DNA of 43,837 nt from Candidatus Poseidoniaceae archaeon (GTDB lineage: Archaea > Thermoplasmatota > Poseidoniia > Poseidoniales > Poseidoniaceae), in contig JAPKCS010000016.1 of the NCBI GenBank assembly GCA_028822845.1, positions 1 to 43,837 of the forward strand, given 5' to 3'. Below are positions 1 through 43,837 of the stretch, one piece after another. Each line of letters opens with the position of its first letter. Positions within the stretch are counted from its first letter, which is position 1. The notes below the pieces were generated by a model. The model was not told the origin of the DNA, did not search any database, and worked only from the letters and a program-made list of their open reading frames with translations. The position numbers and the translations under genes were made by a program.

Positions 1-2
1 GC

Positions 3-95
3 ATTCTGCGATTGATCGACGGTGAGTACGTGCTTGAAGCGGACATCATCAAAACGTCGTGCCCATCAAAGTATGAAGAAGAACCGACCGAGTGA
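3..95 (+). CDS. C-terminal end of a CcmE-like cytochrome c heme chaperone (5' partial)
   Basis: Only the last 30 codons are in the window; the frame is open from the left edge to a TGA at 93-95. The tail reads YVLEADIIKTSCPSKYEEEP. The block CPSKYE after a short beta strand is typical of the C-terminus of CcmE-type periplasmic heme chaperones in non-proteobacterial lineages, which carry heme to apocytochrome c during cytochrome c maturation. The heme-binding residue and membrane anchor would lie upstream, outside the window. The assignment rests on a very short stretch. No other ccm gene is visible downstream, so this would be the end of its operon. Confidence 0.4.
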   Translation: MLRLIDGEYVLEADIIKTSCPSKYEEEPTE

Positions 96-139
96 ATGAG
101 GTTCGGACCCCATGTCGTCCGAACTTAGTCCGGCTGAAT

Positions 140-220
140 ACGAGGCGACCCCTTGTGTACGCCCGTAGCCACAGGGGTACGGTTGTACACGTATACGGCT
201 ACGAGGGAACCCCTTGTGTG
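140..220. repeat. Direct and inverted repeat patch between genes
   Basis: The block CCCCTTGTGT occurs twice as a direct repeat (about 150-159 and 211-220). CGTAGCC (about 166-172) has its inverse GGCTACG (about 201-207). ACAGGGG (about 173-179) can pair with either copy of CCCCTTGT. The RNA could therefore form alternative stems. It sits between the CcmE-like tail and the small SPFH-like gene; its function is unknown, and a transcript end or leader structure is possible. Confidence 0.5.
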
Positions 221-297
221 CAGCAATTCATTTCTTGTCTTGCTCATGCATTCATCCGACACCCAATCCTCAAGTGAACGGCTCACAAGGGAGGGAC

Positions 298-651
298 ATG
301 TGGAAGGATGGAGAAGTGAGGAACACTGAAATCGATTTTCACAAAATGGCGACTGATGATGGGGTTGCACTCTCACTGAAGGTAATTTTTGATACCTGCC
401 TTGACGACGAAAAGGGTCAGGGTGATACAGGGTTTTGGGACCTCGACTCAGCACGGCAAAATGAACTGATTCACGAATATTTTGAAACTCAATTCCCCAA
501 AATGATTGGTAGTTTGACCTATCATGAAATCAATCAGGATCGAAGTCGTTTTATGAGCACTGTGTTTTCATCTTTGAATCCTGGTTTACATACAATAGGT
601 GTCAAGTTGGTCTCGCTCAAGGTTGATTTGTTAGAACCGATTGTTCCGTGA
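298..651 (+). CDS. Small SPFH/Band 7-like protein without membrane anchor
   Basis: The product is 117 residues. The start is placed at 298 because a GGGAGGG Shine-Dalgarno-like run (about 289-295) precedes this ATG; the frame is open further upstream. A strand-rich N-terminal half (VALSLKVIFDTCLDDE, about residues 20-35) is followed by a helix with MIGSLTYHEINQDRSRF and then IGVKLVSLKVDLLEPI near the end. This order resembles the SPFH (stomatin/prohibitin/flotillin) domain, where a strand, a helix with a conserved G-x-L-x-x-x-E-I-x-x-x-R pattern, and a final strand V-x-I-x-x-I occur. Unlike normal SPFH proteins it has no N-terminal membrane segment and no coiled coil, so it may be an isolated domain or an adaptor. 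The family call is by eye only. Confidence 0.45.
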   Translation: MWKDGEVRNTEIDFHKMATDDGVALSLKVIFDTCLDDEKGQGDTGFWDLDSARQNELIHEYFETQFPKMIGSLTYHEINQDRSRFMSTVFSSLNPGLHTIGVKLVSLKVDLLEPIVP

Positions 652-759
652 CAATCTTTCGTTTCTTCTGGTAACGCCTCAATCAAATATCACATTTTTT
701 GCCTTCTATTTGGTAAGACCTAGACCGACTTTTGGAAGGGTTGCGTTCAAATACGGCCG

Positions 760-1076
760 GTCACAGGGGCCAACGGGATAGGTGGGGAGCCAGGCGTACC
801 CTGTACCACAAATCGTCTTTACGGTGGACCGAATGCCTTTGGGCGGCGAAAGCGGCCTTTTGGTTTCCATATGCGGACGTTGATGTCTCGCCCCCACATG
901 ACTCGGGTGTCGAGAACTGTACCCGGAAGGGAACAGGGATCGAATAACCGGGGGAACAGGTCAGGCCGGGAACGGAGCAGCCCTACCCGGGGCCATGAGT
1001 GCTGTGGGGTTACGGGATGGAGGAAGTGTATGGGCTTGGCCAAGAGGAGCGCACGTCCACCATTGGCCCTCCCACT
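760..1076 (+). ncRNA. Signal recognition particle 7S RNA (archaeal type)
   Basis: The SRP RNA helix 8 signature is present at about 951-983: GGAACAGGTCAGG, then CCGGGAACGGAGCAGCC, the SRP54-binding loop (GGAA-type tetraloop with the GTCAGG and GAGCAGC sides). The 5' part has the Alu-domain pattern, with ACCCTGTACC near 808-817 matching the conserved UGUAA-type turn. GGGGCCAACGG at 766-776 pairs with CCATTGGCCC at about 1060-1069, closing helix 1 with a single mismatch. A T7 run follows. Length (about 315 nt) fits archaeal 7S RNA. The exact ends are estimates. It scaffolds SRP19 and SRP54 for cotranslational targeting; neither protein gene is in the window. Confidence 0.88.
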
Positions 1077-1082
1077 TTTTTT
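1076..1082 (+). terminator. T-run terminator of the SRP RNA
   Basis: Seven consecutive T on the plus strand directly follow the 3' strand of SRP RNA helix 1. Archaeal RNA polymerase terminates at such T-tracts. The run also lies 4 bases beyond the stop of the convergent archease gene. Confidence 0.6.
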
Positions 1083-1086
1083 ATTT

Positions 1087-1581
1087 TCATATGTCGAAGA
1101 CGACATCGCCGATCCAGCCAGGACCTTCGAAGTCTGGAACTTCTTCCCAAGGCGATGCTGCCGTTTTTCCGGCCTGGATTTCAAATATTTGCAATTCATG
1201 AGTCGTGACCGCCTTGATCTCGACTTCCTGTTCAACATGGTCTGCATCGACCCAAGAAACCGAACCATTGGCGTGCATGGTGCCATTTTCTTGACGGAGC
1301 ATGATGCTGCATGTCACACACCACTGGCGATGTACTTCAGCACGGTAGAGGACTTCTTCCAGCCAGTGAACAAGAAGCAATTCCCAATCTTCAGTTGAAG
1401 ATTCAATGCTGACATTCCATTGTGCTGAGTGACGAATTAATTCCTCTGAATGCGTCGAAGCATCACCAGAGTGCAAGATTTCTTGCATTCCAATGGTCAA
1501 TTCATCAAACAACCGTGATCTGTTCTTGGCAAAAGCCCGAAGACCAATATCTGCTGTTGTCGGCCGTGGCCACGCACTCAT
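1087..1581 (-). CDS. Archease, RtcB ligase activator
   Basis: 164 residues, the usual size of archease. The N-terminus has the family pattern TTADIGLRAFAKNRSRLFDE, where the Asp is a conserved metal ligand. Further on are WELLLVHWLEEVLY and, near the C-terminus, VEIKAVTTHEL, matching the conserved KAVTYH block that ends in metal-binding residues. Archease helps RtcB become guanylylated and turn over in tRNA splicing. This fits with the splicing endonuclease endA about 2 kb away, although RtcB itself is not in the window. The start ATG is set by the cassette TGAGGTGATTTCATG, in which the upstream gene's stop codon is part of the Shine-Dalgarno. The 3' end converges on the SRP RNA. Confidence 0.88.
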   Translation of the reverse strand: MSAWPRPTTADIGLRAFAKNRSRLFDELTIGMQEILHSGDASTHSEELIRHSAQWNVSIESSTEDWELLLVHWLEEVLYRAEVHRQWCVTCSIMLRQENGTMHANGSVSWVDADHVEQEVEIKAVTTHELQIFEIQAGKTAASPWEEVPDFEGPGWIGDVVFDI

Positions 1582-1590
1582 GAAATCACC

Positions 1591-2652
1591 TCAGCGCTTT
1601 GAAATTTGCAAGTTCCAAGTCATTTCACCAATGCGATCGACGAGGTCTTCCCTGCTCAATGAAAAGGCTTCAGTCCGTTCTGCCCCAAGGATGCATTCAC
1701 ACGCTGCATTCGCAAGAAGGGCTGTGTTTTGAACCGAGAACGATTTGGAGATGGCCACAGCAATAGCAACAGCGGCCGCATCGATGAGACCGATCATTTG
1801 TCGGAGGTCATCCAATGTGCATGGTGCATGTACGGTTTCTTCTTCTGCAGAATAAATGGTGACGCCAGCTTCACCAGAGAGCACGACGAGGTGCTTCCAG
1901 TTGTGTGTTTCAATCAGACGCTGTGCCGCCTCAGAACCGGTTGCACTGCCCAGTCTTCTGCGCATTAATTCCAAACCCTGCGCTTGGAAAAGAATCCAGT
2001 CAACGCCATGTGTTCTGTGCAGTCCGGTGAGTTTTGGGTCAGCGATGATGGGTACTTTCTTTTCTAATGCTATACGAATTAAACGGTCGGCACCAACATC
2101 GTTGACGACGCCTTGACCATAATCTGAAAGGATGACCACCTTGGCGTCATCGAGTTCATGGATGGCTTGATCATACAACGCTGAAGCAGCAACTTCCGGA
2201 ACGGGGTCATCTTCTTCGATGTCCCATCGGAGCAAGAGTTGTTCTTCCTGGACAAGGCTCTCACGTGTGGCTAAAAGGCGGGTTTTCACAGTGGTTGTTC
2301 GTCCCTCAATCACTGCAATACCGTTGGTTTTGACACCCTCTTGGTCGAGGGCATCAAGGATACTGAGGCCCGCTCGATCGTCACCCACAACCCCAAACAA
2401 GTGGCTTTTGAGGCCCATTGAATTGAGGCCACGCGCCACGTGAGCAGCAGCCCCGACATCCTCTTCGCGCATTGTTTCGCGTAGAACTGGAACTGGGGCA
2501 CGTGAGTTGAGGTTGTTGGCATACCCGTGGATATAGCAATCCATCATAACGTCGCCAATCAACACCACCTTGGCATTATCCACACCCTTCAGTTCGTGCT
2601 TGAGGTTGTTCAATTGGTCGTGAACTTCAACTTCTTCATCTGACATGCCCAT
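1591..2652 (-). CDS. PfkB/HldE-type sugar kinase with degenerate active-site motifs
   Basis: 353 residues. The fold matches the kinase domain of HldE/RfaE (D-glycero-beta-D-manno-heptose-7-phosphate kinase): VVLIGDVMMDCYI near residue 30, NSRAPVPVLRE near 50, FGVVGDDRAG near 86, VVILSDYGQGV near 172, IIADPK near 202 and a normal-looking ATP-site strand VVLSGEAGVTIY near 255. Three signatures are altered. The substrate motif GGAANVA is GAAAHVA (67-73). The anion-hole motif GAGD is GLID (288-291), keeping the Asp but losing the second Gly. The usual TPN block after DPK is missing. It may be a kinase for another substrate or a pseudokinase. The start at 2652 is chosen from GGAGGA six bases upstream; this Shine-Dalgarno overlaps the end of the upstream gene. 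No nucleotidyltransferase domain is attached. Confidence 0.7.
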   Translation of the reverse strand: MGMSDEEVEVHDQLNNLKHELKGVDNAKVVLIGDVMMDCYIHGYANNLNSRAPVPVLRETMREEDVGAAAHVARGLNSMGLKSHLFGVVGDDRAGLSILDALDQEGVKTNGIAVIEGRTTTVKTRLLATRESLVQEEQLLLRWDIEEDDPVPEVAASALYDQAIHELDDAKVVILSDYGQGVVNDVGADRLIRIALEKKVPIIADPKLTGLHRTHGVDWILFQAQGLELMRRRLGSATGSEAAQRLIETHNWKHLVVLSGEAGVTIYSAEEETVHAPCTLDDLRQMIGLIDAAAVAIAVAISKSFSVQNTALLANAACECILGAERTEAFSLSREDLVDRIGEMTWNLQISKR

Positions 2653-2665
2653 ATGTATTCCTCCT

Positions 2666-3628
2666 TCAGTCGTCAATAGCGTCTCTTAGTTCGGCTAACA
2701 GTGTTGCATGTTGTGCATCGGTCACGTTGAGGGAAAGGCGTAATGTTTCTAACATGGCATCCTCATCACCAGTGATGACACCATCGAGCATGGCAGTTTC
2801 CAACGACTTGCTGTATGTGTTGACATTTTCTGCACGCATTGGCGTAGTTTTCGCTTCAGCCAGTAACTTGTCATGCATGAGCCGATCAAAGCCGAAGGCG
2901 GTTCTGACTGTTTCCAACAAAGCGATTTCGTCGTCAACCAGTTCCCCATCGATGAGGGCTTGGCGAAGCATATCGAGGTAGATTTCTTCAGGCGGCGGGG
3001 CTTTTTGTTCACGCCTTGCTTCATCAGAAAGCCTACGAACACGTTCTGGATGCATACCCAGAAAGTCAACCACTTCCTGGAGCAGGTATTGTTCATCTCG
3101 GGTGATTTTCCCATCCTCCCAGGCTCTGGCAAACAATCGACGAACAAGGTGTTCGCCGGCTTGTGCATCAAGGGAGGCCACACCTTCAGGATTGGAGACT
3201 GGTGACACGATGGGGTTTGGATGATAGGTCATGCCTTCATCAACGTGCGAGAGGAGTTCTAATGTTGCTTGGCCACCCTTCCTCATATCGAGTAAGACAA
3301 TGCTTTCCCCATCGATTCGAACGGTTTGACTTAGGATTTTAGTTCGCAGAGTTTCAGCCGTGGTTCGCCCGGTGATCGACAACCCATACACTTGACGACG
3401 TTGCTTTCCGCCTGGTACGTGCCGTTTGGATACCACAAGATCCCCTCGGGCTTCCAACCGCTTCAAGGTCCGTGGAACGTGCTTGCGTTGGACGTGAACA
3501 GCAGCGGATATACCTGCTTGTGTGACCGCTGCTGGGGCCTCCCACTCACCCTCGGGCAAACGGTGGTCCAGCAGATGGAGAAGGGTCCGCTCTTCAGTTG
3601 TGAGGGAACCAAGATATCCGTCGACCAA
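2666..3628 (-). CDS. Winged-helix DNA-binding protein with TerB-like C-terminal region
   Basis: About 320 residues. The N-terminal 85 residues read as a winged helix of the MarR/ArsR kind: two helices, then a recognition segment HVPRTLKRLEARGDLVV and a basic wing KRHVPGGKQRRQVY. After a middle strand region (VRIDGESIVLLDMRKG) come three helical units from about residue 160, each with the pattern DG-x-I-x-x-D-E (WEDGKITRDEQYLL, DGELVDDEIALLE, DGVITGDEDAMLE). These resemble the acidic turns of TerB/tellurite-resistance helical repeats. The role is probably transcriptional regulation with a sensing domain; the ligand is unknown. The start is TTG at 3628 behind GGGGAG; no in-frame ATG or GTG exists although the frame stays open to about 3745, so the N-terminus is uncertain. 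Diverges from endA. Confidence 0.6.
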   Translation of the reverse strand: MVDGYLGSLTTEERTLLHLLDHRLPEGEWEAPAAVTQAGISAAVHVQRKHVPRTLKRLEARGDLVVSKRHVPGGKQRRQVYGLSITGRTTAETLRTKILSQTVRIDGESIVLLDMRKGGQATLELLSHVDEGMTYHPNPIVSPVSNPEGVASLDAQAGEHLVRRLFARAWEDGKITRDEQYLLQEVVDFLGMHPERVRRLSDEARREQKAPPPEEIYLDMLRQALIDGELVDDEIALLETVRTAFGFDRLMHDKLLAEAKTTPMRAENVNTYSKSLETAMLDGVITGDEDAMLETLRLSLNVTDAQHATLLAELRDAIDD

Positions 3629-3693
3629 AGTTCTCCCCGTTTCCTTGTCAGCACCGGTAGCACATAGGGCAATCGGTTGACCAACGAACTCAA

Positions 3694-4827
3694 ATGAAGC
3701 GGTCTCGACGCCACAGCATGGGGCGACAAAAGCGAACCTTCACCCCTCGCGCTCGAACAACGCGGCCTCTTGGGACCTCACTTTCACCAAATCAAGCACC
3801 AAGCATACCTTTGGCACCACCTGTCAAAAAAGGAGATGGATGGTACATTGAACCTCCATTAGCATCACGTTTGCATCAGAAAAGCGCCCTGGGACGAACC
3901 GATTCCGATGGCGGCATTTTTCTGACCCATGAAGAAATTTTATTCTGTCATTGGCACCGACACCTCCCACTCCCTGATGACGATTGGTTTTCCTCAACAG
4001 TGCGCCAAGATCCAGAGCTGGTTGCGCGCTCTGTTGCTTTTGATGTTGCCCGGAGCGGTGGGGAACTCGTTGTACCTGTCAGCAACATTGCCAAAAAGCG
4101 GGACTTAACCACATCCGAAACCACTTGGGCACTGCGTTGGAACAGAGAACAAAATTTCACCAAAGAACCACCTGTTGCTCATGTTCGATGGGCTTGGACC
4201 ACCGATGATGTGGATTGGGTCGAAATGGAACAATGGACCAGGGATGTGACAAAAAATGGTCTCTTAGCAGAACTGTTTGTGGTCGATGAAGAACTCGATG
4301 TCACCATGTACCGGCTGAGCTTTTCCACAATTGAAGGCGATCAAAAGACCTGGAATCAATTGAATGAAGCCGATGTTGATGTTCTTGCCTCCTATTGGGA
4401 AACCCGTATTGAACGAGGCGACGGATGGTACATTCCCCTCAATGCTCCTTGGCCTTGGCCCTCCCTTGGTGTGGAGCACATTTCAGGCCGACATTTGCGT
4501 TCTGAAGAAGGCCGATGGCTTGCTCAAATGTTGAAGAATGAATCAATAAGTGATGATCTTCGTCTGTATGATGATCTCATTAACCGAGGTGTCGTCCTAC
4601 GTCCAGGTTTCAAATATGGCAGTCAATGGAGGATTTACGATGCTGCAGTCGGCGATGCTCATGCTCCTTGGTTGCTGTTGCCTGTGGAACGAGCACCGAT
4701 GACTTGGAACGCTGCTTGCCTTTCTGTTCGTCTCGCTGAGGGCGTCAACAAAATTTGGGTCTGTGCATTCGCAATGGATCAATCCTGGTCTTACCTTCAG
4801 GTGCAACGCTGGTTACCTGGGCGTTGA
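3694..4827 (+). CDS. endA: tRNA-splicing endonuclease EndA, tandem-domain type
   Basis: 377 residues, the size of the double-unit (alpha-prime-2) archaeal enzyme that cuts the bulge-helix-bulge at tRNA intron borders. The C-terminal catalytic unit has GFKYGSQWRIY (Tyr315), DAHAPWLL (His323) and ACLSVRLAEGVNKIW (Lys353), the Tyr-His-Lys triad with normal spacing. The protein repeats itself: GDGWYI occurs at 47-52 and again at 242-247, each followed by a helical N-terminal unit, so residues 45-235 are a catalytically dead copy. The N-terminal 45 residues are basic and look disordered. ATG at 3718 is an alternative start. The gene diverges from the winged-helix gene and its stop abuts the stop of the convergent protease with no gap. 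Confidence 0.85.
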   Translation: MKRSRRHSMGRQKRTFTPRARTTRPLGTSLSPNQAPSIPLAPPVKKGDGWYIEPPLASRLHQKSALGRTDSDGGIFLTHEEILFCHWHRHLPLPDDDWFSSTVRQDPELVARSVAFDVARSGGELVVPVSNIAKKRDLTTSETTWALRWNREQNFTKEPPVAHVRWAWTTDDVDWVEMEQWTRDVTKNGLLAELFVVDEELDVTMYRLSFSTIEGDQKTWNQLNEADVDVLASYWETRIERGDGWYIPLNAPWPWPSLGVEHISGRHLRSEEGRWLAQMLKNESISDDLRLYDDLINRGVVLRPGFKYGSQWRIYDAAVGDAHAPWLLLPVERAPMTWNAACLSVRLAEGVNKIWVCAFAMDQSWSYLQVQRWLPGR

Positions 4828-6942
4828 TCATGGATATGCATCCACAGGGCGGCCCCATGGGTCGTTTTCGATGGTCGCCTCTTCGCTGAATGGCGTAGGT
4901 TGAATCTGATCTTCAGTCGTTTGAGCGCTGGTCGTGGGTTTCGGTTTTCGTTCTATAAAGCCGAGAAGTATCCATACCGCACCTAGGAGGCATACGGCGC
5001 TTAGAAGCCGCCCTGGAGTCCGCCATTCATCGAAGGTTGATGCATCACCAGCTTGGGCGGTGTAGTCCAAGTCGTAGGCCCAACGGTGACCGTTTCCATC
5101 GATCAGAATCAGTTCCCCTCGTACCTTCATCCCTTCCTCGAGCAACCCATTCGGTTCAATGGTGATTCGAATGTCATCGTCGCCATTGAGAATGATACGA
5201 TCTTCGATGACACCCACACGGGACATTGGTCCGTCTAAATCAAGCGTGAAGGTCTGGGTGCCATTTCCAACCGATTCAATTGGAATCGAAATCATTCCAG
5301 TCTCCGTCCATGGCATGGTACCAACGGTGGTGGTGACTTGCGGGATTCGTGCCAAGGTGAGCAACCTTGTGGAAAGGTCCAATGAACCAGTGCCACATGT
5401 GAGTATTCCTTCCAAGACAACCTCTGAGTTTGGGGTCCCGTTCCACCCAAAACGGAGTTCAACTTCGGTGGTACCTGCTTCAAGGCTGGAGGGATGGAGG
5501 GTGATTGGACGTCCGTCGGTCAAGGTCAGGTTCTGATCCAAAACACATGGCTGTGTGGTGGTGAGGGAGAGGCTAAGGGATTCCTCAGGCAACAGCACCG
5601 CACCAAAGTCGGGCCCATTCGCTTCAAAATCGGGGGTGCAGTTTGCTGCGGTAAATTGCAGTGTCATGTTCTCGTCGCCCTGAACTGTAGCGGTCCATGG
5701 AACTTTGAAACCATCGTGATTTCGGATAAGGATCCCATCTGCTCCAAACATGGTCCCATTGGTGAAGACATCGCTTGCTTCACCATCATTGATACCGTTG
5801 CGCATATCGTTGCGGCCATCAGCTTCTACAACGCTAAGCCAAGGTTGTTCAGGATCTCGGTTTAATTCATTTCGTGACTCATCGCCAACACTTCGGTCCT
5901 GAATCGTAACAAGGATTCCATGACCTGGAAGATTTTTGTCAAACCCAGAATTTGTATGCCGTTCAATCCAAACAACCTGCTCTTCATTCATTGGAATCTT
6001 TAACGCCGTACCACCTTCACTCATACCAACCATTGCTACGGTTGGCCCAATGCAAGGAGCAACGCTGCTTGCAGGCCAGGTGAGGTCCATCGTGGTCGAA
6101 CGCTGAACACCGATGAGATCGAGCGTAGCAGCGGTGGCCAGAGCAGGCCATGTACCTCCACCGTTCCAATTACCACTGGCCATGATGTCCCAATTACCAA
6201 CTCCGTGCCAATTGGTCTGTTGGCTTGAATCGTGAACTGGATAAAGGTCGAGGGCACCCATCTGATGAAGCATTTCGTGGAGAACGGTCCCCATGCCACT
6301 GGATCCGGTTCTCAAACTAGCCATGGTGTAGTGGCCTACAGTCAAATCAGAATCGACTTTGATTGGTGTTTCAAGGCGTGTGAAGTGGCTCCAAATTTTA
6401 TTGGTTTGACCGGGTGACTCTTCTTGCCCTTTTGTTGTATGTAAGATCAGCAATCGATCGACTTGCCCATCTTCATTGAGGTCGAAATTCGACCAATTCA
6501 CGTTCGAGGCATGATCAGAAATGACCTCCTCTGCGAGGTTCATTGGAAGAAAAGTACCATCTTTGGCGGTGTCCCGGTTGCTGTTGGTGTCCGAACCATA
6601 CGCTTCCACGTCCTGATTGGCAGTCGTCACATCGGCACTGACAATGACCGTGAGTTGAGTGGCGTTGTCAGTTAATTGGGAGACGTAAGATTGTGCAATA
6701 TCATCGAGCATATTTTGTGCTTGATCTGGCCCCCAAGCCTCGCTTGATCGTTGTGATGGGAAATCAGCAATCAGCACCAACCAACGCTCTTGGTCCTGAA
6801 TTCCAAGAAGCGGTTTCTCTGTTGTTTCAATTTTCAATTGGTTTTCTCGAACCCAATCTTCGATGACATCTTCGTTCGAAAACGCCCAACTGCTCGCCAA
6901 GAGCAGGGCCACAATAATTGGGACACCGAACCTTGGTCGCAT
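4828..6942 (-). CDS. Surface-anchored M6-type (immune inhibitor A-like) metalloprotease
   Basis: 704 residues. The start at 6942 has GGAGGT just upstream and opens a signal peptide (MRPRFGVPIIVALLLASSWA). The zinc motif HEMLHQMGALDLYP lies at about 222-235 (HExxH plus the downstream Gly/Asp of the M6 family), preceded by the NEDGQVDRLLILH strand and the GVGNWDIMASGNW turn after it, both typical of M6 proteases. From about 400 come beta-rich Ig-like regions. A C-terminal membrane span (about 646-664, LLSAVCLLGAVWILLGFIE) and a 40-residue cytoplasmic tail anchor it. It probably degrades extracellular protein, feeding peptide uptake. It lies 83 bases downstream of tatC; the link to Tat export is positional only, since the signal lacks a twin-arginine. 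Confidence 0.82.
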   Translation of the reverse strand: MRPRFGVPIIVALLLASSWAFSNEDVIEDWVRENQLKIETTEKPLLGIQDQERWLVLIADFPSQRSSEAWGPDQAQNMLDDIAQSYVSQLTDNATQLTVIVSADVTTANQDVEAYGSDTNSNRDTAKDGTFLPMNLAEEVISDHASNVNWSNFDLNEDGQVDRLLILHTTKGQEESPGQTNKIWSHFTRLETPIKVDSDLTVGHYTMASLRTGSSGMGTVLHEMLHQMGALDLYPVHDSSQQTNWHGVGNWDIMASGNWNGGGTWPALATAATLDLIGVQRSTTMDLTWPASSVAPCIGPTVAMVGMSEGGTALKIPMNEEQVVWIERHTNSGFDKNLPGHGILVTIQDRSVGDESRNELNRDPEQPWLSVVEADGRNDMRNGINDGEASDVFTNGTMFGADGILIRNHDGFKVPWTATVQGDENMTLQFTAANCTPDFEANGPDFGAVLLPEESLSLSLTTTQPCVLDQNLTLTDGRPITLHPSSLEAGTTEVELRFGWNGTPNSEVVLEGILTCGTGSLDLSTRLLTLARIPQVTTTVGTMPWTETGMISIPIESVGNGTQTFTLDLDGPMSRVGVIEDRIILNGDDDIRITIEPNGLLEEGMKVRGELILIDGNGHRWAYDLDYTAQAGDASTFDEWRTPGRLLSAVCLLGAVWILLGFIERKPKPTTSAQTTEDQIQPTPFSEEATIENDPWGRPVDAYP

Positions 6943-7025
6943 AGGTTGACCTCCGCACCATTTGGTTTCAATCCTTGCTTGATTTGTGGCCGCTAAAAGC
7001 GAAAGAATAAGCGACGTGTACCTGA

Positions 7026-8342
7026 TTAAATTGGTCGCATCTGAATGCCGTTTACCTTGGCAAACATCACTAATTTGTGTTGATGTTCTTTTTCGATGTG
7101 GACGAGCACATCCTCTGGCTTGAGTTGTTGGCCCCACGACTTTGCTGCGCTTTTCATGGAGTAGACATACTTTGTTTCAGGGTTCTGCTTGAGCAGGGAA
7201 AACACTCGGTCGAGTTGACCTGACTGCGGCCAGGGAGAGACCAGTTGAGCTGTCATCAGTTGGAACTCCAATGAGGCATTTGAAGCTGGTTGGGTTCGGT
7301 ATGATTGACGTTCGATTAAGTTCATGCCGCGTACCCTTGCCCCGAGCGATTGACAATTTTTATGAAAGTGTTCACCCAGTGGCTTAGCATCACACCCGGT
7401 GATGAACACATCCGATATCTTGGCCGACTGTATGGTTTCATAGAGGTGTTCGCGTTCTGAAACAGAAGAACACAACCCGGTGTATTTCAAATGAGGAACA
7501 GTAAGGTTGAGCGGGGCAGGTAAAGGTAAGGCTGCTCCATCGCATGTGCATTCAAACACAACGGGTCGACGTGGACCCCCTTCTTCATCCATGATGGTTA
7601 CCGATGCAGGCATTTGGCGCGCAGATTGAATGAGCCAAGGCTTGCATACAAATTCGATCACCAAGATGGACAAGGTGATCAACATGAACGCTAATCCGCC
7701 AAATTCAGGCAAGGATGCATACAGCAGCAGCACCACGAGGGCATAGCATCGCATCCTCCACCAATCTGCTGTGTGTTGATTGAGCGTACCGATTTGACCA
7801 GCGATCGCCATTCCTAAGACAGCCAGACAGACCACAGTTTGTGTCCAGATGACCGCAAGTGCGATTTCCAACATCAAGACTGCATCATATCGAGCCACTA
7901 AACCCATGTCAGACTGGAGGGTATGGCCAGAGCCAAACGTGAACGGCAAAAACCATCCGAGTGTCCACGCGGCGATTACGAACGAGAGAATCGTTCCACC
8001 CACCATCCATCTGAACACCCATTTACGTTCATTGGGTAACAAACCCTTGTGGCTGAACGCCCAAGCCTGCTGAAGAATCAAAGGCGAACTTATCGCAATC
8101 GCCACCAAGATCGAACTGAGCCAACGAACAGCGCTCCAACGGGCTGGATCATACAGATTCAGACACGCATTCGAGCATGGGTCAATCAACATGAGCAGTT
8201 GATCGAGCCATCCATCAATTTGGGTCACGCAGAGGAGAGTGAGTCCAATGATGACAGCGAAGAGAAGTGTTACGCGACCTGTTAATTCGTCGAGATGGGA
8301 CTGAAGTTCAGCCTCATTGTCTCGTTCGAGTAGCAGCGACAT
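7026..8342 (-). CDS. tatC: TatC twin-arginine translocase subunit with large C-terminal extension
   Basis: 438 residues; ordinary TatC is about 250. Residues 1-240 are TatC: N-terminal SHLDELTGR (15-23, the HLxELR signal-binding motif with its Glu), six membrane spans, and QQAWAFSHKGLLPNERKW (91-108), the conserved first cytoplasmic loop with its Glu. Residues 241-438 form a soluble domain after the last span, predicted cytoplasmic, which I do not recognise. It holds CTC, GLC, GC and NC cysteines in its first half (FECTCDG, KYTGLCSS, ITGCDA, HKNCQS) and a strand-rich, basic end. No TatA is visible in the window. The gene lies in a minus-strand run with the protease and the anchor-V-like protein. 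Confidence 0.85.
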   Translation of the reverse strand: MSLLLERDNEAELQSHLDELTGRVTLLFAVIIGLTLLCVTQIDGWLDQLLMLIDPCSNACLNLYDPARWSAVRWLSSILVAIAISSPLILQQAWAFSHKGLLPNERKWVFRWMVGGTILSFVIAAWTLGWFLPFTFGSGHTLQSDMGLVARYDAVLMLEIALAVIWTQTVVCLAVLGMAIAGQIGTLNQHTADWWRMRCYALVVLLLYASLPEFGGLAFMLITLSILVIEFVCKPWLIQSARQMPASVTIMDEEGGPRRPVVFECTCDGAALPLPAPLNLTVPHLKYTGLCSSVSEREHLYETIQSAKISDVFITGCDAKPLGEHFHKNCQSLGARVRGMNLIERQSYRTQPASNASLEFQLMTAQLVSPWPQSGQLDRVFSLLKQNPETKYVYSMKSAAKSWGQQLKPEDVLVHIEKEHQHKLVMFAKVNGIQMRPI

Positions 8343-8382
8343 AGGGAACCCTCAACCCTGTCACGGGAGAATGTGATGGGAA

Positions 8383-9339
8383 TCAAACGAGGTCTTCTGG
8401 GCGTGGGTCTGCTCGTGCTTGGTCAATTGTGCGGTAGACACCGTACATTGCCCAGAGCGTCGCCATTCCGACTGTCAAACGCATCTGCCAACCGAAGTCA
8501 TTGTCCATGAGGTAGGCAAAGAGGAGCAAGAGACCGGAGCTGAGGGCACCTCGACGGACACCTTGTGGAATGGCTAGGCTCTTGTCCAAGTGTTCCGCAC
8601 CGCCTCCGAACTTACGCTGGTAGAATTCACCTTGGATCACTGCGGCAACAAGAAGGATTGAGAAGGTGGCAAAATAGTAAATGTTCCCATCATCGAAAAA
8701 CTTCTCAGCGAGTTGTTCTTGACGTTCTGCTTCAGCAACTTCTGGATTTACATCAGCGACAAAGAGGCTGTCATAATCGCCAACGCTGATTGTACGAACG
8801 CCTAACTGGTCTTCTCCATCGTTGGTGGTCGTGCCCGGGGCGGAGATGGAGAACGAGAGAATGTTCCAAGCATCGCCTGCGTCAAAGTTTCCGTTGCCGT
8901 TGACAGCGTTGCCGACGAGTTGGAATGGAATCACTCCGATATCTTCGCTCGGTGCAGTCCAGGTAAAGACCCAATTGTTGCCAACTGCACTTTGGGAGAT
9001 TGCTCCTGGTTCATCGGGTACAACTGCAGATCCTTCACCAGGGGTGAGAGCACCCATGTTGTAATCCCAAATCATGAAGCCGCCTTCCGCATTGGATGCA
9101 TGCTGCAAAGAAACGGTCAATGTGTAGGTTTCATCGAGGGTGTAGGAGCGTGGCACTCCTGAAATGGAAACGACCACTTCGGTCGAGGGGACTCCATCGC
9201 CGTGGCATGAACATCCGGATTCAACAACGAGTGAATCACCGTTCTTCCAAGGTGGGCCGCCCGGCATACCCAAAGCGGGTGCTGCGAACAGGAGGGCGAT
9301 GAGACCGACCATCAGGAGACGTGTGTTGCGAGATAGCAT
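8383..9339 (-). CDS. Secreted/membrane protein with Reeler or choice-of-anchor-V-like domain
   Basis: 318 residues. The start at 9339 is chosen from AGGTGAG immediately upstream; it begins a signal peptide (LLMVGLIALLFAAPALG). The mature N-terminus has SGCSCHGDGVPS followed by a beta-sandwich (residues about 55-175, with YTLTVSLQHAS, GGFMIWDYNMG and WVFTWTAP). A Cys-rich CHG motif ahead of such a sandwich is typical of Reeler and choice-of-anchor-V domains. The motif is C-x-C-H, not the heme c CxxCH, so heme attachment should not be assumed. After an acidic linker, three membrane spans follow (about 225-315). The function is unknown. Upstream spacing to tatC is 40 bases. Confidence 0.6.
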   Translation of the reverse strand: MLSRNTRLLMVGLIALLFAAPALGMPGGPPWKNGDSLVVESGCSCHGDGVPSTEVVVSISGVPRSYTLDETYTLTVSLQHASNAEGGFMIWDYNMGALTPGEGSAVVPDEPGAISQSAVGNNWVFTWTAPSEDIGVIPFQLVGNAVNGNGNFDAGDAWNILSFSISAPGTTTNDGEDQLGVRTISVGDYDSLFVADVNPEVAEAERQEQLAEKFFDDGNIYYFATFSILLVAAVIQGEFYQRKFGGGAEHLDKSLAIPQGVRRGALSSGLLLLFAYLMDNDFGWQMRLTVGMATLWAMYGVYRTIDQARADPRPEDLV

Positions 9340-9432
9340 AGACTCACCTTGCTGTTGCCAAATCACCCAGCCCTTTGAACGTTGCTTTTCAACAACGAGC
9401 CAAAGGACGAGTCAAATGAGTTTTGGCTGTGT

Positions 9433-10848
9433 TCAGATTTCCTTCACTGCGGTGTTTAAACCGGACATCATGACCTTGCCGTCACCGAACAACATCATGG
9501 TTTTGTCCATGTAAAAGAGGTCGTTGTCAACGCCAGCATATCCGACTGAAAGCGAACGCTTGATGATGACGACGGTGCGTGCAGCATCAGCATTGATGAT
9601 CGGCATACCAGCCAACGGACCTTCATCAGTTCGAGCAGCAGGGTTGGTTGTGTCGTTGGCACCAATAACAAGCGCAACATCACAATCTGGGAATTCACTG
9701 TTGATTTCATCCATTTCAATCAGTTGCTCATAGGGCACGTTCGCTTCTGCCAAAAGGACATTCATGTGGCCAGGCATTCGTCCAGCCACTGGGTGAATTG
9801 CGTACTTGATTTCAGTACCGAATTTCTCCCTCATCAGGTCAGCGAACTCCTTTACTTGATGTTGGCATTGAGACACGGCCATGCCGTATCCTGGAACAAT
9901 GATGACTTTTTGAGCTCCATCGAGCATCATAGCAACTTCATCTGCATCGGAACCGACCTTGGTTCGAGTTAATGTTTGCTTTTCCCCATTGCCGCCAAAG
10001 GACTTGAACAGAACGTCAAGCAGGGTACGGTTCATCGCTTTGCACATGATGAAGGTCAAGATCAAGCCTGAAGCCCCGACCAAAGAACCTGCGATGATTA
10101 ACACCGAGTTCCCGATAATGAATCCAGTGAAGGCTGCTGCGATACCGGAGAGCGAGTTGAGCAACGAGACGACGACTGGCATGTCAGCACCACCGATTGG
10201 CAACACGAGGACAAGGCCAAGAAGGCACGAGACGCCGATGATTCCCCAAAGGTAGGTTTCGTTTGTTGGTTCTTCTATGCTGAGGTAGATCATAACGAGG
10301 ACACTCAGGAACAAGAGGACCTTGACTGGGTTGAGCCATGTTGGTCCCCATGTAGGGGTTCGAATCCACTTGCCAAAGATTTCAACGCCACCCTTCAACT
10401 TGTACATGGCCAGCAATGACCCTGTCAATGTCATCCACCCAACAAGGGCGGAAAGTCCCGCGGCCACCATGGTCACGGTGAGTTGCAAGCCCGTTGGAAT
10501 ATCTCCTCCATCCATGTACTTCTGAACTTCTGAAAGTGCAACGAGTGCAGATGCAGCACCACCAAACCCGTTGAACATAGCAACGAGTTCGGGCATACCG
10601 GTCATTTCGACTCTGACCGCCAACCAATAGCCAATGAGCGAACCCACGACCAATCCTGCGATGATCAATTCCCAATTTGCATTGCCTTGAACTTGCATGC
10701 TGATCACGGTCGTGACAACAGCGACGAGCATACCAAGGGCACCGAGTTGGTTACCAAACGGTGCTGTCTTTGGATGGCCGAGTTTTTTCAGACCAAAAAT
10801 AAACAAAGCAGCTGAGAGCAAGTATCCGATTGAAATCCATTCTTCCAT
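9433..10848 (-). CDS. pntB: NAD(P) transhydrogenase beta subunit
   Basis: 471 residues. The first 260 residues hold about nine membrane spans forming the proton channel half (with GFGGAASALVALSE and LSGIAAAFTGFIIGN). Residues 290-471 are the NADP(H)-binding domain III, with VIIVPGYGMAVSQCQHQV (the GYGMAVAQAQ dinucleotide motif), HPVAGRMPGHMNVLLAEA, DVALVIGANDTTNPAA and KRSLSVGYAGVDNDLF, all canonical. The ATG at 10848 follows the stop of pntAB almost immediately. With PntAA and PntAB it couples proton re-entry to NADPH formation from NADH in the cytoplasmic membrane. Confidence 0.95.
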   Translation of the reverse strand: MEEWISIGYLLSAALFIFGLKKLGHPKTAPFGNQLGALGMLVAVVTTVISMQVQGNANWELIIAGLVVGSLIGYWLAVRVEMTGMPELVAMFNGFGGAASALVALSEVQKYMDGGDIPTGLQLTVTMVAAGLSALVGWMTLTGSLLAMYKLKGGVEIFGKWIRTPTWGPTWLNPVKVLLFLSVLVMIYLSIEEPTNETYLWGIIGVSCLLGLVLVLPIGGADMPVVVSLLNSLSGIAAAFTGFIIGNSVLIIAGSLVGASGLILTFIMCKAMNRTLLDVLFKSFGGNGEKQTLTRTKVGSDADEVAMMLDGAQKVIIVPGYGMAVSQCQHQVKEFADLMREKFGTEIKYAIHPVAGRMPGHMNVLLAEANVPYEQLIEMDEINSEFPDCDVALVIGANDTTNPAARTDEGPLAGMPIINADAARTVVIIKRSLSVGYAGVDNDLFYMDKTMMLFGDGKVMMSGLNTAVKEI

Positions 10849-10849
10849 C

Positions 10850-11161
10850 TCAAGCACCTCTGCGTTTCTTTCCTGCAATCATATTCAACATACGATTGGT
10901 AACGGCAAAACCGCCAACGACATTGATCATAGCAAGGACCACTGCAACAAAGGCCAAGAGGCCGGAAAGTTCCGTGTTGCCGTTGTCATAAACCACATTG
11001 GAACCAATCAAGGCACCGATGATTGAGATCCCTGAAATGGCATTTGCGCCGCTCATGAGGGGTGTGTGAAGTGTTGCAGGGACCTTGGTGATCAGTTCAA
11101 ATCCAAGGAAGATTGCAAGAATAAAGAGCGTCATGTTTCCGATTAAAAATTCTGGCGTCAT
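10850..11161 (-). CDS. pntAB: NAD(P) transhydrogenase alpha subunit, membrane part
   Basis: 103 residues, three to four membrane spans. KVPATLHTPLMSGANAISGI is the hallmark of transhydrogenase domain II in the alpha subunit. The enzyme is of the three-gene type, in which the alpha chain is split into soluble PntAA and membrane PntAB, as in Rhodospirillum. Its ATG overlaps the pntAA stop by four bases (ATGA), and its stop lies next to the pntB start, so the three are translationally coupled. Confidence 0.95.
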   Translation of the reverse strand: MTPEFLIGNMTLFILAIFLGFELITKVPATLHTPLMSGANAISGISIIGALIGSNVVYDNGNTELSGLLAFVAVVLAMINVVGGFAVTNRMLNMIAGKKRRGA

Positions 11162-12321
11162 TCGAGTACACCTCCAAGGCGGGTTTGCTTTGGATGCATG
11201 GCGCCATCTTTGCAGATGAGAACGCCACCCATTCCCTTGACATAGAAATCACTGTCTTCAGGTGCGCCGACGAGGATGTCATCATCGTCTGAGATCACAA
11301 CAGCCCCTTCCTTGACCAGCGAGGTGATGAAGGTCGTGAGGTTGTTCGAGTACAGCATGCTGGATGTTGTTGCCAACGTGCCTGGAAGGTTTGAGGTTCC
11401 AACAATGATGACACCATTTTCTGTGGTTATGATTTCACCTGCAACGGTGTCTTCACAATTTCCTCCAACATCAGCGTTCATGTCAACGACCACAGATCCA
11501 GCTTTGAAATTCTGGACTGCGGTTGATGGAACGGTGATGGGAGCGGGTCGCCCGAAAATTCGTGCTGTCGTGACGATGATGTCTGCATCTGCGGCAACGC
11601 CGCAAACAGTGTCATTGACCTTCTGAATAAATTCTGGAGTCAATGGTTTTGCATAGCCAGATTCATCTTCGAAATCATCCATTCCATCGACTTCGATAAA
11701 ACGACCGCCGACGGATTCGATTTGTTCTGCAGCAGACTTTCGAACATCTGATGCATAGACCACTGCGCCGAGACGCTTAGCGGTTGCAATCGCTTGCAGA
11801 CCTGCAACGCCACTGCCCATAATAACGACCTTTGCAGGTCGAATGGTTCCAGCAGATGTGGTCATCATGGGGATGCCCTTTGGTACATGTGCTGCTCCCA
11901 ACAAAACGGCTTTGTAACCGGCCAAGTTGTCTTGCGATGAATTGACGTCCATCGATTGTGCACGGGACAAACGTCGAGGAATCATGTCCATTGAGAGTAG
12001 GGTGATGCCAGAAGTCATGCAGGCTTTAACGTAGTGAGGATTGCGGAATGGATCAGCAACACAGGCAATGTTTGCCCCCTCGCTGATCCCTTCAGTCCCT
12101 GGGAAGCGAATGCAGACGATGTTTTCACAGGCAAGAACTTCTTCTCGAGTTCCGACGGTTGCTCCAGCTTCTTGGTAATCAGCATCATGGTAGTTGGCTG
12201 CTTTTCCAGCACCCGACTCAATGATCACTTCAAAACCTGCTTTGTGGAGTTTCTTCAGGCTCATGGGGGTGATACCAACACGAGTTTCGCCTTCTGGTTC
12301 CATGGGTACGCCGAGTTTCAT
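11158..12321 (-). CDS. pntAA: NAD(P) transhydrogenase alpha subunit, NAD-binding part
   Basis: 387 residues. It starts MKLGVPMEPEGETRVGITP, the alanine-dehydrogenase/PntAA N-terminus. The Rossmann motif MGSGVAGLQAIATAKRLGAV lies near residues 168-187, and GAHVPKGIPMMTTSAGTI precedes it. It binds NAD(H) and exchanges hydride with PntB domain III. First gene of the pntAA-pntAB-pntB operon; 186 bases separate it from the divergent malate dehydrogenase start, and this gap contains the AT-rich palindrome at 12445-12460. Confidence 0.95.
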   Translation of the reverse strand: MKLGVPMEPEGETRVGITPMSLKKLHKAGFEVIIESGAGKAANYHDADYQEAGATVGTREEVLACENIVCIRFPGTEGISEGANIACVADPFRNPHYVKACMTSGITLLSMDMIPRRLSRAQSMDVNSSQDNLAGYKAVLLGAAHVPKGIPMMTTSAGTIRPAKVVIMGSGVAGLQAIATAKRLGAVVYASDVRKSAAEQIESVGGRFIEVDGMDDFEDESGYAKPLTPEFIQKVNDTVCGVAADADIIVTTARIFGRPAPITVPSTAVQNFKAGSVVVDMNADVGGNCEDTVAGEIITTENGVIIVGTSNLPGTLATTSSMLYSNNLTTFITSLVKEGAVVISDDDDILVGAPEDSDFYVKGMGGVLICKDGAMHPKQTRLGGVLE

Positions 12322-12444
12322 CTTGCTGCCTCAGGCCCCCTCTCCACGAACGCGTGGGCTGGGGTTGATTCAGACCAACGGAAGGGGGTTTTTAGACAAC
12401 TCGCTCATGCATTCACTTTTTCTAAATCGTAAGTTTCAATTGAA

Positions 12445-12460
12445 AGCAAATATATTTGCT
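12445..12460. promoter_or_regulatory. Perfect 16-bp palindrome AGCAAATATATTTGCT over the mdh TATA element
   Basis: The sequence equals its own reverse complement. Its centre AAATATATTT is an archaeal TATA-like element; 25-27 bases downstream would put transcription start near 12478, giving mdh a leader of about 30 bases containing GGAGGT. Being symmetric, it could also serve the divergent pntAA gene or be an operator for a dimeric regulator. The sequence is observed; the role is inferred. Confidence 0.6.
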
Positions 12461-12507
12461 CGAATGAAGGACAAATGAACACCATGTTCCTTATGGAGGT
12501 CCGTTGT

Positions 12508-13473
12508 ATGGAAGTGATTACCGAAGTGGCTATCATGGGGAACAACCGAAGAAAAATTGCAGTGATTGGAGCAGGAAACGTCGGCGCTACTTGCGCTTTT
12601 GTTCTTGCACAAATGAAAATTGCCGACATTGTTTTACTCGATATCTATGAAGGATTTGCCAAAGGGAAAGCCCTCGATATGTCCCAGAACGGTCAAGTTT
12701 TGAATTACGATGGCGCCATCACTGGCACAGCCAATTACGAAGACATCGAAGGAGCAGATGTTGTGGTCGTAACCTCTGGTTTCCCACGTCAACCTGGCAT
12801 GACCCGAGAAGATCTCATTGCCAAGAATGCAGGAATCGTTAAGCAAGTTGGTGAAGGTATCCGTGACCACGCACCAGAATCAACCATCGTCATGGTGACC
12901 AATCCACTCGATTTGATGACCTACCATATGCAAAAAGTCACAGGATTTCCTGCTCACCGTGTGTGTGGACAAGCAGGTGTCTTGGACAGTGCCCGCATGA
13001 CCCACTTTGTCGCAAAAGCAGTTGGCTGTGCAGAAGAGGATGTTCAAGCAATGGTGCTCGGCGGTCATGGCGACACCATGGTCCCGCTCCCACGTTTCAC
13101 AACCGTTGGTGGAATCGCCATCACCCATCTTCTTGACGAAGCAACCATCGAAGCAATTTGCCAGCGTACGGCCTCCGGTGGCGGAGAAATCGTCAAGCTG
13201 CTCGAACGAGGATCTGCGTTCTATGCCCCTGGTTCTGCAGCAGCAATCATGGCTGAAGCAATTTTGAACGATCGAAAGCGATTGATTCCCGCATCAGCTC
13301 ACCTCACTGGACAGTATGGATTGGACGATGTCTACATCGGCGTGCCAGTTATTCTCGGCGCAGGTGGTATTGAGCGCATTCTTGAATTGGAACTCTCTGA
13401 AGGAGAACTTGCTTCGCTACAAGGATCAGGCAACTTCTACAAATCTCAACTCAAAGATTTGCTTGGGTATTGA
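12508..13473 (+). CDS. mdh: Malate dehydrogenase (LDH-like family)
   Basis: 321 residues. The start at 12508 is set by GGAGGT (12495-12500) seven bases upstream; ATGs at 12475 and 12535 are less well supported. The NAD-binding loop GAGNVGAT sits near residues 21-28 with Asp at the end of the second strand (IVLLDI), favouring NAD. The specificity loop GFPRQPGMTRED has Arg where malate enzymes carry it. VTNPLDLMTY, GQAGVLDSARM and GGHGDTMVPLPR (catalytic His) follow. It interconverts malate and oxaloacetate in the citric acid cycle. The divergent arrangement with the transhydrogenase operon suggests joint control of NADH/NADPH supply. Its stop is one base from the convergent ygfZ-like stop. Confidence 0.93.
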   Translation: MEVITEVAIMGNNRRKIAVIGAGNVGATCAFVLAQMKIADIVLLDIYEGFAKGKALDMSQNGQVLNYDGAITGTANYEDIEGADVVVVTSGFPRQPGMTREDLIAKNAGIVKQVGEGIRDHAPESTIVMVTNPLDLMTYHMQKVTGFPAHRVCGQAGVLDSARMTHFVAKAVGCAEEDVQAMVLGGHGDTMVPLPRFTTVGGIAITHLLDEATIEAICQRTASGGGEIVKLLERGSAFYAPGSAAAIMAEAILNDRKRLIPASAHLTGQYGLDDVYIGVPVILGAGGIERILELELSEGELASLQGSGNFYKSQLKDLLGY

Positions 13474-13474
13474 T

Positions 13475-14176
13475 TCAAACCCTTATGATTGCAAGTGAAT
13501 GAACTTCACCTGCAGTTGTGATGGATGCCTCGTCGACGTCAACATTCGACACCTTGCTCATAACGCGCCCCATCCGGCCCCGTGTCCGCATCCTTGTCAG
13601 AACTTCTTGGCCGATGTAACACCCTTTGTTTGGATGTACATCCTCTTCTAACCCGCATGTAAACGCATGGTGCCTGAGGGTGATTTCAAACTCCGGCCAG
13701 GGGACAAGGTTTTCGATCCGCCATGTGTGGAATGCTTCAATCTTCGAATCGATGGGTGTTGCTGTTCCCTTTGAAACGACGAGGAAATTAAACCCTTGAG
13801 GTGTACGGGCTGTGGTGGTACCTGCTTCACTGACAAAGTGGCCTGTTTCGGGACCATGTTCATCGTATTGAACGAAAAAATCATTGTTTTCTGTCGCATT
13901 TGTAATGCTCACATCTTGATTCAAAATGCGTGGTGTAATGTGTTGCGTTAGGCGTTCCCAGAATGGCCCATGACTCAAAACAGCAATGAACCCACCCATG
14001 TGAAAGAGGCCAACACGATCGATGACTTTTGCTTGGGCGTTTGTGAAGGTTGTCTGGCGAAATTCTCCTTTTTGGAGGTCCAGAACATGATTGGTCGAGA
14101 GTCCATCAATAAATGACAAGACATCGTTCCCGCGCCAGATGCTTAGATGCCCCTGTGGGTAGGAAGTTGTGGGCAT
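13475..14176 (-). CDS. YgfZ/IBA57-like folate-binding Fe-S assembly protein
   Basis: 233 residues, shorter than most GcvT-fold members. The family signature KGCYIGQE is at 184-191, followed by an Arg and Gly (TRMRTRGRMGR), and VLSFIDGLSTNHV occurs near residue 20 as in YgfZ. This distinguishes it from aminomethyltransferase GcvT. YgfZ and its eukaryotic counterpart IBA57 work with A-type carriers to mature [4Fe-4S] proteins. Here it is nine bases downstream of an IscA-type gene, so the two are probably one operon with one task. The beta-barrel at the C-terminus is reduced. Confidence 0.85.
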   Translation of the reverse strand: MPTTSYPQGHLSIWRGNDVLSFIDGLSTNHVLDLQKGEFRQTTFTNAQAKVIDRVGLFHMGGFIAVLSHGPFWERLTQHITPRILNQDVSITNATENNDFFVQYDEHGPETGHFVSEAGTTTARTPQGFNFLVVSKGTATPIDSKIEAFHTWRIENLVPWPEFEITLRHHAFTCGLEEDVHPNKGCYIGQEVLTRMRTRGRMGRVMSKVSNVDVDEASITTAGEVHSLAIIRV

Positions 14177-14185
14177 TGTCAGTCC

Positions 14186-14566
14186 TCAGTTGAAGGACTC
14201 ACCGCAACCACAAGAAGATTCGGCGTTCGGGTTGTTAATTTTGAAACCGCCACCCATCAATCGATCAACATAATCGATTTCAATGCCATCGAGCAAGTGG
14301 CTCGAAGCGTTTGGTACCAAAACACGGAACCCATTGATTGTAATTTCTTGGCAGGATTGATCGGTTTCTTCGACGATTTGTAAATCGTACATGTAACCCG
14401 AGCATCCACCGGATAAAACACCGACCAGCAAAGCCATTGAGCGGTCTTCACCAAAGGCATCAGTGAGCATTGTTTGAGCCTTATCAGAGATGGTCAATGC
14501 AACATCGACAACGTCTGGTTTCATGACCTGAATCGGTCCAGCTGTTTCACAGGTTCCACAGTCCAT
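14186..14566 (-). CDS. A-type iron-sulfur carrier (IscA/ErpA/HesB family)
   Basis: 126 residues. The three ligand cysteines of A-type carriers are present: GGCSGY (Cys55) and SSCGCGE (Cys119, Cys121). The core ISDKAQTMLTDA to MGGGFKINNPNA matches the family. An extra N-terminal 14 residues with CGTC precede a possible internal start at 14524. It receives or delivers Fe-S clusters in the cytoplasm. It precedes the YgfZ/IBA57-like gene directly, mirroring the ISCA-IBA57 partnership. Confidence 0.9.
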   Translation of the reverse strand: MDCGTCETAGPIQVMKPDVVDVALTISDKAQTMLTDAFGEDRSMALLVGVLSGGCSGYMYDLQIVEETDQSCQEITINGFRVLVPNASSHLLDGIEIDYVDRLMGGGFKINNPNAESSCGCGESFN

Positions 14567-14602
14567 GCTTGACCGAGGGGGAACTCGCCTAAGAACCTGT
14601 GC

Positions 14603-15991
14603 TCAGAGCGTTGATTCAGGAGGTTCGTTTTGACATCGTATTTCGAAGTGGCACGTTTCTTTCCCATCGCTTGTACAAACGCGTTCTTTTGATAGGACAT
14701 CGACGTTGTGTCGTTCCATGACGATGCCTTGGAGGATCCCTTCATCCATGTGGCAAAACATGCCCCCAGTGTCCGGTTTTCCGCCACATGCACCACCGTT
14801 GTGTACAAACACAGATTCTGGTGGCATGCCCTTTGTCACAATCTCGCCCATGCCCAATTGGTTCCATTCATTGCTCAAATGCTTCCAAAAGTCGGCATCA
14901 TCTTCAACATCATTCCATTTGCTGGCAAGTTCTTGGCCAATCCGTACGCCTACACCGGCCAGGACTTCGTTGAGGTCGATCCCAAGCAATGAAAACGCTG
15001 TAGCAGGACTTCTGTCATACACAGGTGCAGGTTCACCTGCCTTTCGAAGGAAGGCATTTGGTGTGTTCTCCGAATCGCCCATTGGTAGGCTTTGTTCGAT
15101 TGATTGGCGCAATCGCTCGTAATAGGACCCTTCACCTAGGGAGAGTTTGAGTGGTTCGATGATTTTTCCTTCCGTGAGGCGCGCTTTTGCAGCACGGTAG
15201 GATGTGCCAGCACCCCACTGAATGGCCATCAGTTCAATTTGAGCAATCATGAATTCCTTTGATTCAATGAGTAAAGCTGTATCATTTTTGCCACGACCGG
15301 TGGGGTTTGCCTCGACGTTGATGAATTGGAGTCCAACTTCATCGTCCACATACACACCTTGCATTCGGAAATCTTCGTGGTGTCGCACTTCAATACGGTC
15401 ATCCAAATCATCGAAAAACCGAATTGTTTTGGCGTTCAAGGACGTTGATACCTTGACCGTAACACCTCTGTTGAGGGCATCGATTAAAGCTTCAAAGGCA
15501 CCCGATCTCCTCAAGTGGAAAATACCCCAATTACCGAGCAGCATCCATACCGTATGTTCTGCTTCACTCAAAATAGATTGAAGGTTTGCCATGATGGAAT
15601 GGCGATCGTTTAGGACTGTGAAGGTGGGTTCATCCACCAACTTATCATGCGATAATAAGGCGTAATTGGTCCCACTTTTCATTGCTTCAAGATGTTCTTG
15701 CATGCGACGCAAATCCATTTCTGAACGTTGGATTAGAAGGTCAAAAACTTCCTCAATTTTTATCCCTAAAAATCGCATTGGCTTGTCAAGTGTGGCCTTG
15801 GCCAAGCCCATGTCTTGCATTTTGCGGAGGGAATTGTAAGCATCCATACGAGAAATACCGATTCTTTTGCCAACTTCACTTGCTTTTGATGGTGGGTAAG
15901 TGGCTAAATCCATAACGATGAGAGCATGCTTCTCTTCAAGGCCAGATTCGACCAAACGTGCTACGATGTCCATCGTTCGTTCGTCACTCAT
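14603..15991 (-). CDS. TrmB-type regulator with C-terminal V4R domain
   Basis: 462 residues. Residues 1-80 are a TrmB winged helix: LVESGLEEKHALIVMDLATY, SKASEVGKRIGISRMDAYNSLRKMQ, then a coiled coil. Residues about 120-260 look like the PLD-like TrmB middle domain, with MANLQSILSEAEHTVWMLLG and IDALNRGVTVKVSTSLNAK. Residues about 300-455 match V4R (4-vinyl reductase) domains: FSLLGIDLNEVLAGVGVRIG, then ERVCTSDGKETCHFEIRC with the conserved C-x(7)-C spacing near the end. V4R is a small-molecule or metal-binding domain. The fusion suggests a ligand-sensing repressor or activator; target genes are unknown. It lies between the Fe-S genes and the TPR gene. Confidence 0.75.
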   Translation of the reverse strand: MSDERTMDIVARLVESGLEEKHALIVMDLATYPPSKASEVGKRIGISRMDAYNSLRKMQDMGLAKATLDKPMRFLGIKIEEVFDLLIQRSEMDLRRMQEHLEAMKSGTNYALLSHDKLVDEPTFTVLNDRHSIMANLQSILSEAEHTVWMLLGNWGIFHLRRSGAFEALIDALNRGVTVKVSTSLNAKTIRFFDDLDDRIEVRHHEDFRMQGVYVDDEVGLQFINVEANPTGRGKNDTALLIESKEFMIAQIELMAIQWGAGTSYRAAKARLTEGKIIEPLKLSLGEGSYYERLRQSIEQSLPMGDSENTPNAFLRKAGEPAPVYDRSPATAFSLLGIDLNEVLAGVGVRIGQELASKWNDVEDDADFWKHLSNEWNQLGMGEIVTKGMPPESVFVHNGGACGGKPDTGGMFCHMDEGILQGIVMERHNVDVLSKERVCTSDGKETCHFEIRCQNEPPESTL

Positions 15992-16006
15992 GGAATCAAC
16001 TCTGCT

Positions 16007-18562
16007 TCATTGTCTACGTTGCTTTCTATCGCGCTCTTTTTGCAAGATAGAACATCTTCGAATTTGATCACGTGCTCTGGCAGCTTCTTCTTGGAGCAGC
16101 CCTCGTGGAACGGATTGTTCAAAGCATTTGATTGCGTCTGGGTAACGTTCCATTTCCGCATAGGCGCTGCCCATGTTGTAGAGGGTTTTACCACGAACTT
16201 CTGCAGGCCGAATCAACATTGCTTGATGGTAGGCCTCAACACATTTGGGGTACTGTTCGAGATAATAATAGGCATTTCCTTTGCCATTTAAGATTCGAAT
16301 CAGCATGTCATCATCACCAACAAATGAGGGAAGCGCACGGTCGAATGAGGAGAGGGCTTTGTCGTATTTACCATCTTCAATCAATTGAATTCCCTGGTTA
16401 TACCACGCAATGTCTTGGTTGGCAATGGACATGGAGTTGACTTCACCAGTGGTCACCACAGCAACCCGAGCAGCTGCATCGAGTGCGGCTTTTGCCAAAT
16501 CCACTTCCGGTTGCGGTGCCGGTGCCAGTTCCTGTGTTCGTGCTGGCAGCGGTTGCATCAGTGGATCATTGGCAAGGTTGTAGGCAGGTTGGGTCTCAAC
16601 AGCGACCGGTGGAGCAGCAAACTCTGGTGCTTGAGGTTCGTTGTTTAATCCGAGTGCACCCATGTAATAATCTGCGGCGGCATCTTCTGCATTTGGTGGC
16701 TGCGTTGGCTCTTGTATTGGGACTGAGACGGGTTCCGGAACTGCTTCTGGTTGAGCTGGCGCTACGGTTGCCATTTCTTGATTGGAATCAAACGAATTGG
16801 CTTTTGCATGGCACTTTTGAGCGGTTTCTAAATCGCCTGCGTTCTCAAGTGCTCGAGCCAAACCATGCCAATTGGATGCATTTTGTCCATCGCCTTGGAT
16901 CAGGCCACGCCAAAGCGTAACGGCCTGAACATGGTCATTTGCAGCCGAGAATGCCCGTGCGTGCAATGCACTTGCTCCTTGGCCGAGCAAGGAGAGTGCT
17001 TCTTGAGCGAGATGTGGTCCTTCCGGGAGTGTTGGTGGAAGACCTTGCGATCCTTCGATGACGTTGGCTTCTCCCTCGGCCAAACCAATCAATACCTCGA
17101 CCAATTGGGTACGAACTGAATTGGTTGGTTCATTCTGTAAGACCACCCGCGAAGCGACGAGGTAGTTTTCGATGTCACCTACTTCGTAACATAACATACT
17201 GCATTTGAGGGCTGCTTTGAGGTAGTCAGGTTGCGCTGTGATGGCCTTGATGTAGGCATGGATGGCTTCCGTTGTGCTTCCTTTGCGTTGATGAATCGAG
17301 CCAAGGTTGAACCAACCACTCGATTGGTTCGGGTCGAGTGCTTGAGCATGTGTGAGCGCAGCAATAGCGTGATCATCCAAGTCCAAACGGGCCATAGCGC
17401 CACCGGCAATTCTCCATGCTGCTGCATGCTGAGCCCCGATGGTTTTCAGGTGGGGCTTGAGAAGATTCAGAGCCTCGGTTGGTGCACCAGATCGGATGAA
17501 TTGAGTTGCTTGTTCAACAAGAGCGTCCAAGTCCACTTGGGGTTCTGTGTGAGGCGGAATCTCGGCGACCGCTGTTGGAACTTCGTCTTGAATCGGAGCC
17601 GGAGGTGTGGGTTCGGAGTCGTGAAGGAGGGTAGGTTGGCCTTGAAGGGTGACTTCGACCACTTCGGTTGCGGCAACAACTTCAGCGGCTGCCATCAGTT
17701 CACTAAATTCTAAATTGTCATTTCCATCATCGTGATGGACGGCTTCAGCAAGAACAGCTTCGCGACTTGTCGCTCCTGTTTCTTCCATGACCTTCTTGAC
17801 TTGTGCTTCACTGTAGCTTTGGGTCGGTTCAATGACTGGCATTGCTTCAATTTCCACAGTTTCAGAACTGCCTTGGCAACGGGATTGGAGTTCCATGAGT
17901 GTTGGATGTCCAGGGAAAAAGACCAAGGCTTTCTTTGCCATGACAAACGCTCCAGCTTCGTCCCCAATGCGTTCCAATAAAATTGCTAGGTTAGCGGTAG
18001 CCGGAGCGTGCTCATCGTTCAAATCCAAGCAGATCTGAAACGCTTGTCGTGCACCTCGTGCATCTTGTTGAGCCTCCAACAAGACACCCCGATTGAACCA
18101 GGCCATGTCACACGATGGATCGAGTGATATGGCTTTGTTAAAGGAAGCAAGAGCCGCTTTAGCGTCATTTCTTCGGGAACTTTCTTCACCTTCTTGGAGC
18201 AAGGTATTGACTTCCTCCTCGATCGACTGTTCCTCAGAAACATCGGGTAGGTTTTGCATGTGTTTCCAAGCTTCTGCAGCATCGATGAGTTCCTGTTTAT
18301 TGAGGTAACCATTTTCATCACCATCCATGGTTTTGGCGAACACAATGAAACCGTCTTCATCGTCAATGTTGAGATCGCTGACCACTTGGCGCATGACCTC
18401 ATCGGAATAGCGCTTTTCCGGTTCGGAAACCGCTTCATCAGGACGAAGAGAAATACCTGCAGATTCCAAAGCGGCTGCCATGGAATCCATGACGGAATCG
18501 GAGACGGAGTCGTCTGTCTGATCTTCAGGAGAGGTTCGATTCGGATCGGTATCGGTGTCCAT
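16007..18562 (-). CDS. Large TPR-repeat protein with EF-hand motifs
   Basis: 851 residues from the ATG at 18562; an upstream ATG in frame would overlap the divergent gene and lacks support. An acidic N-terminus with DGDENGYLNKQEL (about residue 70) forms an EF-hand loop; HDDGNDNLEFSEL near 285 is a second one. TPR units follow the first EF-hand (SFNKAISLDPSCDMAWFNRGVLL), occur again in the middle (WFNLGSIHQRKGSTTEAIHAY) and close the C-terminus (YNQGIQLIEDGKYDKALSSF, IRILNGKGNAYYYLEQYPKC). Pro/Ala/Glu-rich linkers separate the blocks. There is no signal peptide, so it is probably a cytoplasmic scaffold with calcium sensing. Its partners are unknown. Confidence 0.75.
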   Translation of the reverse strand: MDTDTDPNRTSPEDQTDDSVSDSVMDSMAAALESAGISLRPDEAVSEPEKRYSDEVMRQVVSDLNIDDEDGFIVFAKTMDGDENGYLNKQELIDAAEAWKHMQNLPDVSEEQSIEEEVNTLLQEGEESSRRNDAKAALASFNKAISLDPSCDMAWFNRGVLLEAQQDARGARQAFQICLDLNDEHAPATANLAILLERIGDEAGAFVMAKKALVFFPGHPTLMELQSRCQGSSETVEIEAMPVIEPTQSYSEAQVKKVMEETGATSREAVLAEAVHHDDGNDNLEFSELMAAAEVVAATEVVEVTLQGQPTLLHDSEPTPPAPIQDEVPTAVAEIPPHTEPQVDLDALVEQATQFIRSGAPTEALNLLKPHLKTIGAQHAAAWRIAGGAMARLDLDDHAIAALTHAQALDPNQSSGWFNLGSIHQRKGSTTEAIHAYIKAITAQPDYLKAALKCSMLCYEVGDIENYLVASRVVLQNEPTNSVRTQLVEVLIGLAEGEANVIEGSQGLPPTLPEGPHLAQEALSLLGQGASALHARAFSAANDHVQAVTLWRGLIQGDGQNASNWHGLARALENAGDLETAQKCHAKANSFDSNQEMATVAPAQPEAVPEPVSVPIQEPTQPPNAEDAAADYYMGALGLNNEPQAPEFAAPPVAVETQPAYNLANDPLMQPLPARTQELAPAPQPEVDLAKAALDAAARVAVVTTGEVNSMSIANQDIAWYNQGIQLIEDGKYDKALSSFDRALPSFVGDDDMLIRILNGKGNAYYYLEQYPKCVEAYHQAMLIRPAEVRGKTLYNMGSAYAEMERYPDAIKCFEQSVPRGLLQEEAARARDQIRRCSILQKERDRKQRRQ

Positions 18563-18670
18563 TATCGTGTCCCCAGTCCAAAAGGGACTCAGCGAGGGGG
18601 ATAAGGATTGCTTCTCTCTGCGTTTGTTTTTTGACCTTAAATTGAAATGCCACCGAGGCGACCGGGTGGC

Positions 18671-19222
18671 ATGAGCGAACGTCCACTGCGCATTATGGGC
18701 CTGTCCGGTGAATACCGACCTACATCGAAAAGCGGGATGATGGTCGAGCATGCATTGGCCATTGCCGAAGCATCTGGAGCAGAAATCATCTTTTGGGATT
18801 GCAATGAAAAACCCCTTCCCTTTGTTGGGGAAGATGGTTGCTGGGACAATGCAAACGTGAAAGAATTACAGGAAACAGCAAGTTCATGTGACGGATTCCT
18901 CGTGTGCTCGCCAGAATACCACGGCACCATGTCGGGGGTAATGAAAAACACCTTTGATTGGCTCTATGACAAACATGTTGGTGGCAAAGCATTTGGTTTG
19001 ATGTCGACCTTGGGTGGCATTGAAAATGCAAACACATTGAACCACATGAGGATCATGCTCCGATGGCTCCATGCCTGGCCCGTCCCTGAACAACTTGCTG
19101 TTGGCCATGTTAAGGAAGCCTTTGGCGAGGATGGTACGCTCGTCAATGAAGCAACCAAAGAACGCCTCAACGCGTTGGTACAATCAGTGCTAACCACTGC
19201 TCAACTTCTCCAATCATCGTGA
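18671..19222 (+). CDS. NADPH-dependent FMN reductase family protein
   Basis: 183 residues. The flavodoxin-like fold is shown by RIMGLSGEYRPTSKSGMM (phosphate-binding loop, residues about 5-22), then CDGFLVCSPEYHGTMSGVMK with NTFDWL, the typical flavin-edge motif S-P-E-Y-x-G-x-x-x-G-x-x-K-N. It reduces FMN or quinone-like acceptors with NAD(P)H; the substrate is unknown. The start at 18671 lies about 28 bases after TTAAATTGAA, a possible TATA element, and directly after GGGTGG; ATG at 18647 is an alternative. It diverges from the TPR gene and leads a run of three plus-strand genes with overlapping ends. Confidence 0.85.
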   Translation: MSERPLRIMGLSGEYRPTSKSGMMVEHALAIAEASGAEIIFWDCNEKPLPFVGEDGCWDNANVKELQETASSCDGFLVCSPEYHGTMSGVMKNTFDWLYDKHVGGKAFGLMSTLGGIENANTLNHMRIMLRWLHAWPVPEQLAVGHVKEAFGEDGTLVNEATKERLNALVQSVLTTAQLLQSS

Positions 19223-19227
19223 GGGAT

Positions 19228-20022
19228 ATGTCCTCCACACGCCCCTCCTTCGACGACACCTATGGTGGTCGTTACATTTTGGTCGAACCTGGTGAATTCA
19301 TCATGGGTGATGCTCTAAAACGTGGTCCAAAAACTGAACGGCCGGCGCACGAGGTGACCATTTCAGAACCCATCTTTTTTGGAGAACGCCCAGTCACACA
19401 AGCACACTGGACGGCCATCATGAATAACAACCCTTCAAAATTCCAAGAAGGATGGGCCGCAGGACTCCGTCCAATTGAATCGGTTTCTTGGCACGACGCG
19501 CACCTTTTCATAGCGCACCTGAATGAACTGGAACACGGCACTGTCCGCCTTGGATTCACAGGTGCCTGGCGCTTACCCACTGAAGCAGAATGGGAATTTG
19601 CAGCACGCGCAGGCACAGATTCAAGATGGAGTTTTGGCGACCGAGACGCTGAATTGAACGACTATGGTTGGCATGCTGGAAATTCCGGTGCGACAACCAG
19701 AGAAGTCGGCCAAAAGAAGGCGAACTTGTGGGGTTACCTCGACTTGTATGGACTGTGCGGCGAATGGTGTGAAGACGATTACGTAGCTGATTACAGCACG
19801 CATAAGGGCACGCAAAATGCCTTTATCTCCGACACATCACAACGCAAAGTCCACAGGGGTGGCTCATGGTTTACCGAATCCGATTCAACACGAAGTCGAG
19901 CGAGAGCATCCGCTCTACCGACTCACCGAGGTGACGGTGTTGGTCTCCGGCTTGTGTGGGCCCCCCACAATGCCAATGTACCTGTTGAAACACCGCTTGA
20001 ACATGGCGATCCTGTATCATAA
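19228..20022 (+). CDS. FGE-sulfatase-domain protein lacking catalytic cysteines
   Basis: 264 residues. The formylglycine-generating-enzyme fold is clear: GEFIMGDALKRGPKTERPAHEV, PVTQAHWTAIM, PIESVSWHDAHLFIAHLN, WRLPTEAEWEFAARAG, GLCGEWCEDDY and KVHRGGSWFTESDSTRSRAR. In true FGE two cysteines sit just after RGGS (pattern C-x(4)-C) and bind copper; here that place reads FTESDST, with no cysteine. It is therefore unlikely to make formylglycine. Related non-FGE members include EgtB-like and PvdO-like proteins, so an oxidative or structural role is open. The start at 19228 uses the upstream GTGAG, which includes the stop of the preceding reductase; GTG at 19219 is the alternative. Confidence 0.8.
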   Translation: MSSTRPSFDDTYGGRYILVEPGEFIMGDALKRGPKTERPAHEVTISEPIFFGERPVTQAHWTAIMNNNPSKFQEGWAAGLRPIESVSWHDAHLFIAHLNELEHGTVRLGFTGAWRLPTEAEWEFAARAGTDSRWSFGDRDAELNDYGWHAGNSGATTREVGQKKANLWGYLDLYGLCGEWCEDDYVADYSTHKGTQNAFISDTSQRKVHRGGSWFTESDSTRSRARASALPTHRGDGVGLRLVWAPHNANVPVETPLEHGDPVS

Positions 20023-20350
20023 CCCTCGTTGTTCAAAGTCGAGGCAGGCCCTTGAATTGTGTGAGGGTTCAGACGTGGAGGTTGAGGTACGTCTCTACCT
20101 TTCCAATCCCCTCTCGATTGAGGAATTAACCGACTTACTCTCTCGACTCGAAGGACCCGTTCACGCATCGATTCGGACCAAAGATCCAAAATTCAAACTC
20201 GCTGATACAGCGTCCCTGGACGTGGGTTCGTTACCATCGGTTGTGGATTTTTTGGCTTTGAACGGCCATCTTATGGAACGTCCAATTTTAGACAATGGCG
20301 CAATTAGTTGTGTTGGTCGTCCGTTGGAAGATCTTCAACGACTGCTGTGA
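20003..20350 (+). CDS. ArsC/YfgD-like thioredoxin-fold reductase
   Basis: 115 residues. MAILYHNPRCSKSRQALELCE is the start of glutaredoxin-type arsenate reductases; Cys10 is the nucleophile. LSIEELTDLLSRLEGP and LPSVVDFLALNGHLMERPIL follow the ArsC/YfgD pattern, ending ERPILD..A.CVGRP, where the Arg-Pro segment lines the site. Substrate is uncertain: many such proteins without an arsenic operon, as here, are general thiol reductases. The start overlaps the end of the FGE-like gene by 20 bases; the stop overlaps the convergent PqqD-like gene by 47 bases. Confidence 0.85.
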   Translation: MAILYHNPRCSKSRQALELCEGSDVEVEVRLYLSNPLSIEELTDLLSRLEGPVHASIRTKDPKFKLADTASLDVGSLPSVVDFLALNGHLMERPILDNGAISCVGRPLEDLQRLL

Positions 20351-20852
20351 ATTCACCATCGCCTTCGCAGTGCGAAAAATCGATGTTCCAATCTTTATTC
20401 ATCGGACCCAATGTTTGATGCTCTGGCGTGACCCCAGGGCTCGTGGTCCATTTTTGGGTAAATTCACTGGAAAGGACAGTCATTAGATTTCTTCGTTTGA
20501 AGGCATCGATTCCTGCTGCAGTTCTGTCGACAACTGGAGCGATGTTTTCTTGGAAAACTGCATTCATTTGAACACAAATTTCTTCAAAAGACCGTTGTCC
20601 ATTGGAAAGTTCCCACAGCATGCTGTTCATTTCATCAAAGGGCCGCCTGACTTCCCTTGGGGCCCTGAAAAGACGGGCTAGGATCCGTTCAAAGCGATTG
20701 AATCTTTTTTCAATTCGTAAGATGACTTTTCGACCGGTCACGCCCGGTAAACCAGGATGGCTTTTGGGTTCGCCAAATCGACCCCACCATACCGGTACTC
20801 GGCAGGGGTATGTGCCATAATATTCATGCCGCTCAAGATCTGCTATGTCCAT
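20304..20852 (-). CDS. PqqD-like (RiPP recognition element fold) protein
   Basis: 182 residues. Residues about 75-125 read as a PqqD/RRE winged helix: FDEMNSMLWELSNGQRSFEEICVQMNAVF, then DAFKRRNLMTVL, matching the family pattern of an L-W-x-L-x-(D/N)-G core, then a helix and a final helix before GLL/NLM. PqqD domains bind peptide substrates or act as chaperones of radical SAM enzymes, but no radical SAM peptide modifier or precursor peptide is visible nearby. The basic region RKVILRIEKRFNRFERILARLFRAP precedes it. The start is the ATG in TGAGGTGATTTGATG, whose TGA ends the upstream small membrane gene. The 3' end overlaps the ArsC-like gene. Confidence 0.6.
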   Translation of the reverse strand: MDIADLERHEYYGTYPCRVPVWWGRFGEPKSHPGLPGVTGRKVILRIEKRFNRFERILARLFRAPREVRRPFDEMNSMLWELSNGQRSFEEICVQMNAVFQENIAPVVDRTAAGIDAFKRRNLMTVLSSEFTQKWTTSPGVTPEHQTLGPMNKDWNIDFSHCEGDGEFTAVVEDLPTDDQHN

Positions 20853-20861
20853 CAAATCACC

Positions 20862-21035
20862 TCAGAATTCAATCAATGTCCACATCAAAAGCGTGACCAT
20901 CGAAACCACACCCAAAAGGGCTGAAAGTCGGGTGGCTTCAATGCGTTCACTGAAGTTACGAAGAAACCATGTTGTGACGCCAAAAAACATCACCATGACC
21001 CAGAGCCCATACCATGTCGCAGGGTAAGAGGCCAT
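20862..21035 (-). CDS. 57-residue two-span membrane protein
   Basis: A short frame, ATG at 21035 to TGA at 20862-20864. It begins MASYPATWYGLWVMVMFFGV, a first membrane span; then a basic loop RNFSERIEATR; then LSALLGVVSMVTLLMWTLIE, a second span. The stop codon is the first three bases of the TGAGGTGA Shine-Dalgarno of the PqqD-like gene, so the two are translationally coupled. I do not recognise the family. The organised hydrophobicity and coupling support it as real. Confidence 0.7.
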   Translation of the reverse strand: MASYPATWYGLWVMVMFFGVTTWFLRNFSERIEATRLSALLGVVSMVTLLMWTLIEF

Positions 21036-21060
21036 ACCAAACCCTCTCGTTGGTTATGTA

Positions 21061-24000
21061 TCATGGTTGTCCTTCATTTTGGTCGAGGTATTGTTGGCCG
21101 TAATGGGTCCATTGCTCCATGGACCAACCTACTGGAAGACCTGTTGGAGGCAGTGGTGGTTCAATTGATACCATGTTTTCTGAATGGGGTTCCTGAACGT
21201 GATGTGTGTTCTGTCCTGCGGACACAGGTGGCCCCGTGCTCACGGGTGGACCAGCCGAGGCAAGCAGCAAAGGGAATTCCTTTTCCATCGCTGTTTCCAT
21301 TTCCTCTTCTGGTGAACGGTTCCGCAGCATCAACACCATGAGCAGGAGGAAACCGAGGAAGGCCGCCAAGCCACCCGCCATCGTTTCCACACTCAACGAT
21401 GCTGAATCTTGTGGTCGTTCAGAGAATCCAATCACCTGACTGTCTTGCCATGTGATGGTACCATCCGTTGTTGCAATCAGGAATGATATCCGCCCCTCGA
21501 GCGGGCCTCCAAGTCGATGGAGGGTGCAAGGGACATCGGTGAGTTGGGGCGTGAGGTGACCCGGTGAAAACGACAAGTTCTGACCATCGCCCTCAATCAA
21601 AACACCATTGCATACCATTTGCCAATCTTCGGGTGTTGTTGCATACAACAGAACATCCTCGTGTTGGCTTGACAGGCTTGTGATGTTGACAAAGAATGGG
21701 ACTCCGACCCCTGTTGTTTGAGTTTGGTTTGTTGACGCACTTAGGACCGCGCCTACCGACCGTTGTTGGTCCACGATGATCAGAGATTCGTATTGGAGTT
21801 CATAGGGGTTCATTTCGGAATCAAAGCCAGCTATGACTTCAAATGTAACCACGATACGCGTGTTGATGATCAATGTCTCTGGAAGGATCAGGTCGACGTT
21901 CAACGTTGTCGATTGATTGGGCCCTAGCATCAAACTTAGATGTTCATCGAGGGATTTCGCCCCCCCACCCATCCCAGTTGTGAAGAAAGCCAGAATCCCT
22001 GAGTTCGGTGGGGATGCGGAATATGAAACACGGACAAGGATCGAATCATCGATGGCGTTTCCGATGTTTGTCAGTGTCGCATTGACGTTGACCGTGCCCC
22101 CAACCATGGCTGATTTCGAACCGAGGGAGCCCGAAAGGGAGGGGATTCGTACGGATGCAGTGATGGTATCAATGATCACAATGTTGTCTTCAGAATTGGC
22201 GTCTTCGTGTCCATCCGCATTGGTGACTGACATTGTAATGCTGTGAATTTCACCTGCTGCCTCTTTGCTTGGGACATGAATGTAAATGGCGATTGTAGCG
22301 TTATTCTGTAGGTCATATGGGGCACTTAACTCAACTGGATTGGTCGCATTGTCCCCATTGACCTTCATCCAAGAACTCCAGCCACTTGGCAAGTTCAACG
22401 GCACGACATCAGCCTCGACTGGCCCATTTCCATTGTTGACAATTTCCAGGAGAATCATTGTTGCCGTCCCAGGACGTAATTTTGTTGGTGCGTCCACGAT
22501 TGTGATGGATAAATCACTGATTGTTCTCACCTCAATGCCTGAAAAGGAATCACCAGTGATGGTCATACCGCTTCTCTTTGAAGTGATGCTTGGTGTGACT
22601 TCGGGAGCCTTGTCGCCTGCTTGTCCTGTGGTTGGAGCCGTGATTTTCACGCTAAAGGTGGTGCTTGCACCCGGATTGATGACTGCATCTGGTCGCGTTG
22701 GTTGTTCAACGGTCCACATTCCTAAAGATCCATGAGCCACTTCCATGGTGAAGATATCTTGTCGAGTCGCATTGTTCCAGATGGTGAAGTCGACAATGAT
22801 GGTCTCCCCTGCGTTGACCAACCACTCTTGGTTTGCTTGCATGATGGTCATTCCAACATAGGCTTCACTGATCATCGAAGCCGATACACTGATTGGCAGG
22901 TGGTGGCTTTTTGCTGAATTATTTTGAGATTGAGCGTGGAGTGTAAAACTCCCGATTGTATCGGGGATTGCAGAGGGTGCGACGCTCATCGTAATGGCGA
23001 CCATCACTGGTGCATCGGGGCGTACCAAAATTGAAGACGACTGTGTCCAAGCCAATTGAACATTCCAACCCGTGGGGAGGCCCGATTCATCGATGGTTAA
23101 ATCAAACACATCGGTGGCATCACCTATGTTTTGCACTTCGACGTCGAACGAACAGGTGTAGCCCGGTGGGCATGTCGGACGGTTGTCCGGTTGGATGATC
23201 AGCGGTTCTCGATCGGGGAGAACCTGGTATTGGACAGCGAGTGTCGTGTTCACGGTTGCGTGCTGGCTGGATGTGCCGAGGAATGTCATTTGTTCGAAAC
23301 CCGTTGATGCGTTGGCGTCCGGTTTTATTTTGACCTGAATGTTCTTTGATTCACCAGGGGCCAGCAAAATCCCTGTTTGGTCGTTGATCGACACCCCTGA
23401 TGGGTGTGAAAAGTACACATCCCAATCCGTCGGTAATCCAATCAAAGATGGCAATACATAATCTGAAATGTTGCCAGAATTCGTCAGGCTAACACTCACA
23501 GCACCCCATTCATCTGGGAGGGAACCCGTTGTGGATACACCGGTCGATGTGAAGGCATATTCTGTTGCTTTTACCTTTTGGTCATACATGATTACGATGT
23601 CATCCAACCAGAACCCGATGTCATTTCCTACCGCATCGGTGGACATGACAAATCGAAACTTTGTCGAGGGGGAAAGTCCTGATTGTGGTGTCGGAATCAA
23701 TGGAGAAGTTGCCCCTTGGTGGTTGACAGAAAAAGTTTGCCAGTTTGCACCATCAATGAACGCTTGGTCGACCGTCCCCGAAAGGGTTGCCATTTCCGTG
23801 TTGGCGCCCGCTGCATTCTGAACATACACCTTGAGTGAGTCCCCCGCAGGTGTACTCCCTGTGTACCAGAAACTCATTCCATTGGTTCTCAAAGGATTCT
23901 GTACAGCATCCGACATATCGAAGGCCGGTGTTTCTAAAACACTCGTGGTCGAGGCTGAATAGGTCGAGGTCTCCCCATTACCAACGTGGCATGCACTCCC

Positions 24001-24624
24001 TTGTGAGAGGTATGTGTCGGTGTTTGTACCCCATTCATTTGTTGTCGTCCATTGTGATAGATCATCACAATTGAAGTAGTGCGATGCCACTGTGAAATGT
24101 CGGTTCTTTTGGTCATTGTTCGGATTGTCATCGATGATTGAAGAGGTCCCGATGACCTCAAGGGTATGGTTTCCTGAATACATCGGGGTAAATGTAAACC
24201 CAATGGTGTTTGAATTCCCGCCACCCAACGATGTCATTTGCTGTGTGATGTTGATCATCTCGAATTGTTGGTATTCATTATGCAACACCTTCAATGTGAC
24301 ATCGATGGTACCCGAAGCGGCCGTACCCCCGTTGCTCAAGGTGACCTCGGCATAGATGGGCACTTCGACGACGGCATCGATGACGTAGAGGTTGGCTGGA
24401 CGATTAAAACCCGGAATTGGGTGGTTGGATGAGAACATTCGGTAGCGACCCTCGTCAACCCCAGTTGTGTAGGAAAAAGAAACATTGGTCACCGATATGT
24501 CCACGCCTGTCGCTCTGGCTCCTGCATGGTGGACCGAGGGGGCATCATCTGCGGCTGGGATCATTGGTGTGACCGAACCCAAAAGAAAGAGGACGACCAA
24601 AACAATTGCCGGGCTACGAAACAT
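21061..24624 (-). CDS. Giant cell-surface protein with NEW3/CARDB-like repeats and SHOCT-like tail
   Basis: 1187 residues from ATG 24624, which opens a signal peptide (MFRSPAIVLVVLFLLGSV). ATG 24672, seven bases after the upstream stop, is the alternative. A CARDB-like sandwich (about 40-180) is followed by a jelly-roll/MAM-like segment (about 185-355, with CDDLSQWTTTNEWG and GFWLDDIVIMYD). At least five repeats of the NEW3 type follow (VQNIGDATDVFDLTIDESGL, EIVNNGNGPVEADVVPLNLP, NIGNAIDDSILVRV). A membrane span (about 1080-1100, GGLAAFLGFLLLMVLMLRN) leads to a cytoplasmic tail ending GWSMEQWTHYGQQYLDQ, a SHOCT-like short helix motif. It is probably an adhesin or stalk. It occupies the same strand as the smaller membrane protein upstream. 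Confidence 0.75.
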   Translation of the reverse strand: MFRSPAIVLVVLFLLGSVTPMIPAADDAPSVHHAGARATGVDISVTNVSFSYTTGVDEGRYRMFSSNHPIPGFNRPANLYVIDAVVEVPIYAEVTLSNGGTAASGTIDVTLKVLHNEYQQFEMINITQQMTSLGGGNSNTIGFTFTPMYSGNHTLEVIGTSSIIDDNPNNDQKNRHFTVASHYFNCDDLSQWTTTNEWGTNTDTYLSQGSACHVGNGETSTYSASTTSVLETPAFDMSDAVQNPLRTNGMSFWYTGSTPAGDSLKVYVQNAAGANTEMATLSGTVDQAFIDGANWQTFSVNHQGATSPLIPTPQSGLSPSTKFRFVMSTDAVGNDIGFWLDDIVIMYDQKVKATEYAFTSTGVSTTGSLPDEWGAVSVSLTNSGNISDYVLPSLIGLPTDWDVYFSHPSGVSINDQTGILLAPGESKNIQVKIKPDANASTGFEQMTFLGTSSQHATVNTTLAVQYQVLPDREPLIIQPDNRPTCPPGYTCSFDVEVQNIGDATDVFDLTIDESGLPTGWNVQLAWTQSSSILVRPDAPVMVAITMSVAPSAIPDTIGSFTLHAQSQNNSAKSHHLPISVSASMISEAYVGMTIMQANQEWLVNAGETIIVDFTIWNNATRQDIFTMEVAHGSLGMWTVEQPTRPDAVINPGASTTFSVKITAPTTGQAGDKAPEVTPSITSKRSGMTITGDSFSGIEVRTISDLSITIVDAPTKLRPGTATMILLEIVNNGNGPVEADVVPLNLPSGWSSWMKVNGDNATNPVELSAPYDLQNNATIAIYIHVPSKEAAGEIHSITMSVTNADGHEDANSEDNIVIIDTITASVRIPSLSGSLGSKSAMVGGTVNVNATLTNIGNAIDDSILVRVSYSASPPNSGILAFFTTGMGGGAKSLDEHLSLMLGPNQSTTLNVDLILPETLIINTRIVVTFEVIAGFDSEMNPYELQYESLIIVDQQRSVGAVLSASTNQTQTTGVGVPFFVNITSLSSQHEDVLLYATTPEDWQMVCNGVLIEGDGQNLSFSPGHLTPQLTDVPCTLHRLGGPLEGRISFLIATTDGTITWQDSQVIGFSERPQDSASLSVETMAGGLAAFLGFLLLMVLMLRNRSPEEEMETAMEKEFPLLLASAGPPVSTGPPVSAGQNTHHVQEPHSENMVSIEPPLPPTGLPVGWSMEQWTHYGQQYLDQNEGQP

Positions 24625-24679
24625 GGGGCTCGTGTTCGTACACCGCTTCAAGGTATATGAGGAAACTGGCATTTCAGAT

Positions 24680-25534
24680 TTATGAAGTCTTTTCGCCATC
24701 GATGGCTTCGTTGACTTCTCGTTCTGCATCAGCAATTTTGATCGCATCTCGCTTTTCTTTTGCGTTCGCAGCGAAGTACACCGTGAACGATGGGACAAGC
24801 ACCATGGAAAAGCAACCAACGACAGCAGCGAGGGCCCAGAGGAATTCAGTAGCCGCATCAATTGTAAACGGCTTAATGGAATCAAACGCCTCGTTAACGG
24901 TGGTGATCGTCATTGCAGGGGCGGTCGATCTGTTGCCATTTTCGACGATTTCGATTCGGATGAGGGAAGGTGAGTGTTCATACTCGATCGCGTCTTGAGC
25001 TTTGTCAAGCGCAGCACCAGGGTTTTTCGCGTAGACTGTGCCGTTTGATCTTCGTGCTGGGTCGGTGCTGGTCAATGCGAGGACACTGATTTCGCCACCG
25101 TCTTCAGCCAACACCGCGTGCGTGGTGTTTTTCTGACACGACTCTCGGCAACTGAACCCGTCGGCACCTACGACGCCAAGGGAACGGTGACTGTACAAAC
25201 CCGCTCCGTTTGATAATTTTACTTCGGCGCCGTTGGACAACTCCGTGGCGGTGAGGTTGACCCAGGTGAGGTTGGTTCCATCCGCTGGTATTGACCATGT
25301 CCAAGTCGTTTGATTAAGTTCCTCTTGATAGATCCGCACAGGTTCATCTTGAGCATGCACGGTCGTTGTTGCGTCGGTCTCATAGAGGTAATAAGACGGG
25401 GATACTGTTGCACCGTAAACGGCGTACGAGAGCATGAAAATCAACGTAAAGGAAAGCCCCAACAAGGTCCGCAACAAGTTGGGATTTTGAGCCAATGCCT
25501 TTCTCATCACTTTGTCGAGGGCAGTGCCCTTCAT
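24680..25534 (-). CDS. Membrane protein with one extracellular domain and two spans
   Basis: 284 residues from ATG 25534; a longer frame starts at 25603 but reads into the divergent promoter. The N-terminal span LLGLSFTLIFMLSYAVYGA is followed by an outside domain (about 45-215) rich in Thr/Asn with a CRESC pair and the strands RIYQEELNQTTWTWSIPADG and LTWVNLTATEL. A second span, FLWALAAVVGCFSMVLVPSF, leads to a basic and then acidic cytoplasmic tail (AKEKRDAIKIADAEREV). Family not recognised. It lies upstream of the giant surface gene and diverges from the ribosomal operon, so a role in the envelope is likely. Confidence 0.65.
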   Translation of the reverse strand: MKGTALDKVMRKALAQNPNLLRTLLGLSFTLIFMLSYAVYGATVSPSYYLYETDATTTVHAQDEPVRIYQEELNQTTWTWSIPADGTNLTWVNLTATELSNGAEVKLSNGAGLYSHRSLGVVGADGFSCRESCQKNTTHAVLAEDGGEISVLALTSTDPARRSNGTVYAKNPGAALDKAQDAIEYEHSPSLIRIEIVENGNRSTAPAMTITTVNEAFDSIKPFTIDAATEFLWALAAVVGCFSMVLVPSFTVYFAANAKEKRDAIKIADAEREVNEAIDGEKTS

Positions 25535-25612
25535 CAACCCTTGTCTATTGATTGAACCCTGATGAACAGGGCACAGGGCCGGAGTCCGCTGGTTGAATTT
25601 CACCCGCTCTCT

Positions 25613-25620
25613 TCATATAG
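25613..25620 (+). promoter_or_regulatory. Probable TATA element of the rps19e operon
   Basis: TCATATAG lies about 40 bases before the S19e ATG in the 121-base gap between divergent starts. A start of transcription near 25643 would give a short leader. No second obvious AT-rich box is seen for the divergent membrane protein, so it might be shared. Confidence 0.4.
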
Positions 25621-25655
25621 GGGCGTAAGGTCGGCAAATTGCTTGGTGTTTTGTC

Positions 25656-26147
25656 ATGACGACTCTCTATGATATCCCCGCAGAAATGTTGAACCCTGCT
25701 CTTGCTGCCCGCTTGGCTACAGAAAAGGCTGTTGAAACTCCTGATTGGGCAGAATTTGTGAAAACTGGTGTCTCTCGAGAACGCCCTCCAAGCCAAGATA
25801 ACTGGTGGTTCCTACGATCCGCTGCAATCATGCGCAAGCTCGCCCGTGAAGGACCAATGGGCGTTACTCACCTCTCTCAAGCCTACGGCGGACGAAAGGA
25901 CAACGGTGCTGCACCAAACACTCCTGGCGTTGCATCCCGCCACATCATCCGCACTGCCCTTCAACAACTCGAAGCCTCAGGCCTTGTTGAGAAAGTACCA
26001 ACACGCACAGTTGAGACTGAAGAAGGACCGGTCCAACTTTACGCTGGACGACGCATTACAGCCGCTGGACACAAGATGATCGACGCAGTCGCTCATGAAT
26101 GCCGCCCAGCTGCAGAAGAGAACTACCCAGGACTTTCCAAGTACTGA
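25656..26147 (+). CDS. rps19e: 30S ribosomal protein S19e
   Basis: 163 residues. The start TLYDIPAEMLNPALAARLA and the core DNWWFLRSAAIMRKLAREGP, GVTHLSQAYGGRKDNGAAPN and SRHIIRTALQQLEASGLVEK match archaeal and eukaryotic S19e, absent from bacteria. It is part of the small-subunit head. First gene of a plus-strand operon with PDCD5, L39e, L31e and S17e, an arrangement seen in many euryarchaea. Confidence 0.96.
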   Translation: MTTLYDIPAEMLNPALAARLATEKAVETPDWAEFVKTGVSRERPPSQDNWWFLRSAAIMRKLAREGPMGVTHLSQAYGGRKDNGAAPNTPGVASRHIIRTALQQLEASGLVEKVPTRTVETEEGPVQLYAGRRITAAGHKMIDAVAHECRPAAEENYPGLSKY

Positions 26148-26172
26148 AGAGGACGTGAAGAGGGTGGTTAGC

Positions 26173-26532
26173 ATGTCGACATCTCAAGATGACGAACTCA
26201 ACATGCTTCGCGAACAACGTCGCGCTGCACTTCAACAACAACTCGAAGCCCAAGCCTCTCAACAGGCAGATGCTGAAGTTCAACAACAACAAGCACAGAT
26301 GGAAGCAGCACAACTTGACGGTGCCATGCGAAACCTCCTGAGCAACGATGCCCGCTCCCGCTTGGCAACCCTCAGCCTTGCTACACCAGCACGGGCTGCC
26401 ACAATCAAGAACTCAATCGTCCAACTCCACCAACAGGGCAAATTCACCGCCCCAATGTCCGATGATCAACTCAAGCAGTTGCTCAGCACACAATCCAAGA
26501 GCCGCCGTAGTGCGTCCATCCGAAGAATCTGA
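26173..26532 (+). CDS. PDCD5-family DNA-binding protein
   Basis: 119 residues from ATG 26173, preceded by GGTGG. The N-terminal Gln-rich helix ([22 protein letters not shown]) and the three-helix core with [20 protein letters not shown], and [15 protein letters not shown], are the PDCD5/TFAR19 pattern. Its neighbour in archaea is normally rps19e, as here. It is a nucleic-acid-binding or ribosome-associated protein of uncertain role. The spacer to L39e is 14 bases. Confidence 0.93.
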
Positions 26533-26546
26533 AAGGGTGCTCGAAT

Positions 26547-26702
26547 ATGTCAAGAAATAAACCAGCCGCAAAAAAAATCCGCCTGATGAAGGTGGGCAAG
26601 CAGAATAGGCGTGTCCCAGTTTGGGTCATGCTAAAGACCGACCGAAACACTGTGTCCCATCCTAAGAGACACCACTGGCGCCGTAGTAAGCTCCAACGAT
26701 GA
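26547..26702 (+). CDS. rpl39e: 50S ribosomal protein L39e
   Basis: 51 residues, very basic: [20 protein letters not shown], then [13 protein letters not shown] and a basic end [14 protein letters not shown]. This is the complete L39e pattern (the RRVP.WV..KT and RRHWRR-like end). It lies at the inner mouth of the exit tunnel. It is short and sits between PDCD5 and L31e, the conserved archaeal order. Confidence 0.96.
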
Positions 26703-26713
26703 GGTGAAGAGAT

Positions 26714-26989
26714 ATGGTAAGAGCAAATCAATCAGAACTTACAGTCCCACTCCGTATGGCATGGGCCATCACCCGATACAAGCGTGCACCTCGTGCAATG
26801 CAAATCATTCGTGAACACGTCATCCAGCATCTCAAGGTGCGCGAAGACGAAGAAGTATGGATCGATCCATCCGTCAACGAACACATCTGGGCTCGAGGAA
26901 TCGAAAATCCACCTCGAAAGATTCGACTCCAAGTGACACGTCACGACGAACCGGACATTCCAATCGAAGTCAAATTATACACGGAGTGA
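26714..26989 (+). CDS. rpl31e: 50S ribosomal protein L31e
   Basis: 91 residues. ELTVPLRMAWAITRYKRAPRA, then AMQIIREHVIQHLKV, VWIDPSVNEHIWARGIENPP and RKIRLQVTRH match L31e throughout. It surrounds the exit tunnel and contributes to the SRP docking area, a notable coincidence with the SRP RNA gene in the same window. In many archaea aIF6 follows; here S17e follows, so the operon has been rearranged. Confidence 0.95.
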   Translation: MVRANQSELTVPLRMAWAITRYKRAPRAMQIIREHVIQHLKVREDEEVWIDPSVNEHIWARGIENPPRKIRLQVTRHDEPDIPIEVKLYTE

Positions 26990-26995
26990 TTATTT

Positions 26996-27187
26996 ATGGG
27001 AAATATTCGACCAAGTTTTATCAAAATCCGAGCCATCCATCTAGTTGAAGATCACGGTGAGAAATTCACTGACGACTTTGATCACAACAAGAAAATGGTT
27101 GTTCTTTTGACCGACGTTACTTCCAAGAAACTGCGCAACTGGATTGCTGGCTACGTAACCACATACCGACAGCGCCGAGTTGACTGA
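26996..27187 (+). CDS. rps17e: 30S ribosomal protein S17e
   Basis: 63 residues. MGNIRPSFIKIRAIHLVEDH starts like archaeal S17e (MGxIRxxFIKxxAxxLxE), and KFTDDFDHNKKMV and SKKLRNWIAGYVT complete the pattern. It is of normal archaeal length, shorter than the eukaryotic protein. The spacing to L31e is six bases. Confidence 0.93.
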   Translation: MGNIRPSFIKIRAIHLVEDHGEKFTDDFDHNKKMVVLLTDVTSKKLRNWIAGYVTTYRQRRVD

Positions 27188-27203
27188 GCAGAGGGGCTTC
27201 CAC

Positions 27204-27434
27204 ATGGCACTGCGGGTCAAATGGGACCGCACGCCGGTGTCCGTACATCACGACAACAAGCTTGTTCTCGAGGGTCTCATCCTTCATCTTCGCAATAAGC
27301 ATGGGTTGCGTCGCCGATCAATTGTCATGGAAGACCGTGAAGAAGGACCGGGTTTTCTGTTCTTTCTGTACCAACCATGCGACCCGGCCTGGATCACCGA
27401 ATTTGATGTGAATCAAGTTCCTGAAGGAGCGTGA
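27204..27434 (+). CDS. Small conserved-context protein of unknown function
   Basis: 76 residues from ATG 27204, preceded by GAGGGG. Basic first half (ALRVKWDRTPVSVHHDNKLV, LHLRNKHGLRRRSIVMED) and a hydrophobic, aromatic second half (GFLFFLYQPCDPAWITEF). No family recognised. It sits between S17e and TrmJ with gaps of 16 and 4 bases, clearly inside the translation operon, so a role in ribosome or tRNA biology is a reasonable guess. Confidence 0.65.
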   Translation: MALRVKWDRTPVSVHHDNKLVLEGLILHLRNKHGLRRRSIVMEDREEGPGFLFFLYQPCDPAWITEFDVNQVPEGA

Positions 27435-27438
27435 GCCC

Positions 27439-28275
27439 ATGGGTGATCGCAGCAATATCCCGCTCCCAACTTCACCCTATAGGCTGTCAATTGTTTTGAT
27501 TGGCGTCTCCCATCCTGGGAATCTTGGCGCAGTGTGTCGTTCGATGCTGAACTATGGCTTTGTTGGCCTAAAACTCGTCAACCCTCAATGCCTCCCAGAT
27601 GACATCGAAGCTCGAAACAGGGCCAAACATGCTGGACGGGTCCTCGATGGTTGCACCATCCACGAAACACTCGAGGATGCAACAGCAGGTGCTTCTGTGG
27701 TCATTGGAAGTTCTGGTAAAAGAGAAATCGGTGCAAAAACAAATTTCCGTCATTTTGTCTATCCTTGGGAAATGGCAGAACGCCTTTCAACCTTCGACGG
27801 GGATGTGTGCCTCGTCTTTGGCGAAGAAGGCAAAGGCATGTCAACAGAAGACCTTGGAAAGTGCGATTATCTGGTCACCCTTCCTACCTGGGAAGGTTAT
27901 CCAATCGCCAATTTATCGCATGCAGTCAACACCTGTGTGTATGAGTTGCATCGCTCCCGCGTTCGTTCGAACCAGGGAGCCGAGCCCGGAATCCCTGATG
28001 TTGTTCCATTGGAGCGCTCAATCCGACCAGAACTCAAGCACGTTTTGAAAAAAACCGTTCGAGAACTTGCAGATGCTTTGCCTGGCAATGATGAACGGAG
28101 GCAAAGCTTCGGTCAATCCCTTACCCGTTCGATCATGCGTTCGATGCCGACTCAAGGTGAAGCGACAAGGATGATTGGTGGTCTTTTAGATGCCACAACG
28201 GCCATACAATATGTGCAAGGGAATGAAGCCTGGCGCAGTCAACGTCGTCGAAAGATGAGCCGAGAAGAAGAATAA
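27439..28275 (+). CDS. trmJ: SpoU/TrmJ-type RNA 2'-O-methyltransferase
   Basis: 278 residues. The SPOUT motifs are present: SHPGNLGAVCRSMLNYGF (motif 1, with the catalytic Arg), DVCLVFGEEGKGMSTEDLGK (motif 2, cofactor knot) and PIANLSHAVNTCVYELHR (motif 3). The helical C-terminal extension after residue 175 is typical of TrmJ, which methylates position 32 of tRNA with S-adenosylmethionine. An rRNA substrate cannot be excluded. Last gene of the translation operon; its stop is six bases from the convergent queD stop. Confidence 0.85.
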   Translation: MGDRSNIPLPTSPYRLSIVLIGVSHPGNLGAVCRSMLNYGFVGLKLVNPQCLPDDIEARNRAKHAGRVLDGCTIHETLEDATAGASVVIGSSGKREIGAKTNFRHFVYPWEMAERLSTFDGDVCLVFGEEGKGMSTEDLGKCDYLVTLPTWEGYPIANLSHAVNTCVYELHRSRVRSNQGAEPGIPDVVPLERSIRPELKHVLKKTVRELADALPGNDERRQSFGQSLTRSIMRSMPTQGEATRMIGGLLDATTAIQYVQGNEAWRSQRRRKMSREEE

Positions 28276-28281
28276 AGCGGT

Positions 28282-28731
28282 TCAGGCATGCCATGAAGCA
28301 ACGCTCTTGGGTGTTTCGCGTACGTGCATGGCCACCAACTTCAGTTTATTTCCGTACGCCGACACGATGTGAGGCTCGACTTGGTCAAACGCCCACTTCG
28401 CTAAATTCTCAGCAGTCGGGATGAACGGAACCACAACGGTACGATGGCCCTCCGGCATGCATTCTAAAGCACGCAATGCCTCAGTGTCGCCTTCGTAAAC
28501 CACGAATGCATGGTCGACAATATCGTGTATGTGGACGGTGAGAATGTGACTGACATCTGAAAAATCCATCAACATTCCTTCTTCAGACACACCGCTTTCT
28601 TCAACTACATCGCCTTCGATCTCGGCTTCGAACCTATATCGATGACCGTGCATATGACGGCATTTGCTTTTGTGATTAGGGACCCTGTGCCCGGTATCGG
28701 TTTCTACATAGCGCTTTATTTTGGTTGTCAT
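28282..28731 (-). CDS. queD: 6-carboxytetrahydropterin synthase-like QueD
   Basis: 149 residues. The zinc and catalytic motif SKCRHMHGHRYRFE (Cys24, His28, His30) with GHRVPNH (His15) matches QueD/PTPS. MDFSDVSHIL and PTAENLAKWAFDQV follow the family pattern, and the terminal HVRETPKSVASW holds the conserved Glu. It converts dihydroneopterin triphosphate to 6-carboxytetrahydropterin, the second step to preQ0. It is the last gene of the minus-strand operon and overlaps the queC-msrB stop by four bases (ATGA). Confidence 0.93.
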   Translation of the reverse strand: MTTKIKRYVETDTGHRVPNHKSKCRHMHGHRYRFEAEIEGDVVEESGVSEEGMLMDFSDVSHILTVHIHDIVDHAFVVYEGDTEALRALECMPEGHRTVVVPFIPTAENLAKWAFDQVEPHIVSAYGNKLKLVAMHVRETPKSVASWHA

Positions 28732-29882
28732 TCTTCCATCTCCTCAAAGTTGATCGATGCTGAATTGATGCAATACCGTTGACCGCCGTGTTCCCTCGGG
28801 CCATCTTCGAAAACATGGCCAAGGTGAGCGTCACATTTGGAACATCTGACTTCGGTTCGAACCATGCCATATGTACGGTCTTCAATGTGGTCAATCGCAG
28901 CCCTCCGATCTTCAGAATGGAACGAAGGCCAGCCGCAACCGGAATCAAACTTCATTTTTGAACTAAAGAGAAGATGATCACAGCAAACACAGGTGTAGCG
29001 ACCCTTTCGCTTCTCATCCCAATACATGCCGGTAAAGGCCTGTTCTGTACCGCTTAAGCGACTGACTTGGTATTGCAGTTCGGAGAGCTTCTCTTTGTAA
29101 TACGCGTCCTTGTGAGCACGCTCTGTCGCCAATGCTGCTTCAAGCACAACCGTCCATGGTTCGACATACTCGATTGGATCAACCAAATCAAGGGCATGGA
29201 AGGCGAGAATGCGTTCGACATCTGAACCACTTCGTCCAGAACTCCGGCCGTCGCTGTCTGGATTGTATGAGGTGATCGTGTTTTCAAAAATCCGATCAAA
29301 ATTGAGTCCTAAAGAATCGGCTGCATTCAAAGCATCTTTCAAAATTGAGGTTTTGTCGCCATCGAGGTACGGCAGCGTGAACCCAACCTTGTCGCTGTCC
29401 CAGTTTCCAATCATGAATGCGTGTTCAAGTGCGGTGTAGAATTCTGGTCGGCAATCTGGATAAATCTCATGGTCGCCTGAATGGACGCCAAGTGCGATAG
29501 AGACCTTTGTTCCCTCTCTGATCGATACAGACAACGCATATCCATAGAGAATGGATGCAAATATAGCGTTTCGATTCGGAACCACTGTGGCTTTCATTTG
29601 TTCTTCCTCATAGTGCCCTTCCGGTACTTCTGAACCGCCCTCTAACAATGCCGATTCAAAGAGGTTCATGGCACTCGAAAGATCCACAATTTCATGGTCG
29701 ACATCGTGCCCTTTTGATTGGAGATAAGCAATGTTTTTTGTTGCTCTGTCAAGTTCTATGCTGTGCTTTTGACCATAGAGGTATGAGACGCAACTGACCT
29801 TGCAACCATCAGCTAAGAGTCGGAGCAACACCGATGTTGAGTCCATACCACCCGAGAGAGCCATAACGGCACGTTTGGACAT
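28728..29882 (-). CDS. queC: QueC-MsrB fusion: 7-cyano-7-deazaguanine synthase joined to methionine-R-sulfoxide reductase
   Basis: 384 residues from ATG 29882, which shares a base with the queE stop. Residues 1-255 are QueC: the PP-loop ALSGGMDSTSVLLRLLADG (8-26), VVPNRNAIFASILYGYAL and GVHSGDHEIYPDCRPEF. QueC normally has four zinc cysteines near its end (TCY then CGxCxxC); here these read TSY and SGRSGSD (positions 205 and 214-220), so none remains. Residues about 264-384 are MsrB: QVSRLSGTEQAFTGMYWDEK, zinc pairs Cys298/301 and Cys347/350, KFDSGCGWPSF, and catalytic Cys371 in RYCINSASI. The MsrB half looks complete. The N-half should make preQ0 from 7-carboxy-7-deazaguanine and ammonia with ATP, if the zinc loss is tolerated. 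A longer frame to 29981 overlaps queE and is not used. Confidence 0.9.
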   Translation of the reverse strand: MSKRAVMALSGGMDSTSVLLRLLADGCKVSCVSYLYGQKHSIELDRATKNIAYLQSKGHDVDHEIVDLSSAMNLFESALLEGGSEVPEGHYEEEQMKATVVPNRNAIFASILYGYALSVSIREGTKVSIALGVHSGDHEIYPDCRPEFYTALEHAFMIGNWDSDKVGFTLPYLDGDKTSILKDALNAADSLGLNFDRIFENTITSYNPDSDGRSSGRSGSDVERILAFHALDLVDPIEYVEPWTVVLEAALATERAHKDAYYKEKLSELQYQVSRLSGTEQAFTGMYWDEKRKGRYTCVCCDHLLFSSKMKFDSGCGWPSFHSEDRRAAIDHIEDRTYGMVRTEVRCSKCDAHLGHVFEDGPREHGGQRYCINSASINFEEMEE

Positions 29883-30544
29883 CAGTCCACACCCATCCAC
29901 TTGTGAGTCTGAAGGCTGAGTCGCCACGGGGGAGACATCTTGACGACCGTTTCGGTGTGTGAAAAATTTCTTCCGTTCCATTCAACAGATTCTTGGTCCA
30001 TGTAACATGGTTGAAGGAAGAGGTGTTTGAAGCCTTGTTGCAATTCGTTGTACATTGCTAAGTCTTGACCAAGATAAACGCACTTTAGTTCATCCCCGGT
30101 CCGCTGTCGAATCACAGCGTTTGGGTAGATTTGGTCTTTCGGTGAAACACAGATCCAATCCAACATTCCTTCCGGCACCTCGATGGTGCCGTTGGTCTCG
30201 ATGGACAGCGAATACCCTCTCGCTTTGAGCAATCGGTGCAAGGGCCACAAATCATTGAGCATTGGTTCGCCCCCGGTAAAAATAATTCTCTTGCACGGAA
30301 AGGCCATAACATCACCAAGGATATCCAAAGCAGTCTTTGTTTCATGGGTCAAGAAGTCAGTATCGCACCACTCGCACCGGAGGTTGCATTTTCCGAAGCG
30401 GATGAACACATGCGGGACACCGGCATGCATACCTTCGCCCTGAACAGAATGGAAGATTTCTACAATTTCATACTCTGTTGCCAGATCTGTAGGGTTGTCA
30501 ACCGGTAGGTCACCGGACAATGAACACGGCTCTATTGCTTGCAT
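29882..30544 (-). CDS. queE: 7-carboxy-7-deazaguanine synthase, radical SAM
   Basis: 220 residues. HSVQGEGMHAGVPHVFIRFG precedes the cluster motif CNLRCEWCDTDF (Cys53, Cys57, Cys60, spacing CX3CX2C), the QueE-type cluster-binding loop. IIFTGGEPMLN and LSIETNGT bind S-adenosylmethionine and substrate, and VSPKDQ follows. It converts 6-carboxytetrahydropterin to 7-carboxy-7-deazaguanine. The start is set by TGAGGTGATGCAATG, where TGA ends folE. Together with folE, queC and queD it provides preQ0 for archaeosine in tRNA. Confidence 0.94.
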   Translation of the reverse strand: MQAIEPCSLSGDLPVDNPTDLATEYEIVEIFHSVQGEGMHAGVPHVFIRFGKCNLRCEWCDTDFLTHETKTALDILGDVMAFPCKRIIFTGGEPMLNDLWPLHRLLKARGYSLSIETNGTIEVPEGMLDWICVSPKDQIYPNAVIRQRTGDELKCVYLGQDLAMYNELQQGFKHLFLQPCYMDQESVEWNGRNFSHTETVVKMSPPWRLSLQTHKWMGVD

Positions 30545-30553
30545 TGCATCACC

Positions 30554-31123
30554 TCAGAGGGGGCGTGCTTGAATCAACTGCATCAATTCTTGCCGTGCTT
30601 CTGGACGTTCAAAGAACACCCCGCGCATTGCCGAGGTGGTCATGATTGAATTTTGTTTCTTGACACCACGGCATCGCATGCATCCATGGGATGCTTCAAT
30701 GATAACTGCTGCACCAAGAGGCGATAAGTGCTTTTCCAGATCGTCTGCAATCCCTTTCGTGATCCGTTCTTGGTTTTGTAAACGGCGTGCATGGAGATCG
30801 ACAATTCGAGCTAATTTACTGATGCCAACAATGCGCTCAACCGGAATGTACCCGATGTGGGCGCGACCAGTGAAAGGTTGCAGATGATGTTCGCAGGTCG
30901 AATGAAATTCAATGTCCCTAAGCAAAACGATACCATCGTACCCTTCACCGTTAAATGTTGAATCTAGCAATTCACCTGCATCCATGTCATACCCTCCAAA
31001 AATCTCAGACCAGGAATCGATAACACGTTTTGGTGTGTTCAAAAGCCCTTCCCGTTTCGGATCGTTTTCAAGGTACCCAAGGAGGGTTGAGACTGCTTCT
31101 TCCGCTTCTGTTCGTGTGACCAT
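30554..31123 (-). CDS. folE: GTP cyclohydrolase I
   Basis: 189 residues, family-typical. FHSTCEHHLQPFTGRAHIGY (zinc ligands Cys77, His80), RIVDLHARRLQNQERIT, and HGCMRCRGV (third ligand Cys148) are canonical for bacterial-type FolE (GCYH-IA). It makes dihydroneopterin triphosphate from GTP, the entry step to preQ0. Many archaea instead use the MptA type, so this is a bacterial-type enzyme in an archaeal context. It follows the RHH gene by three bases. Confidence 0.95.
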   Translation of the reverse strand: MVTRTEAEEAVSTLLGYLENDPKREGLLNTPKRVIDSWSEIFGGYDMDAGELLDSTFNGEGYDGIVLLRDIEFHSTCEHHLQPFTGRAHIGYIPVERIVGISKLARIVDLHARRLQNQERITKGIADDLEKHLSPLGAAVIIEASHGCMRCRGVKKQNSIMTTSAMRGVFFERPEARQELMQLIQARPL

Positions 31124-31126
31124 TGT

Positions 31127-31294
31127 TTACACCTGCCTTCCATGCCGAGCATCGATTTCATCGAGCTGGTCTAATAATTTCCGACATGCAGTCCGTACAG
31201 CATCTGCCAAACTGACAAATTTATGATCATCTCCGACATGCTTGCGCAGGTCTTCGACCAATTCTGCCGGCATATCAAGAGAAATTTTGGGCAT
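31127..31294 (-). CDS. Ribbon-helix-helix (CopG-like) protein heading the preQ0 operon
   Basis: 55 residues from ATG 31294. MPKISLDMPAELVEDLRKHV is the N-terminal ribbon and first helix; FVSLADAVRTACRKLLDQLDE is the second helix of an RHH DNA-binding fold. A TATA element 26 bases upstream puts transcription start at the ATG itself, so the mRNA is probably leaderless and the upstream ATG at 31312 is not used. As first gene before folE it is the obvious candidate autoregulator of the preQ0 pathway. Confidence 0.8.
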   Translation of the reverse strand: MPKISLDMPAELVEDLRKHVGDDHKFVSLADAVRTACRKLLDQLDEIDARHGRQV

Positions 31295-31317
31295 GATTCC
31301 GGCTCTAACCACTCACC

Positions 31318-31323
31318 TATAAG
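31318..31323 (-). promoter_or_regulatory. TATA element of the RHH-folE-queE-queC-queD operon
   Basis: On the minus strand CTTATA is centred about 26 bases upstream of the RHH start codon, the normal archaeal TATA to start distance, implying a leaderless transcript. The plus strand carries TATTATTT at 31346-31353, probably the box of the divergent aminotransferase. Confidence 0.6.
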
Positions 31324-31441
31324 TATTCGCCCAGTCATACCAGAGTATTATTTTTGGATTGAGGCGAAAGACTCGGAAGTGCATCCAATCCATACGAATC
31401 TAAGCGAATGTTCAAGGCATTCCGGATGGGACGCAAAATTG

Positions 31442-32944
31442 ATGACAGCGATGATGCAACCGCATGAGGCCCTCGAGCACCTGCACACTCTCCGTTCCCA
31501 CACGGGGGCAATGGACACCGTCGGCCTCCCCGATGATGTCATTCTCCAATTCTGTGCCCATGATTCGAAACTCTCACAAGCCATTTCTGAAGCAACCGTT
31601 CGGTTCACAGAAGTCACCAATGAGTTTGGCGCCGACATGCTCCTCCACGATGAGGCACACCTCATCAAAGTCTTGCAGGCTGATTTCGTAAATTTCTATG
31701 CCCCTGCTACGGTCAACCCTTACATCGCGCTGTCCGGACGCGGACCTTGGATCGTCACCGCATACGGTGCAGTTCTCCACGATAACGGGGGCTACGGGAT
31801 GCTCGGTGCAGGTCACGGTCCACAAGGTGTCATTGACGCTATGTCCGGCAATTGGGTTATGGCGAACGTCATGACGCCTTCGTTCAGCCACAAGCGCCTT
31901 GCTGAGCGACTGGAAAAGGAACTCGGCCACACGAGGGGTTCCTGTCCATTCACCAAATTCATCTGCATGAACAGTGGCTCGGAATCTGTAACCGTCAGTC
32001 TACGAATCGCAGACGTCAACGCTCGAACGCACACAGGACCTGGTGGGAAGCATGAAGGCAAGGAAATCAAGCTCCTGGCCATTGAGAAGGCATTCCATGG
32101 ACGAACAGATCGTCCTGCTCAAATTTCACATTCATGCAAATCTTCCTATGACAAAAACCTCGCAACCTTCCGGGACCGCGACAACCTCTTGCTCGTGCCT
32201 GCAAATGACATCGCATCCCTCGAAGCAATGTTCCAGCGTGCTGAAGATGAAAACTGGTTCATTGAACTGATGGCCATTGAACCCGTACAAGGTGAAGGAA
32301 ACCCTGGTGCATGTGTGGAGCGTGACTTTTACGATGCTGCACGCAGGTTAACACTTGAACACGGTGCCATGCTCCTCGTCGACTCGATCCAAGCAGGAAT
32401 TCGCGGTCAAGGCTGCCTCTCCATCATCGACTATGAGGGCTTCCAAGACGCTGAAGTTCCCGACCTCGAAACCTGGTCAAAAGCCCTCAATGCTGGCCAA
32501 TACCCACTCTCCGTGCTGGGAATGAATAAAAGAGCAGCTGATAATTACGTTGTGGGCATTTATGGCAACACCATGACCACCAACCCTCGTGCCCTTGAAA
32601 CAGCATGTGCTGTGTTGGACACAATGACACCCGAACTGCGTGCAAACATCAAGCACCGTGGTGAAGAATTTGTTGAGAAATTGATTCTCCTCGGAGAAGA
32701 GATGCCAGGAATCATTACCAAAGTCCAAGGGACTGGGCTCCTATTGAGCGCGGAATTAGATCCGACTCGATACCAAGTCGTTGGCTTTGATGCTGTGGAA
32801 CCATGGTGCCGACGTCACGGCCTCGGTGTGATTCACGGTGGCGAGAATGCCCTCAGGTTCACCCCACATTTCGGGATCACTTCGGAAGAGATCGACCTCA
32901 TCATCGATGTTGTCCGAGAAGCCTTCGTCGTCTTCTCCGCTTGA
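31442..32944 (+). CDS. Class III PLP-dependent aminotransferase
   Basis: 500 residues from ATG 31442. The PLP fold is shown by YGMLGAGHGPQGVIDAM, FICMNSGSESVTVSLRIAD (pyridoxal phosphate loop), IEKAFHGRT, IEPVQGEGNPGACV, LLVDSIQAGIRGQG and TWSKALNAGQYPLSVL with the Schiff-base Lys. At the usual DEVQ motif the Glu is Ser (DSIQ). The family includes ornithine, lysine and 4-aminobutyrate aminotransferases; the substrate cannot be told from sequence. TATTATTT at 31346-31353 sits about 29 bases before an in-frame GTG at 31379, so a leaderless GTG start is an alternative. It ends directly against the convergent ABC permease stop. Confidence 0.83.
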   Translation: MTAMMQPHEALEHLHTLRSHTGAMDTVGLPDDVILQFCAHDSKLSQAISEATVRFTEVTNEFGADMLLHDEAHLIKVLQADFVNFYAPATVNPYIALSGRGPWIVTAYGAVLHDNGGYGMLGAGHGPQGVIDAMSGNWVMANVMTPSFSHKRLAERLEKELGHTRGSCPFTKFICMNSGSESVTVSLRIADVNARTHTGPGGKHEGKEIKLLAIEKAFHGRTDRPAQISHSCKSSYDKNLATFRDRDNLLLVPANDIASLEAMFQRAEDENWFIELMAIEPVQGEGNPGACVERDFYDAARRLTLEHGAMLLVDSIQAGIRGQGCLSIIDYEGFQDAEVPDLETWSKALNAGQYPLSVLGMNKRAADNYVVGIYGNTMTTNPRALETACAVLDTMTPELRANIKHRGEEFVEKLILLGEEMPGIITKVQGTGLLLSAELDPTRYQVVGFDAVEPWCRRHGLGVIHGGENALRFTPHFGITSEEIDLIIDVVREAFVVFSA

Positions 32945-34165
32945 TCACGACAAACTCGTAACAATGTCTTCACGGTTGAATTGCCGGCTGGCGTAATACG
33001 CTGCCAAAGCAGCATACAAGATGCTCGTACCGGCCCAAATCACAATGTGTTCGGTGATCACACGGTTGAGTAAGAGTTCGCGCAAGGCCAGCAGAATATT
33101 GACGACAGGAATTGCAAACCAAAAGGATTCAATTCCGTCCAAATTAATTACCTGTGTAAACAGGGCAGGGAAAACGATTAACAACAACATTGGAGCGAGG
33201 ATCGATCCTGCTTCTTTGACGCTATGAGAACGCATCGCCAAAGCCAATTCAACCGCCACCACCATGACTGCAAACAACAATATTGCTGCAATCAATAACA
33301 ACACGGTCACGACTGACAATTCGGGTAAACCAATCACGCTTGATGATGCCAGGTAACCAATGGCAAAGAGCAAACCAAATATTTGTAAAATCACCCCTAC
33401 ACCAGTGATTGTAGCTACAGCCACCCATTTCCCTAACAGAAGTTCCAGACGGGTGCATGGGAGGCATAACAAGGCCTCAAGTGTACCGCGCTCTCGTTCC
33501 CCAGCCGTCATGTCAATCGAGGGTTGCAACGCACTGGAATAGGTCCAGATAGCCAGCACGAGCGGGATGAACAAAGAGAGAACCATACCAGCCTGCTCAC
33601 CGCTTGTAGCCACATCGCTTTGGGCAACATCACCATCCCATCTCAATGGATCTAAGGTGGCGTTCACGTCGAGGCCTGAATCGACAATTCTTCGCTCGAC
33701 TTCCTCACTTTCCCAGAGCAAGAGGGCATCGATTAATCGGTTCCATGCTTCATTCGACCGTTCCGAAGTGGAGAGATGTAAGATGGCATACTTCCATGTC
33801 GTGTTGACTTGTTCGATGCGTAGGATGGCATCGACTGAGGAATTCCTTACCCGATCTAAATCTTCACCTGGGTCAGAAAGAACCGTCAGGTTCGGCAGGG
33901 GCTCGATAACAAAGGCAATGCCTGCCTCAATGATGGATTGTTCGAGCGATGGATCAATTTCCTCCGACTGAATGACGATTGACAATTCAAGTGCATCCAA
34001 TTCTGCTGCTTCAGATTCGAGGAGCACAGGAAAAAGGATAAACAGCAAGGGGAACATCAACAAAGGAATCACAATAATGGCCATAATGGTGCGCCAATCA
34101 CGGACAAATTCGACCACTTCTTTCTTGGCAATGGCCTTGATCCGATACAGCGTCACTTCACTCAT
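32945..34165 (-). CDS. ABC-2 type (NatB-like) transporter permease
   Basis: 406 residues. The start at 34165 has GAGGTGA upstream and overlaps the ATPase stop by eight bases. One N-terminal span (IMAIIVIPLLMFPLLFILFP) is followed by a large outside domain (about 50-195) and five C-terminal spans. TAGERERGTLEALLCLPCTRLELLLGKWVA is the conserved cytoplasmic loop of ABC-2 exporters of the NatB/CcmB kind. With the adjoining ATPase it forms an exporter, possibly for sodium, drugs or lipids. Confidence 0.87.
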   Translation of the reverse strand: MSEVTLYRIKAIAKKEVVEFVRDWRTIMAIIVIPLLMFPLLFILFPVLLESEAAELDALELSIVIQSEEIDPSLEQSIIEAGIAFVIEPLPNLTVLSDPGEDLDRVRNSSVDAILRIEQVNTTWKYAILHLSTSERSNEAWNRLIDALLLWESEEVERRIVDSGLDVNATLDPLRWDGDVAQSDVATSGEQAGMVLSLFIPLVLAIWTYSSALQPSIDMTAGERERGTLEALLCLPCTRLELLLGKWVAVATITGVGVILQIFGLLFAIGYLASSSVIGLPELSVVTVLLLIAAILLFAVMVVAVELALAMRSHSVKEAGSILAPMLLLIVFPALFTQVINLDGIESFWFAIPVVNILLALRELLLNRVITEHIVIWAGTSILYAALAAYYASRQFNREDIVTSLS

Positions 34166-34988
34166 CGCTCTCACCTCGTTCTGGCATCTTAGGTGGTTTA
34201 GGTGTGAAAAAGGAACGCCACAAACCAGTAAATCGTCCCTCTTTTGAATCGTCTTCTTGCCTTGGCCGCGCCGTGTCTTTGGTCAAAGCCACATAGGCTT
34301 CTTCCAAGGTTTGTGTTCCTGTGCTCTCAAGCAGTTCATCTGGTGGACCATCTGCCCTGATTTCGCCATTGTGAACGATCACGATTCGATCGCAGACCTG
34401 TTGGGCTTCTGAGAGTTGATGGGTCGAATACACAACCGTTCCACCTTCGTGTTTCAATTGGTTGACAAGTTTCCTGACGGTTCGCGCACTGGTGATGTCA
34501 AGTCCAGCAGTGGGCTCATCAAGAAGGAGAATGGATGGACCGTGAGCCAAGGCACGTAGCAAAGCGGTTTTCTGGCGCATACCTCGGCTGAACCCTTTTG
34601 TGTGGCGTCCGAGGCTTTCAACCATGCCAAGGTGTTCAGCGAACTTGGCAGTTCTCGCCCATGCATCTTTGTCGGAAACCCCGTGCATCCTTGAATGGTA
34701 TCGGATGTTTTCCCAAGCAGTGAGCCGTGAGTACAGACCGGTTGACTCGGGCACGACGCCGAGAGCTTGTCGCATTTGACTTACAGGTTTCCCGTCAGAA
34801 AGGAGAACCGTCCCCGCCGTTGGCTGGTATACGCCAGCCATTAACCGCAGGAGTGTTGTTTTCCCAGCACCATTGCTGCCAACCAGACCCACCACTTCAC
34901 CAGACCGAATTTCAAGATCTATTTCATGGAGGACATCCAAATCACCAAACGACTTGGTGACTTTGGTAAGGTTGAGGAGAGGTTGCAT
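34158..34988 (-). CDS. ABC transporter ATPase (NatA-like)
   Basis: 276 residues. Walker A GSNGAGKTTLLRLM (38-51), Q-loop region VVPESTGLYSRLTAWENIRYH, signature FSRGMRQKTALLRALAHGP and Walker B ILLLDEPTAGLD, with the H-loop VVYSTHQLSEAQQV, are all intact. The C-terminal 40 residues are charged and disordered. It pairs with the overlapping permease gene. Confidence 0.93.
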   Translation of the reverse strand: MQPLLNLTKVTKSFGDLDVLHEIDLEIRSGEVVGLVGSNGAGKTTLLRLMAGVYQPTAGTVLLSDGKPVSQMRQALGVVPESTGLYSRLTAWENIRYHSRMHGVSDKDAWARTAKFAEHLGMVESLGRHTKGFSRGMRQKTALLRALAHGPSILLLDEPTAGLDITSARTVRKLVNQLKHEGGTVVYSTHQLSEAQQVCDRIVIVHNGEIRADGPPDELLESTGTQTLEEAYVALTKDTARPRQEDDSKEGRFTGLWRSFFTPKPPKMPERGESDE

Positions 34989-35000
34989 TCTGTCATCCCC

Positions 35001-35306
35001 TTACGAAGTGCGACCGGATTCAACTGCTGAATCAAGACCGGGGTGCTTTTCTTCAAGCGTGCATGCACGTGCGAGTTGTTGTTTCAAGAGACCGAATATT
35101 TCTTCTTGAGAAACACCCATTTCGACGAGGTTGCCAATCATGTTGAATGCCCCTTGGATGGCACCCGCATCGAGGTAGGCATCGTTGGAAATGGAGCCAG
35201 TTTGTCGCAAGATATCCAACCGATCTGCGATGTACTTTGCCTCATGCCGGACCCTCGCCTCATCGATGTGCGCTAAGGCAATCAGTGTGTCAATGCAGGT
35301 TCGCAT
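35001..35306 (-). CDS. Small all-helical protein of unknown function
   Basis: 101 residues from ATG 35306 (a longer frame to 35336 has a hydrophobic start that is less likely). It reads as four amphipathic helices: DTLIALAHIDEARVRHEAKY, IADRLDILRQTG, AYLDAGAIQGAFNMIGNLVE and SQEEIFGLLKQQLARACTLE. No family recognised. It lies 12 bases ahead of the ABC ATPase and may be part of the same transcript. Confidence 0.55.
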   Translation of the reverse strand: MRTCIDTLIALAHIDEARVRHEAKYIADRLDILRQTGSISNDAYLDAGAIQGAFNMIGNLVEMGVSQEEIFGLLKQQLARACTLEEKHPGLDSAVESGRTS

Positions 35307-35365
35307 GGGTATCACTTCGATGCCGACAAATATCATGGTTGCCCTTGATTTTGTTGAAAAATGGT

Positions 35366-35806
35366 TCAGTGGGCCTTTTCTGTCAGTTCAACAAGAACGC
35401 CACCAGTGGACTTTGGGTGGACAAAGGCGATACGTTTTCCACCTGCACCGATCTGTGGTTCCACATTGATCATATGAATTCCATGCTCGATGAGATGCAG
35501 AATTAATCCATCAAGGTCGCCCACCGAGAAACAAATTTGCTGAACCCCCGGTCCGCGTTTTGCCAAAAATTTTCCAATCGGTGTGTCAACGCCTGTTGGT
35601 TCAAGCAACTCCACCATAGGGGGGTGAGGAACAGGTGCATCGAGTGGTGTTGATGTGGAAAAGAAACGGGTTGTGACACCTTGATCGGCTACGGTTTCAT
35701 CTTCTGCACCTTGTTCCAAACCGAGGAGCGTCCAAAAGGTGGATGCATCATCTAAGTTCTCGGTGGCAATGCCAATATGATCTATGTAAATGGGTCCAAA
35801 ACTCAT
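35366..35806 (-). CDS. mce: Methylmalonyl-CoA epimerase
   Basis: 146 residues of the vicinal-oxygen-chelate fold. IDHIGIATENLDDASTFW, VELLEPTGVDTPIGKFLAKR and GVQQICFSVGDLDG match the family, and KRIAFVHPKSTGGVLVEL holds the metal-binding His and Glu. It racemises (2R/2S)-methylmalonyl-CoA. The start is in TGAGGTGATTTAATG, whose TGA ends the mutase gene, so the two are coupled. Confidence 0.94.
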   Translation of the reverse strand: MSFGPIYIDHIGIATENLDDASTFWTLLGLEQGAEDETVADQGVTTRFFSTSTPLDAPVPHPPMVELLEPTGVDTPIGKFLAKRGPGVQQICFSVGDLDGLILHLIEHGIHMINVEPQIGAGGKRIAFVHPKSTGGVLVELTEKAH

Positions 35807-35815
35807 TAAATCACC

Positions 35816-37417
35816 TCAAAATCCACTTGGTGCCATCCACGTGCCAAACACGTCCTTCATGGCTTGCATAATTTCTCCGAGTGTGCACCCGGATTTGACT
35901 GCTGTAATGACATGCGGGAAGAGGTTCTCTTCGCTTGCGGCACATGTGCGGATGGTGTCGAGGATGTGTTGACATGCCTCGGTATCCCGGTCACTCCGCA
36001 ACACAACTAATTTCTTGCATTGTGCTTCACCCACACTCGGGTCTAACTTGAGAACTTCAGTGGTGGAATGTTCTTCCATAACACCGTGGTTGACGCCCAC
36101 GATTTTTCTGGTTCCGGCTTCGACGTCATTGAGATGGGCATAGGCAGCATTGTGAATTTCACGTTGTTGCCATCCCTGTTCAATCGCTTTCATTGCTCCA
36201 CCAAGCGACTCGATGGTCTCAATTTGGGCAAGGGCTTCATCGTGAATCCGCTTGGTGAGTTGTTCAACATGGTATGAACCACCGAGTGGATCGACCACAT
36301 CTGCCGCCCCGCTTTCTTCTGCAATGATCTGTTGTGTTCGCAATGCAACCGTGGCAGATTTTTCGGTCGGCAAACCCAATGCTTCATCGTAGGAATTTGT
36401 ATGCAAACTTTGGGTGCCACCACAGACTGCGGCCAGTGCCTGTATCGTGACACGTGCCACGTTGTTGAGGGGCTGTTGAGCGGTTAAACTGACGCCAGCC
36501 ACTTGTGTATGGAACCTCAGCATAGCGGACTTTGGATTCTTTGGCTTATATCGTTCTTGGATCAGTTCATACCACAATGTTCGTGCAGCTCTGAACTTTG
36601 ATGCTTCTTCAAAGAAATCGTTATGGCAGTTGAAAAAGAAGGAGAGGCGCGGACCAAACGTATCGATGTCCATGCCACAAGCAATCGCTGCCTCAACATA
36701 CTCTAGGGCGTTAGCGAGGGTAAAAGCAACCTCTTGGACGGCTGTTGAACCTGCTTCACGAATGTGATAACCTGAGATTGAAATCGTATTCCAGCGTGGT
36801 ACTTCTGCAGCACAATATTCGAAGATGTCTGTGATCAGTCTCATGCTGGGTTGAGGTGGGAACACATAGGTCCCCCTGGCAATATACTCCTTCAAAATAT
36901 CATTTTGTATCGTACCAATAACCTGGTCAGCCGATACACCTTGCTCTTCAGCCACAGCAATGTACATGGCCAAAAGAATCATTGCGGGCGCATTAATTGT
37001 CATGGATGTGCTTACTTTGTCGAGGGGGATCCCCGCCAATAATTCTCGCATATCATCGAGTTGTGAGATCGACACGCCGACTTTGCCAACTTCACCAAAG
37101 GACATGTCGTCGTCAGCATCCAACCCAAGTTGAGTCGGGAGATCGAACGCCACTGAAAGTCCCTTTTGACCACGTTCTAACAGCAATTTGAATCGCTTAT
37201 TCGTCTCTTGTGCACTGGAGAAACCTGCGTATTGCCTCATTGTCCACAAACGGGACCTGTACATGGTTGTGTGAATACCCCGTGTGTACGGTGGGGCACC
37301 AGCATCACCCAATTCCTCGAGTCGGACATTGTGGTCAACCAAAGTGTCGGGGTTGCTTTGCAAAGGCAATTCCAGTCCACTCAAGGTGTTCCAGTCTTCC
37401 TTTCGCTCAGTGACCAT
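35816..37417 (-). CDS. mcmA1: Methylmalonyl-CoA mutase large (catalytic) subunit
   Basis: 533 residues, the length of the catalytic chain without the cobalamin domain. PYTRGIHTTMYRSRLWTMRQYAGFSSA, GLSVAFDLPTQLGLD, TIQNDILKEYIARGTYVFPP, SISGYHIREAGSTAVQEVAF, GPRLSFFFNCHNDFFEE and GGTQSLHTNSYDEALGLP are all canonical. The B12-binding small subunit must be encoded elsewhere. It isomerises methylmalonyl-CoA to succinyl-CoA and, with the epimerase, feeds propionyl-CoA from odd-chain fat and branched amino acids into the citric acid cycle. Confidence 0.95.
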   Translation of the reverse strand: MVTERKEDWNTLSGLELPLQSNPDTLVDHNVRLEELGDAGAPPYTRGIHTTMYRSRLWTMRQYAGFSSAQETNKRFKLLLERGQKGLSVAFDLPTQLGLDADDDMSFGEVGKVGVSISQLDDMRELLAGIPLDKVSTSMTINAPAMILLAMYIAVAEEQGVSADQVIGTIQNDILKEYIARGTYVFPPQPSMRLITDIFEYCAAEVPRWNTISISGYHIREAGSTAVQEVAFTLANALEYVEAAIACGMDIDTFGPRLSFFFNCHNDFFEEASKFRAARTLWYELIQERYKPKNPKSAMLRFHTQVAGVSLTAQQPLNNVARVTIQALAAVCGGTQSLHTNSYDEALGLPTEKSATVALRTQQIIAEESGAADVVDPLGGSYHVEQLTKRIHDEALAQIETIESLGGAMKAIEQGWQQREIHNAAYAHLNDVEAGTRKIVGVNHGVMEEHSTTEVLKLDPSVGEAQCKKLVVLRSDRDTEACQHILDTIRTCAASEENLFPHVITAVKSGCTLGEIMQAMKDVFGTWMAPSGF

Positions 37418-37459
37418 GTCTTGCCCAAGTGGATGGGCTTCATCAACACTCGCTTAGAA

Positions 37460-37966
37460 TCAGTGGTCGTGGTGTCCATCTGGACCGTGAGCGTGACCGT
37501 GTGCCAACTCTTCTTCTGAGGCAGGTCGAAGTTCGACAACTTCAACAGAGAACTTCAGAGATTGTCCTGCGAGTGCGTGATTGAAATCAGCGGTCACAGT
37601 GTCTTCGGTTAGGCTTGTGATTGTAAATGGGGATGGACCGTGTGGCATTTGTGCAACGAGTTGCATACCTGTTTCCAAGCTTGCCTCTTCTTCAAGTTGC
37701 TTGAATTGTTCCCGTGGGATTTCCATGACGGCTTCTGTGTCACGATCGCCATAGGCGCGCTCAGAGGACAATATGAATTCTCGACGTTCGCCAACGGTGG
37801 CGCCCATCATTTCATCTTCGAATCCGGGGATCATTTGCTTGTGTCCGACGAGGAAAGTCAAAGGATCTTGACCTTCACTGCTGTCAAAGACTTCACCGTC
37901 TTCAGGGAGAGTTCCGGTATAATGTACGCTTGCAACCATGTTTTCGCTGAGTGTATGTTTTGTCAT
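37460..37966 (-). CDS. slyD: SlyD-like FKBP peptidyl-prolyl isomerase
   Basis: 168 residues. VASVHYTGTLPEDGEVFDSS, DPLTFLVGHKQMIPGFEDEMMGATVGERREF and the inserted-flap region (QLVAQMPHGPSPFTIT, TADFNHALAGQSLKFSV) match SlyD. The tail HGHAHGPDGHHDH is His-rich, as in nickel-binding SlyD proteins. It is a folding catalyst with likely metal-binding ability. GGTGA precedes the start. Confidence 0.9.
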   Translation of the reverse strand: MTKHTLSENMVASVHYTGTLPEDGEVFDSSEGQDPLTFLVGHKQMIPGFEDEMMGATVGERREFILSSERAYGDRDTEAVMEIPREQFKQLEEEASLETGMQLVAQMPHGPSPFTITSLTEDTVTADFNHALAGQSLKFSVEVVELRPASEEELAHGHAHGPDGHHDH

Positions 37967-37970
37967 GTGT

Positions 37971-38864
37971 TCACCTTCTTGTTGTCATTTTATTGACGAG
38001 TTCTCGGAGTTTCTGTGCCACTCCTTCGGATAGAATTTCTTCCACCACTTTCTGATCGATGAACTCAAGGGAATCTGTGACACCCATTCGTTCACCCTTC
38101 GCCCACACCTGGCCCAACACGTTGGACCGATGTTCTTCGGGAATATCCGGATTATCCAAGATGTCCCGGGCAGCGTACTTGTATTCCAAGTACTTCTGGC
38201 GGTTGAGTTTTTTCTCTTGCTTCTGTCGCCCGCCACCTTTTTTATCGTGGCGACGTCGTTTTCTACGACGGTCAGCACTGGGTTTGGCAACGGTTGTCTC
38301 GATTGTTTTGAAGACATTTGAGGTTTGGATTACTTCGGTAGCAGGTTTTGCAACCATTGCTTCGGAAGTGGCAGGTGCTGCTGCTTGAGCAGAAGGACTG
38401 GCGGATGCTTGAGTCGATGGAGTTTCGGCCTCGACGACATCGACAACGGCTTCAGCGGAAGGTTTTGCATTGGCCTTGGCGTTCTGTCGAGAAAGTTCAG
38501 ACTTCCTTCGCAGTTCTGCAATACGATCTTCATGAGAGACCTGAGGTGCAGCAGCGGCCGATTTTGCAACCGAACTGGTGATCTTAGAAGCAGGAGGTCT
38601 GGTACGGTTGGACAAGGAACTCTTTGAACCACCGGGTTGGCGTTTCATACGGTCCATGGCGTCCTTTTGTTTCTTGGCCAGGTCTGTCATTCCTGTTGTG
38701 ACTTCGGGTTGGACAGGCGCCGGTCGAGCGGTGGTTGGACGTCGTTCGACGACCTTCCTTTCACTTTGGCGCTTGTTTCGTTGAGCAGAGGCATTTGGAG
38801 CGAACGGGTTGAATGGCTCGTCTCTTTTCTTTCCTCCGCGCTCGCTGATGCTTAAGGCCCCCAC
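37971..38864 (-). CDS. Basic, largely disordered protein with conserved C-terminal helix domain
   Basis: About 297 residues from a proposed GTG start at 38864, 24 bases after a TATA box (leaderless); no ATG is available near the N-terminus apart from one at 38927 that lies upstream of the box. Residues 1-190 are low complexity, rich in Ala, Ser, Pro and basic residues. A polybasic block RRRKRRRHDKKGGGRQKQEKK (start about 200) precedes a folded helical domain (YLEYKYAARDILDNPDIPEE to the end). The composition suggests RNA or DNA binding. No family recognised. Four bases ahead of slyD. Confidence 0.6.
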   Translation of the reverse strand: MGALSISERGGKKRDEPFNPFAPNASAQRNKRQSERKVVERRPTTARPAPVQPEVTTGMTDLAKKQKDAMDRMKRQPGGSKSSLSNRTRPPASKITSSVAKSAAAAPQVSHEDRIAELRRKSELSRQNAKANAKPSAEAVVDVVEAETPSTQASASPSAQAAAPATSEAMVAKPATEVIQTSNVFKTIETTVAKPSADRRRKRRRHDKKGGGRQKQEKKLNRQKYLEYKYAARDILDNPDIPEEHRSNVLGQVWAKGERMGVTDSLEFIDQKVVEEILSEGVAQKLRELVNKMTTRR

Positions 38865-38884
38865 TTTGTCCCCGATTGTGACCG

Positions 38885-38890
38885 TATAAA
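38885..38890 (-). promoter_or_regulatory. TATA element of the basic disordered protein gene
   Basis: TATAAA on the plus strand (TTTATA on the minus strand) lies about 24 bases upstream of the proposed GTG start, just inside the region before the Kae1 stop. Confidence 0.5.
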
Positions 38891-38914
38891 AACAATGAGT
38901 GTGACTCGCCGCCC

Positions 38915-39931
38915 TTATACCGCCCAAGTGACAGGGGTTTGGTCTGTCCGAAGGTACTGTTCAACGCCGCTCTTATCGAGGCTTGTCGTTCTGCCATGCT
39001 TCAATTCAATATGGCCGAGAAGGGCAATCATTGACCCATTATCGATGCAATACATGCGAGGCGGAGCGTGAGATGTAGCTTCTCTCTCGGCCGCCATAAT
39101 GGTGCACATTTCACGTAGACGAGTGTTGCAAGCAACACCGCCGCCGAGAAGGAGTTCTGATTTACCCGTGTGAGCCAATGCACGTTCTGCAATTTCCACA
39201 CATGCCGCAAAGGCATGTTCTTGCAAGGACCAGCACACTGCACCAAGGTCGACTCCATTATCCAACAGACGTTGAGAGGCGGTCATGACGCCAGAGAAAG
39301 CAAGATCCATGCCTCGGACGGCGAAGGGGAGTTCAAGGCCAACGAGGCTTGGATTGGGATTTGATTGCAACCATTCAGCGGCGAGCTTCTCAATCACTGG
39401 ACCGCCAGGAAATGGAATGCCTTGGCCACGTGCAAATTTGTCCAACATGTTGCCAATGCCGATGTCCAATGTTTCTCCTAGCACGCGGTAACGACCATCC
39501 AAATGGGCGATCACCTGAGTGTTGCCCCCTGAGACATAGAGCAAAATCGGGTCCCGGCAACCGCATTGTTGGCGGCCAATTTCGATGTGAGCGACACAGT
39601 GGTTGACGCCGATTAATGGGACGCCCAATCGGCTCGATATACCACGTGCCAAAGCCGCCCCGACTCGCAAACATGGACCCAGTCCTGGGCCTTGTGAAAA
39701 GGCCACAGCTCCGATGTCTGAAGGGAGGAGAGATGATTCTTTCAACAAGTTCTCGAACAAATGTTGAGCTGCATCTTTGTGATGATCAGCTGCCTCGCGA
39801 GGATGGATTCCACCTTCATCTGGTCGCACGGTTGATGACATGGCTGGATAAGGTGTGCCGTTCGAATCAACCAATCCAAACGAAAGGGTATGTGCTGTGG
39901 ACTCTATCCCTAGTGTCCATGCTTCTGGCAT
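38915..39931 (-). CDS. kae1: tRNA threonylcarbamoyladenosine transferase Kae1
   Basis: 338 residues from ATG 39931. LGIESTAHTLSFGLVD starts like archaeal Kae1 (LGIEgTA). SQGPGLGPCLRVG, GVNHCVAHIEIG (metal ligands His111 and His115) and LYVSGGNTQV are canonical. It makes t6A37 in tRNA with the KEOPS partners. No Bud32 kinase domain is fused at the end, unlike in several euryarchaea. Diverges from hutI with 51 bases between starts; the ATG has no strong Shine-Dalgarno. Confidence 0.94.
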   Translation of the reverse strand: MPEAWTLGIESTAHTLSFGLVDSNGTPYPAMSSTVRPDEGGIHPREAADHHKDAAQHLFENLLKESSLLPSDIGAVAFSQGPGLGPCLRVGAALARGISSRLGVPLIGVNHCVAHIEIGRQQCGCRDPILLYVSGGNTQVIAHLDGRYRVLGETLDIGIGNMLDKFARGQGIPFPGGPVIEKLAAEWLQSNPNPSLVGLELPFAVRGMDLAFSGVMTASQRLLDNGVDLGAVCWSLQEHAFAACVEIAERALAHTGKSELLLGGGVACNTRLREMCTIMAAEREATSHAPPRMYCIDNGSMIALLGHIELKHGRTTSLDKSGVEQYLRTDQTPVTWAV

Positions 39932-39982
39932 GGTTGACGGTGAGAGCCATTGTTCTTCAACTATCAGCCTCACCACCGAATC

Positions 39983-41248
39983 ATGCGGACCGTCTTGCTC
40001 GACCTTGGACCACTTGCCCACCTCGGTGGACAAGGGGCCTTGAGTGGAAAGTCAATGTCCAATTATGATTTACTGACATCTCCTGCCGGGAAAGGGATTG
40101 TCGTGCAGGCTGGTGTAATTACATCTATTGAAGATTCATCTGACCTTCGCGAAGAATACGGTGGACCCGACCAATCGGACCATGAATCGATCATCATTTC
40201 TGCGAATGGAAATGCAATCGTCCCGGGCCTTGTTGACGGACATAACCATCTCATTTGGTCCGGCGACCGTTCGAATGAAACATCGATGAAACTCCAAGGC
40301 ATGACCTATCAGGAAATCGCAGCATCAGGCGGAGGCATTCAGCACACCGTCCAATCAACACGAAAAACCTCCAAGGACGAACTCATCAAACTCGGCTACC
40401 AACGCATGCGGACTGCATTGCGCAACGGAACAACCCATCTTGAAGCAAAAAGCGGATACGGCTTAACCACTGAATCTGAATTATTGCTGTTGGATGTCGC
40501 CAACGATCTCAAGGGAATATCACACCTACCGACCATGGAACTCACGTGGCTCGGTGCACATGACACGCCAAAAGGAAGCGACCGAACCAGTTACGTCGAA
40601 GAAATTTTGTCAGATCAATTGCCTCAGATTTTGAACCAAGGCTATGCACAGGGTGCAGATGTCTTTTGTGAACCCGGTTGGTTCACTGTCGAAGAGAGTG
40701 AAGAAATTCTTAGGCAATCGAAACAAGGAGGATTGCGCCAAAGAATTCACATTGACGAATTCTCAGACGGCGGTGGTGGAGAATTGGCTGCGGAATTAGG
40801 CGTGGTTACGGCCGACCATGCACACCATACCCCGATTGAGAGCAGACAGCGAATGGAAGAGGCTGGCGTCAATACCGGATTTCTCCCGGGGACACCCTAC
40901 ACGATGGGAGAACCATGGCCATCGTTCAACAACGCGATTGAAGAAAATTATCGGTGGTCTGTAGCAACAGACTTCAATCCAAACTGCAACATACTGAGCT
41001 TGCCATTTATCGGCTCTTTGCTTGTCCACCGAAACAAAGTCGATCCCTTGGCCGCGCTTGTGGCCGCAAGCCGCAACCCATCTGAAACCACCATTCATCC
41101 TGATGGTCTCGTCCATGGGCGGATTCAAGTTGGTGCTGCTGCGAACCTCAACATCGTCGATGGTGAACATTGGCAGTCGTGGTGCAATCGACCTGGGACC
41201 TCACCGTTCAAATCCACCATGTTGAATGGGAACCTCACGCATCACTGA
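39983..41248 (+). CDS. hutI: Imidazolonepropionase
   Basis: 421 residues. VPGLVDGHNHLIWSGDR holds the metal pair HxH. The long block from THLEAKSGYGLTTESELLLL, AHDTPKG, IHIDEFSDGGGGELAAELG, ADHAHHT and VATDFNPNC completes the HutI pattern of the amidohydrolase superfamily. It hydrolyses imidazolone-5-propionate in histidine degradation. No hutH, hutU or hutG is adjacent, so the pathway genes are dispersed or partial. ATG at 39950 would give a longer start, less likely because residues before 39983 do not resemble the family. Confidence 0.92.
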   Translation: MRTVLLDLGPLAHLGGQGALSGKSMSNYDLLTSPAGKGIVVQAGVITSIEDSSDLREEYGGPDQSDHESIIISANGNAIVPGLVDGHNHLIWSGDRSNETSMKLQGMTYQEIAASGGGIQHTVQSTRKTSKDELIKLGYQRMRTALRNGTTHLEAKSGYGLTTESELLLLDVANDLKGISHLPTMELTWLGAHDTPKGSDRTSYVEEILSDQLPQILNQGYAQGADVFCEPGWFTVEESEEILRQSKQGGLRQRIHIDEFSDGGGGELAAELGVVTADHAHHTPIESRQRMEEAGVNTGFLPGTPYTMGEPWPSFNNAIEENYRWSVATDFNPNCNILSLPFIGSLLVHRNKVDPLAALVAASRNPSETTIHPDGLVHGRIQVGAAANLNIVDGEHWQSWCNRPGTSPFKSTMLNGNLTHH

Positions 41249-41302
41249 CTTCTTGTTAATTACCAATGTATCAACTCCAAAATAAATTACTGTTGTGATA
41301 GT

Positions 41303-41638
41303 ATGAATTCAGAAATCAGTAAAGTCTTGGTCGAAACCGTGGTGTGTGCTGGGGCTTCAGGCAAAGCTGCTCGATTCCTGAGAATGGTGGAAACTCGCCA
41401 AGCATACAAACGTCGACAAGATGGATGCCTCGCCGCTTGGATCGGTGAATCCATCGAAGGCCAAGGTATGATCCTCGTTCAGAGTGTCTTTGTGGATCGC
41501 CAAGCATGGAAGAGAATTTCCGATGAAGTGATCAAAGTGCTCGACGCGAAAGATGGCGGATTAGAATCTGTAGTTGCAGGTCCACCGCTGATTGGGATGT
41601 TCGAAATCAATTTGGCGGACCTTCACATTGGATCTTGA
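41303..41638 (+). CDS. Small dimeric alpha/beta-barrel (ABM-like) protein
   Basis: 111 residues. The pattern of CAGASGKAARFLRMVETRQ, GCLAAWIGESIEGQGMILVQ, SVFVDRQAWKRISDEVIKVL and GMFEINLADL fits a ferredoxin-like ABM (antibiotic biosynthesis monooxygenase) fold of strand, helix, strand, helix, strand. The exact family is unknown and function cannot be stated. AATAAATTA lies about 20 bases before the ATG and may be its TATA element. Confidence 0.55.
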   Translation: MNSEISKVLVETVVCAGASGKAARFLRMVETRQAYKRRQDGCLAAWIGESIEGQGMILVQSVFVDRQAWKRISDEVIKVLDAKDGGLESVVAGPPLIGMFEINLADLHIGS

Positions 41639-41703
41639 CTGAAGAACGGCAATCTGCGCACCCCTTGGTGTCGCATAATGTATGTTATACGACAATGGGC
41701 CTG

Positions 41704-41845
41704 AAAGGGCCTTCATCCGATGAACTCAAAAATCACCAATAGGCTCTATGTGGCCCTTTTAACACTCCGCCGATCACCGCCCAGATAAAGAAAACCAAAA
41801 ATCGCCCCTTCGAGCAGGGGGTTGGTGGGTGGATTTTGCTTTTTT
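41704..41845 (+). other. Structured intergenic region with two stem-loops and T-run
   Basis: AAAGGGCC at 41704-41711 pairs with GGCCCTTT at 41752-41759. A second hairpin, CCCCT (41805-41809) with AGGGG (41816-41820), is embedded between CAAAAATC and GGATTTTG, then six T at 41840-41845. The last element resembles an intrinsic-type terminator. The whole 41639-41921 gap has no credible gene; a short structured RNA or the terminator of the ABM-like gene are the options. Confidence 0.45.
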
Positions 41846-41921
41846 CTGAACATCACCTGTTATCCGGTCAAGTTTGAACGAAGCAACTAAGAAATGTGCA
41901 ACTCAGGAAAGGTTGAGCGAC

Positions 41922-42074
41922 ATGACGACGGTGGAAGGATTTTGTTTGAAATGCAAAACTTACGGGCCAATCAAAGATGGTCAGCTCATCAAGATGAAGA
42001 ATGGCCGTACGCGTATGGGTGGCTTTTGCTCCCAACCAGGTTGCACGGGTAAAATTTCCAAGATCGTCAGTTGA
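41922..42074 (+). CDS. Small zinc-ribbon protein (DUF5679-like)
   Basis: 50 residues from ATG 41922. GFCLKCKTYGPIKDG gives one Cys pair and GGFCSQPGCTGKI the second, a minimal four-cysteine zinc ribbon. KMKNGRTRMGGFC matches the DUF5679-type pattern (MKNGR then G-x-C). An upstream ATG at 41874 adds 16 non-conserved residues and is not used. Function unknown. Confidence 0.75.
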   Translation: MTTVEGFCLKCKTYGPIKDGQLIKMKNGRTRMGGFCSQPGCTGKISKIVS

Positions 42075-42098
42075 ACCAGACCAATTCGACCGATGCGG

Positions 42099-42106
42099 TT
42101 TAATAC
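42099..42106 (+). promoter_or_regulatory. TATA element of the tRNA-Val gene
   Basis: TTTAATAC lies about 30 bases before the tRNA 5' end, in the expected place for an archaeal tRNA promoter. Confidence 0.5.
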
Positions 42107-42132
42107 ACCGGTTCGGTGGCCAAATTACCTAG

Positions 42133-42208
42133 GGGCTCGTGGTCTAGGGGTTATGACGTCGCCTTGACATGGCGAAGATCGAGAGTTCAATTCTCTCCGA
42201 GCCCACCA
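42133..42208 (+). tRNA. tRNA-Val(GAC)
   Basis: All arms can be drawn. The acceptor stem GGGCTCG (42133-42139) pairs with CGAGCCC (42198-42204). The anticodon stem TCGCC/GGCGA encloses loop TTGACAT with anticodon GAC at 42166-42168, and GAGAG TTCAATT CTCTC forms the T arm. The discriminator A is followed by an encoded CCA (42206-42208). There is no intron. The GAC anticodon reads valine codons GTC and GTT. Confidence 0.96.
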
Positions 42209-42295
42209 CTCTCTTCCTATCGAATCTTATGATTGATGAGTAATATCTTTCTGAAAGGCAATTAATATTTGAACCTTCGAATAAGGACACAGCCA

Positions 42296-42664
42296 TTATT
42301 CAACAGAAGACAGATCTTCTGGTTTTGGTAATTCTAAATCATCGGGGTCGATCCTTGCAAGAGGTGGCTCATCCACGTCTTCCATGGTGAAGTCAGAAGA
42401 TCCACCATCCCAGTTTACAATTTCCTCACTCTCTTCGAATGATTCATCCGGTACAGCTTGGGAGCCTGAGAGGGAATAGGCTGCTGGGTCAATCGGAGCT
42501 CGGTCGACAACCATCGAAGCGTCTGGAGCTTGACGTTCCTCCATCACGACACCAGCGTGAAACGTACCACACTCGCCACACCGAACGGAACCACGCCGTT
42601 CTAAACAACCGCAGGTCGGACACGCAGCTAAGCCCGCGTACGCGAGCAGCGGATCATTGCTCAT
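42296..42664 (-). CDS. Zinc-ribbon protein with acidic tail
   Basis: 122 residues from ATG 42664. ACPTCGCLERRGSVRCGECGTFHAG shows two CxxC pairs (zinc ribbon, about residues 14-35). The rest is acidic and low in structure, ending with Asp/Glu/Pro-rich DLELPKPEDLSS. A longer frame overlapping the upstream gene exists but the overlap argues against it. The start lies six bases after the stop of the EF-hand gene. Function unknown. Confidence 0.7.
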   Translation of the reverse strand: MSNDPLLAYAGLAACPTCGCLERRGSVRCGECGTFHAGVVMEERQAPDASMVVDRAPIDPAAYSLSGSQAVPDESFEESEEIVNWDGGSSDFTMEDVDEPPLARIDPDDLELPKPEDLSSVE

Positions 42665-42668
42665 TGGA

Positions 42669-43837
42669 TCACTCCAGGAACATATCTGCTTGGTAGCCGG
42701 TGATAATATCGCCGGATTCATCTTCTTCGATGGTGACTGTTTCATCGTCATCATCAAATTCGATGATGGTCCCGTAGACTTCTTCATCATCCAAGGATAG
42801 ACCGACGTGTGAACCTACATCGATTGATTCATCGGCTTCCCCTTCTTTGGCATCATCCTCGGTTGCGGAATCCATGTTATCTTCATCGATGTCTTCACCG
42901 AGTGCTTCATCCATTTCATCTTCAAGGTCGACATCTTCTTCTGAGTCGGATGAGGCATCATCCACGTCTTCCTCGGAGGAAGCATCAAAAGTATCATCTT
43001 CAACTTCCTTCATTGCCTTGGCACGAGATCTCCAGGAACTCATCACAGCGAGGTGGGCGAACAGTGAACCGGCAAGGCCGATTGCACCCAAGACCATGAA
43101 CAGAATACCATCCCAATAGAACCCAGCTGGCATGGAACTGGACTCGCCAGCGAGTGGTGTGAGCGAGTTTTTACAATCGCCAACTTGGTAGTCTGGGTCG
43201 CAGGAGTAACTGTCTCCGTCCACATATCCATCTGGATGCAATAATTGACCCTTCATTTCGAGTTCGACTGGACCGCCGGTCCCATCAACTGCGAGCGGCC
43301 CGATGCCACCGAAGGCATTGAGGACCCATATGGCTATGAAAAGCGCGAATCCCATGTGAATCAATGGCCAGACAATGTCATTCCATCGCTTCCCCATCAT
43401 CTGCTTTTGGAAGTTCGTAGGGAACGGCTTGGCCACCATAGCGTCAACATCAGTTGATTCATCTGCATCATCAAGGGTTTCGAGCGCCGTGATGAATTCG
43501 ATCATGTCGATGGTACGGTCACCATCTCCATCAACTTCAGAGAGGAAGTCTTCAACATCGTCGTAGGAGACCTCACTGTCCAAAAGCTCAGAGAGGGCAT
43601 TGGTCAATTCAGAGACATCGACGCCTCCGTCGGCGTCCTTGTCAAGGGTGCTAAAGAAGCGGTGTGGAGTTGATCCTTGCTCATCCATTGCATCAGCAAT
43701 CCGTCGAGTGAGAGAGATTGTTTCGCCAACCTCTTCTGGTTCATCGGATTCTTCATGAATGACTTCGCCGAATTCAACATCATCTTCATCCTCGGCATCA
43801 GATGAAGTTTCTTCATCTGCTGATTCTTCTTCATCTG
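42669..43837 (-). CDS. Acidic membrane protein with EF-hands (5' partial)
   Basis: At least 389 residues; the frame runs open past the right edge of the window, so the N-terminus is missing. The ATG at 43688 is internal, as acidic codons without a stop continue upstream (EEVGETISLTRRIADA precedes it). Two EF-hand loops occur: DKDADGGVDVSEL and DGDGDRTIDMIEF, spaced like an EF-hand pair. Two membrane spans follow (WPLIHMGFALFIAIWVLNAF; GILFMVLGAIGLAGSLFAHL) flanking an outside loop with two cysteines. A very acidic cytoplasmic stretch leads to a small beta domain at the end (VYGTIIEFDDDDETVTIEED). Calcium sensing at the membrane is likely; the target is unknown. Confidence 0.7.
   Translation of the reverse strand, partial: DEEESADEETSSDAEDEDDVEFGEVIHEESDEPEEVGETISLTRRIADAMDEQGSTPHRFFSTLDKDADGGVDVSELTNALSELLDSEVSYDDVEDFLSEVDGDGDRTIDMIEFITALETLDDADESTDVDAMVAKPFPTNFQKQMMGKRWNDIVWPLIHMGFALFIAIWVLNAFGGIGPLAVDGTGGPVELEMKGQLLHPDGYVDGDSYSCDPDYQVGDCKNSLTPLAGESSSMPAGFYWDGILFMVLGAIGLAGSLFAHLAVMSSWRSRAKAMKEVEDDTFDASSEEDVDDASSDSEEDVDLEDEMDEALGEDIDEDNMDSATEDDAKEGEADESIDVGSHVGLSLDDEEVYGTIIEFDDDDETVTIEEDESGDIITGYQADMFLE

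Follow-up and report, generated by a model that had tools for sequence, protein, structure and literature searches.

A probable preQ0 synthase lacking the QueC zinc cysteines is joined to methionine sulfoxide reductase B in a Poseidoniaceae archaeon

Can a QueC protein that has lost all four of its zinc cysteines still make preQ0, and what does a methionine-R-sulfoxide reductase (MsrB) fused to its C-terminus contribute? These questions are raised by one gene of a Candidatus Poseidoniaceae archaeon (assembly GCA_028822845.1). The window analysed is the whole stretch of 43,837 nucleotides from contig JAPKCS010000016.1. According to PMC9508795 and PMC13329287, QueC needs zinc, and in the latter the zinc motif counts as a hallmark of the canonical enzyme; PMC6884629 was found to discuss neither zinc nor cysteine. 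The initial annotation knew of no described QueC-MsrB protein, and we likewise found none in the literature searched (supplements and most subscription papers lie outside it). A proteomics study was the one paper that combined QueC, MsrB and fusion, and a single paper brought Marine Group II together with archaeosine. The main text of PMC13329287 mentions neither MsrB nor Poseidon, a literature search on Marine Group II and zinc independence found nothing, and one on QueC lacking zinc-binding cysteines in phages found only PMC13329287.

A queC-msrB fusion gene in a que operon

The single frame of 384 codons that had been annotated at 28728-29882 is present and lies on the minus strand, the plus strand containing stops. 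Pfam matches to QueC and SelR/MsrB agree with the annotation that a QueC domain and a complete MsrB are joined in this frame. The gene is part of a tight operon with the order folE, queE, queC-msrB, queD:

30554..31123, minus strand: folE, GTP cyclohydrolase I
29882..30544, minus strand: queE, radical SAM, with a stop codon overlapping the start of queC in TGATG
28728..29882, minus strand: queC-msrB fusion gene, 384 codons plus stop
29196..29873, minus strand: QueC domain, residues 4-229, Pfam QueC (PF06508), 136 bits
29220..29270, minus strand: former zinc-site stretch, S205 to D221, with S, S, S and D replacing four Cys and Tyr206 retained
29088..29195, minus strand: linker, modelled with one long helix (residues 243-265)
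28743..29087, minus strand: MsrB (SelR) domain, residues 266-380, Pfam, 164 bits
28282..28731, minus strand: queD; its start overlaps the queC-msrB stop (ATGA)

The Pfam score of the QueC domain is above the cut-off of 22 bits, whereas its score with the QueC equivalog model TIGR00364 (130.6) is below the cut-off of 150.3. The MsrB domain scores 169.7 with TIGR00357 (cut-off 113.05) and, as had been annotated, contains its own zinc pairs (both CxxC) and the catalytic Cys (RYCIN), together with the Cys of GCGWPSF. It shares the catalytic Cys, the Cys before GWP, the zinc pairs and the fold with known MsrB proteins (SelR, TIGR00357; 3cez, 52% identical), from which it differs in being the C-terminal half of a QueC fusion. 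The structure prediction that the initial annotation had proposed was made with AlphaFold2 from an alignment of 70 rows (mean pLDDT 91.7, pTM 0.81) and placed the long helix between the QueC and MsrB domains. Foldseek matches of the model included MsrB 3cez (TM(target) 0.93), QueC 3bl5 (0.75) and 2pg3 (0.69) and the Cap9 complex 9nto (0.75).

Two other genes of the window were recorded: a class III aminotransferase at 31223-32944 (plus strand) whose N-terminus is extended by about 150 residues that match nothing in Pfam, and a 1274-residue protein at 21061-24885 (minus strand) with CARDB-like matches, which is perhaps secreted.

The zinc cysteines are replaced and the catalytic residues are retained

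The former zinc stretch of the source QueC reads TSYNPDSDGRSSGRSGSDVERILAF. The canonical site C(x)8CxxCxxC is absent, and the four cysteines are replaced by S205, S215, S218 and D221, exactly as had been claimed from the sequence. The PP-loop SGGMDS (residues 10-15) and the catalytic motifs Y36-E43 (YxQxHxxE), V101-N105 (VPxRN), Y141-C144 (YPDC) and Y206 are all found. In a section of PMC13329287, alanine mutants of E. coli QueC at Y35, R99, Y131 and Y189 are reported as inactive; the motif counterparts of these essential residues, Y36, R104, Y141 and Y206, are invariant over the 70 aligned rows. The source QueC thus has in common with canonical QueC (PF06508, TIGR00364; 2pg3, 3bl5) the fold, the PP-loop, YxQxHxxE, VPxRN, YPDC, the essential Tyr and the neighbours queD, queE and folE. 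In contrast to it, the source QueC lacks all four zinc cysteines, is extended both ahead of and inside the former zinc loop, falls in a separate clade and belongs to a group that is often fused to MsrB.

The same picture was obtained across the order, in which SGGMDS is found in 119, YGQxHxxE in 119, VPNRN in 120 and YPDC in all of 121 loci. The zinc loop contains no Cys in any of the 119 QueCs readable by pattern (among the 121 loci, source included), the residues at the four ligand places being SSSD in 89, SSTD in 11 and others in 19. As to the two unreadable loci, L049 has no Cys by eye and L121 ends at the contig end. The loop forms a conserved motif of its own, TSYxPDxxGRSSGxSG(A/S)DVER, and since all 119 readable loops lack Cys and mostly read SSSD, it is conserved rather than decayed. 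Zinc could still be bound by other residues of the QueC domain.

The fusion recurs in the order and MsrB is not always present

A search for the fusion in other Poseidoniales genomes had been suggested by the initial annotation. Among 145 genomes of the order, source included, 122 match the protein, and the QueC locus was taken from 121 of these, one per genome; the matching genome left out, G055, has no QueC match. QueC and MsrB are joined in one frame in 66/121 loci, which rules out a frameshift or sequencing artefact. In 40 loci msrB is a separate neighbouring gene. The other 15 showed no MsrB; they include L121, which ends inside QueC, and L118, which extends only 121 bases beyond it. In L045, counted as split, one in-frame stop separates the domains, possibly through an error in a fused gene. 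Zinc-free QueC is therefore unfused in 54 of the 120 loci where this is visible (L121 is cut off). A single quick tree with 119 labelled rows, which lacks L043 and L117 because their PP-loop is unreadable, gave 11 changes among the fused, split and MsrB-less states, but the well-supported branches force only two changes for the fused state. The operon partners are also widespread (FolE on 118, QueE on 120 and QueD on 105 of the 121 loci), in the order FolE, QueE, QueC, MsrB where present, and QueD.

Of the MsrB sequences on 106 loci, all have the first zinc pair, 105 the second, 104 the catalytic Cys and 105 the Cys before GWP; the MsrB of L075 is cut off. The fused MsrB is the single SelR protein of the source genome. 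A SelR search of 28 genomes gave one match each in 16 and none in 12. Thirteen of these 16 matches belong to the QueC locus, and those of G144, G147 and G209 lie elsewhere. Zinc-free QueC without any SelR match was found in G025, G007, G015, G017, G038 and G092 and in Marine Group III genome G271, all seven of which are incomplete (85-93%). A separate MsrA is encoded in 20 of the 28 genomes, source included.

Zinc-free QueC forms one clade of archaea, viruses and bacteria

The QueCs of 22 other Thermoplasmatota read TWSCYxGGxxACGxCDSC or close to it; they include that of Marine Group III genome G147, and the zinc-free one of Marine Group III genome G271 was kept apart. Eleven of the 22 entered a tree set of 89 rows, in which four Cys are present in 27 of 28 ordinary rows (virus L217 holds three) and none in 60 of 61 zinc-free rows (L254 of Marine Group III holds one). 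All 61 zinc-free rows group in a single clade with a support of 100/99, and SH-aLRT support remained at 100 after removal of the zinc-site columns. The stem of this clade is long (1.68 changes per column); several rows are long-branched as well, and the tree program cautions that joins may be false. Two side observations concern ordinary relatives: the virus QueC of L217 carries CGxCGTD, in which only the last zinc Cys is changed to Asp, perhaps a separate partial loss, and G147 (L174) has an ordinary four-Cys QueC with no TGT or ArcS match.

Virus loci matched by the source QueC were zinc-free in 12 of 15 cases. Among the best 80 virus loci matched by the zinc-free QueC alignment, 77 have no loop Cys and the other three have one Cys in an insert, not at a ligand place; this list is ranked by likeness to a zinc-free query and gives no estimate for viruses at large. 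At least one contig occurs in both virus sets, as L213 and as L301. Eight named phages were examined: immuto is zinc-free, and four Cys are present in each of the remaining seven (L395-L399, L406, L407). The QueC of Flavobacterium phage immuto, annotated only as QueC, belongs to the same clade and shares TSY, SGGMDS and the absence of zinc Cys with the source QueC, to which it is 43% identical; its loop reads SDYKSASSVER rather than RSSGxSGADVER. Among the best 80 genome contigs, 78 have no loop Cys, one has one and one was not read. Their titles are mostly Poseidoniales or Euryarchaeota, Marine Group III, Cysteiniphilum and Facilibium, with MAGs of several bacteria besides, which may include stray contigs of viral origin. 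The archaeal zinc-free group contains two Neomarinimicrobiota MAG contigs, and its sister group consists of virus loci L204-L206 and a Pirellulaceae MAG.

No MsrB was found on the virus or Fastidiosibacteraceae loci examined. Because of these loci, the 54 unfused loci of the order and the MsrB-less genomes, zinc loss is independent of the fusion with MsrB.

Zinc-free QueC is probably a preQ0 synthase

A second, normal QueC was looked for in the source genome (92% complete), and no second full QueC was found. The only other PF06508 match, C56, reaches 18.8 bits (27.7 with its neighbours, cut-off 22) and was rejected as a second QueC, its match spanning only model positions 2-57 in a 316-aa frame. 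The genome encodes ArcTGT (TIGR00432, above cut-off) and ArcS, and a QueF search of it gave no match. ArcS was found in 22 and TGT in 23 of the 24 genomes examined, source included.

In six bacterial genomes (four Cysteiniphilum, one Facilibium and one Thiotrichales bacterium) the zinc-free QueC is the sole full-length QueC-like PF06508 match; the other matches stay below 28 bits and lie in frames 378 to 629 aa long, and three further MAGs gave the same result. QueF, which acts on the nitrile preQ0, is encoded in all six, and TGT in all three that were searched. In Cysteiniphilum the zinc-free queC adjoins queD- and queE-like genes among ordinary genes. In the sister viruses L204 and L206, queF directly precedes the zinc-free queC. 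A PF01702 search for viral DNA modification in 22 virus records, some of them fragments, gave no match above the cut-off and one weak match below it. In L206, a ParB-like + DUF6610 gene (3264-4532) is located beside the queF-queC-queD-queE-folE cluster and is a possible partner in DNA modification.

The co-occurrence with QueF, TGT and ArcS points to preQ0 as the product of zinc-free QueC. The source protein is probably a functional preQ0 synthase of the QueC type that belongs to a zinc-free subfamily and is fused end to end to the only MsrB of the genome. The argument from an only QueC is not absolute, because QueC-less relatives keep ArcTGT and ArcS and might salvage preQ0; G064, G024, G026 and G032 have ArcTGT and ArcS and no QueC match, either by such salvage or by assembly gaps.

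The zinc site of ArcTGT is also lost

A portion of PMC6165067, a paper on the human enzyme, gives three Cys and a His as the zinc ligands of human QTRT1 and calls the zinc cysteines a hallmark of TGTs. Five other TGTs that we inspected, one archaeal-type and four bacterial-type, all keep CCCH. A plasmid search for archaeal TGTs as a wider zinc control gave only bacterial Tgt among the matches listed. ArcTGT positions were aligned to G145 and compared with the archaeal enzyme 1iq8 at what we take to be its zinc-ligand numbers. None of the three Cys of CxCxxC is present in 17 of 18 Poseidoniales/Marine Group III loci, and L200 has one. The zinc-site His is kept in 10 of the 18, and in seven, source genome included, a Cys is located one column off, in PCV. 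An example is

L190:1405-3675, plus strand: ArcTGT locus, zinc Cys absent

The ArcTGT of G025 has no zinc Cys by eye. A TGT match occurs in 21 genomes of the class, of which 19 were readable (G009 and G209 were not), and none of these 19 keeps the complete zinc site. DSGTFQ, presumably the catalytic-loop motif of TGT, is intact in the 18 loci, and the ArcTGT model is confident over the former zinc region (pLDDT >90). The losses in QueC and ArcTGT are not always coupled, because the TGT of Cysteiniphilum-type bacteria with zinc-free QueC keeps its zinc site. Global zinc sparing found no support in the three further proteins compared, FolE (CEHH kept in 118/118), QueD (C...HGH in 103/105) and MsrB (zinc pairs in 106 and 105 of 106), which retain their zinc sites.

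Role of the MsrB half and alternative explanations

The initial annotation had proposed that MsrB supplies zinc or redox chemistry to QueC. Although MsrB retains its own zinc pairs, the proposal found no support: zinc-free QueC also occurs unfused, on virus and bacterial loci without MsrB and in genomes without a detectable MsrB, and it is distributed more widely than the fusion, so that a damaged QueC borrowing zinc or redox power from its partner is hardly credible. The annotation also suggested that the fusion could protect a radical-SAM or thioimide step from oxidation. Alternatively, MsrB might repair oxidised Met of QueC, e.g., that of SGGMDS, or of QueE, as an oxidation hardening in surface water. 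Consistent with such a role, msrB is fused to or adjoins queC in 106/121 loci, SGGMDS occurs in 119/119 readable Poseidoniales loops but in only 1/22 other Thermoplasmatota, and the Met content of the QueC part is 2.2-2.5% compared to 1.36%. However, this content shows no trend with the state of the locus (2.23% in 65 fused rows, 2.52% in 40 split rows and 2.39% in 13 rows without MsrB), which led us to reject methionine content as a sign that MsrB is dedicated to QueC. Moreover, SGGMDS is present in 76 of 79 zinc-free QueCs of viruses, in whose vicinity no MsrB was seen, several genomes with QueC have no MsrB match, and G144 carries its MsrB elsewhere. We therefore regard dedicated repair as unlikely. 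QueC does not seem to need MsrB, and the join looks like a fusion of operon neighbours.

Two further explanations concern QueC itself. Its chemistry might have changed, the zinc-free clade stopping at the amide ADG or coupling CDG to an amine, a reaction suggested for Cap9 and QatC, which have the common QueC fold and have both been proposed to modify proteins. The long stem branch and the Cap9 complex among the Foldseek matches would fit, as would the loss of a site retained even by QatC, a distant relative: according to a section of PMC13279940, QatC has four zinc Cys and is 19% identical to B. subtilis QueC. But every catalytic motif of preQ0-making QueC is retained, zinc-free QueC co-occurs with QueF and TGT or with ArcTGT and ArcS, and the source que operon has, in distinction to QatC and Cap9, no defence partner genes, as judged from its four proteins. 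The PADLOC matches of these four were all weak, one of them to QueC and the rest viperin matches of QueE, and a defence system was discarded on this basis. A changed chemistry is accordingly quite improbable in our estimate. That QueC is decaying while preQ0 is salvaged might be suggested by the relatives that keep ArcTGT without a QueC match; both the QueC domain and its new loop are conserved in the virus clade and in the 121 loci, which come from two families, and this makes decay very improbable.

Discussion

The reading we favour remains a working zinc-free preQ0 synthase fused to MsrB. Such a QueC would convert CDG via ADG to preQ0 in ATP-dependent steps without zinc, and its loop may hold in place, by ordinary contacts, the same segment that zinc would otherwise fix. 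The preQ0 would then be passed to ArcTGT and ArcS to yield archaeosine. MsrB would act as a general methionine-R-sulfoxide reductase, and the join would have arisen by fusion of neighbouring genes, with both activities kept and neither dependent on the other. A more far-reaching scenario, which we consider rather doubtful, is that the class of the Poseidoniales rebuilt the archaeosine pathway without the zinc-thiolate sites of QueC and ArcTGT, left those of FolE, QueD and MsrB in place, and recruited MsrB first to the operon and then to QueC to keep the latter reduced; it includes a zinc-free QueC shared with viruses and possibly exchanged with them.

A naturally zinc-free clade makes it testable whether the zinc of QueC is structural and dispensable. 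It also means that one variant enzyme links marine archaea and viruses, and that zinc-free QueC would escape any annotation that demands the zinc motif or a TIGR00364 score above the cut-off.
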